Below, one piece after another: positions 1 to 64,000 of a stretch of DNA of 64,000 nt. Where the stretch lies: NCBI RefSeq assembly GCF_025244705.1, contig NZ_CP104207.1, positions 3,224,001-3,288,000 of the forward strand, given 5' to 3'. The notes beneath the pieces were generated by a model that saw nothing but the letters and a program-made list of their open reading frames with translations, was not told the origin of the DNA and made no database searches. Made by a program: the position numbers and the translations under genes. Positions within the stretch are counted from its first letter, which is position 1, and each line of letters begins with the position of its first letter. Source of the DNA: Sphingopyxis sp. PET50. Lineage in GTDB: Bacteria > Pseudomonadota > Alphaproteobacteria > Sphingomonadales > Sphingomonadaceae.

Positions 1-654
1 TCGCGGCCCTCCATGGCGAGGAACAGCCCGGCCTTCGCGAGCTGGTTGCAGCTCATCGCGATGGCGCACTGGCGGAAATAGACGCCGAGCGTCGTTTCGA
101 CGGGCTCGCGCAGATTGCCGAAGGCGTCCATGAAATGGGTCAGGCTGCGGTTGCGGGCGCCGGTTTCGGATTCGGAGAAGGCGACGTCGAGGTCGATCCC
201 GACCGCCTCGTCGCCGGCGCGGGCACGCATGAAGGCGAGGATTTCCTCGACCGTCGCATCGAGGTCGCGGCCGTCGATCAGCCGGTCGGTGGTCGCGATG
301 GCGCTCGGCGTTGATGAAGGGGTTGCGCGGCACCCCCTGCTCGTTTTCGAGCTGGACGATCGAGTTGAAGGCGCTGCCCGACGGTTCGCGGCCGACGCTG
401 TCCCAGAGCGAGCTGCCGACGCGGCGGAGCGCGAGGGCGAGCGTGAAGACCTTCGACACCGACTGGATCGAGAAGGCCTCCTCCGCGTCGCCGGCGGTGT
501 GGACGGTGCCGTCGGGAAGCGCGAGCGCCATGCCGAAGCGCATCGGATCGACCTTCGCCAGCGCCGGGATATAGTCGGCGACCTTGCCCTGGCCGCGGTG
601 CGGCAGGGCGACGTCATAGGCCTCGGCGAGGCAGCGGGCGAGGTCGGCGGTCAT
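1..654 (-). CDS. glsA: Glutaminase A (partial, one frameshift)
   Basis: Hydrolyses glutamine to glutamate and ammonia; a cytosolic serine-dependent enzyme of the beta-lactamase-like fold. The chain starts at ATG 654 ([14 protein letters not shown]) and runs off the left edge after about 217 codons of a family usually near 300. Family motifs visible are [15 protein letters not shown], the nucleophile block FSIQSVSK (Ser-x-x-Lys), [22 protein letters not shown], then after the lesion [16 protein letters not shown] and [15 protein letters not shown]. One extra base at about 305 (T on the plus strand, A on the coding strand, in GCCG[A]GCGCC) breaks the frame inside NAGAI; removing it restores a continuous glutaminase. 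I judge this a consensus error. Identity is very secure; intactness is not. Confidence 0.93.
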
Positions 655-753
655 GACTTTTCCTAGCAACTTTACTCGCGATTGCATGTATTTTCATTTT
701 CCTGAAAATATTCTATGAAATGGAAATCATCTGCACGACTCGGGAGACAGGTC

Positions 754-1227
754 ATGGTCGATCATCCGCGCGGCAAGGGGCTTTCGAGCGCCGTCAGCTA
801 TCGCGACAGCAAGGCGGCGTTCCGCTGGCTGGAGGAGGCGTTCGGGTTCGAGCCCTTGTTCGTCCTGCTCGATGCCGACGGCAATCTGGCGCACAGCGAA
901 ATGGGATATGGCAATTCCACGGTGATGGTCGGCAATGAATGGTCCGACGATCACAGGAGCCCGCAATCGGTCGGCGGCAAGAACACGCAATCGGTGCATG
1001 TCCAGCTCGCGGTCGGCGAGGATATCGACGCGCATTGCGCGGTCGCGCGCGCGGCGGGGGCCGAGATCATCCAGGAACCCGAAACGCAATTCTACGGCGA
1101 CCGCAGCTACCGCGCCAGGGATCCCGAGGGACATATCTGGACCTTCGGCGTGACGGTCGAGGAAAAGACCGCCGAAGAGTGGGACGCCGAAGGCGGCTTC
1201 ACGACCAAGACGCGGCTCGACGATTGA
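754..1227 (+). CDS. VOC (glyoxalase-like) family protein
   Basis: A 157-residue protein of the vicinal oxygen chelate fold. It has paired beta-alpha-beta-beta modules: SSAVSYRDSKAAFRWLEEAFGFEP at the front, VHVQLAVGEDIDAHCAVARAAGAEIIQEP in the middle, and the typical end YRARDPEGHIWTFG. Such proteins include dioxygenases, glyoxalases and resistance proteins, so no substrate can be assigned. ATG 754 was chosen because GGGAGA lies about 8 bases upstream; the earlier in-frame ATG at 715 has no ribosome site. The stop overlaps the TTG start of the next gene (TTGA), so the ArsR regulator behind it is probably translationally coupled. Confidence 0.85.
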   Translation: MVDHPRGKGLSSAVSYRDSKAAFRWLEEAFGFEPLFVLLDADGNLAHSEMGYGNSTVMVGNEWSDDHRSPQSVGGKNTQSVHVQLAVGEDIDAHCAVARAAGAEIIQEPETQFYGDRSYRARDPEGHIWTFGVTVEEKTAEEWDAEGGFTTKTRLDD

Positions 1228-1551
1228 GCGCGGGGGTCGACCGCATCTTCGCCGCGCTCGCCGACCCGAAGCGGCGGCGCGCCGTCGAGCTGCTCGGGCA
1301 GCGCCCGCACAGCGCGGGCGAGCTGGCGCGCGCGCTCGGCCTCGCGCCGCCGGCAATGAGCCGCCATCTGCGCGCGCTGAAGGAGGGCGGGCTGATCGAG
1401 GACAGTTTCCTGTCCTTCGACGCGCGCGTCCGCATCTATTGCCTGAAGGACGGCGCGACCGCCGAGCTCCGCCGGTGGCTGGCCGACACCGAAGCCTTGT
1501 GGGCCTAGCCAGCTCGCGGCGTTCAAGGCCTATGCCGAGCGCCGCGAATGA
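1224..1551 (+). CDS. ArsR-family winged-helix regulator (one frameshift near end)
   Basis: Short DNA-binding repressor of 108 conceptual residues. The winged-helix core is plain: VDRIFAALADPKRRRAVELL, then HSAGELARALGLAPPAMSRHLRALKEGGLI with the recognition helix MSRHLRAL, then a wing ending in RIYCLKDG. No metal-binding cysteine pair is present, so it fits the metal-free group often paired with SRPBCC proteins, as here. The start TTG 1224 overlaps the VOC stop. At 1506-1508 an apparent TAG arises in CCT[A]GCC; removing the A at 1507 gives the normal family end WACQLAAFKAYAERRE with stop at 1551. Regulates the neighbours by inference only. Confidence 0.85.
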
Positions 1552-1575
1552 GCGCCGCCCGATGAACGCCCCCCA

Positions 1576-2043
1576 ATGACCGCCGCCGTGATCGTCGCGC
1601 TGCGCGTCGCGGTGCCGCCCGCACGGGCGTTCGAGGTTTTCACGCGCGAGATCGGGCTGTGGTGGCAAAGCCATCCGCTGTTCGAACTGTCGCGCGGCGG
1701 CGACGGCGTGCCGAGCTTCGACCCCGAGGGGCCGGACGGGCGGCTGGTGACGCGCTTCGCCGACGGCAAGGAGTGGGAGATCGGGCGCGTGCGGTGCTGG
1801 CTGCCGGGCGAGCGGCTGGCGTTCGGATGGCGGCTGCCGAGTTTCCGGGCGGACCAGGCGACCGAGGTCGAGGTGCGCTTCGAGGCGGTCGGCGCCGAAA
1901 CGCGGGTGACCGTCGAGCACCGCGGCTGGGATACGATCCCGCAGCAACATGTCGCGCGGCACGGGTTCGCGCTGATGCTGTTCCAGCGGCGGCTGGGCGA
2001 GCATTGGCGGGGGTTGCTGGGGGCGATGGCGGCGCGGGTTTAG
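1576..2043 (+). CDS. SRPBCC (AHSA1-like) domain protein
   Basis: A 155-residue START-like lipid or ligand-binding fold protein. The family pattern is visible from VPPARAFEVFTREIGLWWQSHPLF through EVRFEAVGAETRVTVEHRGWD to the long C-terminal helix HGFALMLFQRRLGEHWRGLLGAM. It lies 24 bases after the conceptual end of the ArsR regulator on the same strand. ArsR-SRPBCC pairs are common and probably form a two-gene unit, together with the VOC gene upstream. Catalytic function is not established for this subgroup. Confidence 0.85.
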   Translation: MTAAVIVALRVAVPPARAFEVFTREIGLWWQSHPLFELSRGGDGVPSFDPEGPDGRLVTRFADGKEWEIGRVRCWLPGERLAFGWRLPSFRADQATEVEVRFEAVGAETRVTVEHRGWDTIPQQHVARHGFALMLFQRRLGEHWRGLLGAMAARV

Positions 2044-2059
2044 CGAAGCGCGGTTTTGG

Positions 2060-2353
2060 GGGTGGGAGGCGGACGTTTGGCGACGCGCTCAGCAAGCGTT
2101 GTTCGAGGCTGATGGGGCGGATATTTTGTTTCGCACAAAGGCACAAAGGCACGAAGAAGCCGTTCGCGGCCGAAAGGCCGCCTTCTCATCGACGTCAATC
2201 CTTAGACGAGGTTGAAGAGGTAAAGCCGCTTCGCGGCAAGCACGACATCTTCGTGCCTTTGTGCCTTTGTGCGAAATCAATCTCACTCACGTCGGCGCAC
2301 TACGCCTTCGGTGCCGCCGATAAGCCTGCGTCCGCTCCCGCCCGGAACCCGCC
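2060..2353. repeat. Long intergenic repeat, copy 1 (inverted copy at 22061-22358)
   Basis: Fills the 375-base gap between the SRPBCC gene and the helicase. Inside are opposed arms built from the octamer GCACAAAG repeated (2135-2155 and its complement near 2253-2274), plus GCGGCCGAAAGGCCGC. The flanks (GGAGGCGGACGTTTGGCG on the left, CCGATAAGCCTGCGTCCG on the right) are part of the repeat, because the whole unit recurs reversed at 22061-22358. No coding signal is credible. Confidence 0.85.
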
Positions 2354-2418
2354 CCCGCACCGGTTCGCGATTTTGGGAAAGCCTTGCCCCCCGCATCGCC
2401 GCGGGCCACATCTGCCCC

Positions 2419-4827
2419 GTGCCCCTCCCGCAGATCTTCACCGACTGGTTCGCCGCGCGCGGGTGGCGGGTGCGGCGGCATCAGGCGGAGATGCTGGCGG
2501 CGGCGGCGCGCGGCGAACATGCGCTGCTCGTCGCGGCGACGGGGGCGGGCAAGACGCTGGCGGGGTTCCTGCCGACGCTCGTCGATCTCGCCGCGCATCC
2601 GTCGGACCGGCTGCACACGCTGTACGTCTCGCCGCTGAAGGCGCTCGCCGCCGACGTCGAACGCAATCTGCTGGGGCCGATCGGAGACATGGGCCTCGCC
2701 ATCAGCGTCGAAAGCCGCAGCGGCGATACATCGTCGGACAGGAAGGCGCGGCAGCGCAGTCGACCGCCGAACATCCTGCTCACCACCCCCGAATCGCTGT
2801 CGCTCCTGCTCTCCTATCCCGACAGTTTCGCGATGTTCGCCGACTTGCAGACGGTGGTGATCGACGAGATCCACGCCTTCGCGCCGGGCAAGCGCGGCGA
2901 CCTGCTGAGCCTCGCGCTCGCGCGGCTCCAGCAAATCGCGCCCGCGATGCGCCGCGTCGGGCTGTCGGCGACGATCGCCGATCCCGGGCAATATGCCGAA
3001 TGGCTGGCGCCCGATGCGGCGGGCGGCGCGGTGACCCTGGTCGCGGGCGAGGCGGGGGCCGATCCCGACATTTCGATCCTGCTGCCCGAGGGCGCGGTGC
3101 CCTGGTCGGGGCATTCGGGGCGCTATGCGGTGCATCAGGTGATGGCGGAGGTCGCGAAGAACCGCACCACGATCATCTTCTGCAACACGCGCGGGCTCGC
3201 CGAGCTGATCTTTCAGGAATTGTGGAAGGTCAACGACCTGTCGCTGCCGATCGCGATCCACCACGGCAGCCTCGACCGCGAGGCGCGGCAGCGCGCCGAG
3301 ACGGCGATGGCCGAAGGGCGGCTGCGCGCGCTGGTCGCGACCTCCAGCCTCGACCTCGGGCTCGACTGGGGCGATGTCGACTGCGTGATCCAGATGGGCG
3401 CGCCCAAGGGGTCGTCGCGGCTGCTCCAGCGGATCGGGCGCGCCAACCACCGGCTCGACGAGCCGAGCCGGGCGCTGATCGTGCCGGGCAACCGCTTCGA
3501 ATATCTGGAAGCGCAGGCGGCGCTCGATGCGGTCGCGGCGGGCGAGCGCGACGCCGACCGCTTCCGCCCCGGCGCGCTCGACGTGCTGGCGCAGCATGTG
3601 ATGGCGCTCGCCTGCGCCGCGCCGTTCGACGAGGCGGAGTTGCTCGCCGAAATCCGGTCGGCGGCGCCGTACCGCTGGGTCGATGAGGTGACCTTTTCGC
3701 GCCTGCTCGGTTTCGTGCGCGACGGCGGCTACGCGCTCAAAAGCTATGACCGCTTCCGCCGCCTCGCCCCCGACGGGCAAGGACGCTGGCGCATCGCGCA
3801 TCCGCGGCTGGCGGCGCAGCACCGGCTGAACGCCGGGATCATCGTCGACGCGCCGACGCTCGACGTGCGGTTCCGGAACGGCCGCCGCCTCGGCAGCGTC
3901 GAGGAATATTTCGCGAGCACGCTGACCCCGGGCGACACCTTCGCCTTCGCCGGGCTCAGCCTCGAGGTCGAGGCGATCCGCGACACCGACCTTTATGTGC
4001 GCGCGACGACGCGGCCCGCGCGCATCCCCTCCTATCTCGGCGCGCGCATGGCGCTGACGACGCGGCTCGCCGACCGGGTGCGCGGCTTCCTCGCCGATCC
4101 GGCAAGCTGGGCGCGCTTTCCCGGCGACGTGCGCTTCTGGCTGGAGATGCAGCAATGGCGCTCGGTGCTGCCGCGCCCCGGCGAATTGCTCGTCGAGACC
4201 TTCCCGCACGACGGGCATCATTATCTGGTCGTCTATCCGTTCGACGGCTGGAATGCGCACCAGTCGCTGGGGATGCTCGTCAGCAAGCGGATGGAGCGCG
4301 CCGGGCTGCAGCCTTTGGGCTTCGTCGCGTCGGACTATGCGCTGGCGATCTGGTCGCTGCGTCCGGTGACCGACCCCGCCGCGCTGTTCGATGCCGCGAT
4401 CCTCGAGGGCGAGTTCGTCGAATGGGTCGAAGGCTCGCACCTGCTGAAACGCGCCTTCCGCGAGGTCGCGGTGATCGGCGGGCTGATCGAGCGCCAGCAT
4501 CCGGGCAAGCGCAAGACGGGCAAGCAGGTGACCTTTTCGACCGACCTGATCTTCGACGTGCTGCGCAAGTACGAGCCCGACCATCTGCTGCTCGAAGCGG
4601 CCTGGGCCGATGCGCGCGAGCGGCTGACCGATGTCGCGCGGCTCGGCGACCTGCTCGACCGCGCGGCGGGGACGATGCTGCACAAGGACCTCGAACGGAT
4701 CAGCCCGCTCGCGGTGCCGGTGCTGGTGCTGATCGGACGCGAGAATGTCGCGGCGGCGGACATCGACGATGCGCTGCTGGGCGAACTCGCCGACGAACTG
4801 GCGGCGGCGGCGATGGGGGAGGGATAG
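2419..4827 (+). CDS. Ligase-associated DNA damage response DEXH-box helicase (Lhr-like)
   Basis: An 802-residue superfamily 2 helicase. Walker A is AATGAGKT, motif II is IDEIHAF, motif III LSATI, and motif VI QRIGRANHR; the C-terminal half is the Lhr-specific winged-helix and beta-barrel region. The family works in DNA repair with a 3'-exonuclease, an ATP ligase and the nuclease PdeM. PdeM lies 1.4 kb downstream; the ligase and exonuclease are not in this window. Start GTG 2419 matches the family N-terminus LPQIFTDWFAARGW; anything further upstream would read through a repeat element. Confidence 0.93.
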   Translation: MPLPQIFTDWFAARGWRVRRHQAEMLAAAARGEHALLVAATGAGKTLAGFLPTLVDLAAHPSDRLHTLYVSPLKALAADVERNLLGPIGDMGLAISVESRSGDTSSDRKARQRSRPPNILLTTPESLSLLLSYPDSFAMFADLQTVVIDEIHAFAPGKRGDLLSLALARLQQIAPAMRRVGLSATIADPGQYAEWLAPDAAGGAVTLVAGEAGADPDISILLPEGAVPWSGHSGRYAVHQVMAEVAKNRTTIIFCNTRGLAELIFQELWKVNDLSLPIAIHHGSLDREARQRAETAMAEGRLRALVATSSLDLGLDWGDVDCVIQMGAPKGSSRLLQRIGRANHRLDEPSRALIVPGNRFEYLEAQAALDAVAAGERDADRFRPGALDVLAQHVMALACAAPFDEAELLAEIRSAAPYRWVDEVTFSRLLGFVRDGGYALKSYDRFRRLAPDGQGRWRIAHPRLAAQHRLNAGIIVDAPTLDVRFRNGRRLGSVEEYFASTLTPGDTFAFAGLSLEVEAIRDTDLYVRATTRPARIPSYLGARMALTTRLADRVRGFLADPASWARFPGDVRFWLEMQQWRSVLPRPGELLVETFPHDGHHYLVVYPFDGWNAHQSLGMLVSKRMERAGLQPLGFVASDYALAIWSLRPVTDPAALFDAAILEGEFVEWVEGSHLLKRAFREVAVIGGLIERQHPGKRKTGKQVTFSTDLIFDVLRKYEPDHLLLEAAWADARERLTDVARLGDLLDRAAGTMLHKDLERISPLAVPVLVLIGRENVAAADIDDALLGELADELAAAAMGEG

Positions 4828-4842
4828 CGGGCGGACATAGGC

Positions 4843-5034
4843 GATCCTCCCCCAAAGGGGGAGGGGGACTACCCGAAGGGTGGTGGAGGGGCACGGGAGG
4901 CTTATGCAGCGCTGGACGGAAAGCGCTTCCATCGCTCGGCAACGGAGCCATGGTTCGCCACCTCACCGGCGAGGCAAACCGCCTGTACCCCTCCACCAGC
5001 TTCGCTGGTCCCCCTCCCCGTGCCGGGGAGGATC
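4843..5034. repeat. Intergenic inverted repeat with GATCCTCCCC ends (sister at 53181)
   Basis: The ends are complementary: GATCCTCCCCC at 4843 and GGGGAGGATC at 5025-5034. Second-order arms are GGGGGA-TACCCGAAGG-GGTGGAGGGG and CCCCTCCACCAGC-TTCGCTGG-TCCCCCTCC. The same plan is found at 53181-53326. It occupies nearly all of the 282-base gap between the helicase and the retropepsin gene. Confidence 0.85.
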
Positions 5035-5109
5035 GGCAACCTCCGCACGCCGCTTGCCGCCTCCCCGCGACAGGCGTAGACTGCGCGTACATATAAGAGG
5101 ATGCCCGCG

Positions 5110-6158
5110 ATGACCCATGTTCTCAGGCGGCCGATGATCTGGACGGCGATGCTCGCCGCGCCGCTGCTGGCCGGTGCCAGCCAGCCGCCCGCCGCGCCGC
5201 TGCGGCGGCGGCAGGCCCGGCTGCGGCGCCCGCCGAACCCGCCGCGCCGTCCGATGTCCTGACCAGCGAGATCACCCCCTTCATCCAGCCCTTCGACCTC
5301 GACGCGACGCGGCGCATGTCGGTGCAGGTGCGCGTCGCCGGGCAGGGGCCCTTTTCCTTCCTCGTCGACACCGGCGCCGAGCGCACGATCATCGCGCGCG
5401 AACTCGCCGACCGGCTGGGGCTGGTCGAGGGCGCCAAGCTCAAGATGGCGACGATCGGCGGGTCGGCGACGGTGCCCAGCTTTCGCGTCGCCACGCTGCA
5501 GATGACCGACCTGCACATGGCCGCCTTCGACGCGCCCTCCTTTTACGGGCGGCATATCGGCGCGGCGGGGCTGATCGGGGTCGACATGCTCGAGGACCGG
5601 CGCATCCTGATCGATTTCCGCAAGGAAAGCATGCAGGTGCTCGAGACGCGCAAGCGCGCGCGGCCGATCATCCGCGACGACGACGCGATCGTCGTCACCG
5701 CGCGCAATTCGGCGGGGCGGCTGATCCTGTCCGACGCGCGGCTCGACGGCAAGCGCATCGACGTGATCGTCGACACCGGCGCGCAGACGAGCGTCGGCAA
5801 TCTGGCGCTGCAGAAACTGGTCGCGGCGCGGCGCGCGAACCGCCTGCCCTTCCTCGCCACCACGCTGGGGGCGGTGACCGGCGAGGCGGTGCCGGCGACG
5901 CGCACCGCGGTGAAGCGCATCGTGATCAACGGCATGGACGTCAACGACCTGCCGGTCAGCTTCGCCGACAGCCAGGCGTTTCGCGCGCTGGGGCTGACCG
6001 AGCGGCCGGCGCTGCTGCTCGGCATGGACAGCCTGGCGCTGTTCGACCGGGTCGAGATCGATTTCCCGAACAAGCGCGTCGTCTTCGACCTGCCCGACGG
6101 GGCAAACCGCGCGACGGGACAGCGGTTCGCGGCGAATTTCGCGGGCCGGGGCGGCTAG
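5110..6158 (+). CDS. Secreted two-domain retropepsin-like aspartic protease (one frameshift)
   Basis: About 349 conceptual residues. A hydrophobic signal (MIWTAMLAAPLLAGASQ) is followed by an Ala/Pro-rich linker and two retropepsin domains, each with its own aspartate motif: FLVDTGAERTII near residue 90 and VIVDTGAQTSVG near residue 225, with ALLLGMDSLALF matching the flap-end ILG(M)D motif. One chain thus holds both halves of what is a homodimer in retroviral proteases. The start is ATG 5110, with AAGAGG 10 bases upstream. The frame changes at about 5197-5201; restoring one C gives a continuous Ala-rich linker. Probably periplasmic; substrate unknown. It sits between the helicase and PdeM genes but has no known role in repair. 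Confidence 0.82.
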
Positions 6159-6226
6159 GGCCTCCATCCGTCGCGAAATGAGAACATATACTGGACGGAA
6201 TTGCAGGCTGGCGGCATAGCGGCGCC

Positions 6227-6961
6227 ATGTCCGCCGCACCGCAGCTCGATTTCGCCGACCACCGCTTCGTTCCGCTCGTCGGCCGGGCGCTGTTCTGGCC
6301 GCGCCACGGCGCGCTGATCGTCGCCGACCTGCACCTCGAAAAGGCGAGCTGGTATGCGGCGCACGGCCAGCCCCTGCCCCCCTATGACAGCCACGATACG
6401 CTCGACCGGCTGGCGCGGCTGGCGGCCGAGACCGGCGCGCGCGCGATCTGGTGCCTGGGCGACAGTTTCCACGACCGCGCCGCCGCCGACCGGATCGCGC
6501 CCGCGATCGCCGAACGGTTGCGCCGCCAGACGGGCGCGGTGCGGCTGACCTGGATCGCGGGCAATCACGACGGACTGGCGGGCGGCGCCTGGGGCGGCGA
6601 GGTCGCCGACGAGATGGTCGTCGACGGCATCGTCTTTCGCCACCAGAGCGAAGACGGGGAAACCCGCCCCGAGATATCGGGCCATTTCCACCCCAAGCTG
6701 CGGCTGACCGTGCGCGGCCGCCCGGTGTCGCGCCCCTGCTTCGCGGGCGACGGGCGGCGGCTGATTCTGCCCGCTTTCGGCAGCCTGACCGGCGGGCTCG
6801 ACGTCGGCGATGCGGCGATCGCGGCCAATTTCGCGGACGATTATCGCGCGATGCTGGTCGCCGGCATGGAAAATTGCTGTCGCTGCCCTGCCGCGGCGGG
6901 GCCGCCGATGACGTTACGGCAATGCCGCGTCGCGCCCGATAGCCCGGAAATCCGGGCGTAA
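6227..6961 (+). CDS. pdeM: Ligase-associated DNA damage response endonuclease PdeM
   Basis: A 244-residue calcineurin-like phosphoesterase. Metal-binding motifs appear in order: ADLHLEK (D-x-H), WCLGDSFHD (G-D), AGNHD (G-N-H-D), and ISGHFHPK (G-H-x-H). PdeM-family enzymes cut DNA and belong to the same repair module as the helicase upstream. The start ATG 6227 directly precedes the conserved LDFADHRFVPLVGRALFWP. The last 25 residues (CCRCPAAAGPPM and onward) look unlike the family and may be read-through into the intergenic region. Confidence 0.9.
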   Translation: MSAAPQLDFADHRFVPLVGRALFWPRHGALIVADLHLEKASWYAAHGQPLPPYDSHDTLDRLARLAAETGARAIWCLGDSFHDRAAADRIAPAIAERLRRQTGAVRLTWIAGNHDGLAGGAWGGEVADEMVVDGIVFRHQSEDGETRPEISGHFHPKLRLTVRGRPVSRPCFAGDGRRLILPAFGSLTGGLDVGDAAIAANFADDYRAMLVAGMENCCRCPAAAGPPMTLRQCRVAPDSPEIRA

Positions 6962-6965
6962 ACGC

Positions 6966-6980
6966 CTGTGGCACAAAAGC
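6966..6980 (+). promoter_or_regulatory. Motif shared upstream of the two TonB receptors (copy 1)
   Basis: CTGTGGCACAAAAGC lies 113 bases before the receptor start at 7093. A copy differing at one base (CTGTGGCGCAAAAGC) lies at 9990-10004, 107 bases before the second receptor. Both are followed within about 10 bases by CCCGG and a run of A (GAAAAC / AAAAAC). A 12-bp palindrome GCATAATTATGC stands at 7030-7041. Similar position suggests a promoter or regulator site; the factor is unknown. Confidence 0.5.
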
Positions 6981-7092
6981 ATCACCCGGCGAAAACATGA
7001 GGCAAAACCGCGCGCCCGGCTGGATCACTGCATAATTATGCGTATGAATGGGGCCCAATAAAAACAACGAAATGCTGAGAGGAGTGCCCCAA

Positions 7093-9900
7093 ATGAAATC
7101 CCATACCCTTTGTGCCGCCCGCCTGATGCGCACCACCGCGCTGGGCGTTTCGCTGGCGATCGCCGCCAGCGCGGTTCCGGCCTATGCGCAGGACAGTGCC
7201 GACGACACCGCGACGGTCGACGACAGCGCGGACAGCGAGATCGTCGTCACCGCGCAGGGCCGCGCGCAGCGGCTGGCCGACGTGCCGGTGGCGATCTCGG
7301 CGGTGAACGCCGAAACGCTGCAGAACAGCGGCGCCAACGACATCCGCCAATTGAACCAGGTCGCGCCGTCGCTGCTCGTCTCGTCGACCGGCTCGGAAGC
7401 CAATGGCTCGGCGCGTATCCGCGGCATCGGCACCGTCGGCGACAACCCCGGCCTCGAAAGCTCGGTCCCGGTGTTCATCGACGGCGTCTATCGCTCGCGC
7501 TCGGGCATCGGCCTCAACGAGCTGGGCGAGATCGACCGCGTCGAGGTGCAGCGCGGCCCGCAGGGCACGCTCGGCGGCCGCAACTCGTCGGCGGGGCTGA
7601 TCAGCATCTATTCGAAAAAGCCCGAGTTCAACTTCGGCGCCACCGCCGAGGCGACCTATGGCAATTATGATTATTTCCGCCTCGGCGGCAGCATCACCGG
7701 CCCGATCAGCGACACGATCGCGGCGCGCCTCGACGGCATCTGGGTCAAGCGCGACGGCTTCCTGCGCGACACGACGAACAACACCGACGTCAACGACCGC
7801 GACCGCTATTTCGTGCGCGGACAGTTGCTGTTCGAGCCCACCGACGCGCTGTCGATCCGGCTGATCGCCGACTATACCTTCCGCGACGAGAAATGCTGCG
7901 GCGCCATCTATATCGACAACAGCGTCAATCCCTATATCGGCAACCTCAACAATGTCGCCAACCCGCTGAGCACCGGCTCCGTTCCGCCCGCGAACGGCAA
8001 CAATATCATCAACGTGCTGCGCGACCTCGGCCAGCCGCTCGCCGCCTTCAGCCAGGGCTACGGCCGCAATCTGTCGGTCAGCCCCGGGCGCAGCTATGCC
8101 GGCGAGACCAAGGATTATGGCTTCTCGGGCCAGATCGACTATGATTTCGGGGGCGCGACGCTCACCTCGATCACCGGCTATCGCGAATATCGCTCGGGCC
8201 AGGCCGACGACCTCGACTATGGCGCGGTCGATATCCTCTATCGCGGCGAGAGCGACGACGCCTATCGCCAGTTCCACACCTTCACCCAGGAGCTGCGGCT
8301 GCAGGGCGAGGCGTTCGACGGCACGCTCGACTGGCTCGTCGGCGGCTTTTACGCCAACGAAAAGCTGACGGTGCGCGACAATCTGCGCTTCGGCACCCAA
8401 TATGGCCGCTTCGCCGCGTGCCGCCTGATCTCGGGCGGGGCGCTCGCCGCCCTCTATTCGCCGACCTCGCCCGGCTGCGTCGCGGCGCGTCCGGCCGCCT
8501 TTGGTGCCGCCTCGCCCGCGATCTATGCGGCGCTCGACCAGCTCGACGGCATCAGCGACAAGGGCAGCATCAACGACCGCTACCGCCAGAACGACACCAA
8601 CTGGGCGCTGTTCACGCACAATATCGTGCACATCACCGACCGCCTCGACCTGACGCTGGGCGTGCGATACACCCACGACAAGAAGAAGTTCGCGGCCGAT
8701 TTCACCAACGACAATCAGGCGTGCGTCAATGTCCAGAATCTGGTCGGCGGTTTCCTGACCACCCCCGCACTCGCCGCCGTATCGGGCGGCCTCGTCGGCC
8801 TCGCCTGCCAGGGCAATTCGACCGCCGAGCTGAACGGCGTGTCGATCAAGGACAGCCGCAGCGAGGATGAATGGACCGGCACGGCGATCCTGTCGTACAA
8901 GCCGATCGACGACCTGCTCGTCTATGCAAGCTTCGCGCGCGGCTACAAGGCGGGCGGTTTCAACCTCGACCGTTCGGCGCTGAAGAACCCGATTCAGGTC
9001 TTCAACGGCGCACCGACCACCACCTTTGCCGCGGTCGGCGGCGCGCAGGCGCTGGTGAGCAATCTGCAGTTCGACCCCGAACTGGTGAACAGCTACGAGC
9101 TGGGCGCGAAATATTCGACGGGTCCGTTCAGCCTGGGGCTGACCTTCTTCCGGTCGGATTTCAAGAATTTCCAGCTCAACACCTTCAACGGCAGCGTCTT
9201 CCTCGTCCAGACGGTCAATGGTTGCTCGTCCGACCTGAACGGCGCCGACCGCGATCAGAGCAAGTTCGCCACCGCGCCCAATTTCAACGCCGCGGCGGCC
9301 GCCACCGGCGCCTGTCCCGCAGGCGACGTCAGCTATGGCGTCCGGACCGAAGGCTTCGAGCTCGAAGCCTCGCTCGTTCCGGCGCGCGACTTCCGCGTCG
9401 CGGCGGGCCTGACCTATGCGAACACCAAATATCGCAGCAACCTCGTCGGCAACAGCTCGGGCGCCCCGCTCGACCAGGCGCTGCGCCTGCTGCCGGGCAA
9501 CAATCTGTCGAACGCGCCCGAGCTGGTCGCGACCGGCAGCTTCACCTGGACGCCCGAGATCGGCGGCAGCGGCCTGTCGGGCCTCGTCTATGTCGATGGT
9601 CGCCTGACCAGCGACTACAACACCGGGTCCGACCTGTTCCCGCAGAAGGAACAGGATGGCTATGCGATCTTCAACGCCCGCGTCGGCCTGCGCGGCCCCG
9701 ACGAGAAATGGGGTATCGAACTGTGGGCGCAGAATATCTTCAACAAGCAATATGCCCAGGTCGCCTTCAACTCGCCGTTCCAGGAAGGCGGGGTCTCCGG
9801 GGACTTCGCCGACCCGCAATATCCGGGCGGCCGCCAGATCTTCTCGATGTTCCTCGCCGAACCGCGGACCTATGGCGTGACGCTGCGCGGCAAATTCTAA
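7093..9900 (+). CDS. TonB-dependent receptor 1
   Basis: A 935-residue outer-membrane ligand-gated channel. The signal peptide is MKSHTLCAARLMRTTALGVSLAIAAS..AYAQ, followed by an acidic stretch and the TonB box/plug entry EIVVTAQGRAQ. The plug motifs RIRGIGTVGDNPGLESSVPVFIDGVY and IDRVEVQRGPQGTLGGRNSSAG are clear. The beta-barrel ends in the usual aromatic strand (TYGVTLRGKF). The start ATG 7093 has AGAGGAG about 10 bases upstream. It is paralogous to the next gene over its whole length. Both carry a Cys-Cys pair in an early loop (DEKCCGAIY here). The substrate cannot be read from sequence; the pair resembles the large sphingomonad receptor group used for siderophores, oligosaccharides or aromatics. 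Confidence 0.93.
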   Translation: MKSHTLCAARLMRTTALGVSLAIAASAVPAYAQDSADDTATVDDSADSEIVVTAQGRAQRLADVPVAISAVNAETLQNSGANDIRQLNQVAPSLLVSSTGSEANGSARIRGIGTVGDNPGLESSVPVFIDGVYRSRSGIGLNELGEIDRVEVQRGPQGTLGGRNSSAGLISIYSKKPEFNFGATAEATYGNYDYFRLGGSITGPISDTIAARLDGIWVKRDGFLRDTTNNTDVNDRDRYFVRGQLLFEPTDALSIRLIADYTFRDEKCCGAIYIDNSVNPYIGNLNNVANPLSTGSVPPANGNNIINVLRDLGQPLAAFSQGYGRNLSVSPGRSYAGETKDYGFSGQIDYDFGGATLTSITGYREYRSGQADDLDYGAVDILYRGESDDAYRQFHTFTQELRLQGEAFDGTLDWLVGGFYANEKLTVRDNLRFGTQYGRFAACRLISGGALAALYSPTSPGCVAARPAAFGAASPAIYAALDQLDGISDKGSINDRYRQNDTNWALFTHNIVHITDRLDLTLGVRYTHDKKKFAADFTNDNQACVNVQNLVGGFLTTPALAAVSGGLVGLACQGNSTAELNGVSIKDSRSEDEWTGTAILSYKPIDDLLVYASFARGYKAGGFNLDRSALKNPIQVFNGAPTTTFAAVGGAQALVSNLQFDPELVNSYELGAKYSTGPFSLGLTFFRSDFKNFQLNTFNGSVFLVQTVNGCSSDLNGADRDQSKFATAPNFNAAAAATGACPAGDVSYGVRTEGFELEASLVPARDFRVAAGLTYANTKYRSNLVGNSSGAPLDQALRLLPGNNLSNAPELVATGSFTWTPEIGGSGLSGLVYVDGRLTSDYNTGSDLFPQKEQDGYAIFNARVGLRGPDEKWGIELWAQNIFNKQYAQVAFNSPFQEGGVSGDFADPQYPGGRQIFSMFLAEPRTYGVTLRGKF

Positions 9901-9922
9901 GCCGCGGCAAGGGACCAGGATC

Positions 9923-9954
9923 GGGGCGGGGCACCATGTGCCCCGCCCCTTTTT
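9923..9954 (+). terminator. Rho-independent terminator of receptor 1
   Basis: A perfect 12-bp stem, GGGGCGGGGCAC / GTGCCCCGCCCC, closes on a 3-base loop (CAT) and is followed by five T. It lies 23 bases after the receptor stop, so the two receptors are probably transcribed separately. Confidence 0.9.
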
Positions 9955-9989
9955 CCTGCCCGGCAAAGTCAACCCGTCACATGTGACAG

Positions 9990-10004
9990 CTGTGGCGCAA
10001 AAGC
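9990..10004 (+). promoter_or_regulatory. Motif shared upstream of the two TonB receptors (copy 2)
   Basis: CTGTGGCGCAAAAGC, one base different from 6966-6980 and at nearly the same distance from the next start codon. Immediately before it is a 12-bp palindrome GTCACATGTGAC (9976-9987), which has no counterpart in copy 1. Confidence 0.5.
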
Positions 10005-10110
10005 CGCGCTACCCCGGAAAAACGCTACGGTATGGGCGCCTACTGGCCCTCGCCCCCAACCTCATGATAGCCTTCCCCCATAATAAAATTGGGAGAGAGA
10101 GGGCGTGATC

Positions 10111-12912
10111 ATGAACATCCAGAGCTATCGTGCTGCCCGCCTGCTGCGCTGCGGTGCCGCGGGGCTGGCCCTGTCGGCGGCGGCGCTGTCGGTGCCCGCC
10201 ATGGCGCAGGCCGGGGGCGATGCCGCCACGGCGGCCGAGAGTGACGACGACACGATCATCGTCACCGCGACGCGGCGCAGCGAACTGCTGTCCGACGTGC
10301 CGATCGCGGTGTCGGCGGTGTCGGGCGACACGCTGGAGAAGACCGGCGCCACCGACGTGCGCGCGCTGGGCCAGGTCGCCCCGTCGCTGCTCGTGTCGGG
10401 CGCGACGAGCGAGGTCAATTTCACCGCGCGCATCCGCGGCATCGGCACCGTCGGCGAGAATCCCGGGCTCGAAAGCTCGGTCGGGCTGTTCATCGACGGC
10501 GTCTATCGCAGCCGCACCGGCGTCGGCCTGTCCGAACTGGGCGATATCGAGCGCGTCGAGGTGCTGCGCGGCCCGCAAGGCACGCTGTTCGGGCGCAATT
10601 CGACCGCGGGCCTGATCAACATCGTCACCAAGGGGCCCGATCTCAACGGCTTCGGCGCCAAGGGATCGGTGAGCTACGGCAATTACGACTATTGGCGCGT
10701 CGACGGCATGGTCAACGCGCCGCTGGGCGACAGCGCGGCGGTGCGCATCGACGGCGTCTGGCAGCAGCGCGACGGCTTCATCAAGAATGTCACCCCGGGC
10801 GAACCCGACATCAACGACCGCGATCGCTGGCTGGTGCGCGGCCAGTTGGCGTTCGAGCCCAACGACAGCCTGAAGATCCGGCTGATCGCCGATTACAGCG
10901 AGCGCAAGGAAAATTGCTGCGGCGGCATCCTGCTCAACCCCGTGCGCAACCTGTCGCGCGGTCCCGACGGCTTTCCCGTCGCGTCGGCGAACACGCTGCT
11001 GCCCCTGCTCCAGATTCTCGGCGCCAATCATCAGGTCGCGCCGGCGGACACCAGCTTCGTGCGCCGCCAGGCGACGACGCCGGGGGTCACCTATCGCTCC
11101 GACACCAAGGACTGGGGCGTTTCGGGCGAGGTCGGCTGGGACCTGGGCGGCGCTTCGCTGACCTCGATCACCGCCTATCGCGATTACAGGAATGCGCAGG
11201 GCCAGGATGCCGATTTCAGCGCGCTCGACGTGCTGCGGCGCACCGACCTCGACCGCCGCTTCCGCCTGTTCACGCAGGAGCTGCGGCTGCAGGGCGAGGC
11301 GTTCGACGGGCGGCTCGACTGGCTGGTCGGCGGCTATTACGCCAACGAGCGGCTCGATGTCGACGACGACATCGTCTATGGCAACAATTACGAGCAGTTC
11401 GCCAATTGCCTGCTGTTCGCGCAGGCGCTGCCCTCGGCGGTGCTGCCCAGCAACCCGAGCTGCGTCAACGTGCCGGTGGTCCAGGGGACGATCAACGCGC
11501 TGCCGCCCGGCGCGACGCGCAGCCTGCTCCAGGCGCTGATCGCCGATCCGGCGCGGCCGGGCTTCGGCTCGCTCGCCGCGGCGCTCGGCCAGCCGGGCCT
11601 CGCGATCAACGGCACCGGCAACGCCGGCTCGACCTTCGAACAGAAGAGCCGCAACTTCGCGATCTTCACCCACAACAGCTTCGACATCGTCCCCGATACG
11701 CTGACCCTGACGATCGGCGCGCGCTACACCAGCGAGCGCAAGACGCTCGATGCCGATGCGAATTTCAACAATTCCATCTGTTCGCTGGTGGTCAATTCGC
11801 CCTTCCAGTCGCTCGCGAGCCTGCCGTGCGTGATCAACGGCACGGCGCCCGACCTGCCGCGCGGCAGCGCGGGGACCAAATTCAAGGACAATGAATGGAC
11901 GGGCACCGCGGTGCTCAGCTGGAAGCCGGTGCCCGACCTGCTCGTCTATGGCTCGGCGTCGAAGGGGTACAAGGCGGGCGGCTTCAACCTCGACTTCTCG
12001 GCGCTCGACCGGCCGTGCAATACGGCATTCGACACCGCCTGCGCCGCGCGCCTCGCCTTGCCCGCCAACATGCCGGGCAACGGCCGGGCGGAGGCGAGCG
12101 ACCTGCAGTTCGCGAGCGAAAAGGTCGATGCCTATGAATTCGGGATCAAATATGACGGGCCCGGCTTCGACGTGAACCTCGCCGCTTTCTATCAGGAATA
12201 TAGCAATTACCAGCTCAACACCTTCAACGGTGTCAATTTCGAGGTCACCAACATCCAGGCGTGCAAGGACGACCTGGGCGGCGCCGACAGCGACGGGTCG
12301 GCGCTGACGGGTGCCTGCGCGCCCGACCGGCTGAAGCCCGGGGTGCGCGCCAAGGGGATCGAGATCGAGACTTTCCTGCGCCCCGCGCGCCATCTGACGG
12401 TCAATATGGGGCTGACCTATGTCGATACCCTCTATCGCCGCAATCTGGTCGGCACGGGCGGCCGCCCGCTGTCGCCGGTGCTGTTCCAGCTGCCCGGCCG
12501 CGGGGTGTCGAACGCCGCGCAATATGTCGCGACCGCGGGGATCAGCTGGACCCCGCCGATCGGCAATTCGGGGCTGACCGGCCTCGTCTATCTCGACACC
12601 CGCCTGCAGAGCGACACCAACACCGCGTCGGACCTCGACGTCGAGAAGATCCAGGACGGCTTCGCGGTGTTCAACGGCCGCCTCGGCCTCTACGGCCCCG
12701 AGCGGCGCTGGGGCGTCGAGCTGTGGGCGCAGAATATCTTCAACAAGAAATATTATCAGATCGGCGCCGACATGCCGCTGCAGGGCGGCGGCACCTTCCG
12801 CGCCGTGGCGGCGCCGACGGCGAGCGGACTGGCGGGGACGGCGAACCAGCTGTTCGTCGGCTTCCCGGGCGAACCGCGCACCTATGGCGTGACGCTGCGC
12901 GGGCAATTTTAG
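10111..12912 (+). CDS. TonB-dependent receptor 2
   Basis: A 933-residue paralogue of receptor 1. Signal peptide (AARLLRCGAAGLALSAAALSVPAMAQ), TonB box entry DTIIVTATRRSE, plug motifs RIRGIGTVGENPGLESSVGLFIDGVYRSRTG and IERVEVLRGPQGTLFGRNSTAG, and the barrel end TYGVTLRGQF are present. The early loop carries the same Cys-Cys pair (KENCCGGIL). ATG 10111 follows a GAGAGAGAGG ribosome site; GTG 10105 in frame is a weaker choice. Loop regions differ most between the two receptors, which suggests related but distinct ligands. Confidence 0.93.
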   Translation: MNIQSYRAARLLRCGAAGLALSAAALSVPAMAQAGGDAATAAESDDDTIIVTATRRSELLSDVPIAVSAVSGDTLEKTGATDVRALGQVAPSLLVSGATSEVNFTARIRGIGTVGENPGLESSVGLFIDGVYRSRTGVGLSELGDIERVEVLRGPQGTLFGRNSTAGLINIVTKGPDLNGFGAKGSVSYGNYDYWRVDGMVNAPLGDSAAVRIDGVWQQRDGFIKNVTPGEPDINDRDRWLVRGQLAFEPNDSLKIRLIADYSERKENCCGGILLNPVRNLSRGPDGFPVASANTLLPLLQILGANHQVAPADTSFVRRQATTPGVTYRSDTKDWGVSGEVGWDLGGASLTSITAYRDYRNAQGQDADFSALDVLRRTDLDRRFRLFTQELRLQGEAFDGRLDWLVGGYYANERLDVDDDIVYGNNYEQFANCLLFAQALPSAVLPSNPSCVNVPVVQGTINALPPGATRSLLQALIADPARPGFGSLAAALGQPGLAINGTGNAGSTFEQKSRNFAIFTHNSFDIVPDTLTLTIGARYTSERKTLDADANFNNSICSLVVNSPFQSLASLPCVINGTAPDLPRGSAGTKFKDNEWTGTAVLSWKPVPDLLVYGSASKGYKAGGFNLDFSALDRPCNTAFDTACAARLALPANMPGNGRAEASDLQFASEKVDAYEFGIKYDGPGFDVNLAAFYQEYSNYQLNTFNGVNFEVTNIQACKDDLGGADSDGSALTGACAPDRLKPGVRAKGIEIETFLRPARHLTVNMGLTYVDTLYRRNLVGTGGRPLSPVLFQLPGRGVSNAAQYVATAGISWTPPIGNSGLTGLVYLDTRLQSDTNTASDLDVEKIQDGFAVFNGRLGLYGPERRWGVELWAQNIFNKKYYQIGADMPLQGGGTFRAVAAPTASGLAGTANQLFVGFPGEPRTYGVTLRGQF

Positions 12913-13036
12913 GGTCGGGCGCCCAATGACGTAACGGCTGCCCGGCCCGCACCGAATCGCGGGCCTCGCCAGCCCCGAAGGGCCGGCACGACGCCTTTGG
13001 GTTGGAAGTTTCGCGGCCATTGCATAGACTTGGCCG

Positions 13037-14836
13037 ATGTTCGCTATCGACTCGCTGCTCGTCAAGATCGCGCTGATCGGCGTGATCGGGATCGGGGCCC
13101 AATGGATCGCCTGGCGCGCCGGAAAGCCCGCGATCGCGTTGATGCTCGTCGCCGGCATCCTGGCGGGGCCGGTGCTGGGGCTGATCGACCCCGAACGCGA
13201 TTTCGGCGCGCTGCGCGAACCGATCATCAAGCTGGCGGTTGCCGTGATTCTGTTCGAGGGCGGCTTGAGCCTGAAGTTCCGCGAGCTCCGCCACGCCGGG
13301 CTGGCGGTGCTGATGCTCGTCTTCGTCGGCGTCCCGGTCGGCTGGGCGCTGGGAACGGCGGCGGCCTATTATGGCGCCGGCCTGCCGCTCGAACTCGCGG
13401 CCCTGTTCGGGGGGGTGATGGTCGTCACCGGTCCGACGGTGATCGTCCCGCTGCTCCGCTCGCTCAACATCACGCCGCGCGTCAAGCATATCCTGAAATG
13501 GGAAGCGATCGTGAACGACCCGATCGGCGCCCTGCTCGCGGTCGGCATCTATGCCTATATCATCCATGGCGGTGCCGAGGCGAACAGCACCGCGATCGTC
13601 ATGGACGTCGTCGCCGCCAGCCTGCTCGCCGTCCTGATCGGCAGTGCGGCGGGCTTTGCCCTCACCTGGGCCTTCCCGCGCGGCTGGGTGCCCGAATATC
13701 TGAAAGCGCCGGTGCTGCTGACGACGGTGATCGCGGTCTTCGTCTTTTCCGACCTCGTCATGCATGAAACCGGCCTCATCACCGTCACCGTGATGGGCGT
13801 GGTGATGGCGAACCGCGAGACCGATTCGAGCCCGGCGCTGCAGCGTTTCAAGGAGGATCTGACCGTCCTGCTTGTTTCGGGCGTCTTCATCATCCTGTCG
13901 GCAACGCTCGACTGGGAGGTGGTGCAGAATTTTCAGTTCCGTTTCCTTATCTTCCTCCTGCTCCTCCTCTTCGTCGTCCGGCCGTTGACGATCATGGTAT
14001 CGCTGCTGTTCACGCGCATTCCGTTCAGGGAACGGCTGTTCATCGCGTGGATCGCGCCGCGCGGCATCGTCGCGGTCGCGGTGACCGGCCTCTTCGCGCT
14101 TCGCCTGTCGGACTATGGCTATCCGGGCGCCGAGGCGCTGGTGCCGCTCGGCTTCGGCGTCGTGATCGCGACGATCTTTGCGCATGGCTTCACCGCCGCG
14201 CGCTTCGCCCACTGGCTGGGGCTCGATCGCGGCAAGGGCAATGGCGTGCTGCTGGTCGGCGCCAACAGCTGGACCATCGCCTTTGCCGAATTCATCAAGG
14301 AACAGGGCAGCGACGTACTGATCGCCGATGCGAGCAAATTCGCGCTCCGCCGGGCGCAGCGCGCCGATCTGCCCGTCCATCAGGGCGACATATTGGACGA
14401 ATCGCATGACGACGAGCTCGACATGGGCCGGTATCAGCAACTGATCGCCGCGACCGACAACGACAGCTACAATGCGCTGGTGTGCAGCGAACTGGCGCCC
14501 GAGATCGGGCACAACCGCGTCAGCCGCATGCTCGCAACCGCGCAGACGGGGACGCGGCGGCGGGGACGCGTGCTGACCCTGTCGGGGACGCCGATCGAGC
14601 AGCAGCTCGACCGGCTGCAGGCGGGCTGGAGCTTTGGCCGGACCCGCATCACCGAGAAATTCAGCTATGCCGATTTCGTGGCGCGGATGAAGGCATCGGG
14701 CGGCGACAGCCTGGCGGTCGCGCGCACGAACGGCGAACTGGCCGTATTTTCGATGCAGCACCGGCCGCCGGTCGAGCCCGGCGACACGATCTGGACCTTT
14801 GTTCCGCCCGATCCGGTCGGGAAACCGCCGGCCTGA
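13037..14836 (+). CDS. Cation/proton antiporter, CPA1 NhaP type with TrkA-N domain
   Basis: A 599-residue inner-membrane protein. About 12 hydrophobic segments make the sodium(potassium)/proton exchanger domain (residues 1-400), including LAVAVILFEGGLSLKF and GVMVVTGPTVIVPLLR, the latter typical of the family. Residues from about 400 form a Rossmann nucleotide-binding TrkA-N domain (NGVLLVGANSWTIAFAEFIKEQG, IADASKFALRRAQ), which in relatives gates transport by nucleotide binding. The base composition of this gene is a little less GC-biased than its neighbours. It stands alone, facing the holA cluster. Confidence 0.9.
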   Translation: MFAIDSLLVKIALIGVIGIGAQWIAWRAGKPAIALMLVAGILAGPVLGLIDPERDFGALREPIIKLAVAVILFEGGLSLKFRELRHAGLAVLMLVFVGVPVGWALGTAAAYYGAGLPLELAALFGGVMVVTGPTVIVPLLRSLNITPRVKHILKWEAIVNDPIGALLAVGIYAYIIHGGAEANSTAIVMDVVAASLLAVLIGSAAGFALTWAFPRGWVPEYLKAPVLLTTVIAVFVFSDLVMHETGLITVTVMGVVMANRETDSSPALQRFKEDLTVLLVSGVFIILSATLDWEVVQNFQFRFLIFLLLLLFVVRPLTIMVSLLFTRIPFRERLFIAWIAPRGIVAVAVTGLFALRLSDYGYPGAEALVPLGFGVVIATIFAHGFTAARFAHWLGLDRGKGNGVLLVGANSWTIAFAEFIKEQGSDVLIADASKFALRRAQRADLPVHQGDILDESHDDELDMGRYQQLIAATDNDSYNALVCSELAPEIGHNRVSRMLATAQTGTRRRGRVLTLSGTPIEQQLDRLQAGWSFGRTRITEKFSYADFVARMKASGGDSLAVARTNGELAVFSMQHRPPVEPGDTIWTFVPPDPVGKPPA

Positions 14837-14873
14837 TCAAGGGGCCGGCGCCTGCGGACGCCGAAGCCGCGGG

Positions 14874-15899
14874 TCAACGCGCCCGCGCCGCCTGATGCGC
14901 GATGTCGGTGACGAGTTTGCGGAACAGCACCCCGCCGGCGGTGCCCGACGCCTTCAGGCTGCGCTCGCAGTCGAGCAGCCGGGTCATCAGCCGGGCGATG
15001 CGCACCGAATCCCAGATGTGGAGCTGCGCGGTCACCGCGCCCTGCTCCTTCCAGAACACGCCGCTGCTGCGCGCCGACACCACCGTCGCGGGATGCGCGC
15101 CGGCATCGACCTCGGCGCGCAGGCGCGCGAGCTGCGCGGCGCGGATCGCGAGCGCGCGGATGATGCGGATTTCGGCGACGCCGACCGCGGCGGCGGTCGC
15201 GAACATCGCGGGCAGGTCGCGCACCTTGCCGCCGAGCGCGACGTTGATGACCTCGCTGACATCCTCCTCGTGCGTCGCGGCGCCGAGCGCGGCGATGTCG
15301 GCGGCAGTCACCTGGCGCTGGCGGTCGCTGGCGGCGTCGAGATAGAGCGCGATCTTTTCGAGCTCGCGGCGCATCAGCGCCTGGTCGCCCGAGACCAGGT
15401 CGACGAGCAGTTGCGCCTCGGCATTGCCGAGCCGCAGGCCCTGGTCCTCGGCGGCGGACATGGCGATGCCGATCAGCGCGCGGCGGTCGGGCTGGTAGCA
15501 GATGGCGGCGACGGCATGGTCCGATCCCTCGACCAGCCTGACCAGTTTCGACTTGGCGGTCACCGCGGCGCCGGTCGCGATCACCGGGTTGATCGCGCTG
15601 CCGGCGGCGAGCAGCGCCTCGACCGCGGCGAGGCAGTCGTCGCCGCTGCCCATGATGTCGAGCCGGATCACCCGCGCGCCCGCGAAGAGCGACATCGACG
15701 CCGCTTCGGCGGCGAGCAGCGAGGGATCCTGGCTCATCTGCACCGAGGACAGGTCGAGCCGTTCGGCCTCCTGGCCCGCGAGGCCGGTCAGCCTGGCCGC
15801 GAGCGCCTCCATCGTCGCATCGTCGGGGCCGGTGAGCAGGAAGAAACGCCGGTCGAGCCGCGCGACGCGTTCGAGTTCGTGCGGCTTGACGCTCTTCAT
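14874..15899 (-). CDS. holA: DNA polymerase III subunit delta
   Basis: A 341-residue clamp-loader subunit that opens the beta clamp. The alphaproteobacterial N-terminus VKPHELERVARLDRRFFLLTGPDDATMEALAARL is clear, and the C-terminal helical collar RSSGVFWKEQGAVTAQLHIWDSVRIARLMTRLLDCERSLKA matches the family. It overlaps the end of lptE by four bases (ATGA), so leuS, lptE and holA form one minus-strand operon, an order common in alphaproteobacteria. Confidence 0.92.
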   Translation of the reverse strand: MKSVKPHELERVARLDRRFFLLTGPDDATMEALAARLTGLAGQEAERLDLSSVQMSQDPSLLAAEAASMSLFAGARVIRLDIMGSGDDCLAAVEALLAAGSAINPVIATGAAVTAKSKLVRLVEGSDHAVAAICYQPDRRALIGIAMSAAEDQGLRLGNAEAQLLVDLVSGDQALMRRELEKIALYLDAASDRQRQVTAADIAALGAATHEEDVSEVINVALGGKVRDLPAMFATAAAVGVAEIRIIRALAIRAAQLARLRAEVDAGAHPATVVSARSSGVFWKEQGAVTAQLHIWDSVRIARLMTRLLDCERSLKASGTAGGVLFRKLVTDIAHQAARAR

Positions 15900-16441
15900 T
15901 GCCCGCCGGGAGCGGGGGGCGCGTCCGAGGTCCGGCCGCCGCCGCGGTCGGCGAAGACCGCGATGCGCGCGATCATCTGGTCGGCGACCGCCTGCGACAG
16001 CCGTTCGAGCGCGGTCGATTCGGCGGCGATCGTCGCATATTCGCTGCCGACGACGTCGATCCCCGAATCGGAGAAGGCGGTGGCGTCGAGCAGCACCTCG
16101 CCGCTGCCCGCATCGACGAGCTGGTAGCGCGCGCGCAGCGTGCGGCGCTCGCGCGTCACCGCATCGTCGGCGCGGACGCCGAAGCCGGTGATGCTGTCCT
16201 CGAGCCGGACGTCGAGGCGCAGCCGCTTGCCCGCACCCTGCCCGTTCTGCGCCGCGACGAGCCGGTCGCGCAGCGCGTTGCGGACGAGCCAGCCATTGTG
16301 GCCCTCGATCGGCGCGACGTCGATGTCGGCAAGGATCGTCGCCACCGCCCCGTCGCTGCCGCTGGCATAGAGCGGACGCAGGCCGCAGCCGCCGAGAAGC
16401 AGCGAAACTGCCGCGATGGTCGAGACGATAAGCGCACGCAT
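15896..16441 (-). CDS. lptE: LPS assembly lipoprotein LptE
   Basis: A 181-residue outer-membrane lipoprotein that plugs LptD. The start MRALIVSTIAAVSLLLGGCGLRPLYA carries a lipobox LGGC and the LRPLY motif of the LptE family. The remainder (AIAAESTALERLSQAVADQMIARIAVF) fits the family end. ATG 16441 was chosen over longer starts because it gives a proper lipoprotein signal, and GAGGTGATC stands just upstream. LptB of the same export machine is at 54928-55744. Confidence 0.9.
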   Translation of the reverse strand: MRALIVSTIAAVSLLLGGCGLRPLYASGSDGAVATILADIDVAPIEGHNGWLVRNALRDRLVAAQNGQGAGKRLRLDVRLEDSITGFGVRADDAVTRERRTLRARYQLVDAGSGEVLLDATAFSDSGIDVVGSEYATIAAESTALERLSQAVADQMIARIAVFADRGGGRTSDAPPAPGGQ

Positions 16442-16464
16442 AGTCTTGTCGATCACCTCAATAC

Positions 16465-16544
16465 CCGTTCGTGTCGAGCGAAGTCGAGACACTCCGAAGG
16501 CGTGCACGACCGATGGGCGTCTCGACTTCGCTCGACGCGAACGG
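16465..16544. repeat. Intergenic palindromic repeat (CCGTTCG...CGAACGG family)
   Basis: Arms CCGTTCGTGTCGAGCGAAGTCGAGA and its near complement at 16520-16544. It lies in the 136-base gap between leuS and lptE. Related units occur at 36060-36146, 42932, 50805 and 61207. Confidence 0.8.
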
Positions 16545-16576
16545 AAAAGGGAAGGTTAAAGTTCCAGCCCATCCTG

Positions 16577-19141
16577 TCAGGGCACGATATTCACCAAACG
16601 GTCGGGGACCACAATCACCTTCTTGGGCGCCTTGCCGCCGAGCAGTTCGGCGATGCGCGGGCGCGCGAGCGCGGCGGCTTCGAGCGCAGCCCTGTCGGCG
16701 CCCTTGGCGGCGGTCATCGTATCGCGCAGCTTGCCCGCCATCTGGATCGCGATCGTCACCTCGTCGTCGACGAGCATCGCCGGATCGGCGGCGGGCCATG
16801 CGGCGTCGGCGATCATCGCGGTCGTGCGCTGGCCCTCGGGCAGCGCCGCCCAGGCTTCCTCGGCGAGGTGCGGCAGCATCGGCGCGACGAGCAGGATGAG
16901 CGTGCGGCACGCCTCGGCGCGCGTTGCCGACGGCGGCGCCTTTTCGATGTCGTTGGCGAGCGCATGGATCTTCGCCACCGCCTTGTTGAAACCGAGCGAT
17001 TCGATGTCGGCGGCGACGCCGGCGATCGTCTGGTGCAGCTTGCGCGCGAGGCCCTTGTCCTCCGCCCCGTCGCCGGTCTTTTCGGTGTCGCCGAAGATGC
17101 GCCAGAGCCGCTGGACGAAGCGCCACGCGCCCTCGATGCCCGCCTCGCTCCACGGCAGGTCGCGCTCGGGCGGGCTGTCGGACAGCATGAACCAGCGCGC
17201 GGCGTCGGCGCCATATTGGTCGAGGATGGCGTCGGGATCGACGACATTCTTCTTCGACTTCGACATCTTCACGACCCGGCCGACATCGACCGGCGCGCCG
17301 TCGGATTCGAGCGTCGCGCCGTCGGCGGTGCGGGCGACCTCGTCGGGGGTGAAATAGAGCGGCGGCAGGCCTTCGCCCTGCTCGCGGCTGTAGGTCTCGT
17401 GCGTCACCATGCCCTGCGTGAACAGGCTGGCGAACGGCTCCTCGATGTCGATCATCCCCAGCTTGTTGAGCGCGCGCGTCCAGAAGCGCGCGTAGAGCAG
17501 GTGGAGGATCGCATGCTCGATGCCGCCGATATACTGGTCGACGGGCAGCCAGCGGCGGATGACCTCGGGATCGAAGGGCTTATCGCTCGGGGCGCTGGCG
17601 AAGCGCAGGAAATACCAGGAGGAATCGACGAAGGTGTCGAGCGTGTCGGTCTCGCGCACCGCCTCGCCGCCGCATGACGGGCAGGCGACATGCTTCCACG
17701 TCGGGTGGCGGTCGAGCGGATTGCCGGGGACCGAGAAATCGGCGTCCTCGGGCAGCACGACGGGAAGCTGGCTCTTCGGCACCGGCACCAGACCGCACGC
17801 GTCGCAGTGGATGAAGGGGATCGGCGTGCCCCAATAGCGCTGGCGCGAGACGCCCCAGTCGCGCAGGCGCCACACGGTCGTGCCCTTGCCCCAGCCCTCA
17901 TGCTCGGCGCGCGCGATGACCGCGGCCTTCGCCTCGTCGATGCTCATGCCGTCGAGGAAGTGGCTGTTCACGAGGCGGCCGGGGCCGGTCCAGGCTTCGT
18001 CGCCGGTGAAATGCTGCCCGGTCTCCTCCCCGTCGGCGATCACGCGGTGCACCGGAAGCTCATATTTGCGCGCGAAGTCGAGGTCGCGCTGGTCGTGCGC
18101 CGGGCAGCCGAAGATCGCGCCGGTGCCATAATCCATCAGCACATAGTTCACGACCCAGACCGGCAGGTGCCAGTCGGGATCGAGCGGATGCTCGACCGAC
18201 AGCCCGGTGTCGAAACCCATCTTCTCGGCGGTGTCGATCTGCTCGGCGGCGGTGCCCTGACGCCGGCACTCCTCGATGAACGCCGCCAGTTCGGGGGCGT
18301 CCCTGGCGAGGCTCTCGGCCAGCGGATGGTCGGGCGAGATCGCCGCGAAGCTCGCGCCATAGAGCGTGTCGGGACGCGTCGTGAAGACGTCGAAGCCCGG
18401 CGCGCCGCCGGCGAGCCTGAAAGAGAATTCCAGCCCCTGCGACTTGCCGATCCAGTTTTCCTGCATCAGCCGCACCTTGTCGGGCCATTTGTCGAGGGCT
18501 TGCAGCCCTTCGAGCAGCTCGTCGGCGAAGTCGGTGATCTTCAGGAACCACTGCGACAATTTCTTCTTCTCGACCAGCGCGCCCGAGCGCCAGCCGCGGC
18601 CGTCGATCACCTGCTCGTTGGCGAGCACCGTCATGTCGACCGGATCCCAGTTGACGTAGCTGTGCTTGCGCGTGACCAGCCCCGCGGCGAACAGGTCGAG
18701 GAACAGCGCCTGTTCCTGCCCGTAATAATCGGGCTCGCACGTCGCGAGTTCGCGGCTCCAGTCGATCGCGAGGCCGAGGCGTTTCAGCTGCGCGCGCATC
18801 GACGCGATATTGTCGCGCGTCCAGCCGCCCGGATGGACGCCCTTTTCCATTGCCGCATTTTCGGCCGGCATGCCGAAGGCGTCCCAGCCCATCGGGTGCA
18901 GCACATCGTGCCCGGTCATCCGCTTGAACCGCGCCAGCACGTCGCCCATCGCATAGTTGCGGACATGGCCCATGTGGATGCGCCCCGAGGGATAGGGAAA
19001 CATCTCGAGGATATAGGCCTTGGGCCGTCCCTCTCCCTCAGCATCGGCCGAATCGCCGGTGGCGAAGCTGTTGGCGGCTTCCCACGCCGCCTGCCAGCGG
19101 GCGTCGGCGGCCAGAGCGCCAAAGCGCGGTTCGCGAGTCAT
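16577..19141 (-). CDS. leuS: Leucyl-tRNA synthetase
   Basis: An 854-residue class I aminoacyl-tRNA synthetase that charges tRNA-Leu. HIGH-type motif is [15 protein letters not shown]; the KMSKS loop is [15 protein letters not shown]. The editing domain (CP1) is between, with [12 protein letters not shown], and a zinc-finger-like [16 protein letters not shown] segment is present. The start [21 protein letters not shown] is normal. It heads the leuS-lptE-holA unit. The gene is intact. Confidence 0.97.
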
Positions 19142-19170
19142 TCTTCTGCTACCCCGTTGTCATTCTGCCG

Positions 19171-19276
19171 TCATTGCGACCCCGGTGAAAGCCGGGGGAA
19201 GCAATCCAGAGCGGGTTACGCTACCCTGGATTGCCGCGTCGCCCCGGATCAAGTCCGGGCCTCCTCGCAATGACGA
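19171..19276. repeat. Intergenic hairpin repeat (TCATTGCGA...TCGCAATGA)
   Basis: Outer arms TCATTGCGA and TCGCAATGA enclose AATCCAG...CTGGATT and local hairpins CCCCGGTGAAAGCCGGGG and CCCGGATCAAGTCCGGG. It fills the leuS upstream gap. Confidence 0.75.
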
Positions 19277-19283
19277 GGCTTGC

Positions 19284-19745
19284 TTAACCTTCGAAGGCCG
19301 AGCGCCGCAGGTCGCGGGCGCGGGTGAGGATGATCTCCTCGAGCTTCTGCACCGTCGCCGCCTGCACCGGCGCATCGACCCAGGTGCCGTCCTGCGCGAC
19401 CTGGCGCGAGGCGGCGACGCGCAGCGCGTCGGCGCGCAGGTCGCGGTCGAGGATCGACACGGTGACCTTCATCCGCTCGTTCGGATTGCCGGGGTTCGCA
19501 TACCAGTCGGTGATGATCACCCCGCCCGACGAATCGGCCTGGAGCAGGGGCATGAACGACAGCGCGTCGAGCGACGCGCGCCACAAATAGCTGTTCACGC
19601 CGATCGTCGTGACCTGGCTGGCGGCAAGATCGGCGCGCGGCCGTTCCTTGCCCCCGCACGCCGAAAGGCCGAGCGCCGCGACGCCGAGAAGCGCGAGCGT
19701 GGCCGGACGGCGGCCGAAGGCGGCAAGGACGGAAAGCTTGGACAT
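19284..19745 (-). CDS. DUF3576 family lipoprotein
   Basis: A 153-residue envelope protein. The signal ends in a lipobox (LGLSACGGK); the mature part has the DUF3576 hallmarks TIGVNSYLWRASLDALSFMPL, DSSGGVIITDWY and the closing RARDLRRSAFEG. Function is unknown; the family is conserved in alphaproteobacteria and usually lies next to leuS, as here (142 bases upstream of the leuS start, same strand). ATG 19745 gives the signal peptide. Confidence 0.88.
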   Translation of the reverse strand: MSKLSVLAAFGRRPATLALLGVAALGLSACGGKERPRADLAASQVTTIGVNSYLWRASLDALSFMPLLQADSSGGVIITDWYANPGNPNERMKVTVSILDRDLRADALRVAASRQVAQDGTWVDAPVQAATVQKLEEIILTRARDLRRSAFEG

Positions 19746-20010
19746 GCCGGAACACCTTATAGTTCGGGCGCGGACGGGCGCCGCGCTTGCTGAATTTCCA
19801 GCGTCTCTATCGCCGTTGCCGCGCGGCGGCAAGCGCGGCAATCGGCTTGTTCGCGCCATTCATCGGGGAGTCAGCTTGGCGGTGCACTGTGCTCATCGCG
19901 CAACAGGCCCGTTAAAATCAGGCGCTAAAGATTTGCTTTCTCGCGAATCACTGGAAAAGTCCGCCTGTCGGGCCTATTGAGGGTTGGTACTGGGGTTGGA
20001 GTCGCAGACA

Positions 20011-20725
20011 ATGCCGCGCAGCAAGCGCCATTTCTGGAAAGCAGGGGTCGTCGTTCTGGCGGCCGTTCCACTTGCCCTGCCCCCCGCGATCGCCGCGATG
20101 AGCCGCGCCGACCGCATCCGCGAAACCTCGCTGTCCGACACGCTGCTGGGCCAGTTCACCCCCGCGTCGGGCGATCCGCGGCTGATCGCGCGCTATGCCA
20201 AGGTGTCGGCCGACGCGCGCCGCAGCTTCGTGTTCACGCCGACGCTGACCGGAGAGAATCGCCAGAACCGCGCGATCACCGTGGTGATCTCGCGCCCGCG
20301 ACGATGCGTCGAGCGCGGGCATGACCGCCGCGCTGGCGCAGGGCCGCAAGGCCCCGGTCGCGATTACCCCCGTCGCCTATAATCTGGGCGCGTCGGTCGG
20401 CTTCGAGAAATTCGTGACCCCGGCGCTGCCGCGCGGGGTCGACCTGCGCAACCTGCCGGAGGCGAAGGCGCCCGAGCAGAATGAAAAGAAATCGCGCTTC
20501 GCGACCAGGATGCTCGCTCGCCCGAGCGATCCCGCCGGCGCCCCCGACCGCCTGACCGCGCCGGGCGACGACCAGTCGGTCGATGTCGTCAGCAGCTATC
20601 GCCTGACCAAGAATCTCGATGTCACCGCGGGCGTTCGCTACAAGAGCGAGGACAGCGTCCAGCCGCTGACCGATGCGCGCCGGGACAGCCAGGCGGTCTA
20701 CGTCGGCACCGCCTTCCGCTTCTAA
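20011..20725 (+). CDS. Conserved hypothetical secreted protein (one frameshift)
   Basis: About 237 conceptual residues; I do not recognise the family by name. An N-terminal signal (HFWKAGVVVLAAVPLALPPAIAA) is followed by SLSDTLLGQFTPASGDPRL and a second half with AYNLGASVGFEKFVTP, SSYRLTKNLDVTAGVRYKSEDS and a C-terminal VYVGTAFRF. Alternating polar/aromatic strands and the final Phe suggest an outer-membrane or periplasmic beta structure. The frame changes near 20301; removing one A in CGCG[A]CGATG joins the halves. The stop interleaves with that of the convergent TenI-like gene (CTAA). Confidence 0.7.
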
Positions 20726-21318
20726 AGCTTCGCTCGGCGTTTCGCCGCTTTTTCCAGCCAATGATCGATCGCCGCCCAGCCAGGGGTGCTTCCGCTCGCC
20801 TTTGCGATGCGATGAAGCGTGCGCGCCCGTGCCGGGGTGAGCCCACCGAGAGCGACGGGCTGTGCACCGGCCAGGCGCGCGAGGCGCAGCCAGGCCGCGC
20901 GGCCGAGCGCAGGCGCACCGGGATGCGACCGCGTCGGATGGAGCGGCGAGACGAAGGCGAGGTCGGCACGGGCGCGGCGCGCGGCCCGTGCTTCCGCTGC
21001 ATCATGGACGGGCATCGACACGATGAGGCCGAGACGATGCGCCTGTGCCGCCTGCGCCGCGTGCGACTGGCGCAGGTGGGCGCCGTCGGCCCCCCAGCGC
21101 CGCGCCAGCGCCGGTGGCCCGGCCAGCAGCAGCAGGTGCCCGGTTCGCGCGAGACGGCGGGCGAGGCGCCAGCGCTTACCCGGCGCCAGTGCGTCGTGGC
21201 GCAGCACGATCCCGCTCCCCGGCGGCAGGCTCGATATCGCCGCCAGCACCGCATCGCCGAGCCGTGCGTCGGTGAACAGCCAGATCTGCGGCAGGGGAGA
21301 GGGGTGGCGCGCGCGCAT
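20722..21318 (-). CDS. Thiamine phosphate synthase/TenI-like protein
   Basis: A 198-residue protein with the TIM-barrel pattern of ThiE/TenI: IWLFTDARLGD, GSGIVLRHDALAPGKR, HLLLLAGPPALARRWGADGAHL, RADLAFVSPLHPTRSHPGAPALG and PVALGGLTPARARTL. The SPLHPTRSHPG and ALGG motifs are characteristic. Several ThiE phosphate-binding residues look changed, so it may not make thiamine phosphate. The start is ATG 21318. It is divergent from yggS. Confidence 0.8.
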   Translation of the reverse strand: MRARHPSPLPQIWLFTDARLGDAVLAAISSLPPGSGIVLRHDALAPGKRWRLARRLARTGHLLLLAGPPALARRWGADGAHLRQSHAAQAAQAHRLGLIVSMPVHDAAEARAARRARADLAFVSPLHPTRSHPGAPALGRAAWLRLARLAGAQPVALGGLTPARARTLHRIAKASGSTPGWAAIDHWLEKAAKRRAKL

Positions 21319-21380
21319 CGGCTTTCCTATAGGCGCGTCGCCGCCGCGCGCAACGCGCAGGGGCAAGCGAAGGAAGAGCG

Positions 21381-22044
21381 ATGGAAGACGCAGCGCAGCG
21401 ATTGGCCGGGGTCGAAGCGGGAATCGCCGCCGCGGCGGCGCGCGCGGGCCGCAAGCCGGGCGAGGTCCGGCTGATCGCGGTATCGAAGACGCACGACGCC
21501 GCCGCGATCCGCCCGCTGATCGCCGCCGGGCAGCGTCATTTCGGCGAGAATCGCGTCCAGGAGGCGGCGGGCAAATGGCCCGCGCTGCGCGCCGAGACGC
21601 CCGATATCGTGCTGCACCTGATCGGCCGAGCTGCAATCGAACAAGGCCGAGGAGGCGGTGGCGCTGTTCGACGCGATCCATTCGCTCGACCGGCCGTCGC
21701 TGGTGCAAGCACTCGCCGGGGCGTGCGCCAGGGCGGGCAGGCAACCGCAACTGTTCGTTCAGGTCAATATCGGCGACGAGGCGCAGAAGGGCGGCGTTGC
21801 GGTCGCCGGCCTGCCCGCGCTGCTGGCCGAGGCGGCGGACGCGGGCCTGCAGATCGACGGCCTGATGGCGATCCCCCCCGCCGATGTCGCGCCGACGCCC
21901 TATTTCGCGCTGCTCGACGAACTGGCGGAACGCCACGGCCTGCCGCTGCGCTCGATGGGGATGAGCGGCGATTATGAAACCGCGGTGATGCTGGGCGCGA
22001 CGCATGTGCGGGTGGGCACGGCGCTGTTCGGGGCGCGGGGGTAG
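21381..22044 (+). CDS. yggS: YggS family PLP homeostasis protein (one frameshift)
   Basis: A 220-residue cytosolic protein that binds pyridoxal phosphate and keeps its pool balanced. The PLP lysine motif LIAVSKTHDA, GQRHFGENRVQEA, LHLIGxLQSNKA, LFVQVNIGDEAQKGG and LSMGMSGDYETAVMLGATHVRVGTALFG (here RSMGMSGDYE) are all visible. The A at 21629 in GGCCG[A]GCTG shifts the frame inside IGRLQSNK; without it the gene is complete. Probably a consensus error. Confidence 0.93.
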
Positions 22045-22060
22045 AGGCGCCGGGGCGGTG

Positions 22061-22358
22061 GTGGCGGGTTTCGGGCGGGAGCGGACGCAGGCTTATCGGC
22101 GGCACCGAAGGCGCAGTGCGCCGACGTGGGTGAGATTGATTTCGCACAAAGGCACAAAGGCACGAAGATGTCGTGCTTGCCGCGAAGCGGCTTTACCTCT
22201 TGGGCCTCGTCAAAGCATCGACGTCGATGAGGAGGCGGCCTTTCGGCCGCGAACGGCCCTCTTCGTGCCTTTGTGCCTTTGTGCGAAACAAAATATCCGC
22301 CCCATCAGCCTCGAACAACGCTTGCTGAGCGCGTCGCCAAACGTCCGCCTCCCACCCC
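22061..22358. repeat. Long intergenic repeat, copy 2 (inverted copy of 2060-2353)
   Basis: Reads on this strand as the reverse complement of the unit at 2060-2353: it begins CGGGCGGGAGCGGACGCAGG, passes through the GCACAAAG octamer arms (22144-22166 and 22262-22285), and ends at CCAAACGTCCGCCTCCCACC. The middle loop differs. It fills the gap between yggS and the DUF4402 gene. Confidence 0.85.
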
Positions 22359-22373
22359 GAACCGGCCCTTCCC

Positions 22374-22889
22374 CTATTGATACTCCACCATCACCGGAAT
22401 CCGCCCGCGATAGTCGCCGTCGTCGAGCCCCGCGATCTGCAGCCGCCCGCCGAAGCGGAACCGCAACCGCCCGTCGGGGCCGAGCCGCGGCGCGGCGCCG
22501 AGGTCGGTGACGAGGCCCGAGACGCGCGCGCTGCGCCCGCGACCCGATTCGAGATCGACGCTCGTCGGCAGGATGACGCGGACCGCGGCGCCGGGTTCGC
22601 CGGTCACCGTGACGGTGCCGGTGACCGCGAAGCCGCCGAGATCGACAACGTCGCCGCGCAGGCGGCGGGCGCCCGACAGCGGGTCGAGTTCGACCTCTCC
22701 CCCCATGGCGCCGGCCGCGACGCGGCCCATGTCGAGCTGGGTTTCGACCTCGACGCGCAGCGGCGCTTCGGGCTTGCGGGCCGCAAGGCCGGTCGCGCCG
22801 CCGTCCGGCCCGCAGAGCAGGCATTGCGCCGCCGCGCCCGCGGGCGCCGCCAGCAACAGGGCGAAGGCAAGGAAGAGGCGCGGTCCCAC
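22374..22889 (-). CDS. DUF4402 domain secreted protein
   Basis: A 171-residue protein. The signal MGPRLFLAFALLLAAPAGAAAQ precedes a beta-rich DUF4402 domain: LDPLSGARRLRGDVVDLGGFAVTGTVTVTGEPGAAVRVILP, then DGRLRFRFGGRLQIAGLDDGDYRGRIPVMVEYQ, where the GxYxGxxxVxVxYQ ending is diagnostic. A Cys pair (CLLC) follows the signal. The family is found in surface or pilus-like proteins; role unknown. No operon partner. Confidence 0.85.
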   Translation of the reverse strand: MGPRLFLAFALLLAAPAGAAAQCLLCGPDGGATGLAARKPEAPLRVEVETQLDMGRVAAGAMGGEVELDPLSGARRLRGDVVDLGGFAVTGTVTVTGEPGAAVRVILPTSVDLESGRGRSARVSGLVTDLGAAPRLGPDGRLRFRFGGRLQIAGLDDGDYRGRIPVMVEYQ

Positions 22890-22937
22890 GCCTTTGCGAT
22901 AGGCCGGTCATGGTTAAGCCGCGGTAAATCCTCCATA

Positions 22938-23060
22938 CCCTCCCCTTCAGGGGAGGGCAGCGAGACTTACGAACTTGTTCGTTAGTCGCAGCGGGTGGGG
23001 GCCAGCAGCCTTGCGCCTCCCGACAGGCCCCACCCCAACCCCTCCCCTGAAGGGGAGGGG
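22938..23060. repeat. Intergenic inverted repeat (CCCTCCCC family, sister at 55836)
   Basis: Ends CCCTCCCCTTCAGGGGAGGG and CCTCCCCTGAAGGGGAGGGG are each palindromes and complement one another. The inner block AGCGAGACTTACGAACTTGTTCGTTAGTCGCAGCGGGTGGGGGCC is identical at 55855-55900. It stands just ahead of the polyketide operon. Confidence 0.9.
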
Positions 23061-23108
23061 CTTTTGATATCCGCTGGCTTGCTTCCCGCTTTTGATCCAA
23101 ACAGCGCC

Positions 23109-24192
23109 ATGCCCCCCGCTCCCTCCGCCCGGCTCAACGCGCTCGCCACCGCGGCGCCCGATCACGATATCCATCGCGCCTTCATCGACTGGGCGACGCC
23201 GCGGCTCGCCGACGAGCGGGTGCGCGCGATCTTCGCGCGCATGGCGGCGCGGTCGGGCATCGACCATCGCTGGTCGGTGCTGCCGCCCGCCGAAGGTGGC
23301 GGGTCGCCGGTGGCGCCGGGCGGTTTCTACGACGTGCCCGGATTGCCGCCGACCTCGGCGCGCATGGCGGCCTATGCCGATCATGCCCCCGCGCTGGCGT
23401 TGCGGGCGATCGCCAAGCTGGGCGATGCCTTCGACCCGGCGCGGGTGACGCATCTGGTGGTGGCGAGCTGCACCGGCTTCGTCGCGCCGGGGATCGACCA
23501 GATTGTCGCGAGAAGGCTGGGGCTGGCGGCGACGGTCGAGCGGGTGCTGATCGGCTTCATGGGCTGCTACGCCGGGGTCACCGCGCTGCGCAACGCGCGG
23601 CATATCGTGCGGTCGGAGCCCGATGCGGTGGTGCTGGTGGTGAGCGTCGAGCTGTCGACTTTGCACCTGCAGCTCGCCGACGCGCCCGAGCCTTTGCTTG
23701 CGATGCTCCAGTTCAGCGACGGCGCGGCGGCGGGAATCGTGTCGGGCGACGCCGGGGGACTCGAACTCGGCGAAGGGCGCAGCCTCGCGCTCGAGGACAG
23801 CGAAGCGCTGATCCGCTGGGACATCGGCGACACCGGATTCGCGATGCATTTGTCGGGCGAGGTGCCGGGGCGGCTGCGCGCGGCGCTCGGCGCACCGGGG
23901 GTGCAGGCGCAGCTTTTCGATGGCGATGCGCCGCCGCCGCTGCTCGCGGTCCACAGCCGGCGGGCGCTCGGTGCTCGACGCGGTCGAGGCGGCGCTGCAC
24001 GTACCCCCCGGCGCGCTCGCCGACAGCCGCGCGGTGCTCGCGGCGTGGGGCAATATGTCGTCGGCGACGATCCTGTTCGTGCTCGCGCGGATGATCGAGC
24101 GGCAGGCGAAAGGCGAGGGGATCGCGATCGCCTTCGGCCCCGGCCTCGCCGCCGAAGCGATCCGCTTCACCGCGCCCGACCCGGCAAGATGA
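23109..24192 (+). CDS. Type III polyketide synthase (one frameshift)
   Basis: A 360-residue chalcone/stilbene-synthase-type enzyme that extends an acyl-CoA starter with malonyl units and cyclises it. The catalytic triad positions are visible: Cys in VVASCTGFVAPG, His in the LLAVHxGGRSVLDAVE block, Asn in VLAAWGNMSSATILF. GFMGCYAGVTALRNAR and the end GLAAEAIRF also fit. An extra base at 23955 (CAC[A]GCCGGC) shifts the frame at the catalytic His; removing it gives HAGGRSVLDAVEAALHVPPG. ATG 23109 was chosen as the first Met before the conserved start. The stop overlaps the methyltransferase start (ATGA). Product class by analogy: alkylresorcinol or alkylpyrone. Confidence 0.92.
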
Positions 24193-24903
24193 ATCCCTTC
24201 ACCAGCCTCGCCGCGCCGATCGAGGCCGAGGAGGAGATGGACGCGGCCGGGCTGGCGCCCGAACGCTATGCGAGGGTGCTCGCCGACCTGTCGCGGATCA
24301 ACGCGCTGACGCTCGCGGCGCGGCCGACGCTCGGCTTTCTGGAGCGGGTGCGGGCGCGCGAGGTCGGCGGCCGGCCGTGGCGGATCCTCGACGTCGGCTT
24401 CGGCGCGGGCGACATGCTGGCGCGGGTCGCGCGCTGGGGCGCGGCGCGCGGGGTCGCGCTCGACCTCGCCGGGGTCGACCTCAACCCCAAGAGCGCGCCC
24501 GTCGCCGCGGCGCGGCTCGGCGGGCGGGCGCATCTGGTCACCGGCGATTATCGCGATCTGGCGGGCGAGGGGTGGGACATCATCCTGTCGAGCCTCGTCG
24601 CCCATCATATGACGCCCGGTCAGCGCACCGGATTTCTGCGCTTCATGGAGGCGGAGGCGGCGCGCGGGTGGCTGGTCAACGACCTCCACCGTCCGGCGCC
24701 TGCCCTTTGCGGGCTATCCGTTGCTCGCGGCGCTGGCCTTCGTCGATCCGATCGTGCGGCGCGACGGGCAGCTTTCGGTCGGGCGCGCCTTCCGCCGCGC
24801 CGAATGGGCGGCGATGCTGGGCGAAGCGCTGCCCGATGCCGCAGAGGGCTGCCGCATCTTCCGCAGCTTTCCCTATCGGCTGTGCGTCGAGCGGGTGCGG
24901 TGA
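24189..24903 (+). CDS. SAM-dependent class I methyltransferase (one frameshift)
   Basis: About 237 residues. The SAM-binding motif I is ILDVGFGAGDMLARVARWG, followed by LDLAGVDLNPKSAPVA (acidic motif II) and WDIILSSLVAHHMTPGQ (motif post-II). The C-terminal part FAGYPLLAALAFVDPIVRRDGQLSVGRAFRRAEW is typical of methyltransferases that accompany type III polyketide synthases. A T at 24692 (CACCG[T]CCGGCG) breaks the frame; removal yields LHRRRLPFAGYP. Start and stop overlap both neighbours (ATGA, GTGA), so the three genes are translationally coupled. Confidence 0.88.
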
Positions 24904-25982
24904 ACGACGCGATCGTCGTCGGCGCTGGACCGGCGGGAGCCGCGGCGGCGATCGGGCTGGCGCGCGCGGGCGCCAAGGTCCTGCTGATCGAGCGGAGCCG
25001 CGAGACGGGCGACGCGCTGTGCGGCGGATTTTTGAGCTGGCAGTCGCTGGCGCGGCTGAAGGCGCTGGGGATCGAAGCCGACGGGCTGGCCGGGCAGACG
25101 GTGCGCCGGGTGCGGTTGTTTGCGGGTTCGGCGCGCAGCGAGACGATGCTGCCCGCGGCGGCGATGGGGGTATCGCGGCATCGGCTCGATTCGGCGTTGC
25201 AGGCCGTCGCCGTGGCGGCCGGCGCGAGGCTGGAGCGCGGGGTCCAGGCCACCGGGATCGACGGCTATGCGGTTCAGACCCGCGACGGCGCGGCGCTGGC
25301 GGCGCCGTCGCTCTTCCTCGCGGCGGGCAAGCATGGCTTTCGCGGCTTTCCGCGCGAACCGGCCGCATGGCAGCGCGCCGACCCGGTGATGGGTCTCCGG
25401 CTGCGGATGCCGCCGCACGCCGCGCTCGACCGGCTGGTCGGCGATGCGGTCGAGCTCCATCTGTTCGAGCGCGGCTATGCCGGGCTGGTGCGGCAGGAGG
25501 ACGGCAGCGCCAACCTGTGCCTCGCGGTCCACAAGTCGCGGCTCGACGGCCCGCCCGAAGCCTTGCTGCGCGCATTGGGCGGGGAGAACCCGCAGCTCGG
25601 CGAACGGCTGGCCTTCGCCGACTGGAGCGCCGCCATCGATGCGATCGGGCATGTCCCCTATGGCTGGCGGAGCGGCGTCACGACGCCGGGGCTGTTCCGG
25701 CTCGGCGACCAGGCGGGGGTGATCCCCAGCCTGGCGGGCGAGGGCATGGGCATCGCGCTCGCCAGCGCCGCGGCGGCGGTGGCGGCATGGCGGCACGGCG
25801 GGGCGAGATCGGCGCCCGATTATCAGGCCCGGCTGGCGGCGCGGATGGCGCGGCCCTTTGCGCTGGCGAACATGGTATGGCGGCTCGGCGAACGTCCGTG
25901 GACGGCGAGCATGGTCACGTCATGCGCCGCGGCCTTTCCCTGGCTCGTTCGCCTGACGTCGCGAGCCACCCGTCTCGGCTGA
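24900..25982 (+). CDS. FAD-dependent oxidoreductase (geranylgeranyl-reductase/hydroxylase-like)
   Basis: A 360-residue flavoprotein. The FAD Rossmann motif is IVVGAGPAGAAAAIGLARAG; a second FAD-contact motif is GLFRLGDQAGVIPSLAGEGMGIALASA. CGGFLSWQSLARLKALG is typical of this subgroup beside type III synthases. It likely hydroxylates or reduces the polyketide product. GTG 24900 overlaps the methyltransferase stop. The gene is intact, unlike its two upstream partners. Confidence 0.88.
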   Translation: MNDAIVVGAGPAGAAAAIGLARAGAKVLLIERSRETGDALCGGFLSWQSLARLKALGIEADGLAGQTVRRVRLFAGSARSETMLPAAAMGVSRHRLDSALQAVAVAAGARLERGVQATGIDGYAVQTRDGAALAAPSLFLAAGKHGFRGFPREPAAWQRADPVMGLRLRMPPHAALDRLVGDAVELHLFERGYAGLVRQEDGSANLCLAVHKSRLDGPPEALLRALGGENPQLGERLAFADWSAAIDAIGHVPYGWRSGVTTPGLFRLGDQAGVIPSLAGEGMGIALASAAAAVAAWRHGGARSAPDYQARLAARMARPFALANMVWRLGERPWTASMVTSCAAAFPWLVRLTSRATRLG

Positions 25983-25984
25983 GT

Positions 25985-26207
25985 GGAAGATTCGCGCAGA
26001 GGACGCAGAGGGCGCAGAGATTTTTTGTTCACGCGGAGACGCGGAGAGATCGTTCTCGCCGCGAAGCGGCTCTCTCCTTGCAACCTTGCGTCCTTCGACG
26101 CCTTCGAGAAGGAATGGGGCCTATCGGCTCGAGAGTCCTTCTCCGCGCCTCCGCGTCTCCGCGTGAACCAAATCTTCTTTCTCTGCGCCCTCTGCGCGAG
26201 ATCTTCC
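25985..26207. repeat. Nested octamer/nonamer-arm palindrome
   Basis: Outer arms are made of CGCAGAGGA-type nonamers (25991-26019 against 26180-26200) and inner arms of ACGCGGAG octamers (26027-26047 against about 26138-26166). Order is B-A-A'-B', a hairpin within a hairpin. It fills the gap between the flavoprotein gene and msrB. Confidence 0.85.
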
Positions 26208-26286
26208 CATAGCCGGCGTTCGGTCCGAAACCCTTGCACCCTCCCCGCTCCGACCCGATATTGGCGGCAACGAAGGAGATCATCCG

Positions 26287-26694
26287 ATGACCGATCCCGA
26301 TACCAGCAAGTCCCTCGACCCCATGGCGCATTATGTGCTGCGCGAGGGCGGCACCGAGCGCGCCTTCACCGGCAAATATACCGACCATAAGGGCGACGGC
26401 GTCTATCGCTGCGCGGGCTGCGGCGAACCCCTGTTCGACAGCCGCACCAAGTTCGACAGCGGGTCGGGCTGGCCGAGCTATACCGCGCCCGCCACGGGCG
26501 GCGCGGTGACCGAGCTGACCGATACCAGCCACGGCATGATCCGCACCGAGGTGCGCTGCGCCCGATGCGAAGGCCATCTGGGACATGTCTTCCCCGACGG
26601 CCCCGGACCGACGGGCCTGCGCTATTGCATCAACAGCGCGGCGCTTGACTTCGCGGACCGCTCGCCGGATGACGCCAGGACCGGCGAGGGCTGA
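26287..26694 (+). CDS. msrB: Peptide-methionine (R)-S-oxide reductase
   Basis: A 135-residue repair enzyme that reduces methionine-R-sulfoxide in proteins. Two zinc CxxC pairs (CAGCGE, CARCEGH), the substrate block [18 protein letters not shown] and the catalytic RYCINSAAL are all present. AAGGAG precedes ATG 26287 at a normal distance. Single-gene unit. Confidence 0.96.
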
Positions 26695-26748
26695 CCGTCA
26701 GCCTTCGGGGCTGACGCGTACAGGGGCGCAGCGAGGGAGGAAACGGCT

Positions 26749-28943
26749 TTGCGCCGCGAGAGACAGCAGGCAGGAACATCCTCGAACAGCGCCGGAAAAA
26801 GCCGTTCGTCCCGCCGGAAATCGCCCGGCGGGGGCGAGCCGCCGCGCTGGCGCGTCTGGCTGCGGCGGCTGTTTCGCTGGGGCCTCGGCCTCGCGCTCGT
26901 CGGCGCGGTCGCGCTCGCGGTCGCGGTCGGCATCGCGGTGCAGCGTATCCCGAGTTTCGAGGAGCTGAAGAAATCGCCCGCGGGGCAGACGATCCGCGTC
27001 CACGCCGCCGACGGCACGGTGTTCCTGTCGCTCGGCCCCAATTACGGGCGCTGGCTGACGCTCAGGGAAACGCCGCAGGTGATGCAGGACGCGATGGTCG
27101 CGGTCGAGGACCGGCGTTTCCGCTATCACCCCGGCGTCGACCCCGTCGGCATGACGCGCGCCGCGATCGTCGCGGTGCAGAACCGCGGCACCGGCCGCCG
27201 CCTCCAGGGTGCCTCGACGATCACCCAGCAGCTGGCGCGCAACATCTTTCTCTCGAACAGCTACACCTGGTCGCGCAAGCTGCGCGAGATGATCCTGTCG
27301 ATGGCGCTCGAATGGAAATTCTCGAAGGACGAGATCCTCGAGCTTTATTTGAACAAGGTCTATTTCGGCGGCGGCAGCTATGGCATCGACGCCGCGTCGC
27401 GGCGCTTCTTCGGGCATAGCGCGACCGACATGTCGCTGTCGGAGGCGGCGGTGGTCGCGGGGCTGGTCAAGGCGCCGTCGCGCTACTCGCCGACCGCCGA
27501 CGCGCAGGCGGCGCTGGGCCGCGCCGGCGTGGTGCTGAACGTCATGGTCGATGCCGGGGTGATCACCCAGGCGCAGGCCGACGCCGCCAAGCCCGCCGAC
27601 GTCCAGCTCGCGCAGGAAACGGGGCAGAACAGCGCGCGCTATTTCAGCGACTGGGCGCTGCCGCAGCTCGACATGCTGATCGACGAGGGCAGCGAGGCGA
27701 TCGACGTCTATACGACGATCGACCTCAACATGCAGCGCGCGGCGACCGCGGCGATCCAGGCCAATGTGCCCGCCGGGGCGCAGGGGGCGCTGGTGGCGAT
27801 CGACCGTGACGGCGCGGTGCGCGCGATGGTCGGCGGCACCGACTATGTCGCATCGAACTACAACCGCGCGACGCAGGCGACGCGCCAGCCGGGATCGGCG
27901 TGGAAGGTGTTCGTCTATATGGCCGCGCTCGAGGCGGGCTACCGCGTCGACAGCGAGGTGGTCGACGAGCCGATCACGATCCGCGGCTGGTCGCCCCGCA
28001 ACTCGTCGGGGCGCTTCGCCGAGCGCGATGGACCTGCGCAGCGCCTTTGCCTATTCGGTGAACACCGTCGCCGCCAAGCTGGGCGACGAGGTCGGCACCG
28101 CGTCGGTCGCCAACGTGGCGCGGCGCTTCGGCATTTCGACCCCGATCAACACCCAGCCCGCGATGGTGCTGGGCAGTTCGGAGGTGCGGGTGATCGACAT
28201 GACCGCCGCCTTCGCCGCGATCGCGCGCAAGGGGGTGTCGGCGGCGCCCTATGGCATCACCAAGGTGACGACCGCGGACGGGCGCCTGCTGTACCAGCGC
28301 CCGCCCGAACGCGGCACGGTGCTGGTCGACAGTTGGGTCGCGGCGGGGATCACCGACCTGATGCAGACCGCGGTCGCCACCGGCACCGGGCGCGCGGCGC
28401 AGATCGGCCGCCCGGTCGCGGGCAAGACGGGCACGACGTCGAGCAACAAGGACGGCTGGTTCCTGGGCTTTTCGAGCGGGCTGACGACGGGCGTGTGGAT
28501 GGGCCGCGACGACGCGAAGCCGGTCGGCGGGCTGCAGGGCGGCCGCGCACCCGCCAAGGCCTTTGCCGATTTCATGCGCGTCGCGGTGGCGGGGCGCCCG
28601 GTCGAGGCGTTCGACACCGAGGTGAAGCTGCCCGATTGGCAGCTCGAGGAAGAGGATGACGCCTATTTCGGCGAGCCCGGCGAAGAGGGGCTGACCGACG
28701 AAAACGGCATGCCGATCGAACTGCCCTATGACAGCCGCCCGTGCGGCCGATCCCGAGGGCGTGCCGCCGCAGGATGCGCCCGACAACGGCCCGGTACTCG
28801 ACCAGCGCTGGATCGACGAACAGACCGGCCGCTCCGAGCCGCCGCCCAGGGCCCCGCCCCCCGCGAACAAGGCGATGCCGCCCGCGGTGAAGAGTTCGAC
28901 GGTGCGGGTCCCGCCGCAGGGTGGGCCGGGGCAGAATAACTAG
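26749..28943 (+). CDS. mrcA: Penicillin-binding protein 1A (two frameshifts)
   Basis: A 730-residue bifunctional peptidoglycan synthase anchored by one N-terminal membrane helix (FRWGLGLALVGAVALAVAVGIAV). The glycosyltransferase domain has AMVAVEDRRFRYHPGVD and QGASTITQQLARN; the transpeptidase has SAWK (Ser nucleophile), YSVN and GKTGTTSSNKDGWFLGF. Extra bases at 28022 (GCCG[A]GCGC) and 28733 (GAC[A]GCCGCC) break the frame, the first just before the YSVN motif; correcting both gives one chain ending VPPQGGPGQNN. The start is TTG 26749 with GAGGGAGGAAA close upstream. A TA-flanked repeat begins 14 bases after the stop. Confidence 0.92.
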
Positions 28944-28956
28944 ACCCGACATCTAT

Positions 28957-29024
28957 TAGAACGCCGTGCGTAAAATCTGATCTATCTTCCCGTTCGTGAT
29001 GCAAATTTACCGCTCGCAGTTCTA
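28957..29024. repeat. TA-flanked small palindromic element A (68 bp)
   Basis: Begins TAGAACGCCGTGCGTAAAAT and ends with the near complement (ATTTACCGCTCGCAGTTCTA form). Same terminal plan as elements at 29876, 36028 and 63253. The insertion sequence abuts its right-hand TA. Confidence 0.7.
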
Positions 29025-29043
29025 GGTTGTGGTGACGATTTAA

Positions 29044-29816
29044 TCATTTGAGCCACAGCATGATGCTGGCGAGTTTGACGAAGCCGAGGAAGTTGGCGGC
29101 GAGCTTGTCGTATCGGGTGGCGATGCGGCGCCATTGCTTGAGCTTGGCGAAGAAGCCCTCGATTCCCCAGCGCTGCTTGTAGGCGATGCGATCATAGCGG
29201 TGTTGGTATTTGCGGTGGCGGCGCGGCGGGATGACCGGCTCGCCGCCTTGCTGGTAGATGAGGTCGTGCAAGCTGTCGGCGTCGTAAGCGCGGTCGGCCA
29301 AGACCTTGCCGGCGGGGATGCCGCGGATCAGGTCGCAGGCGGGCGCCATGTCGTTCTGCTGGCCGGGACCGAGGATGAAGCGGATCGGCAAGCCCAGGGC
29401 ATCGACTACGGCGTGGACTTTGGTGCCGAACCCGCCTCTGGAGCGGCCGAGAGCCTGGGCTTGAGCGCCCCCCTTTTTACCCGTGCCCCGGCCGCCTGGG
29501 CCTGGGCGCGGATCACGGTCGCATCGATCGCCAGCCACTCGATATCGGGGGCATCCGACACTGCCTCGAAAATGCGATCGATCACACCTTGCTCGACCCA
29601 GCGATAATAGCGGCGCTTGGCAGTCTGATACGGTCCGAACTTCTCGGGCAAGTCACGCCACCGCCCGCCCGAACGCGCCAGCCACAAAAGCGCATTCAGG
29701 AACAGGCGCCCGTCACTGCGCGGGCCGCGCTTGCCCTTGCGCCCACCCGGCACAAACTCCCGCAGCCGCTCCCATTGATCGTCCCGCAGAACCTCGCCTT
29801 CCACACCAGCGTCCAA
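29044..29816 (-). CDS. IS5-family transposase (two-frame, programmed -1 shift)
   Basis: DDE transposase. The first frame (29816 down to about 29470) holds the DUF4096-type N-terminus LRDDQWERLREFVPGG..RSDGRLFLNALLWLARSGGRWRDLPE and the first catalytic Asp in WLAIDATVIRAQ. The second frame holds GRSRGGFGTKVHAVVDALG, the second Asp in VLADRAYDADSL and the Glu in QRWGIEGFFAKLKQWRRIATRYDK. The start is TTG 29816. The frames join at an A5G6 run, see the separate entry. Such joining is normal for the group, so this is not decay. Confidence 0.9.
29468..29478 (-). other. Probable programmed -1 frameshift site
   Basis: On the coding strand the sequence is AAAAAGGGGGG. Reading frame one goes GTA AAA AGG GGG; a slip of one base back leads into GGC GCT CAA of the second frame. 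The geometry (-1) matches the two transposase frames. It differs from the +1 errors elsewhere in the window. Confidence 0.7.
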
Positions 29817-29875
29817 AAGCCAGTGGTGAATCAGAAATGCGGATCGCTGTGAATCCCTAAAATGTCACCACAGCC

Positions 29876-30024
29876 TAGAGCGGCGTGCGTTAAATCTGCA
29901 TCATTACCCAAACCCGTTCGTGCTGAGCTTGTCGAAGCACTGCCCTTCTCTTCGACGCTGATAGAAAGAACGACCCTTCGACAAGCTCAGGGCAAACGGT
30001 TCATATTTAACGCACGCTGCTCTA
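29876..30024. repeat. TA-flanked 149-bp palindromic element B (MITE-like)
   Basis: Ends TAGAGCGGCGTGCGTTAAAT and ATTTAACGCACGCTGCTCTA. Interior hairpin CCCGTTCGTGCTGAGCTTGT against CTTCGACAAGCTCAGGGC. Element C at 63253-63401 is its reverse complement with about three mismatches. It directly follows the right TA of the insertion sequence. Confidence 0.85.
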
Positions 30025-30030
30025 AATGCC

Positions 30031-30206
30031 GTCATTCCCGCGAAGCCGGAATCCAGCTTCTTGCCTCGTCCTACGGCGAGCACAAACGGCTGAATCCAAG
30101 ACCCTTCGTGTTCTTTGCGCCTTTGCGCGATTCAAATTTATCTCACGCAAAGACGCAAAGAACGCGAAGAAGGAAAAAGCTGGATTCCCGCCTTCGCGGG
30201 AATGAC
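30031..30206. repeat. Hairpin element with a second octamer-arm hairpin nested inside
   Basis: Outer arms GTCATTCCCGCGAAGCCGGA / TTCCCGCCTTCGCGGGAATGAC (with AATCCAGC / GCTGGATT continuing inward). Nested inside at 30104-30169 are arms CTTCGTGTTCTTTGCGCC and CGCAAAGACGCAAAGAACGC. With element B it accounts for the whole 340-base gap before the metallopeptidase; no coding sequence seen. Confidence 0.75.
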
Positions 30207-30219
30207 GAGATGAGGCTCG

Positions 30220-30915
30220 CTAACCGAAGCGGTACCGGTGCAGCCCGCGCCCCTCGCGGCGCAGCCACGCCCTCGCGGCGGCGACATCGCCGTCGTGCAG
30301 CTCATCGACGAGCGCATGAAAGGCGCGGCCATGGTCCATGTGCCTGAGGTGCGCGACCTCGTGCGCGACCGTCGCGCGGCGGACATGGTCGGGCGCCATC
30401 ACCAGCCGCCAGCTGTAGCGCAGGTCGCCGGTGGCGGTGCAACTGCCCCAGCGGCTGCGCGGGTCGCCGACCCCGACGCGCCCGGCCTTCAGGCCCGCGC
30501 GCGCCGCGATGTCGCGGCTTTCCGCGGTCACCAGATCGAGCGCCTGCGCCTTCAGCCAGCGTTCGACGCGGCGGCCGACGCCGTCGGCAGGGCCGCCGAG
30601 GTGCATGGTGTCGCCGTCGAGGCGGACCGCGCGCGGCAGCGCGGGGTTCCATTCGATGCGCCGGTCGATCCCGAACAGCGGCACCAGCGCGCCGGGTCCG
30701 ATCTCGACCGGCACCACCGCCTTGCCGACCTGCTCGGTCAGCCAGTCCTGCTGCTCGCTGGCCCAGCGCAATGCCTTGGCCGCGCTGCCCCGCTGCGGCA
30801 GGGTGAGGCGAAGCTCGGCGCGCGCGGCGTCGAAGACGAGGCGATAGCGGCGCGAGCGCGCGTGATGGACGAGGCGCACCGGCCAGGCTTCGCCATCGAC
30901 CAGAATCCGCGGCAT
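30220..30915 (-). CDS. YgjP/M48-like metallopeptidase (DUF45)
   Basis: A 231-residue protein with the zinc motif HEVAHLRHMDHGRAFHALVDEL (HExxH plus downstream His) and the family block GVGDPRSRWGSCTATGDLRYSWRLVMAP. The N-terminal part VRLVHHARSRRYRLVFDAARAELRLTLPQRGS is the usual beta domain. Function poorly known. ATG 30915 was chosen; the minus-strand neighbour ycgN ends 25 bases upstream, so SCO, ycgN and this gene probably form one operon. Confidence 0.9.
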   Translation of the reverse strand: MPRILVDGEAWPVRLVHHARSRRYRLVFDAARAELRLTLPQRGSAAKALRWASEQQDWLTEQVGKAVVPVEIGPGALVPLFGIDRRIEWNPALPRAVRLDGDTMHLGGPADGVGRRVERWLKAQALDLVTAESRDIAARAGLKAGRVGVGDPRSRWGSCTATGDLRYSWRLVMAPDHVRRATVAHEVAHLRHMDHGRAFHALVDELHDGDVAAARAWLRREGRGLHRYRFG

Positions 30916-30940
30916 GTCGCTCGCCAAAGGCGCCGCGCGA

Positions 30941-31387
30941 TCAAACAATGCGTTCGACAAGATGGTTTTCCAGCGGCCCGGCGACATCCTCGCTGACCGT
31001 CCAGCCGACGATCGACTGACCGGCGCGGTGGACGGCATCGCGGTCGCCCGAGATCAGATAATGCCATTCGGGCAGCGGCCGGTCCTCGGCGCGCAGGCGA
31101 TAGGCACAGCTCTGCGGCAGCCATTCGATATCGGCGACCTTGGCTTTCGTCAGCGTCAGGCAGTCGGGAACGTGACGGCGGCGGTGCTTGTAATCGCCGC
31201 AGCGCGCGGTCGCGAGGTCGAGCAGGCGGCACGCGACATTGGTCGGATAGATGCGGCCCGTATCCTCGTCCTCGATCTTGTGCAGGCAGCATTTGCCGCA
31301 GCCGTCGCACAGCGCCTCCCACTCGCCGGCGTCGAGGGTGGCGAGCGGGGCTTCCCAGAAAGGACTGACGGCGCTCACTTCACCCAT
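30941..31387 (-). CDS. ycgN: YcgN family cysteine-cluster protein (UPF0260)
   Basis: A 148-residue cytosolic protein. The family signature is LCDGCGKCCLHKIEDEDTGRIYPTNVACRLLD with further Cys in RCGDYKHRR, PDCLTL and QSCAYRL, giving a probable zinc or iron-sulfur site. WHYLISGD and GWTVSEDVAGPLENHLVE also match. Function is unknown. Its start overlaps the end of the SCO gene by 13 bases. Confidence 0.92.
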   Translation of the reverse strand: MGEVSAVSPFWEAPLATLDAGEWEALCDGCGKCCLHKIEDEDTGRIYPTNVACRLLDLATARCGDYKHRRRHVPDCLTLTKAKVADIEWLPQSCAYRLRAEDRPLPEWHYLISGDRDAVHRAGQSIVGWTVSEDVAGPLENHLVERIV

Positions 31388-32028
31388 TTCGCAAGGTCGG
31401 CGGCGACCTTGCCGGGCGCGCCCTCGTCGGGATCGGTCGTGGGATCGTCGAGCGGCAGCGGCGCGATCGGCTCACCCTTCGGCCCCATCAGAAAGGCGAT
31501 CTGGGTGTGGCCGACCAGATAGCGGTCGGGCGCCGACCCTTCGACCTTGCGGAAACTGACGGCATAGCTGCGCGCGACCTCGGTGATCCGGTCGAGCGGG
31601 CCGGTCAGGCCGATCAGGCGCGGATGATAGCGCGACACAAAGGGCTTGAGCGCCGCCGGCGTGTCGCGTTCGGGATCGACGGTGATGAAGATCGGCACCA
31701 CTTTGGCGCCGCGCGCGGGGTCGGCCTTTTCGAACGCGGCGAGGCCGCGCATCAGTTTCTGGACATCGACCGGGCAGATGTCGGGGCAGAAGCTGTAGCC
31801 GAAATAGACGATCCGGTATCGGCCGGCGAAGTCGGTGTCCTTGACCGTTTTGCCGTCCTGGTCGGTGAGGGCGAAGGGGCCGCCGATGCGGGCGCCCTTC
31901 AGCGGCGGTTCGGCGGCGGCTGGCGCCGGTTGGTCCGCGGGCGCGCCGCAGCCGGCCAGCGCCGCGGCACCGAGCAGGAGGAGGCTTGCGCGGGCAAGCT
32001 TTTGTCCGGTATTTGCGATATTCATCAT
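31375..32028 (-). CDS. SCO family copper chaperone/thioredoxin-like protein
   Basis: A 217-residue lipoprotein (lipobox LAGCG) facing the periplasm. The copper site is FGYSFCPDICPVDV (CxxxC) plus the distant His in YLVGHTQIAFLMGP. SCO proteins deliver copper to the CuA centre of cytochrome oxidase. Family motifs FALTDQDGKTV and FITVDPERDTP are clear. First gene of the SCO-ycgN-metallopeptidase run. Confidence 0.93.
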   Translation of the reverse strand: MMNIANTGQKLARASLLLLGAAALAGCGAPADQPAPAAAEPPLKGARIGGPFALTDQDGKTVKDTDFAGRYRIVYFGYSFCPDICPVDVQKLMRGLAAFEKADPARGAKVVPIFITVDPERDTPAALKPFVSRYHPRLIGLTGPLDRITEVARSYAVSFRKVEGSAPDRYLVGHTQIAFLMGPKGEPIAPLPLDDPTTDPDEGAPGKVAADLAKWVK

Positions 32029-32109
32029 CGGGCCAGCCTTGCTGGGCTAGGCGCCGAAAATCAACCTTTGTCGTCGCCGCGCCGCACGGCGGCCATATCC
32101 GCAGGGTCC

Positions 32110-32736
32110 ATGACAATGTTTCGTCGCGCCGCTTTCCGTCTCGCCTCGCTGTCGCTGGCGACCGCCGTCGTCGCGCTGGCCGCCGTGCCCGCCGCCCACG
32201 CGCAGTTCCGCGGCGGCTATGCCTTTCTGCAGGCGGTCGAGAGCCGCGACGGCACCAAGGCGACCGACGCGCTGAAGGACGACGCGACGCTGATCAACAC
32301 GCGCCATCCCGACACCGGCGAAACCGCGCTGATCATCGTCACCAAGCGCCGCGATGCCGTGTGGGTGCGCTTCATGCTCGACAAGGGCGCCGACCCGTCG
32401 ATCGGCGACAGGCAGGGCACCACGCCGCTGATGCACGCCGCCCTCTTGAACTTCGCCGACGCCGCCGACGAATTGCTGAAGAAAAAGGCGCCGGTCGACC
32501 AGGCGAACCGGCGCGGCGAAACCGCGCTGATCCTGGCGGTGCAGGCGAAGAACAGCGCGATGGTGCGGCTGCTGGTGCGCAATGGCGCCAATCCCGACAA
32601 GGCCGACCATGTCGCGGGCATGTCGGCGCGCGACTATGCGACGCGCGACGACCGCAGCGGGCAGCTGCTGGCGCTGCTCGACGCCAAACCCGACACGCCG
32701 CTCCGCGACAGCAGCGCCGTTTTCGGACCGAAATGA
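32110..32736 (+). CDS. Secreted ankyrin-repeat protein
   Basis: A 208-residue protein with a signal peptide (FRLASLSLATAVVALAAVPAAHAQ) and about four ankyrin repeats: TGETALIIVTKRRDAVWVRFMLDKGADP, QGTTPLMHAALLNFADAADELLKKKAPVD, RGETALILAVQAKNSAMVRLLVRNGANPDKAD, then a degenerate cap. Probably a periplasmic interaction protein. ATG 32110 is preferred to 32116. It is divergent from the SCO gene. Confidence 0.88.
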   Translation: MTMFRRAAFRLASLSLATAVVALAAVPAAHAQFRGGYAFLQAVESRDGTKATDALKDDATLINTRHPDTGETALIIVTKRRDAVWVRFMLDKGADPSIGDRQGTTPLMHAALLNFADAADELLKKKAPVDQANRRGETALILAVQAKNSAMVRLLVRNGANPDKADHVAGMSARDYATRDDRSGQLLALLDAKPDTPLRDSSAVFGPK

Positions 32737-32772
32737 CCGAATATCGGCATGGAATGTGATATTGATATTGAC

Positions 32773-32792
32773 AATCACATCATGATGTGATT
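32773..32792. promoter_or_regulatory. Perfect 20-bp palindrome before ribBA (candidate operator)
   Basis: AATCACATCATGATGTGATT is fully self-complementary and ends 9 bases before the ribBA ATG at 32802. A further half-site AATGTGAT lies at 32754-32761, giving three ATGTGAT-type half-sites in 40 bases. No other Shine-Dalgarno sequence is visible, so the site could cover the ribosome site. The gene product itself begins with a helix-turn-helix, making self-regulation a natural hypothesis. Confidence 0.55.
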
Positions 32793-32801
32793 TTTGGACG
32801 C

Positions 32802-34076
32802 ATGTCCACGCAACTCATCGAGCGCATCCGCGCCATCGTCGATGACGGCGCCATGTCCCGCTCGGGGCTCGCGCGCGCCGCCGGTCTCCACGCCAACAGC
32901 CTGCGCGACCTCGAATCGCCGGGCTGGAACCCCACCGCCGACACGCTGCGCAAGCTCGAGAACTGGCTCGCGCACGGCAGCGACCTGTCGCCGATGGCGA
33001 CCCCCGAGGAGATCATCGCCGAGGCGCGCAACGGCCGCATGTTCATCCTCGTCGACGACGAGGACCGCGAGAATGAGGGCGACCTCGTCATCCCGGCGCA
33101 GATGGCGACCCCCGATGCGGTCAATTTCATGGCGACCCACGGCCGCGGGCTGATCTGCCTGACGCTGACCAAGGCGCGGGTCGAGCAACTGGGGCTCGAA
33201 CTGATGAGCCGCCAGAACGGGACGCGGCACGAAACCGCCTTCACCACCTCGATCGAGGCGCGCGAGGGGGTCACCACCGGCATCTCCGCCGCCGACCGCG
33301 CGCGCACCGTGTCGGTCGCGATCGACGCGTCGAAGGGCCGCGACGACATCGTCACCCCCGGCCATGTCTTTCCGCTGATCGCGCGCGACGGCGGCGTGCT
33401 GGTGCGCGCCGGCCATACCGAGGCGTCGGTCGACATCGCCCGGCTCGCCGGGCTCAACCCGTCGGGGGTGATCTGCGAGATCATGAACGACGACGGGTCG
33501 ATGGCCCGACTCGACGACCTGATCCCCTTCGCGCGGCGCCACGGGCTCAAGATCGGCACGATCGCCGACCTGATCGCCTATCGCCACCGCAACGACCGGC
33601 TGGTCGAATGCGTGTCCGACGAGCCGTTCGAATCGGATTATGGCGGCGACTGGCGGCTCAAATCCTATCGCAACAGGATCGACGGCAGCGTCAATCTGGT
33701 GCTGCAGAAGGGCGCGATCGATCCCGGCGGCGTCACGCTGGTGCGCATGCACCCCGTGTCGATCTTCGACGACATCATGGGCTAGCCGGGGCCGAAGAAG
33801 CGCCGCCTGCAGCGGTCGATGGACGCGATCGGCGAGGCGGGTGCAGGCGTCATCGTCATGCTGATGCGGCCGCTGCCGGGATCGGCGGCGGCCGAGGAAA
33901 TCCCGCCGCCGTCGGGGGGCATGGACCTGCGCACCTATGGCATCGGTGCGCAGATTCTCGCCGACCTCGGCGTCCACGCGATGGAATTGCTGACGCCGTC
34001 GCACAACAATCTCGTCGGGCTGGAGGGCTATGGCCTGTCGGTCGTCGGCGAACGCTCGATTCCCGGAGAAGCCTGA
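32802..34076 (+). CDS. ribBA: HTH-fused 3,4-dihydroxy-2-butanone 4-phosphate synthase / RibA-like protein (in-frame stop)
   Basis: Makes the four-carbon riboflavin precursor from ribulose 5-phosphate. Residues 1-65 form an XRE-like helix-turn-helix ([34 protein letters not shown]); residues 70-270 are RibB with [43 protein letters not shown] and AGHTEASVD; the rest is a shortened RibA-like domain ([43 protein letters not shown]) lacking the zinc cysteines. A TAG at 33783-33785 (codon 328) interrupts it in frame; the sequence after it continues the family, so I give the full 424-codon span. Riboflavin genes ribH, ribE and ribD are also in the window. Confidence 0.88.
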
Positions 34077-34083
34077 CCGCGCG

Positions 34084-34935
34084 GTGACCCAGTCGCTCGG
34101 CATCGGCTTTGCGATCGTCGCCGCGCTGACCACCGCCTCCTCTCATGCCCTGCTCAAGGCGGGCGAGGATCAGGCGGCGGTGCGCGCGCTGTGCGGTGCG
34201 ACATGGGCGGCGGTCGCCGCCGTTCCACTGGCGATCTTGGGCCCGCCCGCGCCGGCGATGTTGCCGTGGCTCGCCGGCGCGGTGATCCTGCATAGCGTGT
34301 ATTCGATGCTGTTGACGCGTTCCTACACGCTGAACGACTTTTCGGTCGCCTTTCCGATTGCGAGGGGCACCGCGCCGGTCATCGCGACGGCGGCCGGCGT
34401 GCTGCTGTTCGGCGAGATTCCCGGTTTGGGTGCGATGGCAGGCGTGATCGCGATCAGCGCGGGCATCGTGTCGCTGTCGGCGGGCGGGGGCATCGGCCGC
34501 GCCGGGCTGATCGCCGCGCTGGGGGCGGGCGTCCTGACGGCCGCCTACACAGTCGTCGACGCAGGCGGGATGCGCGTCAGCAATGGCGTCCTGCCCTTTC
34601 TATGCTGGTTCTTCTTCGCGACCGGGCTGGCGCTGATGATCCAGGCCCGGCTGTCCGCGGGACCGGACGCGGGCGCGCGCATGCGGCGCAATCTGCGGCC
34701 GGGCGTGGCGGCGGGCCTTCTCGCCATCGTCAGTTTCGGATCGACCCTCGTCGCCTTGCGCTACGCGCCTGTCGCCACCGTCAGCGCGCTTCGGGAAACC
34801 TGTATCCTTGTCAGCATCCTGATCGCGTGGGCCGGGTTGAAGGAGCGTGTCACGCTCCACAGCCTCACCGCCGCCATTGTGATTGCCACGGGCACTTTGC
34901 TTTTGCTGCTTTCGCATCTTTCCCCGTCCGCCTAA
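34084..34935 (+). CDS. EamA-family (DMT) transporter between ribBA and ribH
   Basis: A 283-residue inner-membrane protein with about ten hydrophobic helices in two EamA repeats (first about 10-135, second about 150-280; [26 protein letters not shown] is the typical second-repeat end). GTG 34084 was selected because it starts the first helix and lies 7 bases after the ribBA stop. Its place inside the riboflavin group, 10 bases before ribH, suggests a flavin-related substrate; RibN riboflavin transporters belong to this superfamily. This is inference from position. Confidence 0.85.
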
Positions 34936-34945
34936 GGAGACCGCC

Positions 34946-35371
34946 ATGGCCCATATCCTGATCGTCGAAGCCCGTTTCTATTCCCATCTCAACGACATGC
35001 TGCTCGACGGCGCGCGCGGCGCGCTCGACGCGGCGGGGCACAGCCACGACACGGTGACGGTGCCCGGCGCGCTCGAGGTTCCGGCGGCGATCTCGCTCGC
35101 CGCCGACAGCGGACGTTACGACGCGTTTGTCGCGCTCGGCGTGGTGATCCGCGGCGAAACCTATCATTTCGAGGTGGTGTCGAACGAGAGCGCGCGCGGC
35201 ATCATGGCGCTGACGCTCGACGGGCTCGCGATCGGCAACGGCATATTGACCGTCGAAAATGAGGAACAGGCGCTTGCGCGCGCCGACAAGACGCGCAAGG
35301 ATAAGGGCGGCGAGGCGGCGAAGGCCGCAATCGCCATGCTGGCCCTGAAGGAACAATTCGGCATTGGTTGA
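34946..35371 (+). CDS. ribH: 6,7-dimethyl-8-ribityllumazine synthase
   Basis: A 141-residue enzyme that condenses the RibB product with the pyrimidine intermediate; forms pentamers or capsids. Substrate motifs: [36 protein letters not shown] and [26 protein letters not shown] precedes ATG 34946 at ideal spacing. It is in an operon with ribBA and the EamA gene; the next gene overlaps its stop. Confidence 0.96.
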
Positions 35372-36030
35372 TCGCCCGCCCCCCAGCCGATACTCCGTCG
35401 TCGAACGCGGCGGGCGGCTGGTGGTGATCGACCGGACGACCGGCCAGACCCCGCCGACCGCCGCCGAGCGCATGGACGTGCACGACCGCGCGATGGGGGT
35501 CGAACCGATCCGCCCCGCGCGCACCAGCGCCGACCCCGACCTCTCCGCCGCCGCGCGCGCCGAATCGGGGCTGAGCGCCCGGCTAGGCCCCGAAGCAACA
35601 GGCCCCGAAATCCGCGCCCGCCAGCCCCGCGCCCGCCAGCGCGCGTGGGGCGGCAAAGGCCGCCGACGCGCGGAACCGCCCATGGAAACAGGCCGCGGCC
35701 GAGCGCCCGGCGCCCAAGGCCGCCCCCGCCCCCGCGCGCATCCCCGACCGCCCGGCCCCGGCCGCGTCCGGCCGCAAGACGATCGTCACCGGAAAATGGT
35801 GGGACGCCAAGGGCCCGCGCACGATCGAGCTCGGCGCCAAGGGTCAGCAGGTGCTGAGCGGCGGCTTCGTCACGCTGTTTTTCGTGATGCTGATCGCGGC
35901 GGTCGTCGCGCTGATCATCCAGCCGATCATCCTGTTCGTCGCCGCCTTCCTGCTGTTCCGCTTCGGCGGCGGCGTCATCGGCCCGATCGGCGCGGGGATC
36001 GTCGACAAGGCGCTGGCCGAGCGGAATTAG
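35364..36030 (+). CDS. Hypothetical Ala/Pro-rich protein with C-terminal membrane segment (one frameshift)
   Basis: About 221 conceptual residues; family not recognised. The N-terminal third [34 protein letters not shown] is followed by a long Ala/Pro/Lys linker, then [33 protein letters not shown] and a hydrophobic stretch of about 40 residues ([35 protein letters not shown]) that could cross the membrane once or twice. The frame changes at 35585 in GGCT[A]GGCC; without that A the linker reads [20 protein letters not shown] 35364 overlaps ribH. The stop TAG is also the start of a TA-flanked repeat. Confidence 0.6.
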
Positions 36031-36178
36031 AGTGGCGTGCGTTTAATCCGCAACGCCCCTTGCCCGTTCGTGTCGAGCGAAGTCGAGACACCCTTCGAGC
36101 CGGCGCGAGGCTGAGGGGCATCTCGACTTCGCTCGATGCGAACGGGACGGTGGGTCGGATTTAAGGCTCGATGCTCTA
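36028..36178. repeat. TA-flanked palindromic element D (151 bp)
   Basis: Ends TAGAGTGGCGTGCGTTTAAT and the looser complement GGATTTAAGGCTCGATGCTCTA. Its interior is the CCGTTCGTGTCGAGCGAAG hairpin type seen at 16465. Its left TA lies within the stop codon of the preceding gene. Confidence 0.7.
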
Positions 36179-36199
36179 GCCGCTCAAGGCAGACACATC

Positions 36200-36236
36200 G
36201 TCCCTGCGACCCCGGCGAAAGCCGGGGTCGCAGGGA
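36200..36236. repeat. Perfect 17-bp stem hairpin with GAAA loop
   Basis: GTCCCTGCGACCCCGGC pairs fully with GCCGGGGTCGCAGGGAC across GAAA. It lies just beyond the stop of the minus-strand ene-reductase gene; no T-run follows, so it is a repeat rather than a clear terminator. Confidence 0.75.
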
Positions 36237-36245
36237 CGAAGCCTT

Positions 36246-37330
36246 TTACGCCACCTGCAACGCCGGATAGTCGATATAGCCCTCTGGCCCCGGCGCGTAC
36301 CAGGTCTGCGGATCGTCGGCGGCCCAGGCCGCGCCGGTGCGGATGCGTTCGACCAGGTCGGGGTTGCCGATGAAGGGGCGGCCGAAGGCGATCGCGTCGG
36401 CGCCGCCGCTGGCGAGCGCCGCCTCGGCCTTCGCGACGTCATAATCGCTGTTGAGGATCAGCGGCCCCTGAACAGCCGGCGAATAGCCGGCGACTGCTTG
36501 GGCACGTCGGTTTTCCCGAAGGTGCCGTCGGGTCCGGGCTCGCGCAGTTCGAGGAAGGCGATGCCGAGAGCATCGAGCGCCGCGGCGGCGGCGGGGAACA
36601 GCTTGTCCGGCGCGCTGTCGTCGACGCCCTGGGTGGCGCCGTTGGGCGACAGGCGCACCGCGACGCGGTCCTTGCCCCACACGCCGATCAGCGCCTCGGT
36701 GACTTCGCGCAGCAGGCGGATGCGGTTGTCGATCGAGCCGCCATAATCATCGTCGCGCAGGTTCGAATTGTCGCGCAGGAACTGGTCGATCAGATAACCG
36801 TTGGCGCCGTGGAGCTGGACGCCGTCGAAGCCCGCGCGCTTCGCATTTTCGGCCGCCTTCGCATAATCGGCGATCACGCGCGGAATCTCGTTCAGCTCGA
36901 GCGGGCGCGCGGTTTCGAGGTCGAGGCGGCCGACCGGGGTGTGCGCGCGGCCCTCGCCCTTCGTCGCCGAGGCCGAGACCGGCGGCTTGCCGTCGTTGAA
37001 CACCGAATGGACGAGGCGGCCCATGTGCCACAGCTGCGCGACGATGCGCCCGCCCGCTTCATGCACGGCTTCGGTCACCGGCTTCCAGCCCTCGACCTGC
37101 GCGTCGGTCCAGAGGCCCGGCGCCGACGGCCAGCCGAGGCCTTCCTGCGAAATGCCGGTGGCTTCCGAAATGATCAGCCCGGCGGAAGCGCGCTGGCGAT
37201 AATATTCGCGCGCCAGCTCGTTCGGCACGAAGCCCGGCCCGGCGCGGCCGCGCGTGAGCGGCGCCATGATGATACGGTTCGGCGCCGCGATGGCGCCCAG
37301 CTGGATCGGATCGAGAAGCGATGCGGACAT
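36246..37330 (-). CDS. Old yellow enzyme family ene-reductase (one frameshift)
   Basis: A 361-residue FMN enzyme that reduces activated C=C bonds with NAD(P)H. Family blocks: LGAIAAPNRIIMAPLTRGRA, GRIVAQLWHMGRLVHS, FDGVQLHGANGYLIDQFLRDNSN, RVAVRLSPNG and ADAIAFGRPFIGNPDLVERI, with an LNSDYD segment. ATG 37330 has GGAGACC just upstream. The frame shifts near 36470: adding one base in TTC-AGGGG restores RRLFxGPLILNSDYD. This is one of three -1 lesions in the window. Divergent from the EamA gene. Confidence 0.92.
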
Positions 37331-37455
37331 TCGGGTCTCCTTGGCATCTTTTTGAGCGACGCCCCCGGGGCCGCCGCTATGGGCACCGAAGCTATGGACA
37401 GCGATGCCCCGGCGCAAGCATGGGTAGCAAAAGAAAATCTAACGACGAGGCAAGG

Positions 37456-38343
37456 GTGAACGAGGCAGGCACAGCAGAGACGCCGGGACGCTGGGCCTTT
37501 GCCGCGCTGCTCGGCGGCAATGTCGCGCTGTCGATCGGCGCGATGCTGGTGCGGCTGGCCGATACCGGCCCGACCGCCTCCGGCTTCTGGCGCATGACGC
37601 TGGCGGCGCCCGTCCTGCTCGCCTTCGCCTGGCGCGAGACCGGCGGGCGAATGCCGCCGCGTCCCGCGGTGCTGGTCGCCGCCGCCGCGGGCATCTTCTT
37701 CGCCCTCGACCTCGCCGCCTGGCACATCGGCATCCTCCAGACCAAGGTCGCCAATGCGACTTTGTTCGGCAATTGCGCCAGCCTGCTGCTCGTCATCTGG
37801 AGCATCTTCCTGACCCGCACCCTGCCCCGCGGGTGGCAGGCGGCCGCGATCCTGCTCGCCTTCGCGGGGTCGGCGCTGCTGATGGGGCAAAGCTACGAAC
37901 TCTCGCCCGACTATCTGGTCGGCGACCTGCTCAGCCTGCTCGCCGGGGTGCTCTACACCGGCTACGTCATCCTGATGCAGCGGGTGCGCGGCACGATCGG
38001 TTCCTGGTCGGCGCTCGCCATCGCCTCGCTGGTCTGTCCGCCGATCCTCCTCGCGGTCGCCTTCGCGCTCGGCGAGGTCATCCTCCCGCACGACTGGACC
38101 CCGCTGCTGCTGCTCGCGCTGACCAGCCAGATCGTCGGCCAGGGGCTGATGATCTGGTCGCTGCCGCGCTTCAGCCCGCTCGTCATCGGGCTGACTTTGC
38201 TCGTCCAGCCGGCGATCGCCGCGCTCGCGGGCTGGATCATGTTCGGCGAGCTGCTCGGCCCGGTCGACCTGCTCGGCGGCGCGATGGTCGGCGCGGCGCT
38301 GGCGCTGATCCGGTTGCCCAGCCGCCGCGAACGGCCTATCTGA
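37456..38343 (+). CDS. EamA-family (DMT) transporter
   Basis: A 295-residue inner-membrane permease with ten predicted helices in two repeats (WAFAALLGGNVALSIGAMLVRLADTGPTASGFWRM; LTSQIVGQGLMIWSLPRFSPLVIGLTLLVQPAIAALAGWIMFGE). The substrate is unknown; related proteins export amino acids or metabolites. GTG 37456 with GAGG upstream is preferred to ATG 37420. COQ9 follows after only 5 bases, so the two are probably co-transcribed. Confidence 0.85.
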   Translation: MNEAGTAETPGRWAFAALLGGNVALSIGAMLVRLADTGPTASGFWRMTLAAPVLLAFAWRETGGRMPPRPAVLVAAAAGIFFALDLAAWHIGILQTKVANATLFGNCASLLLVIWSIFLTRTLPRGWQAAAILLAFAGSALLMGQSYELSPDYLVGDLLSLLAGVLYTGYVILMQRVRGTIGSWSALAIASLVCPPILLAVAFALGEVILPHDWTPLLLLALTSQIVGQGLMIWSLPRFSPLVIGLTLLVQPAIAALAGWIMFGELLGPVDLLGGAMVGAALALIRLPSRRERPI

Positions 38344-38348
38344 CGCCC

Positions 38349-39026
38349 ATGGCCCCCATGTCTTCCGACGCCCTGCCCGCCGATCCCACGCTCGAAGAGA
38401 TTCGCGCCGCGCTCGCGCCGCTGATCGCGCAAAATGCCGCCTTCGACGGCTTCGGCGACGCCGCCCTCGTCGATGCCGCGGCGCGCGGCGGGGTCGATGC
38501 CGATGTCGCGCGGCTCGCCTTTCCCGGCGGCGGGCGCGACATGGTCGATGCCTGGTTCGCCGGCATCGACGCGGCCATGGCGGCGAAATGGCCCGCCGAA
38601 AAACTCGCCACGCTCAAGATTCGCGATCGGATCACGGCGCTGGTCGAGGCGCGCATCGACCTGATCGCGCCGAACCGCGAGGCGCTGCGCCGCGCGCTGG
38701 CGCTGCTCGCGCTGCCGACGAACGTGCCGTTCGCGGCCCGGCTCGGCTGGCGCGCCGCCGACCTGATGTGGCGGCTCGCGGGGGATACGGCGACCGACTA
38801 TAATCACTACAGCAAGCGCGCGATCCTCGCCGGCGTCTATGCCGCGACGATGGCGGTGTATCTGAACGACGAGAGCGGGGATCATGCCGACACCAGCGCC
38901 TTCCTCGCGCGGCGGATCGGCGAGGTGATGCGCTTCGAGGGCTGGAAGCACCGCCGCGCCGCCACCCGCACCGAACGCCCCAGCGTCGCGCGCTTCGTCG
39001 GCCAGCTGCGCTACCCGGGACGCTGA
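38349..39026 (+). CDS. COQ9 family protein (ubiquinone biosynthesis)
   Basis: A 225-residue lipid-binding protein of the TetR-like COQ9 fold. The C-terminal signature DLMWRLAGDTATDYNHYSKRAILAGVYAATMAVYLND is diagnostic. In mitochondria COQ9 presents substrate to the hydroxylase COQ7; bacterial members are assumed to aid quinone synthesis. ATG 38349 (or 38358) starts it just after the EamA stop. Confidence 0.92.
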   Translation: MAPMSSDALPADPTLEEIRAALAPLIAQNAAFDGFGDAALVDAAARGGVDADVARLAFPGGGRDMVDAWFAGIDAAMAAKWPAEKLATLKIRDRITALVEARIDLIAPNREALRRALALLALPTNVPFAARLGWRAADLMWRLAGDTATDYNHYSKRAILAGVYAATMAVYLNDESGDHADTSAFLARRIGEVMRFEGWKHRRAATRTERPSVARFVGQLRYPGR

Positions 39027-39116
39027 GCGGGCTTGGCACCGGGCCATCTTCGCTGGCATATCCGCCGACCTTCTGTTAGCCTTGTTCACTTTCTGTTCGA
39101 ATCGGGGCTCCGCCAT

Positions 39117-40140
39117 ATGCCGAATCTTGAACCGGTGCGTCTGCAGGAGGATGAAACGACGGGCGACCGCTTCCTCGTCTATGGCGACGGCACGGGCCTT
39201 CACGTCGAACTCAGCTATGACGGCGACCAGCTCTGGATGACGCAGGCGCAGATTGCCGAGCTTTTTGGGCGCGATGTGTCCGTGATATCGCGCCATATCG
39301 CGAGCATATTGGAAGAAGGCGAACTCGACGAGGCGACTTCTTTGCAAAAAATGCAAAAAAGTCTCGGCAGGCCCACCACCCTCTACAACCTCGATATGGT
39401 CATCTCGGTCGGCTACCGGGTCTCGTCCAAGCAAGCCACGCTGTTCCGTAAATGGGCGACCGAAAAGCTGGTGCAATTCGCGACCAAGGGCTTCGTTATT
39501 GATGCGGTGCGGCTGAAAAATCCCGACAACCGCGACCGCATCGCCGAACTCAAGGAGATCGTCCGCGACATTCGGTCCGACGAGGCGAATGTCTATCGCG
39601 AGCTTCGCTCGATCTGCGCCATGTGCCAGGATTATGACGGCGCATCGCCGACCTGGCGGGATTTCTACAGGAACACGCAGGCGAAGCTGATCTACGCCGT
39701 CTGCTCGAACACGCCCGCCGAAGTGCTGCGCCTTCGCGCCGACGCGGAACAACCCAATATGGGCCTGCAAAGCTGGCCGAACGAGAATATCCGCAAGGCC
39801 GATGCCGGCGACATCGAAAAACTATCTGGCGGAGCGGGAAATCAGGGAATTGAACCGGCTCACGACCATTTTGCTCGATATCTTCGAGGACCAGATGGAC
39901 ATCGGACGCCTGACCCTGATGAGCGATGCGGCAACGCTTTTGGATGCGCAATTATCCAATCTGGGCCGCGCCGTGCTGCGTTCCGGCGGAAGCGTGTCGA
40001 TGGCCGAAGCAATACAACATGTCGAACGCGAATATGCGACGTTCAAGGCAGCGCAGAAGCGACTGCGTCACGAGCGCGCGGATCGCGACATCGCCGAGAT
40101 CAAGGCGGCGCAAAAGAAGCTGGGCAAGCGCCGCGACTGA
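39117..40140 (+). CDS. RhuM family protein (one frameshift)
   Basis: About 340 residues. The RhuM N-terminal domain reads VELSYDGDQLWMTQAQIAELFGRDVSVISRHIASILEEGELDEATSLQKMQ, with a helix-turn-helix, followed by YNLDMVISVGYRVSSKQATLFRKWATEKL and AEREIRELNRLTTILLDIFEDQMD. The family occurs on pathogenicity islands, prophages and mobile regions; molecular role unknown, sometimes linked to toxin-like or DNA-related functions. An A5 run at 39817-39821 has one A too many; with four the frame continues to 40140. It has no accessory neighbours here. Confidence 0.9.
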
Positions 40141-40178
40141 ATCGCCGAAACTCCTGACCGATAAAGGACTGGCGCCGC

Positions 40179-40203
40179 GCGAGCGATATTGATAATCGCT
40201 CGC
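40179..40203. promoter_or_regulatory. Inverted repeat covering the feoA ribosome site
   Basis: Perfect 9-bp arms GCGAGCGAT and ATCGCTCGC around the loop ATTGATA, ending 2 bases before the feoA ATG. The right part TTGATAATC resembles one half of a Fur box. No Shine-Dalgarno sequence is visible for feoA. Iron control through this site is an inference. Confidence 0.5.
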
Positions 40204-40205
40204 AA

Positions 40206-40484
40206 ATGACTGGCTTGCTCGAAACTTCGCTCGACAGGGCGCCGCTGGGGGTCGCGGTGCGGATCGCGCGGATCGACTGGACCGCGATGTCCGACGACGA
40301 GGGCCGGCGCCTGCGCGAATTCGGGCTGATGGAGGGGTGCGAAGTCACCCCGCGCCATCGCGGCAGCATCTTCTCGCGCGACCCACTCGCGCTGACGGTC
40401 GGGCGCATGAAGGTCATCATCCGCGCGCGGCAGGCCGCGGCGATCGCCGTCGAAGCCGTTGCAGACGGGACGGGCGCGGCATGA
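40206..40484 (+). CDS. feoA: FeoA ferrous iron transport accessory protein
   Basis: A 92-residue SH3-like protein that assists FeoB. The family pattern LREFGLMEGCEVTPRHRGSIFSRDPLALTVGRMKVIIRARQAAAI is clear. A 10-residue longer N-terminus is present. Its TGA overlaps the feoB ATG (ATGA), so the two are translationally coupled. Confidence 0.92.
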   Translation: MTGLLETSLDRAPLGVAVRIARIDWTAMSDDEGRRLREFGLMEGCEVTPRHRGSIFSRDPLALTVGRMKVIIRARQAAAIAVEAVADGTGAA

Positions 40485-42346
40485 CCGGTCCCATCCCCTC
40501 GATCGCGCTGGTCGGCAATCCCAATGCCGGCAAGTCGAGCCTGTTCAACGCGCTGACCGGCGCGCGGCAGAAGATCGCCAACTATCCCGGCGTCACCGTC
40601 GAGCGCAAGGCGGGGCACGCCAGCTTCGCCGACGGCCGCCCGCTGTCGCTGATCGACCTGCCCGGCACCTACAGCCTGACCCCCGCGAGCCTCGACGAGG
40701 CGGTGACGCGCGACGTCGTTCTCGGCCGCCAGGCGGGCGAGAAGCGCCCCGACGCGCTGATCGTCGTCGTCGATGCCGCCAATCTCGACAATCATCTCTG
40801 CTTCGCGCTCGAACTGCTGGCGCTCGGCCTGCCGACGGTGGTCGCGCTCAACATGCTCGACCTCGCGGAGCGCGACGGGCTGACGCTCGATCCCGAACGG
40901 CTGTCGCGCGAGCTCGGCGTGCCGGTGGTCCCGACCGTCGCGGTGCGCAAGCGCGGGCTGGCCGAACTGCTCGAAGCGATCGACGGCGCGATTCGCTCGC
41001 ACCGGCCGCGCGAAGCCGTCGCGCCGCCGCAGAACGACGCCGCGCTGCACCAGCGCGCGCGCGCGATCGCGCGCGCCGCGACGGTCGACGAAACCCCGGT
41101 GCGCCGCTGGACGCAGCGCGTCGACCAGGTCGTGCTCCACCCGGTCGGCGGCCTGATCCTGCTCGTCGTGCTGATGTTCGTGATGTTCCAGGCGGTCTTT
41201 TCCTGGGCGACGCCCTTTGCCGACGGGCTCGAAGCCGCGGTCGGCGCGGTCCAGAGCTGGGTGGTCGAGACCGTTCCCGCAAACTTCTTCCGCGACCTCG
41301 TCGTCGAGGGGCTGCTCGCGGGCGTCGGCGCGGTCGTCGTCTTCCTGCCGCAGATCCTGATCCTCTTCCTCTTCATCCTGCTGCTCGAGGCGTCGGGCTA
41401 TATGGCGCGCGCCGCCTTCCTGATGGACGGGCTGATGGGCAAGGTCGGGCTGTCGGGGCGCGGCTTCATCCCGCTGCTCTCCAGCTTCGCCTGCGCGGTG
41501 CCCGGCATCATGGCGACGCGCGCGATCCCCGACGAAAAGGACCGGCTGACGACGATCCTGATCGCGCCGCTGATGACCTGTTCGGCGCGCATGCCGGTCT
41601 ATACGCTGATCATCGGCGCCTTCATCCCGGCGCGAAACGTCGGCGGCACGCCGATCGGGCTGCAGGGCCTCGTCCTGTTCGGGCTGTTCCTCAGCGGCAT
41701 CGTCGGCGCGCTGGCCGTCGCGCTCGTGCTGCGCCGGTCGGTGACCAAAGGCAATGCCGCCGGCTTCATGATGGAAATGCCGCGTTATCAATGGCCGCGT
41801 GCCGCCGACATCGCCATCGCGCTGTGGCAGCGCGCGTGGATCTTCCTGCGCCGCGCGGGCACGATCATCGCCGCGACCACGGTCATCCTGTGGCTGCTGC
41901 TGAGCTTTCCCAAGGTGCCCGGGGACAGCGCGCTCAGCCAGGTCGAATATAGCGTCGGCGGCCGCATCGCGAGCGGGCTCGAGGTCCTTGTCGCGCCGAT
42001 CGGTTTCAACCACGACATCGCGGTCGCGCTGATCCCGGCGATGGCGGCGCGCGAGGTCGCGGTGTCGGCGATGGCCACCGCCAACGCGATCGACGCGGGC
42101 GACGACGAGGAGAAGATGTCCGAACAGCTCGGCTCCGCGCTGCAGGGCAAATGGAGCCTCGCCACCGCGCTCGCCTTCCTCGCCTGGTTCGTGTTCGCGC
42201 CGCAGTGCATCTCGACGATCGCGATCACGCGGCGCGAGACCAACGGGTGGAAATGGCCCATGTTCATGGTTGGCTATTTGTTCCTGCTCGCCTATGCCGC
42301 TGCTGGTATCACTTACTGGACGGCCGTCGCCTTCGGACTCGGCTGA
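40481..42346 (+). CDS. feoB: FeoB ferrous iron transporter
   Basis: A 621-residue inner-membrane Fe(II) transporter with an N-terminal GTPase: G1 [17 protein letters not shown]2 region [10 protein letters not shown]3 DLPGTYSL, G4 NMLD. The membrane part has two Gate domains ([45 protein letters not shown] holds the conserved Cys residues). The C-terminal region after the last gate is short compared with E. coli. Intact; not followed by feoC. Confidence 0.95.
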
Positions 42347-42374
42347 TCCTCCCAACTTTCAAGCGGAGCGGCGG

Positions 42375-42914
42375 ATGGCTGGCAGCGTCAACAAGGTAAT
42401 TCTCATCGGCAATCTGGGCGCGGACCCGGAGATCAAGTCGTTCCAGAACGGCGGCAAGATCGCCAATATCCGCATCGCGACCTCCGAGAACTGGAAGGAC
42501 CGCATGACCGGCGAGCGTAAGGAGCGCACCGAATGGCATAATGTCGTGATCAACGGCGAAGGGCTGGTCGGCGTGGTCGAGCGTTATCTGAAAAAGGGAT
42601 CGAAGGTTTATATCGAAGGCTCGCTGCGCACCCGCAAGTGGCAGGACCGCGACGGCAACGACCGCTACACGACCGAGGTGGTGATCGCGGGGCTCGGCGG
42701 CAACCTCACCATGCTCGACGGCGCGCCCGGCGGCGGCGGCGGATCGCGCGGCGGCGGCGGCGGCGACTGGGACAATGGCGGCGGCAGCGGCGGCGGCTGG
42801 AACCAGGGCGGCGGTTCGCCGGGCGGCGGCTCGGGTGGCGGCTTTGGCGGCGGCACGGGCGGCGGCGGACGCCCGCCGTTCGACGACGATCTCGACGACG
42901 ACGTTCCCTTCTGA
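42375..42914 (+). CDS. ssb: Single-stranded DNA-binding protein
   Basis: A 179-residue SSB. OB fold: [68 protein letters not shown] Gly-rich disordered linker (about 50 residues) leads to the acidic tip [10 protein letters not shown] that binds partner proteins. GCGGAGCGGCGG stands before ATG 42375. It is only 28 bases after feoB. Confidence 0.96.
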
Positions 42915-42931
42915 GGCATTCCACCCCGCAT

Positions 42932-43021
42932 CCGTTCGTGCTGAGCTTGTCGAAGCACCGTCCTTCCCTGTTGCGGCGACCGAAAGGAAAAACGGTCCTT
43001 CGACAAGCTCAGGACAAACGG
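42932..43021. repeat. Intergenic palindromic repeat (CCGTTCGTGCTGAGC type)
   Basis: Arms CCGTTCGTGCTGAGCTTGTC and the complement CGACAAGCTCAGGACAAACGG. The same core is inside elements B, C and the unit at 50805. It lies between ssb and mmcB. Confidence 0.85.
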
Positions 43022-43044
43022 CTTAGAGGGATGAGCGAAACCCC

Positions 43045-43527
43045 ATGGCGCGTACCGACCTTGACCGAGCCGTGATCGCCGCCGACGTCGCGCGCGGCGT
43101 GTGCCGGCTGTTCGCGCAAGCCGGGCTGGTCGCGATTCCCGAGGTGCCCTTGCCCAACGGGCGGCGCACCGACCTGACCGCGATCGACGCCAGGGGGCAG
43201 ATCACCATCGTCGAGATCAAGGTCAGCCGCGCCGACCTGCACGGCGACGGCAAATGGCCCGATTACTGCGACTGGTGCGACCGTTTCTATTGGGCGCTCG
43301 CGGCGGGACTCGACCCCGCGATCCTCGAAACCGAACCCTATCGTCCCGAGACGTCGGGGCTGATCGTCGCCGACCGCTATGGCGCGGCGGTGGTGCGCGA
43401 GGCGGCGAGCTGCCACCTCGCCCCCGCGCGGCGCAAGGCCGAACTGCTGCGGATCGGGCGGCTGGCGATGCGGCGGTCGATGATCGCCAGCGACCCCGAA
43501 CTGGCGATGGGGTGGAACGAAGGTTAG
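43045..43527 (+). CDS. mmcB: MmcB family DNA repair protein
   Basis: A 160-residue PD-(D/E)xK nuclease-like protein. The core is PNGRRTDLTAIDARGQITIVEIKVSRADLHGDGKWPDYCDWCDRFYWAL, with the catalytic D...ExK (TDLTAI, VEIKVS). The family is part of SOS-controlled mitomycin repair in Caulobacter. Its stop interleaves with that of the convergent gene (TTAG gives TAG on this strand and TAA on the other). Confidence 0.92.
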   Translation: MARTDLDRAVIAADVARGVCRLFAQAGLVAIPEVPLPNGRRTDLTAIDARGQITIVEIKVSRADLHGDGKWPDYCDWCDRFYWALAAGLDPAILETEPYRPETSGLIVADRYGAAVVREAASCHLAPARRKAELLRIGRLAMRRSMIASDPELAMGWNEG

Positions 43528-43874
43528 AGCGGCTCGGTGCGCTCGTAGTGGAGGCTCCAGACGAGCCCCGCCGCCGAAAGCCCGGCCCAGAGGATCGCCC
43601 CGACGAGCAGGTCGGCGCCGAGAGCGAGGGGCAGGAGGACCAGCACCAGCCCGAGGGCAAAGCTGGCAAGCGCCCAGCGCAGATGCGTTTTCAGCGGCCG
43701 CCGCGTCTGCCGCTCGACATATTGGAACATCAGGCCGACCAGCACGAAAAGCGCGGCCGACACCAGGATGAACCGATCGAGCCCGTGGGTCGCCACGCGC
43801 GCGGCGATCAGCACCGCCGCCAGCGCCAAGGCGCCCCAGCGAAGCCAGAGCAGGAGCCTCGAACTCTCCGTCAT
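43524..43874 (-). CDS. Small four-helix membrane protein, unknown
   Basis: A 116-residue protein. Four hydrophobic segments: LLLWLRWGALALAAVLIAAR, FILVSAALFVLVGLMFQYV, WALASFALGLVLVLLPLAL and LLVGAILWAGLSAAGLVW. No family recognised. Its ATG overlaps the ribE stop by four bases (ATGA), so it is the last gene of the ribD-ribE run. Confidence 0.75.
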   Translation of the reverse strand: MTESSRLLLWLRWGALALAAVLIAARVATHGLDRFILVSAALFVLVGLMFQYVERQTRRPLKTHLRWALASFALGLVLVLLPLALGADLLVGAILWAGLSAAGLVWSLHYERTEPL

Positions 43875-44485
43875 CCGCGCGCCTGCATCCGCGCCAGATA
43901 GCGCGCGAGGATGTCGATTTCGAGGTTCACCGGGCGCCCAGCCGCCGCCTCGTCAAGCGTTGTCATCGCGCGGGTGTGCGGGATGATGTTGAGCGTGAAA
44001 TGCGCGGCTCCGTCCGCCTGGTCGGTCACCTCGTTGACGGTCAGCGAGACGCCCTCGACGGTGATCGAGCCCTTGGCGGCGATATGCGGCGCAAGGCTGG
44101 CGGGCGCCGACACGACGAGGCCCCAGCTGTCGCCGACCGGGGTGACCGAGACGATCGTTCCTACCGCATCGACATGGCCGGTGACGATATGGCCGCCGAG
44201 CTCGTCGCCGACCTTGAGCGCGCGTTCGAGGTTGAGGCGGCGCCCGACGTCCCACATGCCGCCCGCCGTGCGCGCGACGGTTTCGGCGCTGGCGTCGATC
44301 GCGAACCAGTCGCCGTCCGCGTCCCGGCCCTTGTCGACGACGGTCAGGCAGGCGCCCGAACAGGCGATCGAGGCGCCGAGGTCGATCGTGTCGGTGTCGT
44401 AACTCGTGCCGATGACCAGCCGCGTGTCGCCGCGATCCTCGCGCGCGCGCACGGTGCCGATGTCGGTGATGATGCCGGTGAACAT
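43871..44485 (-). CDS. ribE: Riboflavin synthase alpha subunit
   Basis: A 204-residue enzyme that dismutates lumazine into riboflavin. The twin lumazine-binding barrels are visible: MFTGIITDIGTV, ASIACSGACLTVV, FAIDASAETVART, NLERALKVGDELGGHIVTGHVD, then GSITVEGVSLTVNEV and NIIPHTRAMTTL. It starts 6 bases after ribD on the same strand. Confidence 0.96.
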   Translation of the reverse strand: MFTGIITDIGTVRAREDRGDTRLVIGTSYDTDTIDLGASIACSGACLTVVDKGRDADGDWFAIDASAETVARTAGGMWDVGRRLNLERALKVGDELGGHIVTGHVDAVGTIVSVTPVGDSWGLVVSAPASLAPHIAAKGSITVEGVSLTVNEVTDQADGAAHFTLNIIPHTRAMTTLDEAAAGRPVNLEIDILARYLARMQARG

Positions 44486-44490
44486 GGGGT

Positions 44491-45470
44491 CTAAGGTCCT
44501 TCTCTGACCCGCTCGTAGACGTCGAGCCGGTCGCTGCCAAGCAGGCGGCTGTCGGCGAGGCGCCAGCGCCCGTGCGCGGCGGCCAGGTCGGCGAGGCCGA
44601 TATCGCCGAGCGCGGGTCGTACGGCGCCGATCAGGATCGGCGCGCGATAGAGCAGCAGCCGGTCGACGCGGTCGGCGGCGAGAAAGGCCGACGCCGCGCC
44701 GGCGCCGCCCTCGACGAGCAGCGAATCGACGCCCTCGACCGCTTCGGGCGCGGCGGCGGCGGTCCAGCCGGCGGGCGCCGCGCCGCGCGTGAGCAGATAT
44801 TTGCGGGGGCTGCGATCTTCGAGGCCGGGCAGCCGCACGTCGAGCTGCGGCGCGTCGGCGTCGAAAGTGCCGCGCCCGACGAGGATCGCCTGATGCCGCG
44901 CGCGTTCGAGATGGCCGTGCGCGCGCGCGCGCGGACCGGTAATCCAGCGGCTCGACCCGTCGGCGCGCGCGATACAGCCATCGAGCGAGGTCGCCAGCTT
45001 GAGCGTGACGAACGGACGGCCCGACGCCCGCCGCGTCCACCATGGCGCCATCGCGCGCCGCGCCTCGGCCGAGCAGGACATTGAACAGGACGTCGATCCC
45101 CGCGCCGCGCAGCCGGGCGATGCCCTGGCCATTGGTGCGCGGATCGGGGTCCTCCGCGGCGACGACGACCCGCGCGACGCCGAGCGCCGATCAGCGAATC
45201 GGTGCAGCAGGGGCCGCGCGGGCTCGCGTGCGCGCAGGGTTCGAGGCTGACATAGGCGGTGGCGCCGCGCGCCGCTTCGCCCGCCACCGCCAGCGCCATC
45301 GCCTCGGCGTGCGGGCGGCCGCCGGCCTGCGTCCAGCCGCGCCCGGCGACGCGGCCGTCGCGCACCAGGATGCAGCCGACGTTGGGATTGGGCGCCGACG
45401 CGGGGCGGCCGCGCTGCGACAGGGCGATCGCCGCCGCCATCCAGTCGGCATCGGCGGGCGGGCGCCGCAT
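44491..45470 (-). CDS. ribD: Bifunctional pyrimidine deaminase/reductase RibD (two frameshifts)
   Basis: A 325-residue enzyme for the second and third riboflavin steps. Deaminase domain: NPNVGCILVRDGRVAGRGWTQAGGRPHAEAMAL, with the zinc motif HAEA and SLEPCAHASPRGPCCTDSLI. Reductase domain: GRPFVTLKLATSLDGCIARADGSSRWITGPRAR and LLVEGGAGAASAFL. Two +1 lesions, each GCCG[A]GC on the plus strand (45183 and 45072), split the gene into three frames; removing both rejoins it (IGAGVARVVVAAEDPDP; VLPAEARRAMAPWW). Two identical errors in one essential-pathway gene argue for a systematic consensus fault. Confidence 0.92.
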
Positions 45471-45473
45471 CGG

Positions 45474-45974
45474 TCAGCGAGCGGTCGCGGGGGGAGCGGC
45501 GGGCGCCGGTTGCGGGCCGGGCGCCGGCTGCGGGCCGCGCGCGGCGCGTTCGGCGAGCGTCGAGCGTTTGGGCGGCTCGGGCTTTTTCTTCGCCGCCGCG
45601 GCGGCTTCGGCGCCGAGCGTTTCGCGCGTGATCCTGTCCGCCTCGGCCGAATCATAGTCGACCCCCATCATGTCGGCCAGCCGCTGATATTCGGCGCGCT
45701 TTTCGGCGTTGCGCAGCGTGGTTTCCCTGGCGCGCGCTACCCAGTCGGCGCGAATCTCCGCATCGCCGCGCTTGGCGGTCCAATTCTCGAAATAGATGAT
45801 CTGCGCCTTGGGCTTTTCATAAGGGATCAGATATTTCGACACGCCGTTGAAGACCAGCCAGGTCAGCACGATCGCGACGCCCCATATGGCCCAGCGGTGC
45901 GGGCGCGGCTCGCGGATATAGGCCCAGAAATCGGACAGGCCGCCGCCGAGATCGGGAGTGGTGAACATGCGCAT
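45474..45974 (-). CDS. Hypothetical membrane-anchored protein upstream of ribD
   Basis: A 166-residue protein. One helix (WAIWGVAIVLTWLVFNGVSKYLIP) follows a short cytosolic start; the remainder FENWTAKRGDAEIRADWVARARETTLRNAEKRAEYQRLADMMGVDYD is charged and helical, and the last 45 residues are Pro/Ala-rich (QPAPGPQPAPAAPPATAR). Family not recognised; it ends 4 bases before the ribD start, suggesting co-transcription. Possibly periplasmic coiled coil. Confidence 0.7.
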   Translation of the reverse strand: MRMFTTPDLGGGLSDFWAYIREPRPHRWAIWGVAIVLTWLVFNGVSKYLIPYEKPKAQIIYFENWTAKRGDAEIRADWVARARETTLRNAEKRAEYQRLADMMGVDYDSAEADRITRETLGAEAAAAAKKKPEPPKRSTLAERAARGPQPAPGPQPAPAAPPATAR

Positions 45975-46117
45975 GGCGCCAATTTAGGCGATGTCGCGCC
46001 GATTTGCGAGGGGATAGCGATGGCGCGCGGCGCACGTCCGCTCGGCATTACGATTGCAAAAAATGCAACTGCAAATGCTCATTTCGCAGTTGCAACATTT
46101 TTTGTGCGCTGCAATAT

Positions 46118-46182
46118 GAGCATGCCTTTTAGGCATCCTCTCCCAAAACTTTCACGGGCCACCTTCGGGTGGCCCTTTTTTT
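46118..46182 (+). ncRNA. Candidate small RNA with orphan terminator
   Basis: Both flanking genes are on the minus strand, yet the plus strand here ends in a textbook terminator. Upstream of it are a hairpin ATGCC-TTTTA-GGCAT (46122-46136) and an unpaired CCTCTCCCAAAACTTTCAC that could pair with Shine-Dalgarno sequences. A promoter-like TTGCAA (about 46094) and CAATAT (about 46114) are 16-17 bases apart. The plan hairpin, pyrimidine-rich single strand, terminator resembles anti-Shine-Dalgarno sRNAs of alphaproteobacteria. Ends are estimates. Confidence 0.5.
46156..46182 (+). terminator. Orphan rho-independent terminator
   Basis: GGGCCACC and GGTGGCCC pair perfectly around a UUCG-type tetraloop and are followed by seven T. 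No plus-strand protein gene precedes it. Confidence 0.92.
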
Positions 46183-46223
46183 CGACCTTTTTGGTTGAGA
46201 GGGCCGATCCGGCGAAAAGCGAA

Positions 46224-46673
46224 TCAGTCCTGAACCGGGGTCCGCGATTCGAATCGCCGGACTTCGGCGATGAAGCTGCCGGGCAGCGGCGTCGGCTGGC
46301 CGCTGTCGCGGTCGATATGCTGATAGCGGATTTCGATATCGGTCAGCCGCTCCTCGCCCCGGAAAATCGCGCAATGGAGCGTGAAATGGTCGCGCCCGAA
46401 CCGGCTGATCCGCGCCGCGATGGTGATCCGTTCGTCGAGCCGCGCGGGCGCGTGATAGTCGATTTCGCAGCGCACCTCGCGGATGTCGGTGCCATATTGG
46501 TGAAAATAGGGTCCCGGCTGCCCCTCGCCGAGCGCGCGGAAATATTCGGTCACGCCGATGTCGGCATAGACCAGATAATTGCCGTTGAAGACGATATTCT
46601 GCCCGTCGATCTCGTTGAAGCGCACGCGCACCACCTCGTGGACGCGAAAATCGCCAAGCGGAACCTGTTCCAT
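46224..46673 (-). CDS. Hotdog-fold acyl-CoA thioesterase family protein
   Basis: A 149-residue protein with the 4HBT pattern: VRVRFNEIDGQNIVFNGNYLVYADIGVTEYFRALG (active-site region with Asp and Asn), REVRCEIDYHAPARLDERITIAARISRFGRDHFTLHCAIFRGEERLTDIEIRYQHID. It probably hydrolyses an acyl- or hydroxybenzoyl-CoA. ATG 46673 lies 8 bases after the aminopeptidase stop, so the two share a transcript. Confidence 0.85.
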   Translation of the reverse strand: MEQVPLGDFRVHEVVRVRFNEIDGQNIVFNGNYLVYADIGVTEYFRALGEGQPGPYFHQYGTDIREVRCEIDYHAPARLDERITIAARISRFGRDHFTLHCAIFRGEERLTDIEIRYQHIDRDSGQPTPLPGSFIAEVRRFESRTPVQD

Positions 46674-46681
46674 GTCCACGC

Positions 46682-48520
46682 TCAGGCGGCGAGCGCGGCG
46701 GGGCTGCGGTCGAGCGGCGCGCAGGCGGCCGCGAGCCATTCGCGGTCCGCGCCCTCCATCCCCGGCGACAATTTCGCGAACACCGCGGCATGATAGACGT
46801 CGAGCCAGTCGGCCTCGCCGGGCGACAGCAGCGCGACGTCGACCAGGTTCTGCGCGATCGGCGCAAAGGTGATCGTCTCGAACCCCAGCATCTCCTCCTC
46901 GGCGCCGTCGATGCGCTGCGGCACGACGATCACCAGATTTTCGATGCGGATGCCGAAATGCCCCGCCTTGTAATAGCCGGGCTCGTTCGACAGGATCATG
47001 CCCGCGTGCAGCGGCTCCTCGGTCCCCGCCTGCCCCCCGGCGGGCTTGGCGATGCGCTGCGGCCCTTCGTGGACCGCCAGATAGGTGCCGACGCCGTGCC
47101 CGGTGCCATGCGCATAGTCGACCCCGTCGGCCCACAGATATTGGCGCGCGAGAATGTCGAGCTGGCTACCGCGCGTCCCCTTGGGAAAGCGCGCCGTCGC
47201 GAGCGCGATATGGCCCTTCAGCACCTGGGTGAAGCGGCGGCGCATTTCGGCGGTCGGCGTGCCGATTGCGATGGTGCGCGTGATATCGGTGGTGCCGTCG
47301 GCATATTGGCCGCCCGAATCGACCAGATAGAGCGTGCCGGTCTCGATGCGGCGGTTCGTCGTCGCGTCGACCTTGTAATGCGGCAGCGCGCCATTGGGCC
47401 CCGCGGCCGAGATGGTGTCGAAGCTCAGGTCGACGAGCCCGCCGTTCGCCTCGCGAAATTCGCGCAGCTTGGCCGCCGCGCCGAGTTCGTCGAGCCCGCC
47501 CTGCGGCGCGACATCCTCCATCCATTGCAGGAAGCGCGCGACCGCGACGCCGTCGCGGACGTGCGCGGCGCGCGTGCCGTCGAGCTCGGTGTCGTTCTTG
47601 ATCGCCTTGGGCAGCACCGCCGGATCGCGGTGGCGTTCGACCTTCGCGCCCGCCGCCTCGAGCGCGGTGAAGATCGCCGCGACCGCGCTGCCCGGATCGA
47701 CCGCGACCTTCCTGTCCTTCAGCGCGGCAAGCGCCGCCTCGAAGGCGCTGCGGTCGTGGATGCGCACGCTGTTGCCGAGATGCGTCCGCACCGCGTCGGT
47801 GACCTTCCCGGGCGCGATGAACAGGTCGGCGGTGGCGTCGGCGTGGAGCAGCGCGAAGGCGAGCCCGACCGGCGTGTGGCTGACGTCCGCCCCGCGGATG
47901 TTGAAGGTCCAGGCGATCGAATCGAGCGCGGTCATCACGCTGGTGTCGAGCCCCTTCGCCTTCAGCCAGTCGGCGATCGCCTGCCTTTTTTCGACCGCGC
48001 TCTGCCCCGCCAGCCTGACGTCGTGGACCGCGACCGGCGCGTCGCTCGGCGCGGGCTGATCGTCCCACACCGCGTCGATCGGGTTCGACGTGACCGCGAC
48101 GAGTTCGGCGCCCTTCGCCGCGAGCGCCTTCGCGGTCGCGACCGCCCAGTCGATGCCGTGGAGCCAGGGATCGTAACCGACCTTCTGCCCCGCGGCGACG
48201 TTCGCGCCGAGCCATTCGGCGACGCTCGACTGCGGCACGCCGACATAGTCGAACAGCGTCCCGTCGACCTGGTCGCGCACCTGCACCGTGTAGCGCCCGT
48301 CGACGAACACCGCCGCCTTTGCCGGCAGCACCGCCGCCGTCCCCGCCGAGCCGCCGAAGCCGGTCAGCCACGCCATGCGCTGCGCATAGGCGCCGACATA
48401 TTCGCTCATATGCTCGTCGCTGATCGGCACGACGAAGCCGTCGAGCCCGCGCTTCGCCAGTTCGGCGCGCAGGCGGGTCAGGCGGTCGGCGTGGGCCTGA
48501 CTTGGGACGGGGCTGGACAT
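46682..48520 (-). CDS. pepP: Xaa-Pro aminopeptidase (M24B)
   Basis: A 612-residue metalloenzyme removing N-terminal residues next to proline. The creatinase-like N-terminal domains (RLTRLRAELAKRGLDGFVVPISDEHMSEYVG) precede the pita-bread catalytic part with metal ligands in YLVDSGGQYADGTTDITRT, YAHGTGHGVGTYLAVHEGPQ, GMILSNEPGYY and the GIRIENL glutamate. The C-terminal extra domain fits the long (eukaryote-type) form. Start ATG 48520; divergent from the oligopeptidase gene. Confidence 0.94.
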   Translation of the reverse strand: MSSPVPSQAHADRLTRLRAELAKRGLDGFVVPISDEHMSEYVGAYAQRMAWLTGFGGSAGTAAVLPAKAAVFVDGRYTVQVRDQVDGTLFDYVGVPQSSVAEWLGANVAAGQKVGYDPWLHGIDWAVATAKALAAKGAELVAVTSNPIDAVWDDQPAPSDAPVAVHDVRLAGQSAVEKRQAIADWLKAKGLDTSVMTALDSIAWTFNIRGADVSHTPVGLAFALLHADATADLFIAPGKVTDAVRTHLGNSVRIHDRSAFEAALAALKDRKVAVDPGSAVAAIFTALEAAGAKVERHRDPAVLPKAIKNDTELDGTRAAHVRDGVAVARFLQWMEDVAPQGGLDELGAAAKLREFREANGGLVDLSFDTISAAGPNGALPHYKVDATTNRRIETGTLYLVDSGGQYADGTTDITRTIAIGTPTAEMRRRFTQVLKGHIALATARFPKGTRGSQLDILARQYLWADGVDYAHGTGHGVGTYLAVHEGPQRIAKPAGGQAGTEEPLHAGMILSNEPGYYKAGHFGIRIENLVIVVPQRIDGAEEEMLGFETITFAPIAQNLVDVALLSPGEADWLDVYHAAVFAKLSPGMEGADREWLAAACAPLDRSPAALAA

Positions 48521-48587
48521 GACGGCTTCCTTGTTCCTACATCGCGGCCATCCCGCCCATCGGGGCGACACCGCGGGGGTTTTAGTG

Positions 48588-50754
48588 ATGCGCGCTATTT
48601 GGATGTTTCTGGCGGCAATTGCCACCCCGCTTGTCGCGGCCCCCGGCGCTTTCGCCGAAGAGAAAGACACAGCCTTGACCGACAAGACCTCTGCCCTGCC
48701 CGCCGCCCCGATCGCGGACAAGCGCCCGCACGAGACGGTGCTGCACGGCAAGACCCTCTCCGATCCGTATCACTGGCTGAGGGACGAAAGCTATCCGGTG
48801 GTCGATGACGAGGACGTGCTCGACTATGTGAAGGCCGAAAATGCCTATTTCGACGCGGCGATGAAGCCGCACGAAGCCCTTGTCGAAACGCTGTTCCAGG
48901 AGATGAAGGGCCGGATCAAGGAAGCCGATTCGAGCGTGCCGCAGAAGGACGGCGACTGGAGCTATTGGGTCGAGTATGAGGAAGGCGCCGAGTACAAGAA
49001 ATGGTATCGCAGGCCCGCCGCGGGCGGTGATGCGGCGCTGATCCTCGACGAGGTCGCGATGGCCGAGGGCAAGGATTATTTCCGCCTCGCCGAAGTGTCG
49101 GTCAGCCCGAACGGCAAGCTGATGGCCTATTCGTTCGACGACAATGGCTCCGAACGCTTCGAGGTGCGCATCCGCAACCTCGAAACCGGCGAGATGCTGT
49201 CCGACGTCATTCCGGGCACGCTGTCGTCGCTGGTGTGGACCGCGAACAACGACGCGCTGCTCTACGGCCTCGCCAACGAGAATTGGCGCACCGACAATGT
49301 CCGGCTGCACAAGCTCGGCACGCCGGTGGACACCGACAAACTGCTCTACAAGGAGCCCGACATCGGTTTCGGGGTCGGCATCGGCAAGACCGCCGCCGAC
49401 AATTATATCGTGATCGCGACGGGCGACAACGAAACGAGCGAGGTCTATCTGCTCCCCGCCGACAACCCCGAAGCGCCGATGCAACTGGTCTCGGCCCGCA
49501 AGAAGGGCCGCGAATACAGCGTCGATGAGCGGAACGGCACGCTCTACATCCACACCAACGACGAGCATCCGAACTTCCGCGTCGCCACCGCGAGCATCAA
49601 AAAGCCCGGCGATTGGAAGACGCTGATCCCCGGATCGGACCACAGCTATATCACCGGCGTCTCGGTGTTCCGCGACTATTTCGTGCTGGAGGCGCGCGAG
49701 GACGGGCTCGATCAGGTCGATGTCCGCCGATACGACGCGCCGCTGACCCCCGGCCGGATCAAATTTCCCGAGGCCACTTATGTGGCGGGACTCGGCGACA
49801 ATCCCGAATATCATCAGGACAAGCTCCGGCTCGACTATGAATCGATGGTCACCCCCGACACCGTCTATGATTATGACATCGCGAGCGGCAAGCTCGAGAC
49901 GCTGAAGGTGCAGGAAATCCCTTCGGGTTACGATGCCACGCAATATGTAACCGAAAGGGTTAACCTGCCGAGCCGCGACGGCAAGACGATGATCCCCGCC
50001 TCGCTCGTCTACAAGAAGGGGACGAAGCTCGACGGCAGCGCGCCGATGCACCTCTATGCCTATGGCAGCTACGGCTACCGCGTGCCGCCGGGCTTTTCGA
50101 CGACGCGGCTCAGCCTCGTCGATCGCGGCATGATCTACGCCATCGCGCATGTCCGCGGCGGCGACGATCTGGGGCGCGCCTGGTATCTCGCGGGCAAGAC
50201 CTTCGAGCGCAAGAACACCTTCAACGACTTCATCGACGTCGCCAGGGGGCTGATCGCCAAGAACTACACCAGCGCCGAGCAGGATTTCGGTCGAAGGCCG
50301 CTCGGCGGGCGGGCAGGTGATGGGCGTCATCTACAATGAGGCGCCCGAACTGTGGGGCGCGGTGCTGGCGGGGGTGCCCTTCGTCGACGTCATCAACACG
50401 ATGGTCGACGAAACGCTGCCGCTGACGCCGGGCGAATGGCCCGAATGGGGCAACCCGATCACCGACAAGGCCGCGTTCGACTATATGCTGAGCTACAGCC
50501 CCTACGACAACGTCACCGCGAAGGCCTATCCGCCGATGCTGGTGTCGGCGGGCCTCAACGACCCGCGCGTGACCTATTGGGAACCCGCCAAATGGGTCGC
50601 CAAGCTGCGCGCGACGCGGACCAACGATGCGACCCTGCTGCTGCGCACCAACATGGGCGCGGGCCACGCCGGCAAATCGGGCCGCTGGGGCGCCCTGCGC
50701 GAGGACGCCGAGGAATTCGCCTTCGTGCTGACGCAGCTCGGGGTGGAGAAATAG
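48588..50754 (+). CDS. S9 prolyl oligopeptidase / oligopeptidase B (one frameshift)
   Basis: A 721-residue serine peptidase with a seven-bladed propeller and alpha/beta hydrolase domain. A signal-like start (IWMFLAAIATPLVAAPGAFA) indicates the periplasm. Motifs: PYHWLRDESYPVVDDEDVLDYVKAEN, YAYGSYG, AHVRGGDDLGRAWY, GRSAGG (Ser nucleophile), then PYDNV and MGAGHAGKSGR (Asp and His region). One extra base near 50284 (CAGG[A]TTTCGG) breaks the frame just before the active Ser; removing it gives VSVEGRSAGGQVMGVIYN. ATG 48588 follows GTG in TTTAGTGATG. Confidence 0.92.
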
Positions 50755-50763
50755 TTTTTTCGG

Positions 50764-50933
50764 GTTCACGCGAAGACGCGAAGGCGCGAAGAATTTCCTG
50801 ACATCCGTTCGTGCTGAGCTTGTCGAAGCACCGTCCTTCTTCTTGCGGCGTCAAAAGAAAGAACGGCCCTTCGACAGGCTCAGGGCGAACGGAGTAGGGT
50901 AAACCCTTCGCGCCTTCGCGTCTTCGCGTGAAA
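50764..50933. repeat. Octamer-arm palindrome with a CCGTTCG hairpin nested inside
   Basis: Outer arms are ACGCGAAG octamers (GTTCACGCGAAGACGCGAAG at 50764 against CTTCGCGTCTTCGCGTGAAAC ending 50933). Nested at 50805-50892 is the CCGTTCGTGCTGAGCTTGTC hairpin. Two repeat families in one gap; no gene. Confidence 0.85.
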
Positions 50934-50966
50934 CAAATCGCACCGAAGTCCGCGGCATTTCCCCGC

Positions 50967-51580
50967 TTAATCGGCCAGAAACCCCCGTCTCGCCAGTTCG
51001 GCTTCCAGCGTCTCCGCATCGACGAACCGGTGCCCCGCGATGCCCACCGACTCGGCGCCCGCGACATTCGCCGTCACATCGTCGATGAAGAAGGCCCCCG
51101 CCGGGTCGATACCGAATCGCTCGATCGCGAGGGCATAGATCGCGGGGTCGGGCTTCATCATTTTCTCGGTGCCCGACACGATGATGCCCCGGAAGCGGTC
51201 GAACACCGGTTGGGTCGGGCGAAAACCCTGCCAGAAATCATGGCCGAAATTGGTGATCGCGAACAGCGGCACACCCGCGGCATCCAATCGCTCCACCAGT
51301 TCGAGGCTGCCCGGCACCGGTCCGGGAATCGATTCGTTGAAGCGCGCCGCATAAGCGTCGATCAGCGCGGCATGGCCGGGAAATTCGGCCTTCCGTTCGG
51401 CGACCATCTCGGCGATCGGCTAGCACGGCGTCGTGCTGGAAATGCCAAGCTCGGCGTGACGACGTTGGCGACGAACCATTCGAGTTCGTCCCCGTCGGCG
51501 ATCAGTTTGGCGAACAGGTGCCGCAAATCCCATTCGAACAGCACGCGGCCGACGTCGAAGATGACGCAGCGGGGGATCAT
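50967..51580 (-). CDS. HAD superfamily (IA) hydrolase (two frameshifts)
   Basis: A 203-residue phosphatase or dehalogenase-like enzyme. Catalytic motif I VIFDVGRVLFEWD (second Asp replaced by Gly-Arg, as in the HAD-IA phosphatase branch), cap TPAWHFQHDAVLPIAEMVAERKAEFP, motif II FAITNFG, motif III KMMKPDPAIY, motif IV FFIDDVTANV. Extra bases at 51451 (GCCG[A]GC on the coding strand) and 51421 (GCT[A]GCC) break the frame twice; removing both gives the continuous sequence quoted. Substrate unknown. Confidence 0.88.
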
Positions 51581-51677
51581 GCGGACACCGGACACGCGAA
51601 AGCGCCGCCGGAAGCATCCGACGGCGTGACGCGTTTCAGCAAAAGCAAACGGGGCAAAATCGCCCCGCGCAGGGGCA

Positions 51678-51803
51678 TCAGCCCTGGCGCGCCTTGAAGC
51701 GGCGGTTGGTCTTGTTGATCACATAGGTCCGGCCGCGACGGCGGATCACGCGGTTGTCCCGGTGGCGGTCCTTCAGCGACTTCAGGCTGTTGCGAATCTT
51801 CAT
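51678..51803 (-). CDS. rpmJ: 50S ribosomal protein L36 (Cys-free form)
   Basis: A 41-residue protein: [18 protein letters not shown] and [20 protein letters not shown]. The zinc cysteines of the common L36 are missing, as is normal for this alphaproteobacterial type. Single gene; AGTTTTTACGGACACAAG precedes it. Confidence 0.95.
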
Positions 51804-51920
51804 GATCTTGTGTCCGTAAAAACTCTGGCGGTAACGCGAAGCGGCGCACCTATGGGGATGCGGGCCAAAAGTCAACCGGCTTGGCGGCGTTTGCTGCGGA
51901 TATGCCGCGCCGTGGAACGG

Positions 51921-52083
51921 GTTCACGCGGAGGCGCGGAGACGCGGAGAAGAAATTTTCGCGCAGAGATCGCAGAGATCGCAGAGGAGAAAGAAAAAGGC
52001 GGCAAAGCCGCCAATCTTCTCTCTACTTCTCCGCGTCTCCGCGAGAATCAAAAATCTCTGCGCCCTCTGCGTCCTCTGCGCGA
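51921..52083. repeat. Interleaved octamer/nonamer-arm element
   Basis: Arm A (GTTCACGCGGAGGCGCGGAG, 51921) pairs with A' (CTCCGCGTCTCCGCGAGAA, about 52030-52050); arm B (TTCGCGCAGAGATCGCAGAG, about 51956) pairs with B' (CTCTGCGTCCTCTGCGCGAA, end 52084). The order A-B-A'-B' is interleaved, unlike the nested form at 25985. Occupies the gap between rpmJ and galE. Confidence 0.8.
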
Positions 52084-52097
52084 ATCCTGTCAAAGGA

Positions 52098-53117
52098 TCA
52101 CGCCGCGAGCCGCCGCTCGACCAGCGCGCGTTCCCACGCCAGCGCGTGCGCGACGATCGTGTCGAGGTCGGCGTAGCGCGGTTCCCAGCCGAGGACGCTG
52201 CGAATCGCGCCATTGTCGGCGATCAGCGCATCGGGGTCGCCCGCCCGGCGCGGCCCCATGCGGCGTTCGATCTTGCGATTCGTCGCCTTGTCGACCGCGT
52301 CGAGCACTTCGAGCACCGAAAAACCCCGGCCATAACCGCAGTTGAGCTTGTGGCTCGTATCGGGCGCGGCGATCAGCGCGTCGAGCGCGAGCAGATGCGC
52401 CGCGGCAAGGTCGCTGACATGGATATAGTCGCGCACCCCGGTGCCGTCGGGGGTCGCGAAGTCGGTGCCGAACACATCGACGTGGCCGCGCTGCCCGAGC
52501 GCCGCCTCGACCGCGACCTTGATCAGATGCGTCGCGCCGGCGGTCGACTGGCCGCCGCGCGCCTCGGGATCAGCACCGGCGACGTTGAAATAGCGCAGCG
52601 CGATATAGTTGAAATCATGCGCCGCGGCGACATCGGCGAGCATCGCCTCGGTCATCAGCTTCGACATGCCATAGGGGTTGATCGGCCGCTGCGGCGCATC
52701 CTCGCGCACCGGGATGGCGTCGGGGATGCCATAGGTGGCGGCGGTCGAGGAAAAGATGAAATGGCGCACCCCGGCGTGCACCGCGGTGTCGATCAGCGTC
52801 CGGCTGCGCGCGCTGTTGTTGTCGTAATATTTGAGCGGGTTGGTCACCGATTCGGGCACCACGACCGATCCCGCGAAATGCATGATCGCGCCGACATCCT
52901 GCTCGGCGACGATCCGCGTGACGAGCGCCGCGTCGGCGATATCGCCCTCGTAGAAGGCCGCGCCCTTCGGCACCGCCCAGCGGAAGCCCGTGACGAGATT
53001 GTCGAGCACCGCGACACGCCAGCCCGCATCGAGCAGCGCCAGCACCGCATGGCTGCCGATATAGCCGGCGCCGCCGGTCACGAGCACGGTGAAGGGATGC
53101 GGCGGCGCAGAGGTCAC
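52098..53117 (-). CDS. galE: UDP-glucose 4-epimerase
   Basis: A 339-residue NAD-dependent SDR enzyme interconverting UDP-glucose and UDP-galactose for surface polysaccharides. TVLVTGGAGYIGSHAVLAL (NAD site), HFAGSVVVPESV, FSSTAATYG, YxxxK at NPYGMSKLMTE, FNVAGADPEARGGQ and DYIHVSDLA are present. The start is GTG 53117. The phosphoglucomutase gene at 55969 could supply the pathway. Confidence 0.95.
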   Translation of the reverse strand: MTSAPPHPFTVLVTGGAGYIGSHAVLALLDAGWRVAVLDNLVTGFRWAVPKGAAFYEGDIADAALVTRIVAEQDVGAIMHFAGSVVVPESVTNPLKYYDNNSARSRTLIDTAVHAGVRHFIFSSTAATYGIPDAIPVREDAPQRPINPYGMSKLMTEAMLADVAAAHDFNYIALRYFNVAGADPEARGGQSTAGATHLIKVAVEAALGQRGHVDVFGTDFATPDGTGVRDYIHVSDLAAAHLLALDALIAAPDTSHKLNCGYGRGFSVLEVLDAVDKATNRKIERRMGPRRAGDPDALIADNGAIRSVLGWEPRYADLDTIVAHALAWERALVERRLAA

Positions 53118-53180
53118 GGGCGGTCGGCTCCTTTGGCCCGAACGCTAGCCGCGACATGGTTAGGAATTGGTTAGCAGGAG

Positions 53181-53326
53181 GATCCTCCCCGAAAACGGGG
53201 AGGGGGACCACCCGAAGGGTGGTGGAGGGGCACCGTCGGTTTACGCGACCTGCAAGCGGCAAGGCAAACCTCCTGTGCCCCTCCGCCATGCTGCGCATGG
53301 TCCCCCTCCCCCGTTGGGGGAGGATC
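53181..53326. repeat. Intergenic inverted repeat with GATCCTCCCC ends (sister of 4843)
   Basis: GATCCTCCCCGAAAACGGGG at the left and CCCCCGTTGGGGGAGGATC at the right. Inner arms ACCACCCGAAGGGTGGTGGA and the GGTCCCCCT complement. It separates galE from rpoN. Confidence 0.85.
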
Positions 53327-53330
53327 GGCG

Positions 53331-54788
53331 CTACCCTGCCAGCGCCTTCTGCCGCCGCCTTTGCACCGACGAGCCATAGCCCATCGCCTCGCGGTACTTC
53401 ACCACCGTGCGCCGCGCGATGTCGTGGCCCTCGGCCGACAGCCGCTGCGCGATCGTCTCGTCGGAGAGGATCGCCTTGGCGTCCTCGCCCTCGATCATCG
53501 CCCTGATCCGCGCCTTCACCGCCTCGGCCGACACCGCGCCGTCGCCCTCGACCGCCGAAATGCCCGACGAGAAGAAATATTTGAGCTCGAACAGCCCGCG
53601 CGCACAGCTCAGATATTTGTTGCTCGTCACCCGGCTGACGGTCGATTCGTGCATGCCGATCTCCTCGGCGACCTGGCGCAGCGTCAGCGGGCGCATATGC
53701 GCGACGCCGTGCAGGAAAAACCCCTCCTGCTGCTTCACGATCGCGCTCGCGACCTTGACGATCGTGCGCTGGCGCTGGTCGAGAGCACGCACCAGCCAGT
53801 TGGCGCCGGCGAGCTGTTCGGAAAGCCATGCCTTGCTCTTCGCCGCCGCACCCGCCGCGAGTTCGCTGTAATAGCGGCGGTTGACGAGCAGCCGCGGCAG
53901 CGTCCCGCTGTTGATCTCGACCGCCCAGCCCTTCGCGGTCTGGCGCACATAGAGGTCGGGGACCACCGCCTGCGTCGGCGACCCGCCGAAGCGCAGCCCC
54001 GGCTTGGGATCATAGCCGCGCAGCTCGCGGATCATGTCGGCCAGATCCTCGTCGTCGACGCCGCAGATGCGCTTCAATTGCGGGAAGGCGCCCTTGGCGA
54101 CGAGGTCGAGATGCGCGATCATCGTCGCCATCGCGGGGTCGTAGCGGTCGGCCTCGCGCGCCTGGATCGCGATGCATTCGGCGAGGTCGCGGCCGCCGAC
54201 CCCCGACGGATCGAACAATTGCACCCCCGCGAGCACGCTCTCGACGAGCGCGAGCGGCACGCCGAGCCGCTGCGCTAGGTCGGACAGGTCGGCGCGCAGA
54301 TAGCCCGCCTCGTCGATCATCGCGACGAGCTGTTCGGCGATCAGCGCCTCCAGCCCCGAGAACCGCTCGCCGACCTGCGCGAGCAGATGCTCGTAGAGGC
54401 TGTCGGCCTCGCCGGCGAAGCTGTCGAAGTCTATCCCTTCGCCGTCGCCCGACAGGCCGACGCTGTCGCTCGCGCTGTCGTGGTGGAAGCTTTCGGCGGT
54501 GAGGTCGACGTCGAGATCGGCGGCGGCGGCGCTGTCGGAGGACAAAGCCTGATCGGCGTCGAGCGATGCCGCCTCGACCGGTGCGGCCTCGCCCTCGGGC
54601 GCGTCATCGCCGGCGGCCTCGCTGTCGGGCGCGGCGGTGTCGAGCAGGGGATTGCCCTCCAGCGCCTCGGCCAGATAGGCGTCGAGTTCGAGGTTCGACA
54701 GCGCCAGCAGCTTGATCGCCTGCTGCAGCTGCGGCGTCATCACCAGCGATTGCGACTGGCGAAGATCGAGGCGCGGACCCAACGCCAT
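53331..54788 (-). CDS. rpoN: RNA polymerase sigma-54 factor
   Basis: A 485-residue sigma-54. The activator-binding region I is LRQSQSLVMTPQLQQAIKLLALSNLEL; an acidic region II follows (residues 50-115); the core-binding and DNA-binding parts contain IGMHESTVSRVTSNKYLSC (helix-turn-helix) and the RpoN box ARRTVVKYRE. Intact. It lies downstream of lptB on the same strand, the usual order in proteobacteria. Confidence 0.97.
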   Translation of the reverse strand: MALGPRLDLRQSQSLVMTPQLQQAIKLLALSNLELDAYLAEALEGNPLLDTAAPDSEAAGDDAPEGEAAPVEAASLDADQALSSDSAAAADLDVDLTAESFHHDSASDSVGLSGDGEGIDFDSFAGEADSLYEHLLAQVGERFSGLEALIAEQLVAMIDEAGYLRADLSDLAQRLGVPLALVESVLAGVQLFDPSGVGGRDLAECIAIQAREADRYDPAMATMIAHLDLVAKGAFPQLKRICGVDDEDLADMIRELRGYDPKPGLRFGGSPTQAVVPDLYVRQTAKGWAVEINSGTLPRLLVNRRYYSELAAGAAAKSKAWLSEQLAGANWLVRALDQRQRTIVKVASAIVKQQEGFFLHGVAHMRPLTLRQVAEEIGMHESTVSRVTSNKYLSCARGLFELKYFFSSGISAVEGDGAVSAEAVKARIRAMIEGEDAKAILSDETIAQRLSAEGHDIARRTVVKYREAMGYGSSVQRRRQKALAG

Positions 54789-54814
54789 CGGCGATTAATT
54801 CACTATTCTGCGTG

Positions 54815-54893
54815 CTCCCGCGAAGGCGGGAGCCCATCGCCTGCCGGTTCGATCTTGAACCCTCGGGAGATGGGTCCCCGCCTTCGCGGGGAC
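54815..54893. repeat. Intergenic hairpin repeat (CTCCCGCGAAGGCGGGAG)
   Basis: Two local hairpins, CTCCCGCGAAGGCGGGAG and CCCCGCCTTCGCGGGG, flank an inner GCCCATC...GATGGGT and TCGATCTTGA. The same kind of CGCGAAGGCG unit occurs at 30031, 59299 and 63569. Confidence 0.75.
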
Positions 54894-54927
54894 ACAGGAA
54901 CATTTTTATGGCGGCAGGCCGCGAAGA

Positions 54928-55744
54928 TCACAGCGAGAAACCCTCGCCCAGATACAGCCGCCGCACCTCGGGGTCGGCGACGAGTTCGGCGGGCGAGCCC
55001 GCGAGCAGCACCTTGCCGTCGTAGATGATGCAGGCGCGATCGACGAGGTCGAGCGTTTCGCGGACATTGTGATCGGTGATCAGCACCCCGATGCCGCGCG
55101 TCTTCAAATCGGCGACAAGGTCGCGAATGTCCGAGATCGACAGCGGGTCGATGCCCGCGAACGGCTCGTCGAGCAGCATGATCGACGGGTTGGCAGCGAG
55201 CGCGCGGGCGATTTCGGCGCGGCGCCGTTCGCCGCCCGACAGCGCCATCGCGGCGGCATCGCGCAGGCGGGTGAGGCCGAATTCGTCGAGCAGTTCCTCG
55301 AGCCGGCTGTTCGCGCGCCACCTTGTCGGGCTCGCTGAGTTCGAGCACCGCCTCGATATTCTGCGCCACCGTCATGCCGCGAAAGATCGAGGTTTCCTGC
55401 GGCAGATAGCCGAGGCCGAGGATCGCGCGGCGGTACATCGGCAGCGCGGTGATGTCGGCGCCGTCGAGCATGATGCGCCCCGCGTCGGGCTTCACCAGCC
55501 CCATGATCGAATAGAAGCAGGTCGTCTTGCCCGCGCCGTTCGGGCCGAGCAGCCCGACGACCTCGCCCTTGCCCACCGACAGCGACACGTCGGACAGCAC
55601 GACGCGCTTGTCATAGCTTTTGGCGATCGACACCACCGCGAGCCCGTTGCCCGCCGCGGCTTCCTCCTGGACATGCGCGACATGCTCGGCGACGCCATGG
55701 TCGTCGCTGGGCGGCGGGGTCGCGAGAGAGGTATCGTCGGTCAT
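54928..55744 (-). CDS. lptB: LPS export ABC transporter ATP-binding protein LptB (one frameshift)
   Basis: A 271-residue ATPase driving LPS transport with LptF/G. Walker A GPNGAGKTTCFYSIMGL, Q-loop GYLPQETSIF, signature LSGGERRRAEIARAL, Walker B IMLLDEPFAGIDP and the H-loop ITDHNVRETL are complete. The first 38 residues (HGVAEHVAHVQEEAAAGN) extend beyond other LptB proteins. An extra base at 55308 (coding strand GAAC[A]GCCGGC) breaks the frame; removing it gives KVARERRLEELLDEFGL. Because LptB is essential, this lesion is strong evidence that the frameshifts are not real. Confidence 0.94.
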
Positions 55745-55835
55745 AGTGGCATCGCTGTCCGTTCAAAACTTGCGCTCCGTTACCCGAGGAGCGGCGGCAA
55801 GGTCAATCTGGCAAGATTTTTGCATCAAAGCCACG

Positions 55836-55959
55836 CCCTCCCCTTCAGGGGAGGGCAGCGAGACTTACGAACTTGTTCGTTAGTCGCAGCGGGTGGGGGC
55901 CATCGGCCTCGCGCAAGGCCGATGGACCCCACCCCAACCCCTCCCCTGAAGGGGAGGGG
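55836..55959. repeat. Intergenic inverted repeat (CCCTCCCC family, sister of 22938)
   Basis: Same end palindromes and the same inner block (CTTACGAACTTGTTCGTTAG) as at 22938-23060. The loop CATCGGCCTCGCGCAAGGCCGATG differs. It separates lptB from the phosphoglucomutase gene. Confidence 0.9.
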
Positions 55960-55968
55960 CTAAAAGGC

Positions 55969-57363
55969 TCAATGCCCCGCCGTTTCCCCGCGCGCCACCC
56001 CCGACAGCGCGAGCTGTTCGTCGATCGCCGCCATCAGCCGTTCGAGCGCCGCCGCGTCCTTCGCCTCGGCGCGCGCCACCAGCACGTCCTGCGTGTTCGA
56101 GGCGCGGAGCAGCCACCAGCCGTCGTCGGTCAGCACCCGCGCGCCGTCGGTGCGGTCGACCTTCGCCCCCGACGCGGCGAGCCGCGCCAGAACCTCATCC
56201 ACAATGGCGAATTTTCGCACCTCGTCGACCTGGAAGCGCAGTTCGGGGGTGTTGACCATCGGCGCCATCGCGCCGCGCAATGTGGTGACGCTCTGCCCGA
56301 GCTTCGTCGCCGCCTCGATCAGCCGCACCGCGGCATAGGGCGCGTCGTCATAGCCGTAATAGCGGTCGGCGAAGAAGATATGGCCGCTCATCTCGCCCGC
56401 CAGCGGGCTACCGGTTTCCTTCATCTTCGCCTTGATCAGGCTGTGGCCGGTCTTCCACATCAGCGGCTGGCCGCCCAGTTCGGCGACGCGGTCGAACAGC
56501 GCCTGGCTCGCCTTCACATCGGCGATCACCGTCGCGCCCGGACGGTCCTTGAGCACCGCGGCGGCATAGATCTGGAGGAGCTGGTCGCCCCAGATCACCC
56601 GGCCCTCGCCGTCGATCGCGCCGATGCGGTCGCCATCTCCATCGAAAGCGACGCCGAAATCGAGATTCCTCTCGGCGACGAGCTTGCGCAGATCCGCCAG
56701 ATTCTTCTCCTCGGTCGGATCGGGATGGTGGTTCGGGAAATGGCCGTCGATGTCGGTAAACAGCAGGAAATGCTCGCCGGGCAGGCGCGCGGTCAATTTC
56801 TCGATGACGGTGCCCGCGGCGCCGTTGCCGGCGTCCCAGCCGACGCGGTAGGCCCCGCCGACGAAACCCTCGACCAGCCGGTCGACATAGGCGTCGACGA
56901 TGTCGATGCTCTGCGACGATCCCTCTGCCCCAAGACTGGCAACTTCCCAGTCGCCCGCCGCCGCCATCGTGCCGATCGCCTGGATATCGGCGCCGTAAAA
57001 GGGGCGGCCCTGAAACACCATCTTGAAGCCGTTGTAATCGGGGGGATTGTGGCTGCCGGTTATCTGTATGCCGCCATCGACTGGCTGCGTTGACGCGGCG
57101 TAATAGAGCATCGGCGTCGGCCCGAGCCCGACGTTGAGCGCGTCGACGCCCGCGGCCGTGATCCCCTCGACCAGCGCCTCGGCGAGCATCGGCGACGACA
57201 GCCGCCCGTCATAACCCACCGCGACCGACTTGCCGCCCGCGCGGGCGATCAGCGTCGCGAAGCTGCGTCCGATGGCGGTGGCGTCGGCGGCGGACAGCGT
57301 GTCGCCGACGACCCCGCGGATGTCATATTCGCGCAGCATCGTCGGGTGGAATTGGTGGGTCAT
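55969..57363 (-). CDS. pgmG: Phosphomannomutase/phosphoglucomutase
   Basis: A 464-residue alpha-D-phosphohexomutase supplying sugar phosphates for exopolysaccharide and LPS. The phosphoserine loop is [17 protein letters not shown]; the metal loop DGDGDRIG ([13 protein letters not shown]); sugar loop GEMSGHIFF; phosphate loop [12 protein letters not shown]. The start [10 protein letters not shown] motif follows ATG 57363. In sphingomonads this type is the bifunctional PgmG of sphingan synthesis. Confidence 0.93.
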
Positions 57364-57410
57364 GGTCGATCTCTTTTCAGAAGCGGAAAAATCGGGCGCG
57401 CGCCAAACCA

Positions 57411-57530
57411 CTTCCGATTCCCCGAGCGAAGCCGAGGGGCTATGCCGAGCGAAGTCGAGGCCGCGACGGTGCGGGTTCTCGCTTCGCTCGAAGGGGCCCC
57501 TCGGCTTCGCTCGGGGAATCGGAGTGAAGT
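57411..57530. repeat. Intergenic palindromic repeat (CTTCCGATTCCCCGAGCG type)
   Basis: Arms CTTCCGATTCCCCGAGCGAA and the complement TTCGCTCGGGGAATCGGAGTG; an inner arm GCCGAGCGAAGTCGAG also pairs. It fills the gap between pgmG and mipZ. Confidence 0.8.
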
Positions 57531-57556
57531 TGGATTTATATTCATTCCATCCAGCA

Positions 57557-58366
57557 TCAGGCAGCGGCGAACAGATCCCCGTCCGGATGCAACCGTTCGC
57601 GCGCGGGAAGGTTCAATCCCGCCATCGCCTCGCGCAATTCCTGCCGCGCGACGACATGGCCGATGCCCATGCCGCCGAGATGCGCCTTGTCGAGCAGGGT
57701 GAGCCCGGCGGGGAACAGCTCGCGATAGATGACGCGCTCGCCGAGCCCCGGAATGACGCGGAAGCCGACGCGGCGCGACAATTGCGTCAGCGCCTCGCCG
57801 ACGCGGCGCATATTGTGCGCATCGACATGCTGGAGGCGGTTGCGCAGGATGATCCAGTCGATCGTCCGCCCGTCGCTCTTCGCGCGCGCCTTGCGGGCGT
57901 CCCAGATGAGTTCGGAATAGAAGCTCGGACGCGTGACCTGAAAGCTTTCGGGATCGACCTGGCCGATCAGGTCGAAATCGATGAAGCTGTCGTTGATCGG
58001 GGTGACCAGCGTATCGGCCCCGGTCGCAAGGTGGCGCGCGAAGACATCGTCGCGGCCCGGCGTGTCGGCGACGAAATAATCGGCGCCTTCGGACAGGCGC
58101 GCGACCTGTTCGTCGAGTTCCGCGATCGTCGTGCCGGTGAACACCTCGAAATCGGGGGTCGGCAGCGCGATGTCGCGGCGCTTCGCGGTCGCGGCGCGGT
58201 TTTCGAGATAGCGGTGAAAGGTGCGCTGGCGCGGGTCGAGATCGAGCCCCGCGACCTTCCACCCCTGCGCCGCCAGCGCGACCGCGAAATGCACCGCGCA
58301 GGTCGATTTGCCGGTCCCGCCCTTTTCATTGGCAAAGATGATATGGTGCGGCGCGGTTGTCGTCAT
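57557..58366 (-). CDS. mipZ: Division-plane positioning ATPase MipZ
   Basis: A 269-residue ParA-like ATPase that forms a gradient from ParB and keeps FtsZ at midcell. The deviant Walker A is [10 protein letters not shown], with [18 protein letters not shown] and [10 protein letters not shown]. The long C-terminal region ([24 protein letters not shown]) is typical of MipZ rather than ParA. ATG 58366; divergent from panC with 83 bases between. Confidence 0.95.
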
Positions 58367-58449
58367 GAGCGTTGCGATTTTCCTGTCGGCGGCGCATGGG
58401 GGCCGCATGGGGTGGCGTCTCAGCCGCCATTATCGGAGGCGGGGCAGCC

Positions 58450-59289
58450 GTGCAAATCATCCGTGACATCGCCACCCTGCACCGCGCCGTCGATGCCCTG
58501 AAACGCGACGGAAAAAGCGTCGCGCTGGTCCCCACCATGGGCGCGCTGCACGACGGACACCTGTCGCTGGTGCGCATGGGCACGCGCGTCGCCGACCATG
58601 TCGTGGTGTCGATCTTCGTCAACCCGACGCAGTTCGGCCCGAACGAGGATTATGCCGCCTATCCGCGCGACGAGGCGCGCGACGCCGCGCTGCTGGTCGA
58701 ACAGGGGGTCGCGCTGCTGTGGGCGCCCGATGCCGCGGTCATGTACCCCGCCGGGCACAGCACGCATATCGAGGTCGCCGAGCTCGGCGCCGACTATTGC
58801 GGCGCGGCGCGGCCGGGCCATTTCGACGGGGTCGCGACCGTCGTCGCCAAATTGTTCAACCAGGTGCGCCCCGACGTCGCGATCTTCGGCGAGAAGGACT
58901 GGCAGCAGCTGGCGATCATCCGCCGCATGGCGCGCGACCTCGATTTCAAGCTCGACATATTGGGGGCGCCGATCGCGCGCGATGCCGACGGGCTCGCGCT
59001 GTCGTCGCGCAACGCCTATCTGAGCGAAAGCCAGCGCGTGGCGGCGACCGCCTTTCCCGACGCGCTGAAGGCCGCGGCCGCGGCGATCGCGGGCGGCGCC
59101 GACGTCGCCGAAAGCCTCGCGGCGGCGGAGAAGGCGATCGTCGCGGGCGGCTTCGACAGCGTCGACTATGTCGCGCTCACCGACGCCGACAGCCTCGAAC
59201 GGCTGACGGCCTTTCGCCCCCCCGCGCGGCTGCTGGCCGCTGCGCGAATCGGCAAGACGCGGCTTATCGACAATTATCCGGTAGGCTGA
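58450..59289 (+). CDS. panC: Pantothenate synthetase
   Basis: A 279-residue enzyme joining pantoate and beta-alanine. Motifs: VPTMGALHDGHLSLVR (HIGH-like), SIFVNPTQFGPNEDYAAYPR, FGEKDWQQLAIIRRM and LALSSRNAYLS. GTG 58450 has GGAGGC about 10 bases upstream and matches the family start MQIIRDI. Intact. Confidence 0.96.
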   Translation: MQIIRDIATLHRAVDALKRDGKSVALVPTMGALHDGHLSLVRMGTRVADHVVVSIFVNPTQFGPNEDYAAYPRDEARDAALLVEQGVALLWAPDAAVMYPAGHSTHIEVAELGADYCGAARPGHFDGVATVVAKLFNQVRPDVAIFGEKDWQQLAIIRRMARDLDFKLDILGAPIARDADGLALSSRNAYLSESQRVAATAFPDALKAAAAAIAGGADVAESLAAAEKAIVAGGFDSVDYVALTDADSLERLTAFRPPARLLAAARIGKTRLIDNYPVG

Positions 59290-59298
59290 CCAAAGGCC

Positions 59299-59387
59299 GT
59301 CGCCCCCGCGAAGGCGGGGGCCGCTGGCCGCCTTTCTCAACGCCGCTGCGTAAACCGACGGCGGCCCCCGCCTTCGCGGGGGCGACG
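59299..59387. repeat. Intergenic hairpin repeat (CGCCCCCGCGAAGGCGGGGG)
   Basis: Arms GTCGCCCCCGCGAAGGCGGG and the complement CCCCGCCTTCGCGGGGGCGAC, with CCGCTGGCCGCC...GGCGGC inside. Downstream of panC. Confidence 0.8.
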
Positions 59388-59465
59388 CATTTTGATAAAT
59401 CGGCACGAATTAAACCGCATTTTTCCGAGGTTTCGCGACTTATCCCCGAAAAAATCGAATCGCCG

Positions 59466-59480
59466 TTAACGCTTTGTTGA
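59466..59480. promoter_or_regulatory. Possible CtrA-like site upstream of SEL1 gene
   Basis: TTAA-N7-TTGA, one base from the full TTAA-N7-TTAA pattern of the cell-cycle regulator CtrA, 63 bases before the SEL1 start. Weak evidence on its own. Confidence 0.3.
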
Positions 59481-59542
59481 CCATGATCCGCAAGGTTCGC
59501 CCTCGAAGCTTCCCGGTGGGGGGAGGCGACAGGGGGTTACTC

Positions 59543-59857
59543 ATGGCCAACAGTCTGAAGTCCGCGCAATATCTGATCGAAAGCCGCCTGCTCGATGCGG
59601 CGCGCGGCGACGCCAACGCCTATTTCGATCTCGGCATCGCTTTCTCGACCGGCACCGGCGGCGTCGACGCCGACCTGATCCAGGCGCACAAATGGTTCAA
59701 TCTCGCAGCGCTCGGCGGCAACCGCGAAGCGCAGCAATGCCGCGCCGACCTGTCGGGCGAAATGAGCCGCGAGGAAATCGCCGAAGCGCAGCGCCAGGCC
59801 CGCGCCTGGCTCGACGAAACCGCCCGCCGCCCGGCCGCGCGGCGCTTTGCAGCCTGA
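59543..59857 (+). CDS. SEL1-repeat small protein
   Basis: A 104-residue protein with one or two SEL1 units (DANAYFDLGIAFSTGTGGVDADLIQAHKWFNLAALGGNREAQQCRADLS) and a helical end EIAEAQRQARAWLDE. No signal peptide. SEL1 repeats bind partner proteins; function unknown. ATG 59543 gives the conserved start MANSLKSAQYLIESRLLDAA. Confidence 0.85.
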   Translation: MANSLKSAQYLIESRLLDAARGDANAYFDLGIAFSTGTGGVDADLIQAHKWFNLAALGGNREAQQCRADLSGEMSREEIAEAQRQARAWLDETARRPAARRFAA

Positions 59858-59890
59858 CGATCACTCAGACCGGCAACGTCGCGATTTTTG

Positions 59891-60030
59891 TTTCGCGCAA
59901 AGACGCAAAGATGTTGCGCTTGCCGCGAAGCGGCCTTGTCCTGAACAGCTGGGCCTGCCGCATCGCCGATGGGAAAAGGTGCCTCTCGGCACGAACTGGC
60001 TTCTTTGTGTCTTTGCGTCTTTGCGCGAAA
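59891..60030. repeat. Octamer-arm palindrome (ACGCAAAG type)
   Basis: TTTCGCGCAAAGACGCAAAG at the left and CTTTGCGTCTTTGCGCGAAA at the right. An inner TTGCCGCGAAGCGGC hairpin is similar to the loops at 2060, 22061 and 25985. It fills the gap between the SEL1 and acetyltransferase genes. Confidence 0.85.
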
Positions 60031-60034
60031 CCCT

Positions 60035-61186
60035 TCAAACTGACCGCCGAAAGGGCATATGCCCTTCGAGCCAGTCCATTTCGGCTTCCTCCGCCCGGCG
60101 CTCCTGCTCCAGAAACCCGGCGACCGCGCGCCGGAACCCCGGGTCGGCGATGAAGTGCGCCGACCAGGTCGCGACCGGCCCATAGCCGCGCGCCAGCTTG
60201 TGCCCTCCTTGCGCCCCCGCCTCGACGCGCTTCAGCCCGCGTTCGATCGCGATGTCGATCGCGCGATAATAGCAGAGCTCGAAATGCAGATAGGGGATGT
60301 CGGCGAGGCAGCCCCAGTAGCGGCCGTAGAGCGTATCGGCGCCGAGAAAATGCATCGCCCCCGCCACCGCGCGCTCGTCGGCATCGAAGGCCAGCACCAG
60401 GATGATATCGTCCGCCATCGTCGCCCCCATCAGGTCGAAGGCGGCGCGCGTGAGATAGGGCTGGCCCCATTTGCGCGCCCCGGTGTCCTGATAGAAAAGC
60501 CACATCGCGTCCCAATGCTCGGGACGGATCGCGGCGCCGGTCACCTCCTCGATGCGCAGCCCCTCGACCGCGCGCGCGCGCTCCTTGCGCAGCTGCTTGC
60601 GCTTCATCGAGGTCAGCGTGCCCAGGAAATCGTCGAAACCGCCATAGCCGGCATTGGCGAAATGAAACTGGATATCGCGGCGGACGAGCCAGCCCGCCTC
60701 TTCGAACAGCACCATCTGTTCGGGCGCCACGAAAGTCGCGTGCGCCGACGACAGGCGGTTCTGCCGCACCACCGCCTCGGCGGCGCGGATAAGCAGCGCC
60801 GCGTCGTCATCGCCGTCCGCCAGCAGGCGCGGCCCCGGCACCGGCGTGAAGGGCACGGCGATCTGCAGCTTCGGATAATAATCGCCCCCGGCGCGCGCCC
60901 AGGCATCGGCCCAGGCGTGGTCGAAGACATATTCGCCCTGGCTGTGCGACTTCAGATAGGCGGGCGCCGCGGCGACGAGCGCCCCGGCCTCGTCGCGGGC
61001 CAGCAGCGGCGCCGCCTGCCACCCCGTCCCCGGCCCGACGCTGCCCGATCGTTCGAGCAGCGACAGAAAGCGGTGCGCGACGAAGGGGTTGCCGCCACCG
61101 TGGAGCGCGTCCCACGCCGCCGCGTCGATCGCATCGACGCCGGCGCCGAGCGAAATCGTCCGGGCGGGCGGGTCGGCTTCGGCCAT
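60035..61186 (-). CDS. GNAT-like acyltransferase (DUF482/peptidogalycan-type)
   Basis: A 383-residue protein of the COG3146 family. Blocks: NPFVAHRFLSLLERSGSVGPGTGWQAAPLL, SHSQGEYVFDHAWADAWARAG, LSSAHATFVAPEQ, FLGTLTSMKRKQLRKERARAVEGL and RVEAGAQGGHKLARGYGPVATWSAHFI. The double GNAT fold resembles Fem-type transferases. Its substrate is unknown. Intact. Confidence 0.87.
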   Translation of the reverse strand: MAEADPPARTISLGAGVDAIDAAAWDALHGGGNPFVAHRFLSLLERSGSVGPGTGWQAAPLLARDEAGALVAAAPAYLKSHSQGEYVFDHAWADAWARAGGDYYPKLQIAVPFTPVPGPRLLADGDDDAALLIRAAEAVVRQNRLSSAHATFVAPEQMVLFEEAGWLVRRDIQFHFANAGYGGFDDFLGTLTSMKRKQLRKERARAVEGLRIEEVTGAAIRPEHWDAMWLFYQDTGARKWGQPYLTRAAFDLMGATMADDIILVLAFDADERAVAGAMHFLGADTLYGRYWGCLADIPYLHFELCYYRAIDIAIERGLKRVEAGAQGGHKLARGYGPVATWSAHFIADPGFRRAVAGFLEQERRAEEAEMDWLEGHMPFRRSV

Positions 61187-61206
61187 CTAGAAGCCTCCAG
61201 CTTTCT

Positions 61207-61320
61207 CCGTTCGTCCTGAGGAGGGACTGAGCTCGGCGAAGGCCCGTCTCGAAGGACCGCCGAGCCAGCGTCCTTCGAGACGCCATTTCGACAAGCTCAA
61301 TGGCTCCTCAGGACAAACGG
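61207..61320. repeat. Intergenic palindromic repeat (CCGTTCGTCCTGAGG type)
   Basis: CCGTTCGTCCTGAGGAG against CTCCTCAGGACAAACGG, with inner TCTCGAAGGAC / GTCCTTCGAGA arms. Between the acetyltransferase and RidA genes. Confidence 0.8.
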
Positions 61321-61355
61321 GGATATTATTGGAAGCCGTTATTGTCACAAGCGTC

Positions 61356-61820
61356 TCAGGCCGGCTTCACCGCAATGATCGCGTCGGCCTCGACCGCCGC
61401 GCCCAAGGGCAGCACCGCGACGCCGACCGCCGCGCGCGCGTGGCGGCCCGCCTCGCCGAACAGCGATTCGAACAGGTCCGACGCGCCGTTGGCGACCTTC
61501 GCCTGATCGGTGAAGTCGGGCGCGCTGTTGACGAACACGCCCAGCTTCACGACCTTCTCGACGCGCGACCAGTCGCCGCCGAGCGCATGGCCGATCTGCG
61601 CCAGCAGCATCAGCGCACAGCGCCGCGCGGCGTCATAGCCGCTCGCGACATCGACACCGGCGCCGAGGCGGCCGGTGACGACCTTGCCGTCGTCGAACGG
61701 CAACTGGCCGCTGACATAGAGCATCCCGCCCTGTTCGACGACCGGCACATAGGCGGCGACCGGCGCGGCGGCCTTGGGCAGTTCGAGGCCGAGTTCGGCG
61801 AGCTTGGCGGCGATATCCAT
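61356..61820 (-). CDS. RidA family protein
   Basis: A 154-residue member of the RidA/YjgF group that breaks down reactive enamines. The YVSGQLPFDDGKVVTGRLGAGVD, KVVKLGVFVNSAPDF and GRHARAAVGVAVLPLGAAVEADAIIAV blocks are clear; the Arg in the last block fits the catalytic site of the RidA-like subgroups. ATG 61820. The HAD gene ends 52 bases upstream. Confidence 0.9.
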   Translation of the reverse strand: MDIAAKLAELGLELPKAAAPVAAYVPVVEQGGMLYVSGQLPFDDGKVVTGRLGAGVDVASGYDAARRCALMLLAQIGHALGGDWSRVEKVVKLGVFVNSAPDFTDQAKVANGASDLFESLFGEAGRHARAAVGVAVLPLGAAVEADAIIAVKPA

Positions 61821-61872
61821 ATGCGGTTCTTCCTGACATGGCTGGGGCATGGAAAGCGGTTGATGGACCTTT

Positions 61873-62514
61873 TTAGACGACCACGGGCGCGGGCGCGGGA
61901 ATATTTTCGGCAAGCCGCGCCAATATCCAGTCCTTCGCCTCGGTCCAGTCATCAATCCTTGCATGGGCATGCTTCGCGGGCGCGATCTTGCCGCGCGATC
62001 GCGGGCTCGCCGACCAGATGGAGCCGCCACACGTCGGGCGCTTCCTGCGCCACCGACGTGTGATGCCCGCCGAGGTCGTCGATGAAGACCGCGACCGGGG
62101 CTGGCGTTCCTCGATCAGGCGGCGCACCGGCTCGCCCTTGCCGCCGCGGCTGCCGATCACCGGGGCGTGGAAATCGTGGAGCGCGAGCTGGTCGATGCGG
62201 CGCTGCTGATGCTCGGGCCCGACATTGGTGAGCACGACGATATCGGCGTGCCGCGCGATCTCGGCCATCGCGGCGAGCGCGCCGGGGATCGGATATTGCC
62301 GCGTCATCTCGCTGGTGAAGAAACCGTCGAGCAGCGGCCAGACCTCGGCCGCCTCCAGCGGCGTGCCGCATTCCTTGCGCTTCAGCGCGCCGGCGAAGCT
62401 CGCGTCCTCGATGCGGAACAGCACGCCGTGCGCCTCGTCGACCCACTGGGCGAAGGGGACGACCATGTGCATCAGCACCTCGTCGCAGTCGGTGATGACG
62501 AGCGGGCGGGTCAT
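61873..62514 (-). CDS. HAD family hydrolase (two frameshifts)
   Basis: A 213-residue hydrolase. Motif I ITDCDEVLMHMV (DxD form DCDEV), cap FALxxx-type WVDEAHGVLFRIEDASFAGALK, motif II VVLTNVGPEH, motif IV VAVFIDDLGGHHTSVAQEAPDVWRLHLVGEP. A missing C in the C-run near 62098 and an extra base near 61988 (CA[A]GATC on the coding strand) offset each other, so the start and end frames agree. The alphaproteobacterial family has no proven substrate. It overlaps the DUF3572 stop. Confidence 0.85.
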   Translation of the reverse strand: MTRPLVITDCDEVLMHMVVPFAQWVDEAHGVLFRIEDASFAGALKRKECGTPLEAAEVWPLLDGFFTSEMTRQYPIPGALAAMAEIARHADIVVLTNVGPEHQQRRIDQLALHDFHAPVIGSRGGKGEPVRRLIEERQPRSRSSSTTSAGITRRWRRKRPTCGGSIWSASPRSRGKIAPAKHAHARIDDWTEAKDWILARLAENIPAPAPVVV

Positions 62515-62783
62515 GCGTCTATCCTTTCGTCGCCCGACAGGCGATGCGCCGCCGCGGCAATATCTTCGGGCCTGATGTCGAGGCCCACCGCGCAGGCGAC
62601 AAGGTCGGCCTCGTGCGCGGTCAGGAACGACAGGATCGCGGCCAGCGTCGCCCTTTGCCCCAGCGATTCGCGCAGGGTTTCGGGCGACAGGCCGGTGAGC
62701 GCGAGCAGCCGTTCGGCGCGCGGCTCGTCGGTCAGGATCCAGCCCAGCGCGTTCAGCGCCAGCGCTTCGTCGGCATCGTGCAA
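62511..62783 (-). CDS. DUF3572 family protein
   Basis: A 90-residue all-helical protein. ALALNALGWILTDEPRAERLLALTGLSPETLRESLG and FLTAHEADLVACAVGLDI match the family; function unknown. The start is TTG 62783 with a strong GGAAGGAAGGA site. In alphaproteobacteria this gene often lies next to divK, as here. The stop overlaps the HAD start (ATGA-type, 62511-62514). Confidence 0.9.
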   Translation of the reverse strand: MHDADEALALNALGWILTDEPRAERLLALTGLSPETLRESLGQRATLAAILSFLTAHEADLVACAVGLDIRPEDIAAAAHRLSGDERIDA

Positions 62784-62884
62784 GGGCGCGTCCTTCCTTC
62801 CCGGGCTTCATGGTCGCGGCGATTGTCTCGGCGCGCCGATTCGCCTAAACCGGCCGCGAACGCAAGGTGGGGACGGGAAAAATC

Positions 62885-63247
62885 ATGGGCAAGACCATAT
62901 TGGTCGTCGAGGATAATGAGCTCAACCTGCGCCTGTTCTGCGACCTGCTTAACGCCCATGGCTACAGCGCGCATCCGGTGCGCGACGGCCGCGACGCGCT
63001 GGCGAAGGCGCGCGAGCTGACCCCCGACCTGATCATCATGGACATCCAGTTGCCGCACGTCAGCGGGCTCGACCTGATCGGCCAGATGAAGGCCGACCTG
63101 ATGCTGCGCGAAGTGCCGATCATGGCGGTCACCGCCTATGCGGGCAAGGGCGACGAGGACCAGATCCGCGCCGCGGGCGCCGAAGCCTATGTGTCGAAGC
63201 CGATTTCGGTGATCAAGTTCATCGAGAGCGTCGGGGCGTTCGCCTGA
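62885..63247 (+). CDS. divK: Cell-cycle response regulator DivK
   Basis: A 120-residue single-domain response regulator. VVEDNELNLRLFCDLL (acidic pocket), phospho-Asp in DLIIMDIQLPHVSGLDL, Thr in IMAVTAYAGKGDED and Lys in VSKPISV. DivK controls asymmetric division through DivJ/PleC/DivL. Divergent from DUF3572. A TA-flanked repeat starts 5 bases after the stop. Confidence 0.95.
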   Translation: MGKTILVVEDNELNLRLFCDLLNAHGYSAHPVRDGRDALAKARELTPDLIIMDIQLPHVSGLDLIGQMKADLMLREVPIMAVTAYAGKGDEDQIRAAGAEAYVSKPISVIKFIESVGAFA

Positions 63248-63252
63248 CCGGC

Positions 63253-63401
63253 TAGAGCAGCGTGCGTTAAATATGAACCGTTCGCTCTGAGCTTGTCGAA
63301 GGGTCGTTCTTTCTATCAGCGTCGAAGAGAAGGGCCGTGCTTCGACAAGCTCAGCACGAACGGGTTTGGGTAATGATGCAGATTTAACGCACGCCGCTCT
63401 A
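63253..63401. repeat. TA-flanked 149-bp palindromic element C (inverted copy of element B)
   Basis: Begins TAGAGCAGCGTGCGTTAAAT and ends ATTTAACGCACGCCGCTCTA form. As its reverse complement it matches 29876-30024 along all 149 bases with about three differences. Flanked by TA on both sides. Confidence 0.85.
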
Positions 63402-63406
63402 GCCGC

Positions 63407-63477
63407 TCCCCGGCGAAAGCCGGGGTCCATGAGGAGAAGACTGCGCTCGCCATCTGGACCCCGGCTTTCGCCGGGGA
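63407..63477. repeat. Intergenic hairpin repeat (CCCCGGCGAAAGCCGGGG)
   Basis: A local hairpin CCCCGGCGAAAGCCGGGG and its inverted partner CCCCGGCTTTCGCCGGGG enclose GGTCCA...TGGACC. A related hairpin ATCCCCGCTTTCGCGGGGAT is at 63568-63587. No gene between divK and rpmG. Confidence 0.8.
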
Positions 63478-63535
63478 ACGGGAAAGTGCGGACGGGCAGC
63501 TAGGCACCCACAAAGCCGTCTTTCATCCGCGCACG

Positions 63536-63560
63536 AAAAAGGGCGGCGCAAAGGCCGCCC
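63536..63560 (-). terminator. Rho-independent terminator of rpmG
   Basis: On the minus strand GGGCGGC-CTTTGC-GCCGCCC is followed by five T. It is about 70 bases beyond the rpmG stop. Confidence 0.85.
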
Positions 63561-63630
63561 TTCTGGATCCCCGCTTTCGCGGGGATGACGTTTTGCCTCA
63601 CCGTTTCGCGTCGCGAAACGGGTCAAAACG

Positions 63631-63798
63631 TCACTTGATCTTGGCTTCCTTGAACTCGACATGCTTGCGCACGACGGGGTCATATTTGCGCTGCGCCATC
63701 TTGTCGGTCATCGTGCGCGGGTTCTTCTTGGTGACATAGAAGAAGCCGGTGTCGGCGGTGCTCACCAGCTTGATCTTGACGGTCGTCGGCTTGGCCAT
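63631..63798 (-). CDS. rpmG: 50S ribosomal protein L33 (Cys-free form)
   Basis: A 55-residue protein: [40 protein letters not shown] and VEFKEAKIK. The zinc cysteines are absent, as is usual in alphaproteobacteria. AGGAACAGGGCC precedes ATG 63798. A TTGACA-like box lies about 155 bases upstream (63951-63956, minus strand), with no convincing -10. The 200 bases from here to the window end hold no other gene I can support. Confidence 0.96.
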
Positions 63799-64000
63799 GG
63801 CCCTGTTCCTCGAAATGACTGCACATCCGCCGGAAGGTCCGGCCCATGTGGCGGGACTTCATGCCCCGGCGGTGGGTTTGAAAAACAAGAGGGCCGCGCC
63901 ATGGCGCCGCCCCCATCAATCCGCGCGCCTCTGACGGGATTCGGCGCTTCTGTCAAGCAAAAGGAACGGACGGCCTTCGCGTGTCAGGGCCGGAAGGCCG

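Follow-up and report, generated by a model that had tools for sequence, protein, structure and literature searches.

A PhaR operator predicted in the promoter of the SuhB small RNA gene of Sphingopyxis

The suhB locus and its RNA

Here we analysed a 64-kb window of the Sphingopyxis sp. PET50 genome (the whole stretch of 64,000 nt, numbered from its first letter), focusing on the interval between two minus-strand genes. One flanking gene encodes a 4HBT thioesterase family protein (46224-46694; PF03061, PF13279) and the other a 166-aa protein with no Pfam match (45474-45974). The plus-strand unit between them, at about 46122-46182, is SuhB, an RNA known already from Sphingopyxis. A covariance-model search, as the earlier note had suggested, matched RF00519 (suhB/MmgR) at 46117-46190 on the plus strand, scoring 54.6 bits against a gathering cut-off of 41 and spanning model positions 1-77 of 77. 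This was the sole gathering-level RNA match in the window and the sole match found in the genome. The family layout of a 5′ hairpin, an unpaired anti-Shine-Dalgarno stretch and a GC-rich terminator was recovered by alignment, fold and terminator covariation. The earlier note was right that the plus strand here encodes an anti-Shine-Dalgarno sRNA that has a terminator of its own. Since the RNA is already known, the note's claim of a new sRNA outside any named family falls.

We placed SuhB at 46122-46182, giving 61 nt. The 5′ end near 46122 was inferred from the putative -10 element and from the length of 61 nt that a review (PMC6563040) gives for SuhB of S. granuli TFA; according to that review, this transcript has been seen and is Hfq-bound and Hfq-dependent. 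The two RNAs are likened here by genus, Rfam name and length rather than by sequence. Folding of the 61-nt strand gives -24.3 kcal/mol (z = -4.92), which none of 200 shuffles equalled. At its 3′ end is an intrinsic terminator (46156-46182, plus strand), an 8-bp UUCG-loop stem, GGGCCACC-TTCG-GGTGGCCC, at 46156-46175 followed by seven T up to 46182. As a bare pattern this is weak evidence, because a scan of 2 kb found four terminator-like sites against 1.6 (sd 1.1) in shuffles; promoter or terminator readings from the consensus scan alone were at chance level and were rejected. The perfect stem that the earlier note described, with its seven T, is present, and its pairs are backed by covariation, with two-sided changes at 8/8 pairs and 98.4% of cells paired across 57 Sphingomonadaceae homologues (56 distinct). 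The 5′ hairpin, ATGCC-TTTTA-GGCAT at 46122-46136 (plus strand), is present and folds with conserved inner pairs, but it had no two-sided changes, and its two outer pairs are broken in 25/56 and 15/56 sequences. Judged by pair changes in the 56 distinct homologues, covariation thus backs the terminator and not this hairpin, so that stem-loop conservation in relatives holds for the first and fails for the outer pairs of the second. Between the two lies the unpaired stretch noted earlier, CCTCTCCC at 46137-46144 (plus strand).

A search with the 166-aa gene returned at least 40 loci among the matches listed, 33 of the 40 from Sphingopyxis, and suhB adjoins the gene in 40/40 listed loci (38 by pattern, two by hand). 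The 41 Sphingopyxis-group loci counted below are the window plus these 40, which partly overlap the same-genus genomes of our sample. A 583-aa plus-strand open frame (45042-46793) spans the suhB locus. We take it as a chance frame, since it lies on the strand opposite the thioesterase gene (PF03061) and since the A run after CTCCC, which is 3, 4 and 5 long in 1, 35 and 5 of the 41 loci, shifts the frame. Apart from this presumed chance frame, the open frames of the window include no plus-strand gene close upstream of suhB, in keeping with the view that the terminator serves no annotated gene on its strand.

Across the order, RF00519 was matched in 178/196 genomes, with 154 above the cut-off. 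Some Sphingomonadaceae genomes carry five or six matches (sample G178, G188, G146, G179 and G186). In one genus (g12 of the sample), 8/14 genomes had no RF00519 match under stricter filters and all had PhaR, which may signify loss or drift.

Promoter elements and the predicted PhaR operator

A putative -35 (TTGCAA, 46090-46095) and a putative -10 (CAATAT, 46112-46117; TGCAATAT or TGCAATAA in the genus) were placed by eye on the plus strand with a spacing of 16 nt. This pair, also seen in the earlier note, is plausible and its -10 is conserved, but the consensus scan returned nothing resembling a sigma-70 site at suhB. The -35 lies within a conserved box, here called box 2, TTTCGCAGTTGC(A/G) at 46082-46094, which is present in 41/41 loci. 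Its strict form, TTCGCA(C/G)TTGC, occurs in 50/57 Sphingomonadaceae loci, and a loose form in 56/57 loci inside the family and 1/54 outside. Further upstream is a distal dyad, TTGCA-N5-TGCAA (46054-46068), found in 41/41 loci with a varying spacer and in 10/50 loci of other Sphingomonadaceae genera. We saw no regulon for either element in the genome: beyond the suhB copies, TTCGCANTTGCA from box 2 recurs once, within a coding frame, and the dyad recurs once, within ORF 39033-40157. This second dyad copy (39342-39356) has the same 15 letters as that at suhB, lies in a plus-strand RhuM-family gene (PF13310) and is taken as chance.

A predicted PhaR (AniA) operator at 46099-46119 overlaps the -10. 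We used a weight matrix built from 15 published Sinorhizobium sites (PMC12542648), with mmgR left out of training; a guessed site, TTGCANTGCAA, had no match in the genome and was dropped in favour of the published sites. The operator scored 23.8 bits, the best in the 64 kb, with the next at 12.6. It contains the palindrome YGCRNYGCR with AT-rich arms, here TTTTTGTGCGCTGCAATATGA, that is given as the consensus in PMC12542648. All 41 loci score at least 20 bits and keep the core. The sequence GTGC-NN-TGCAA over the -10 is constant in 41/41 loci except for its two middle letters, which fit purine-N-pyrimidine in every case. The genome encodes PhaR, and the matrix found two sites at its phasin locus (33.4 and 30.7 bits) and one of 20.8 bits at the phaR locus. 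As a positive control, 28/30 Sphingomonadaceae phasin loci reached at least 14 bits; of the two misses, one was cut near a contig start and one had no site. The operator across the suhB -10 is a well-supported prediction, and PhaR would bind there. A literature search for CTGCN3GCAG together with PhaR found no report.

PhaR sites at suhB also appear in other genera. Sites of at least 14 bits occur in 30/51 suhB upstream regions (the window plus 50 of other genera), or 29/50 without the window, against a mean of 1.0 and a maximum of 3 in 20 rounds of shuffling, and such a site turns up in 18/20 genera. Relatedness among the loci means that the counts are not independent. At this threshold 21/50 loci of other genera have no site, and outside Sphingomonadaceae 3/54 loci have one against 2.6 in shuffles. 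The sites fall in the core promoter in 15/57 Sphingomonadaceae loci and 100-200 nt upstream in 20/57, where they may instead serve the divergent gene. In a first control at 10 bits, the promoter stretch had sites in 22/57 loci against 19, 9 and 1 of 57 in three neighbouring upstream stretches. Shuffles were used instead because those stretches held PhaR-like sites near the divergent gene. Co-occurrence of suhB and PhaR was uninformative, since PhaR is present in 113/113 sampled Sphingomonadaceae genomes, 13 of which have no RF00519 match; suhB is also found in genomes of the order with no PhaR match.

In at least 17/57 loci, from 11/20 genera, the gene divergent to suhB encodes 3-oxoacid CoA-transferase subunit A. 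This is a lower bound because just 300-400 nt upstream were read, and calls used a score cut of 40, with loci outside Sphingomonadaceae reaching at most 31. Examples from other Sphingomonadaceae genera are L016 (415-1182), L020 (557-1285), L021 (510-1298) and L027 (529-1512), and 4/4 CoA-transferase genes tested passed TIGR02429. This enzyme handles acetoacetate from PHB breakdown, a ketone-body step. In the present genome the CoA-transferase lies elsewhere, and no PhaR site above 5.4 bits was found at its locus.

The seed and its possible targets

The anti-Shine-Dalgarno core CATCCTCTCC (46134-46143, plus strand) is present in 57/57 best copies from Sphingomonadaceae and in 0/54 outside. Conversely, TTTCCTCCC is present in 54/54 loci outside the family and 0/57 inside. 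This comparison used one copy per genome from 111 of the 178 genomes. We read TTTCCTCCC, from the relatives outside Sphingomonadaceae, as the likely core of the alphar8 10-mer. SuhB is therefore classed with RF00519 and is not counted among RNAs that have the alphar8 seed. In Caulobacter crescentus, SisA-D (alphaR8) have been placed by their authors in the same family and repress TonB-dependent receptor and metabolic mRNAs with Hfq through a conserved 10-mer; many targets of SisA are TonB-dependent receptor mRNAs (PMC12559287). That species has four copies, antagonised by the sponge CrfA (PMC12559287), whereas this genome has one suhB.

We compared seed pairing across the leaders of 61 ORFs of the window, selected by a rough criterion (mean -9.8, sd 3.6 kcal/mol). 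A TonB-dependent receptor gene (10111-12912, plus strand; PF00593, PF07715) ranked second at -17.0 kcal/mol, behind a frame taken as spurious. With TTGGGAGAGAGAGG, a complement of the SuhB seed, in its leader, this gene is a possible target. The phasin and CoA-transferase mRNAs were rejected as targets, with weak pairing of -5.4 and -6.9 kcal/mol; for phasin this runs counter to the MmgR picture.

In 15 Sphingopyxis genomes, TTGGGAGAG-N2-18-ATG occurs 38 times forward and 52 times in reverse, whereas the reversed pattern gives 6 and 7. This excess does not prove targeting, because seven of the counts are suhB itself, some sites with two ATG are counted twice, and the pattern contains the Shine-Dalgarno core. 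Among the 81 loci of these genomes that were read with the 9-mer before ATG, acyl-CoA ligase recurs at seven, FAD-linked oxidase at five, TonB-dependent receptor at five (one being that of the window), amidohydrolase at five (four distinct places), a protein with no Pfam match at three, and aldehyde dehydrogenase and carboxyl transferase at two each, as named by Pfam from one member per group. This recurrence is a lead only, given the Shine-Dalgarno core within the 9-mer and the conservation of whole leaders among close relatives. The predicted targets of SuhB are mRNAs of uptake and catabolic genes.

SuhB as a candidate link to stored carbon

The reading we prefer, which is highly probable when its parts are taken jointly, is that of a Sphingopyxis suhB gene working through PhaR and PHB as predicted here. 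That the RNA instead belongs to a new, unrelated family, as the earlier note proposed, is almost certainly wrong. The seed CATCCTCTCC does differ from the TTTCCTCCC of relatives outside Sphingomonadaceae, but the RF00519 score lies above the gathering cut-off, the model aligns, the family recurs in most genomes of the order (178/196), and SuhB is already reported in S. granuli (PMC6563040).

The earlier note drew a large inverted repeat in the promoter region as a possible regulator site. The repeat is in the sequence but is not conserved as drawn: its 8-bp arms are perfect in 2/41 loci, with the right arm constant and the left arm variable, and we regard it as a by-product of the conserved boxes. 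A regulator site in this promoter is indeed likely, but as the shorter palindrome at 46099-46119. It is improbable that the repeat terminates transcription of the thioesterase gene on the minus strand, a reading suggested by its position downstream of that gene's stop and by a minus-strand hairpin with a T tail that the scan gives at 46094-46064. Against this stand the arms, perfect in so few loci, and an unexceptional fold of the minus-strand RNA (z = -1.02, with 33/200 shuffles as good), and we rejected the repeat as a conserved hairpin or terminator on the same grounds. Somewhat less doubtful, though still unlikely, is that the RNA is SuhB with its promoter under another factor acting on box 2 and the distal dyad, for instance in growth-rate control, with PhaR having a small effect. 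Within the genus, conservation of box 2 and of the dyad equals that of the PhaR core (41/41 each), and the loose box 2 marks suhB family-wide, more broadly than the core-promoter PhaR site (56/57 against 15/57). The matrix score and conservation at 46099-46119 argue for PhaR, as does the PHB effect on suhB reported in a review (PMC6563040), and both factors may act together.

Control of suhB by PhaR, as we prefer, has a precedent in MmgR of Sinorhizobium meliloti, a 77-nt RNA activated by NtrC (PMC8401924, PMC7143759, PMC12542648) and bound by Hfq (PMC8401924). PhaR (AniA) represses mmgR (PMC12542648, PMC8401924) and shifts its promoter in vitro, and changes to the palindromes abolish the shifts (PMC12542648). 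SuhB shares with MmgR the Rfam family, a PhaR site in the promoter (predicted here) and a link to PHB. It differs in length (61 nt by our placement) and in its seed, which departs from those of relatives outside Sphingomonadaceae. The mmgR site lies between the -35 and -10 and ends 13 nt before the start, whereas the predicted suhB site overlaps the -10 and ends 3 nt before the inferred start.

In the proposed mechanism, PhaR bound across the -10 at 46099-46119 would hold suhB down when PHB is low. During carbon-rich growth, PHB granules would form and draw PhaR onto themselves, titrating it off suhB, whose transcription would then start at about 46122 and stop at the 46182 terminator. With Hfq, SuhB would pair through CAUCCUCUCC with the ribosome-binding sites of mRNAs for less-preferred carbon sources (uptake and catabolic genes) and lower their translation. 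In S. granuli, SuhB represses thnR and PHB granules raise suhB transcription, according to the same review (PMC6563040); the operator predicted here would account for such PHB-linked expression. Among the titles listed by literature searches, mostly outside subscription journals, we recognised none that reports a PhaR-suhB link in Sphingomonadaceae.

The broader proposal, for which we see about even chances, is that in Sphingomonadaceae the PHB sensor PhaR has SuhB as its RNA arm: granule formation would free suhB from PhaR, and stored-carbon status would in this way drive catabolite repression of genes for uptake and acyl-CoA catabolism. The seed would have been replaced family-wide by CAUCCUCUCC and the RNA thereby retargeted. 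The predicted operator across the -10 offers a testable cause for the PHB-granule effect on suhB in S. granuli. If true, the wiring of PhaR to an sRNA would extend from Rhizobiales to Sphingomonadaceae.
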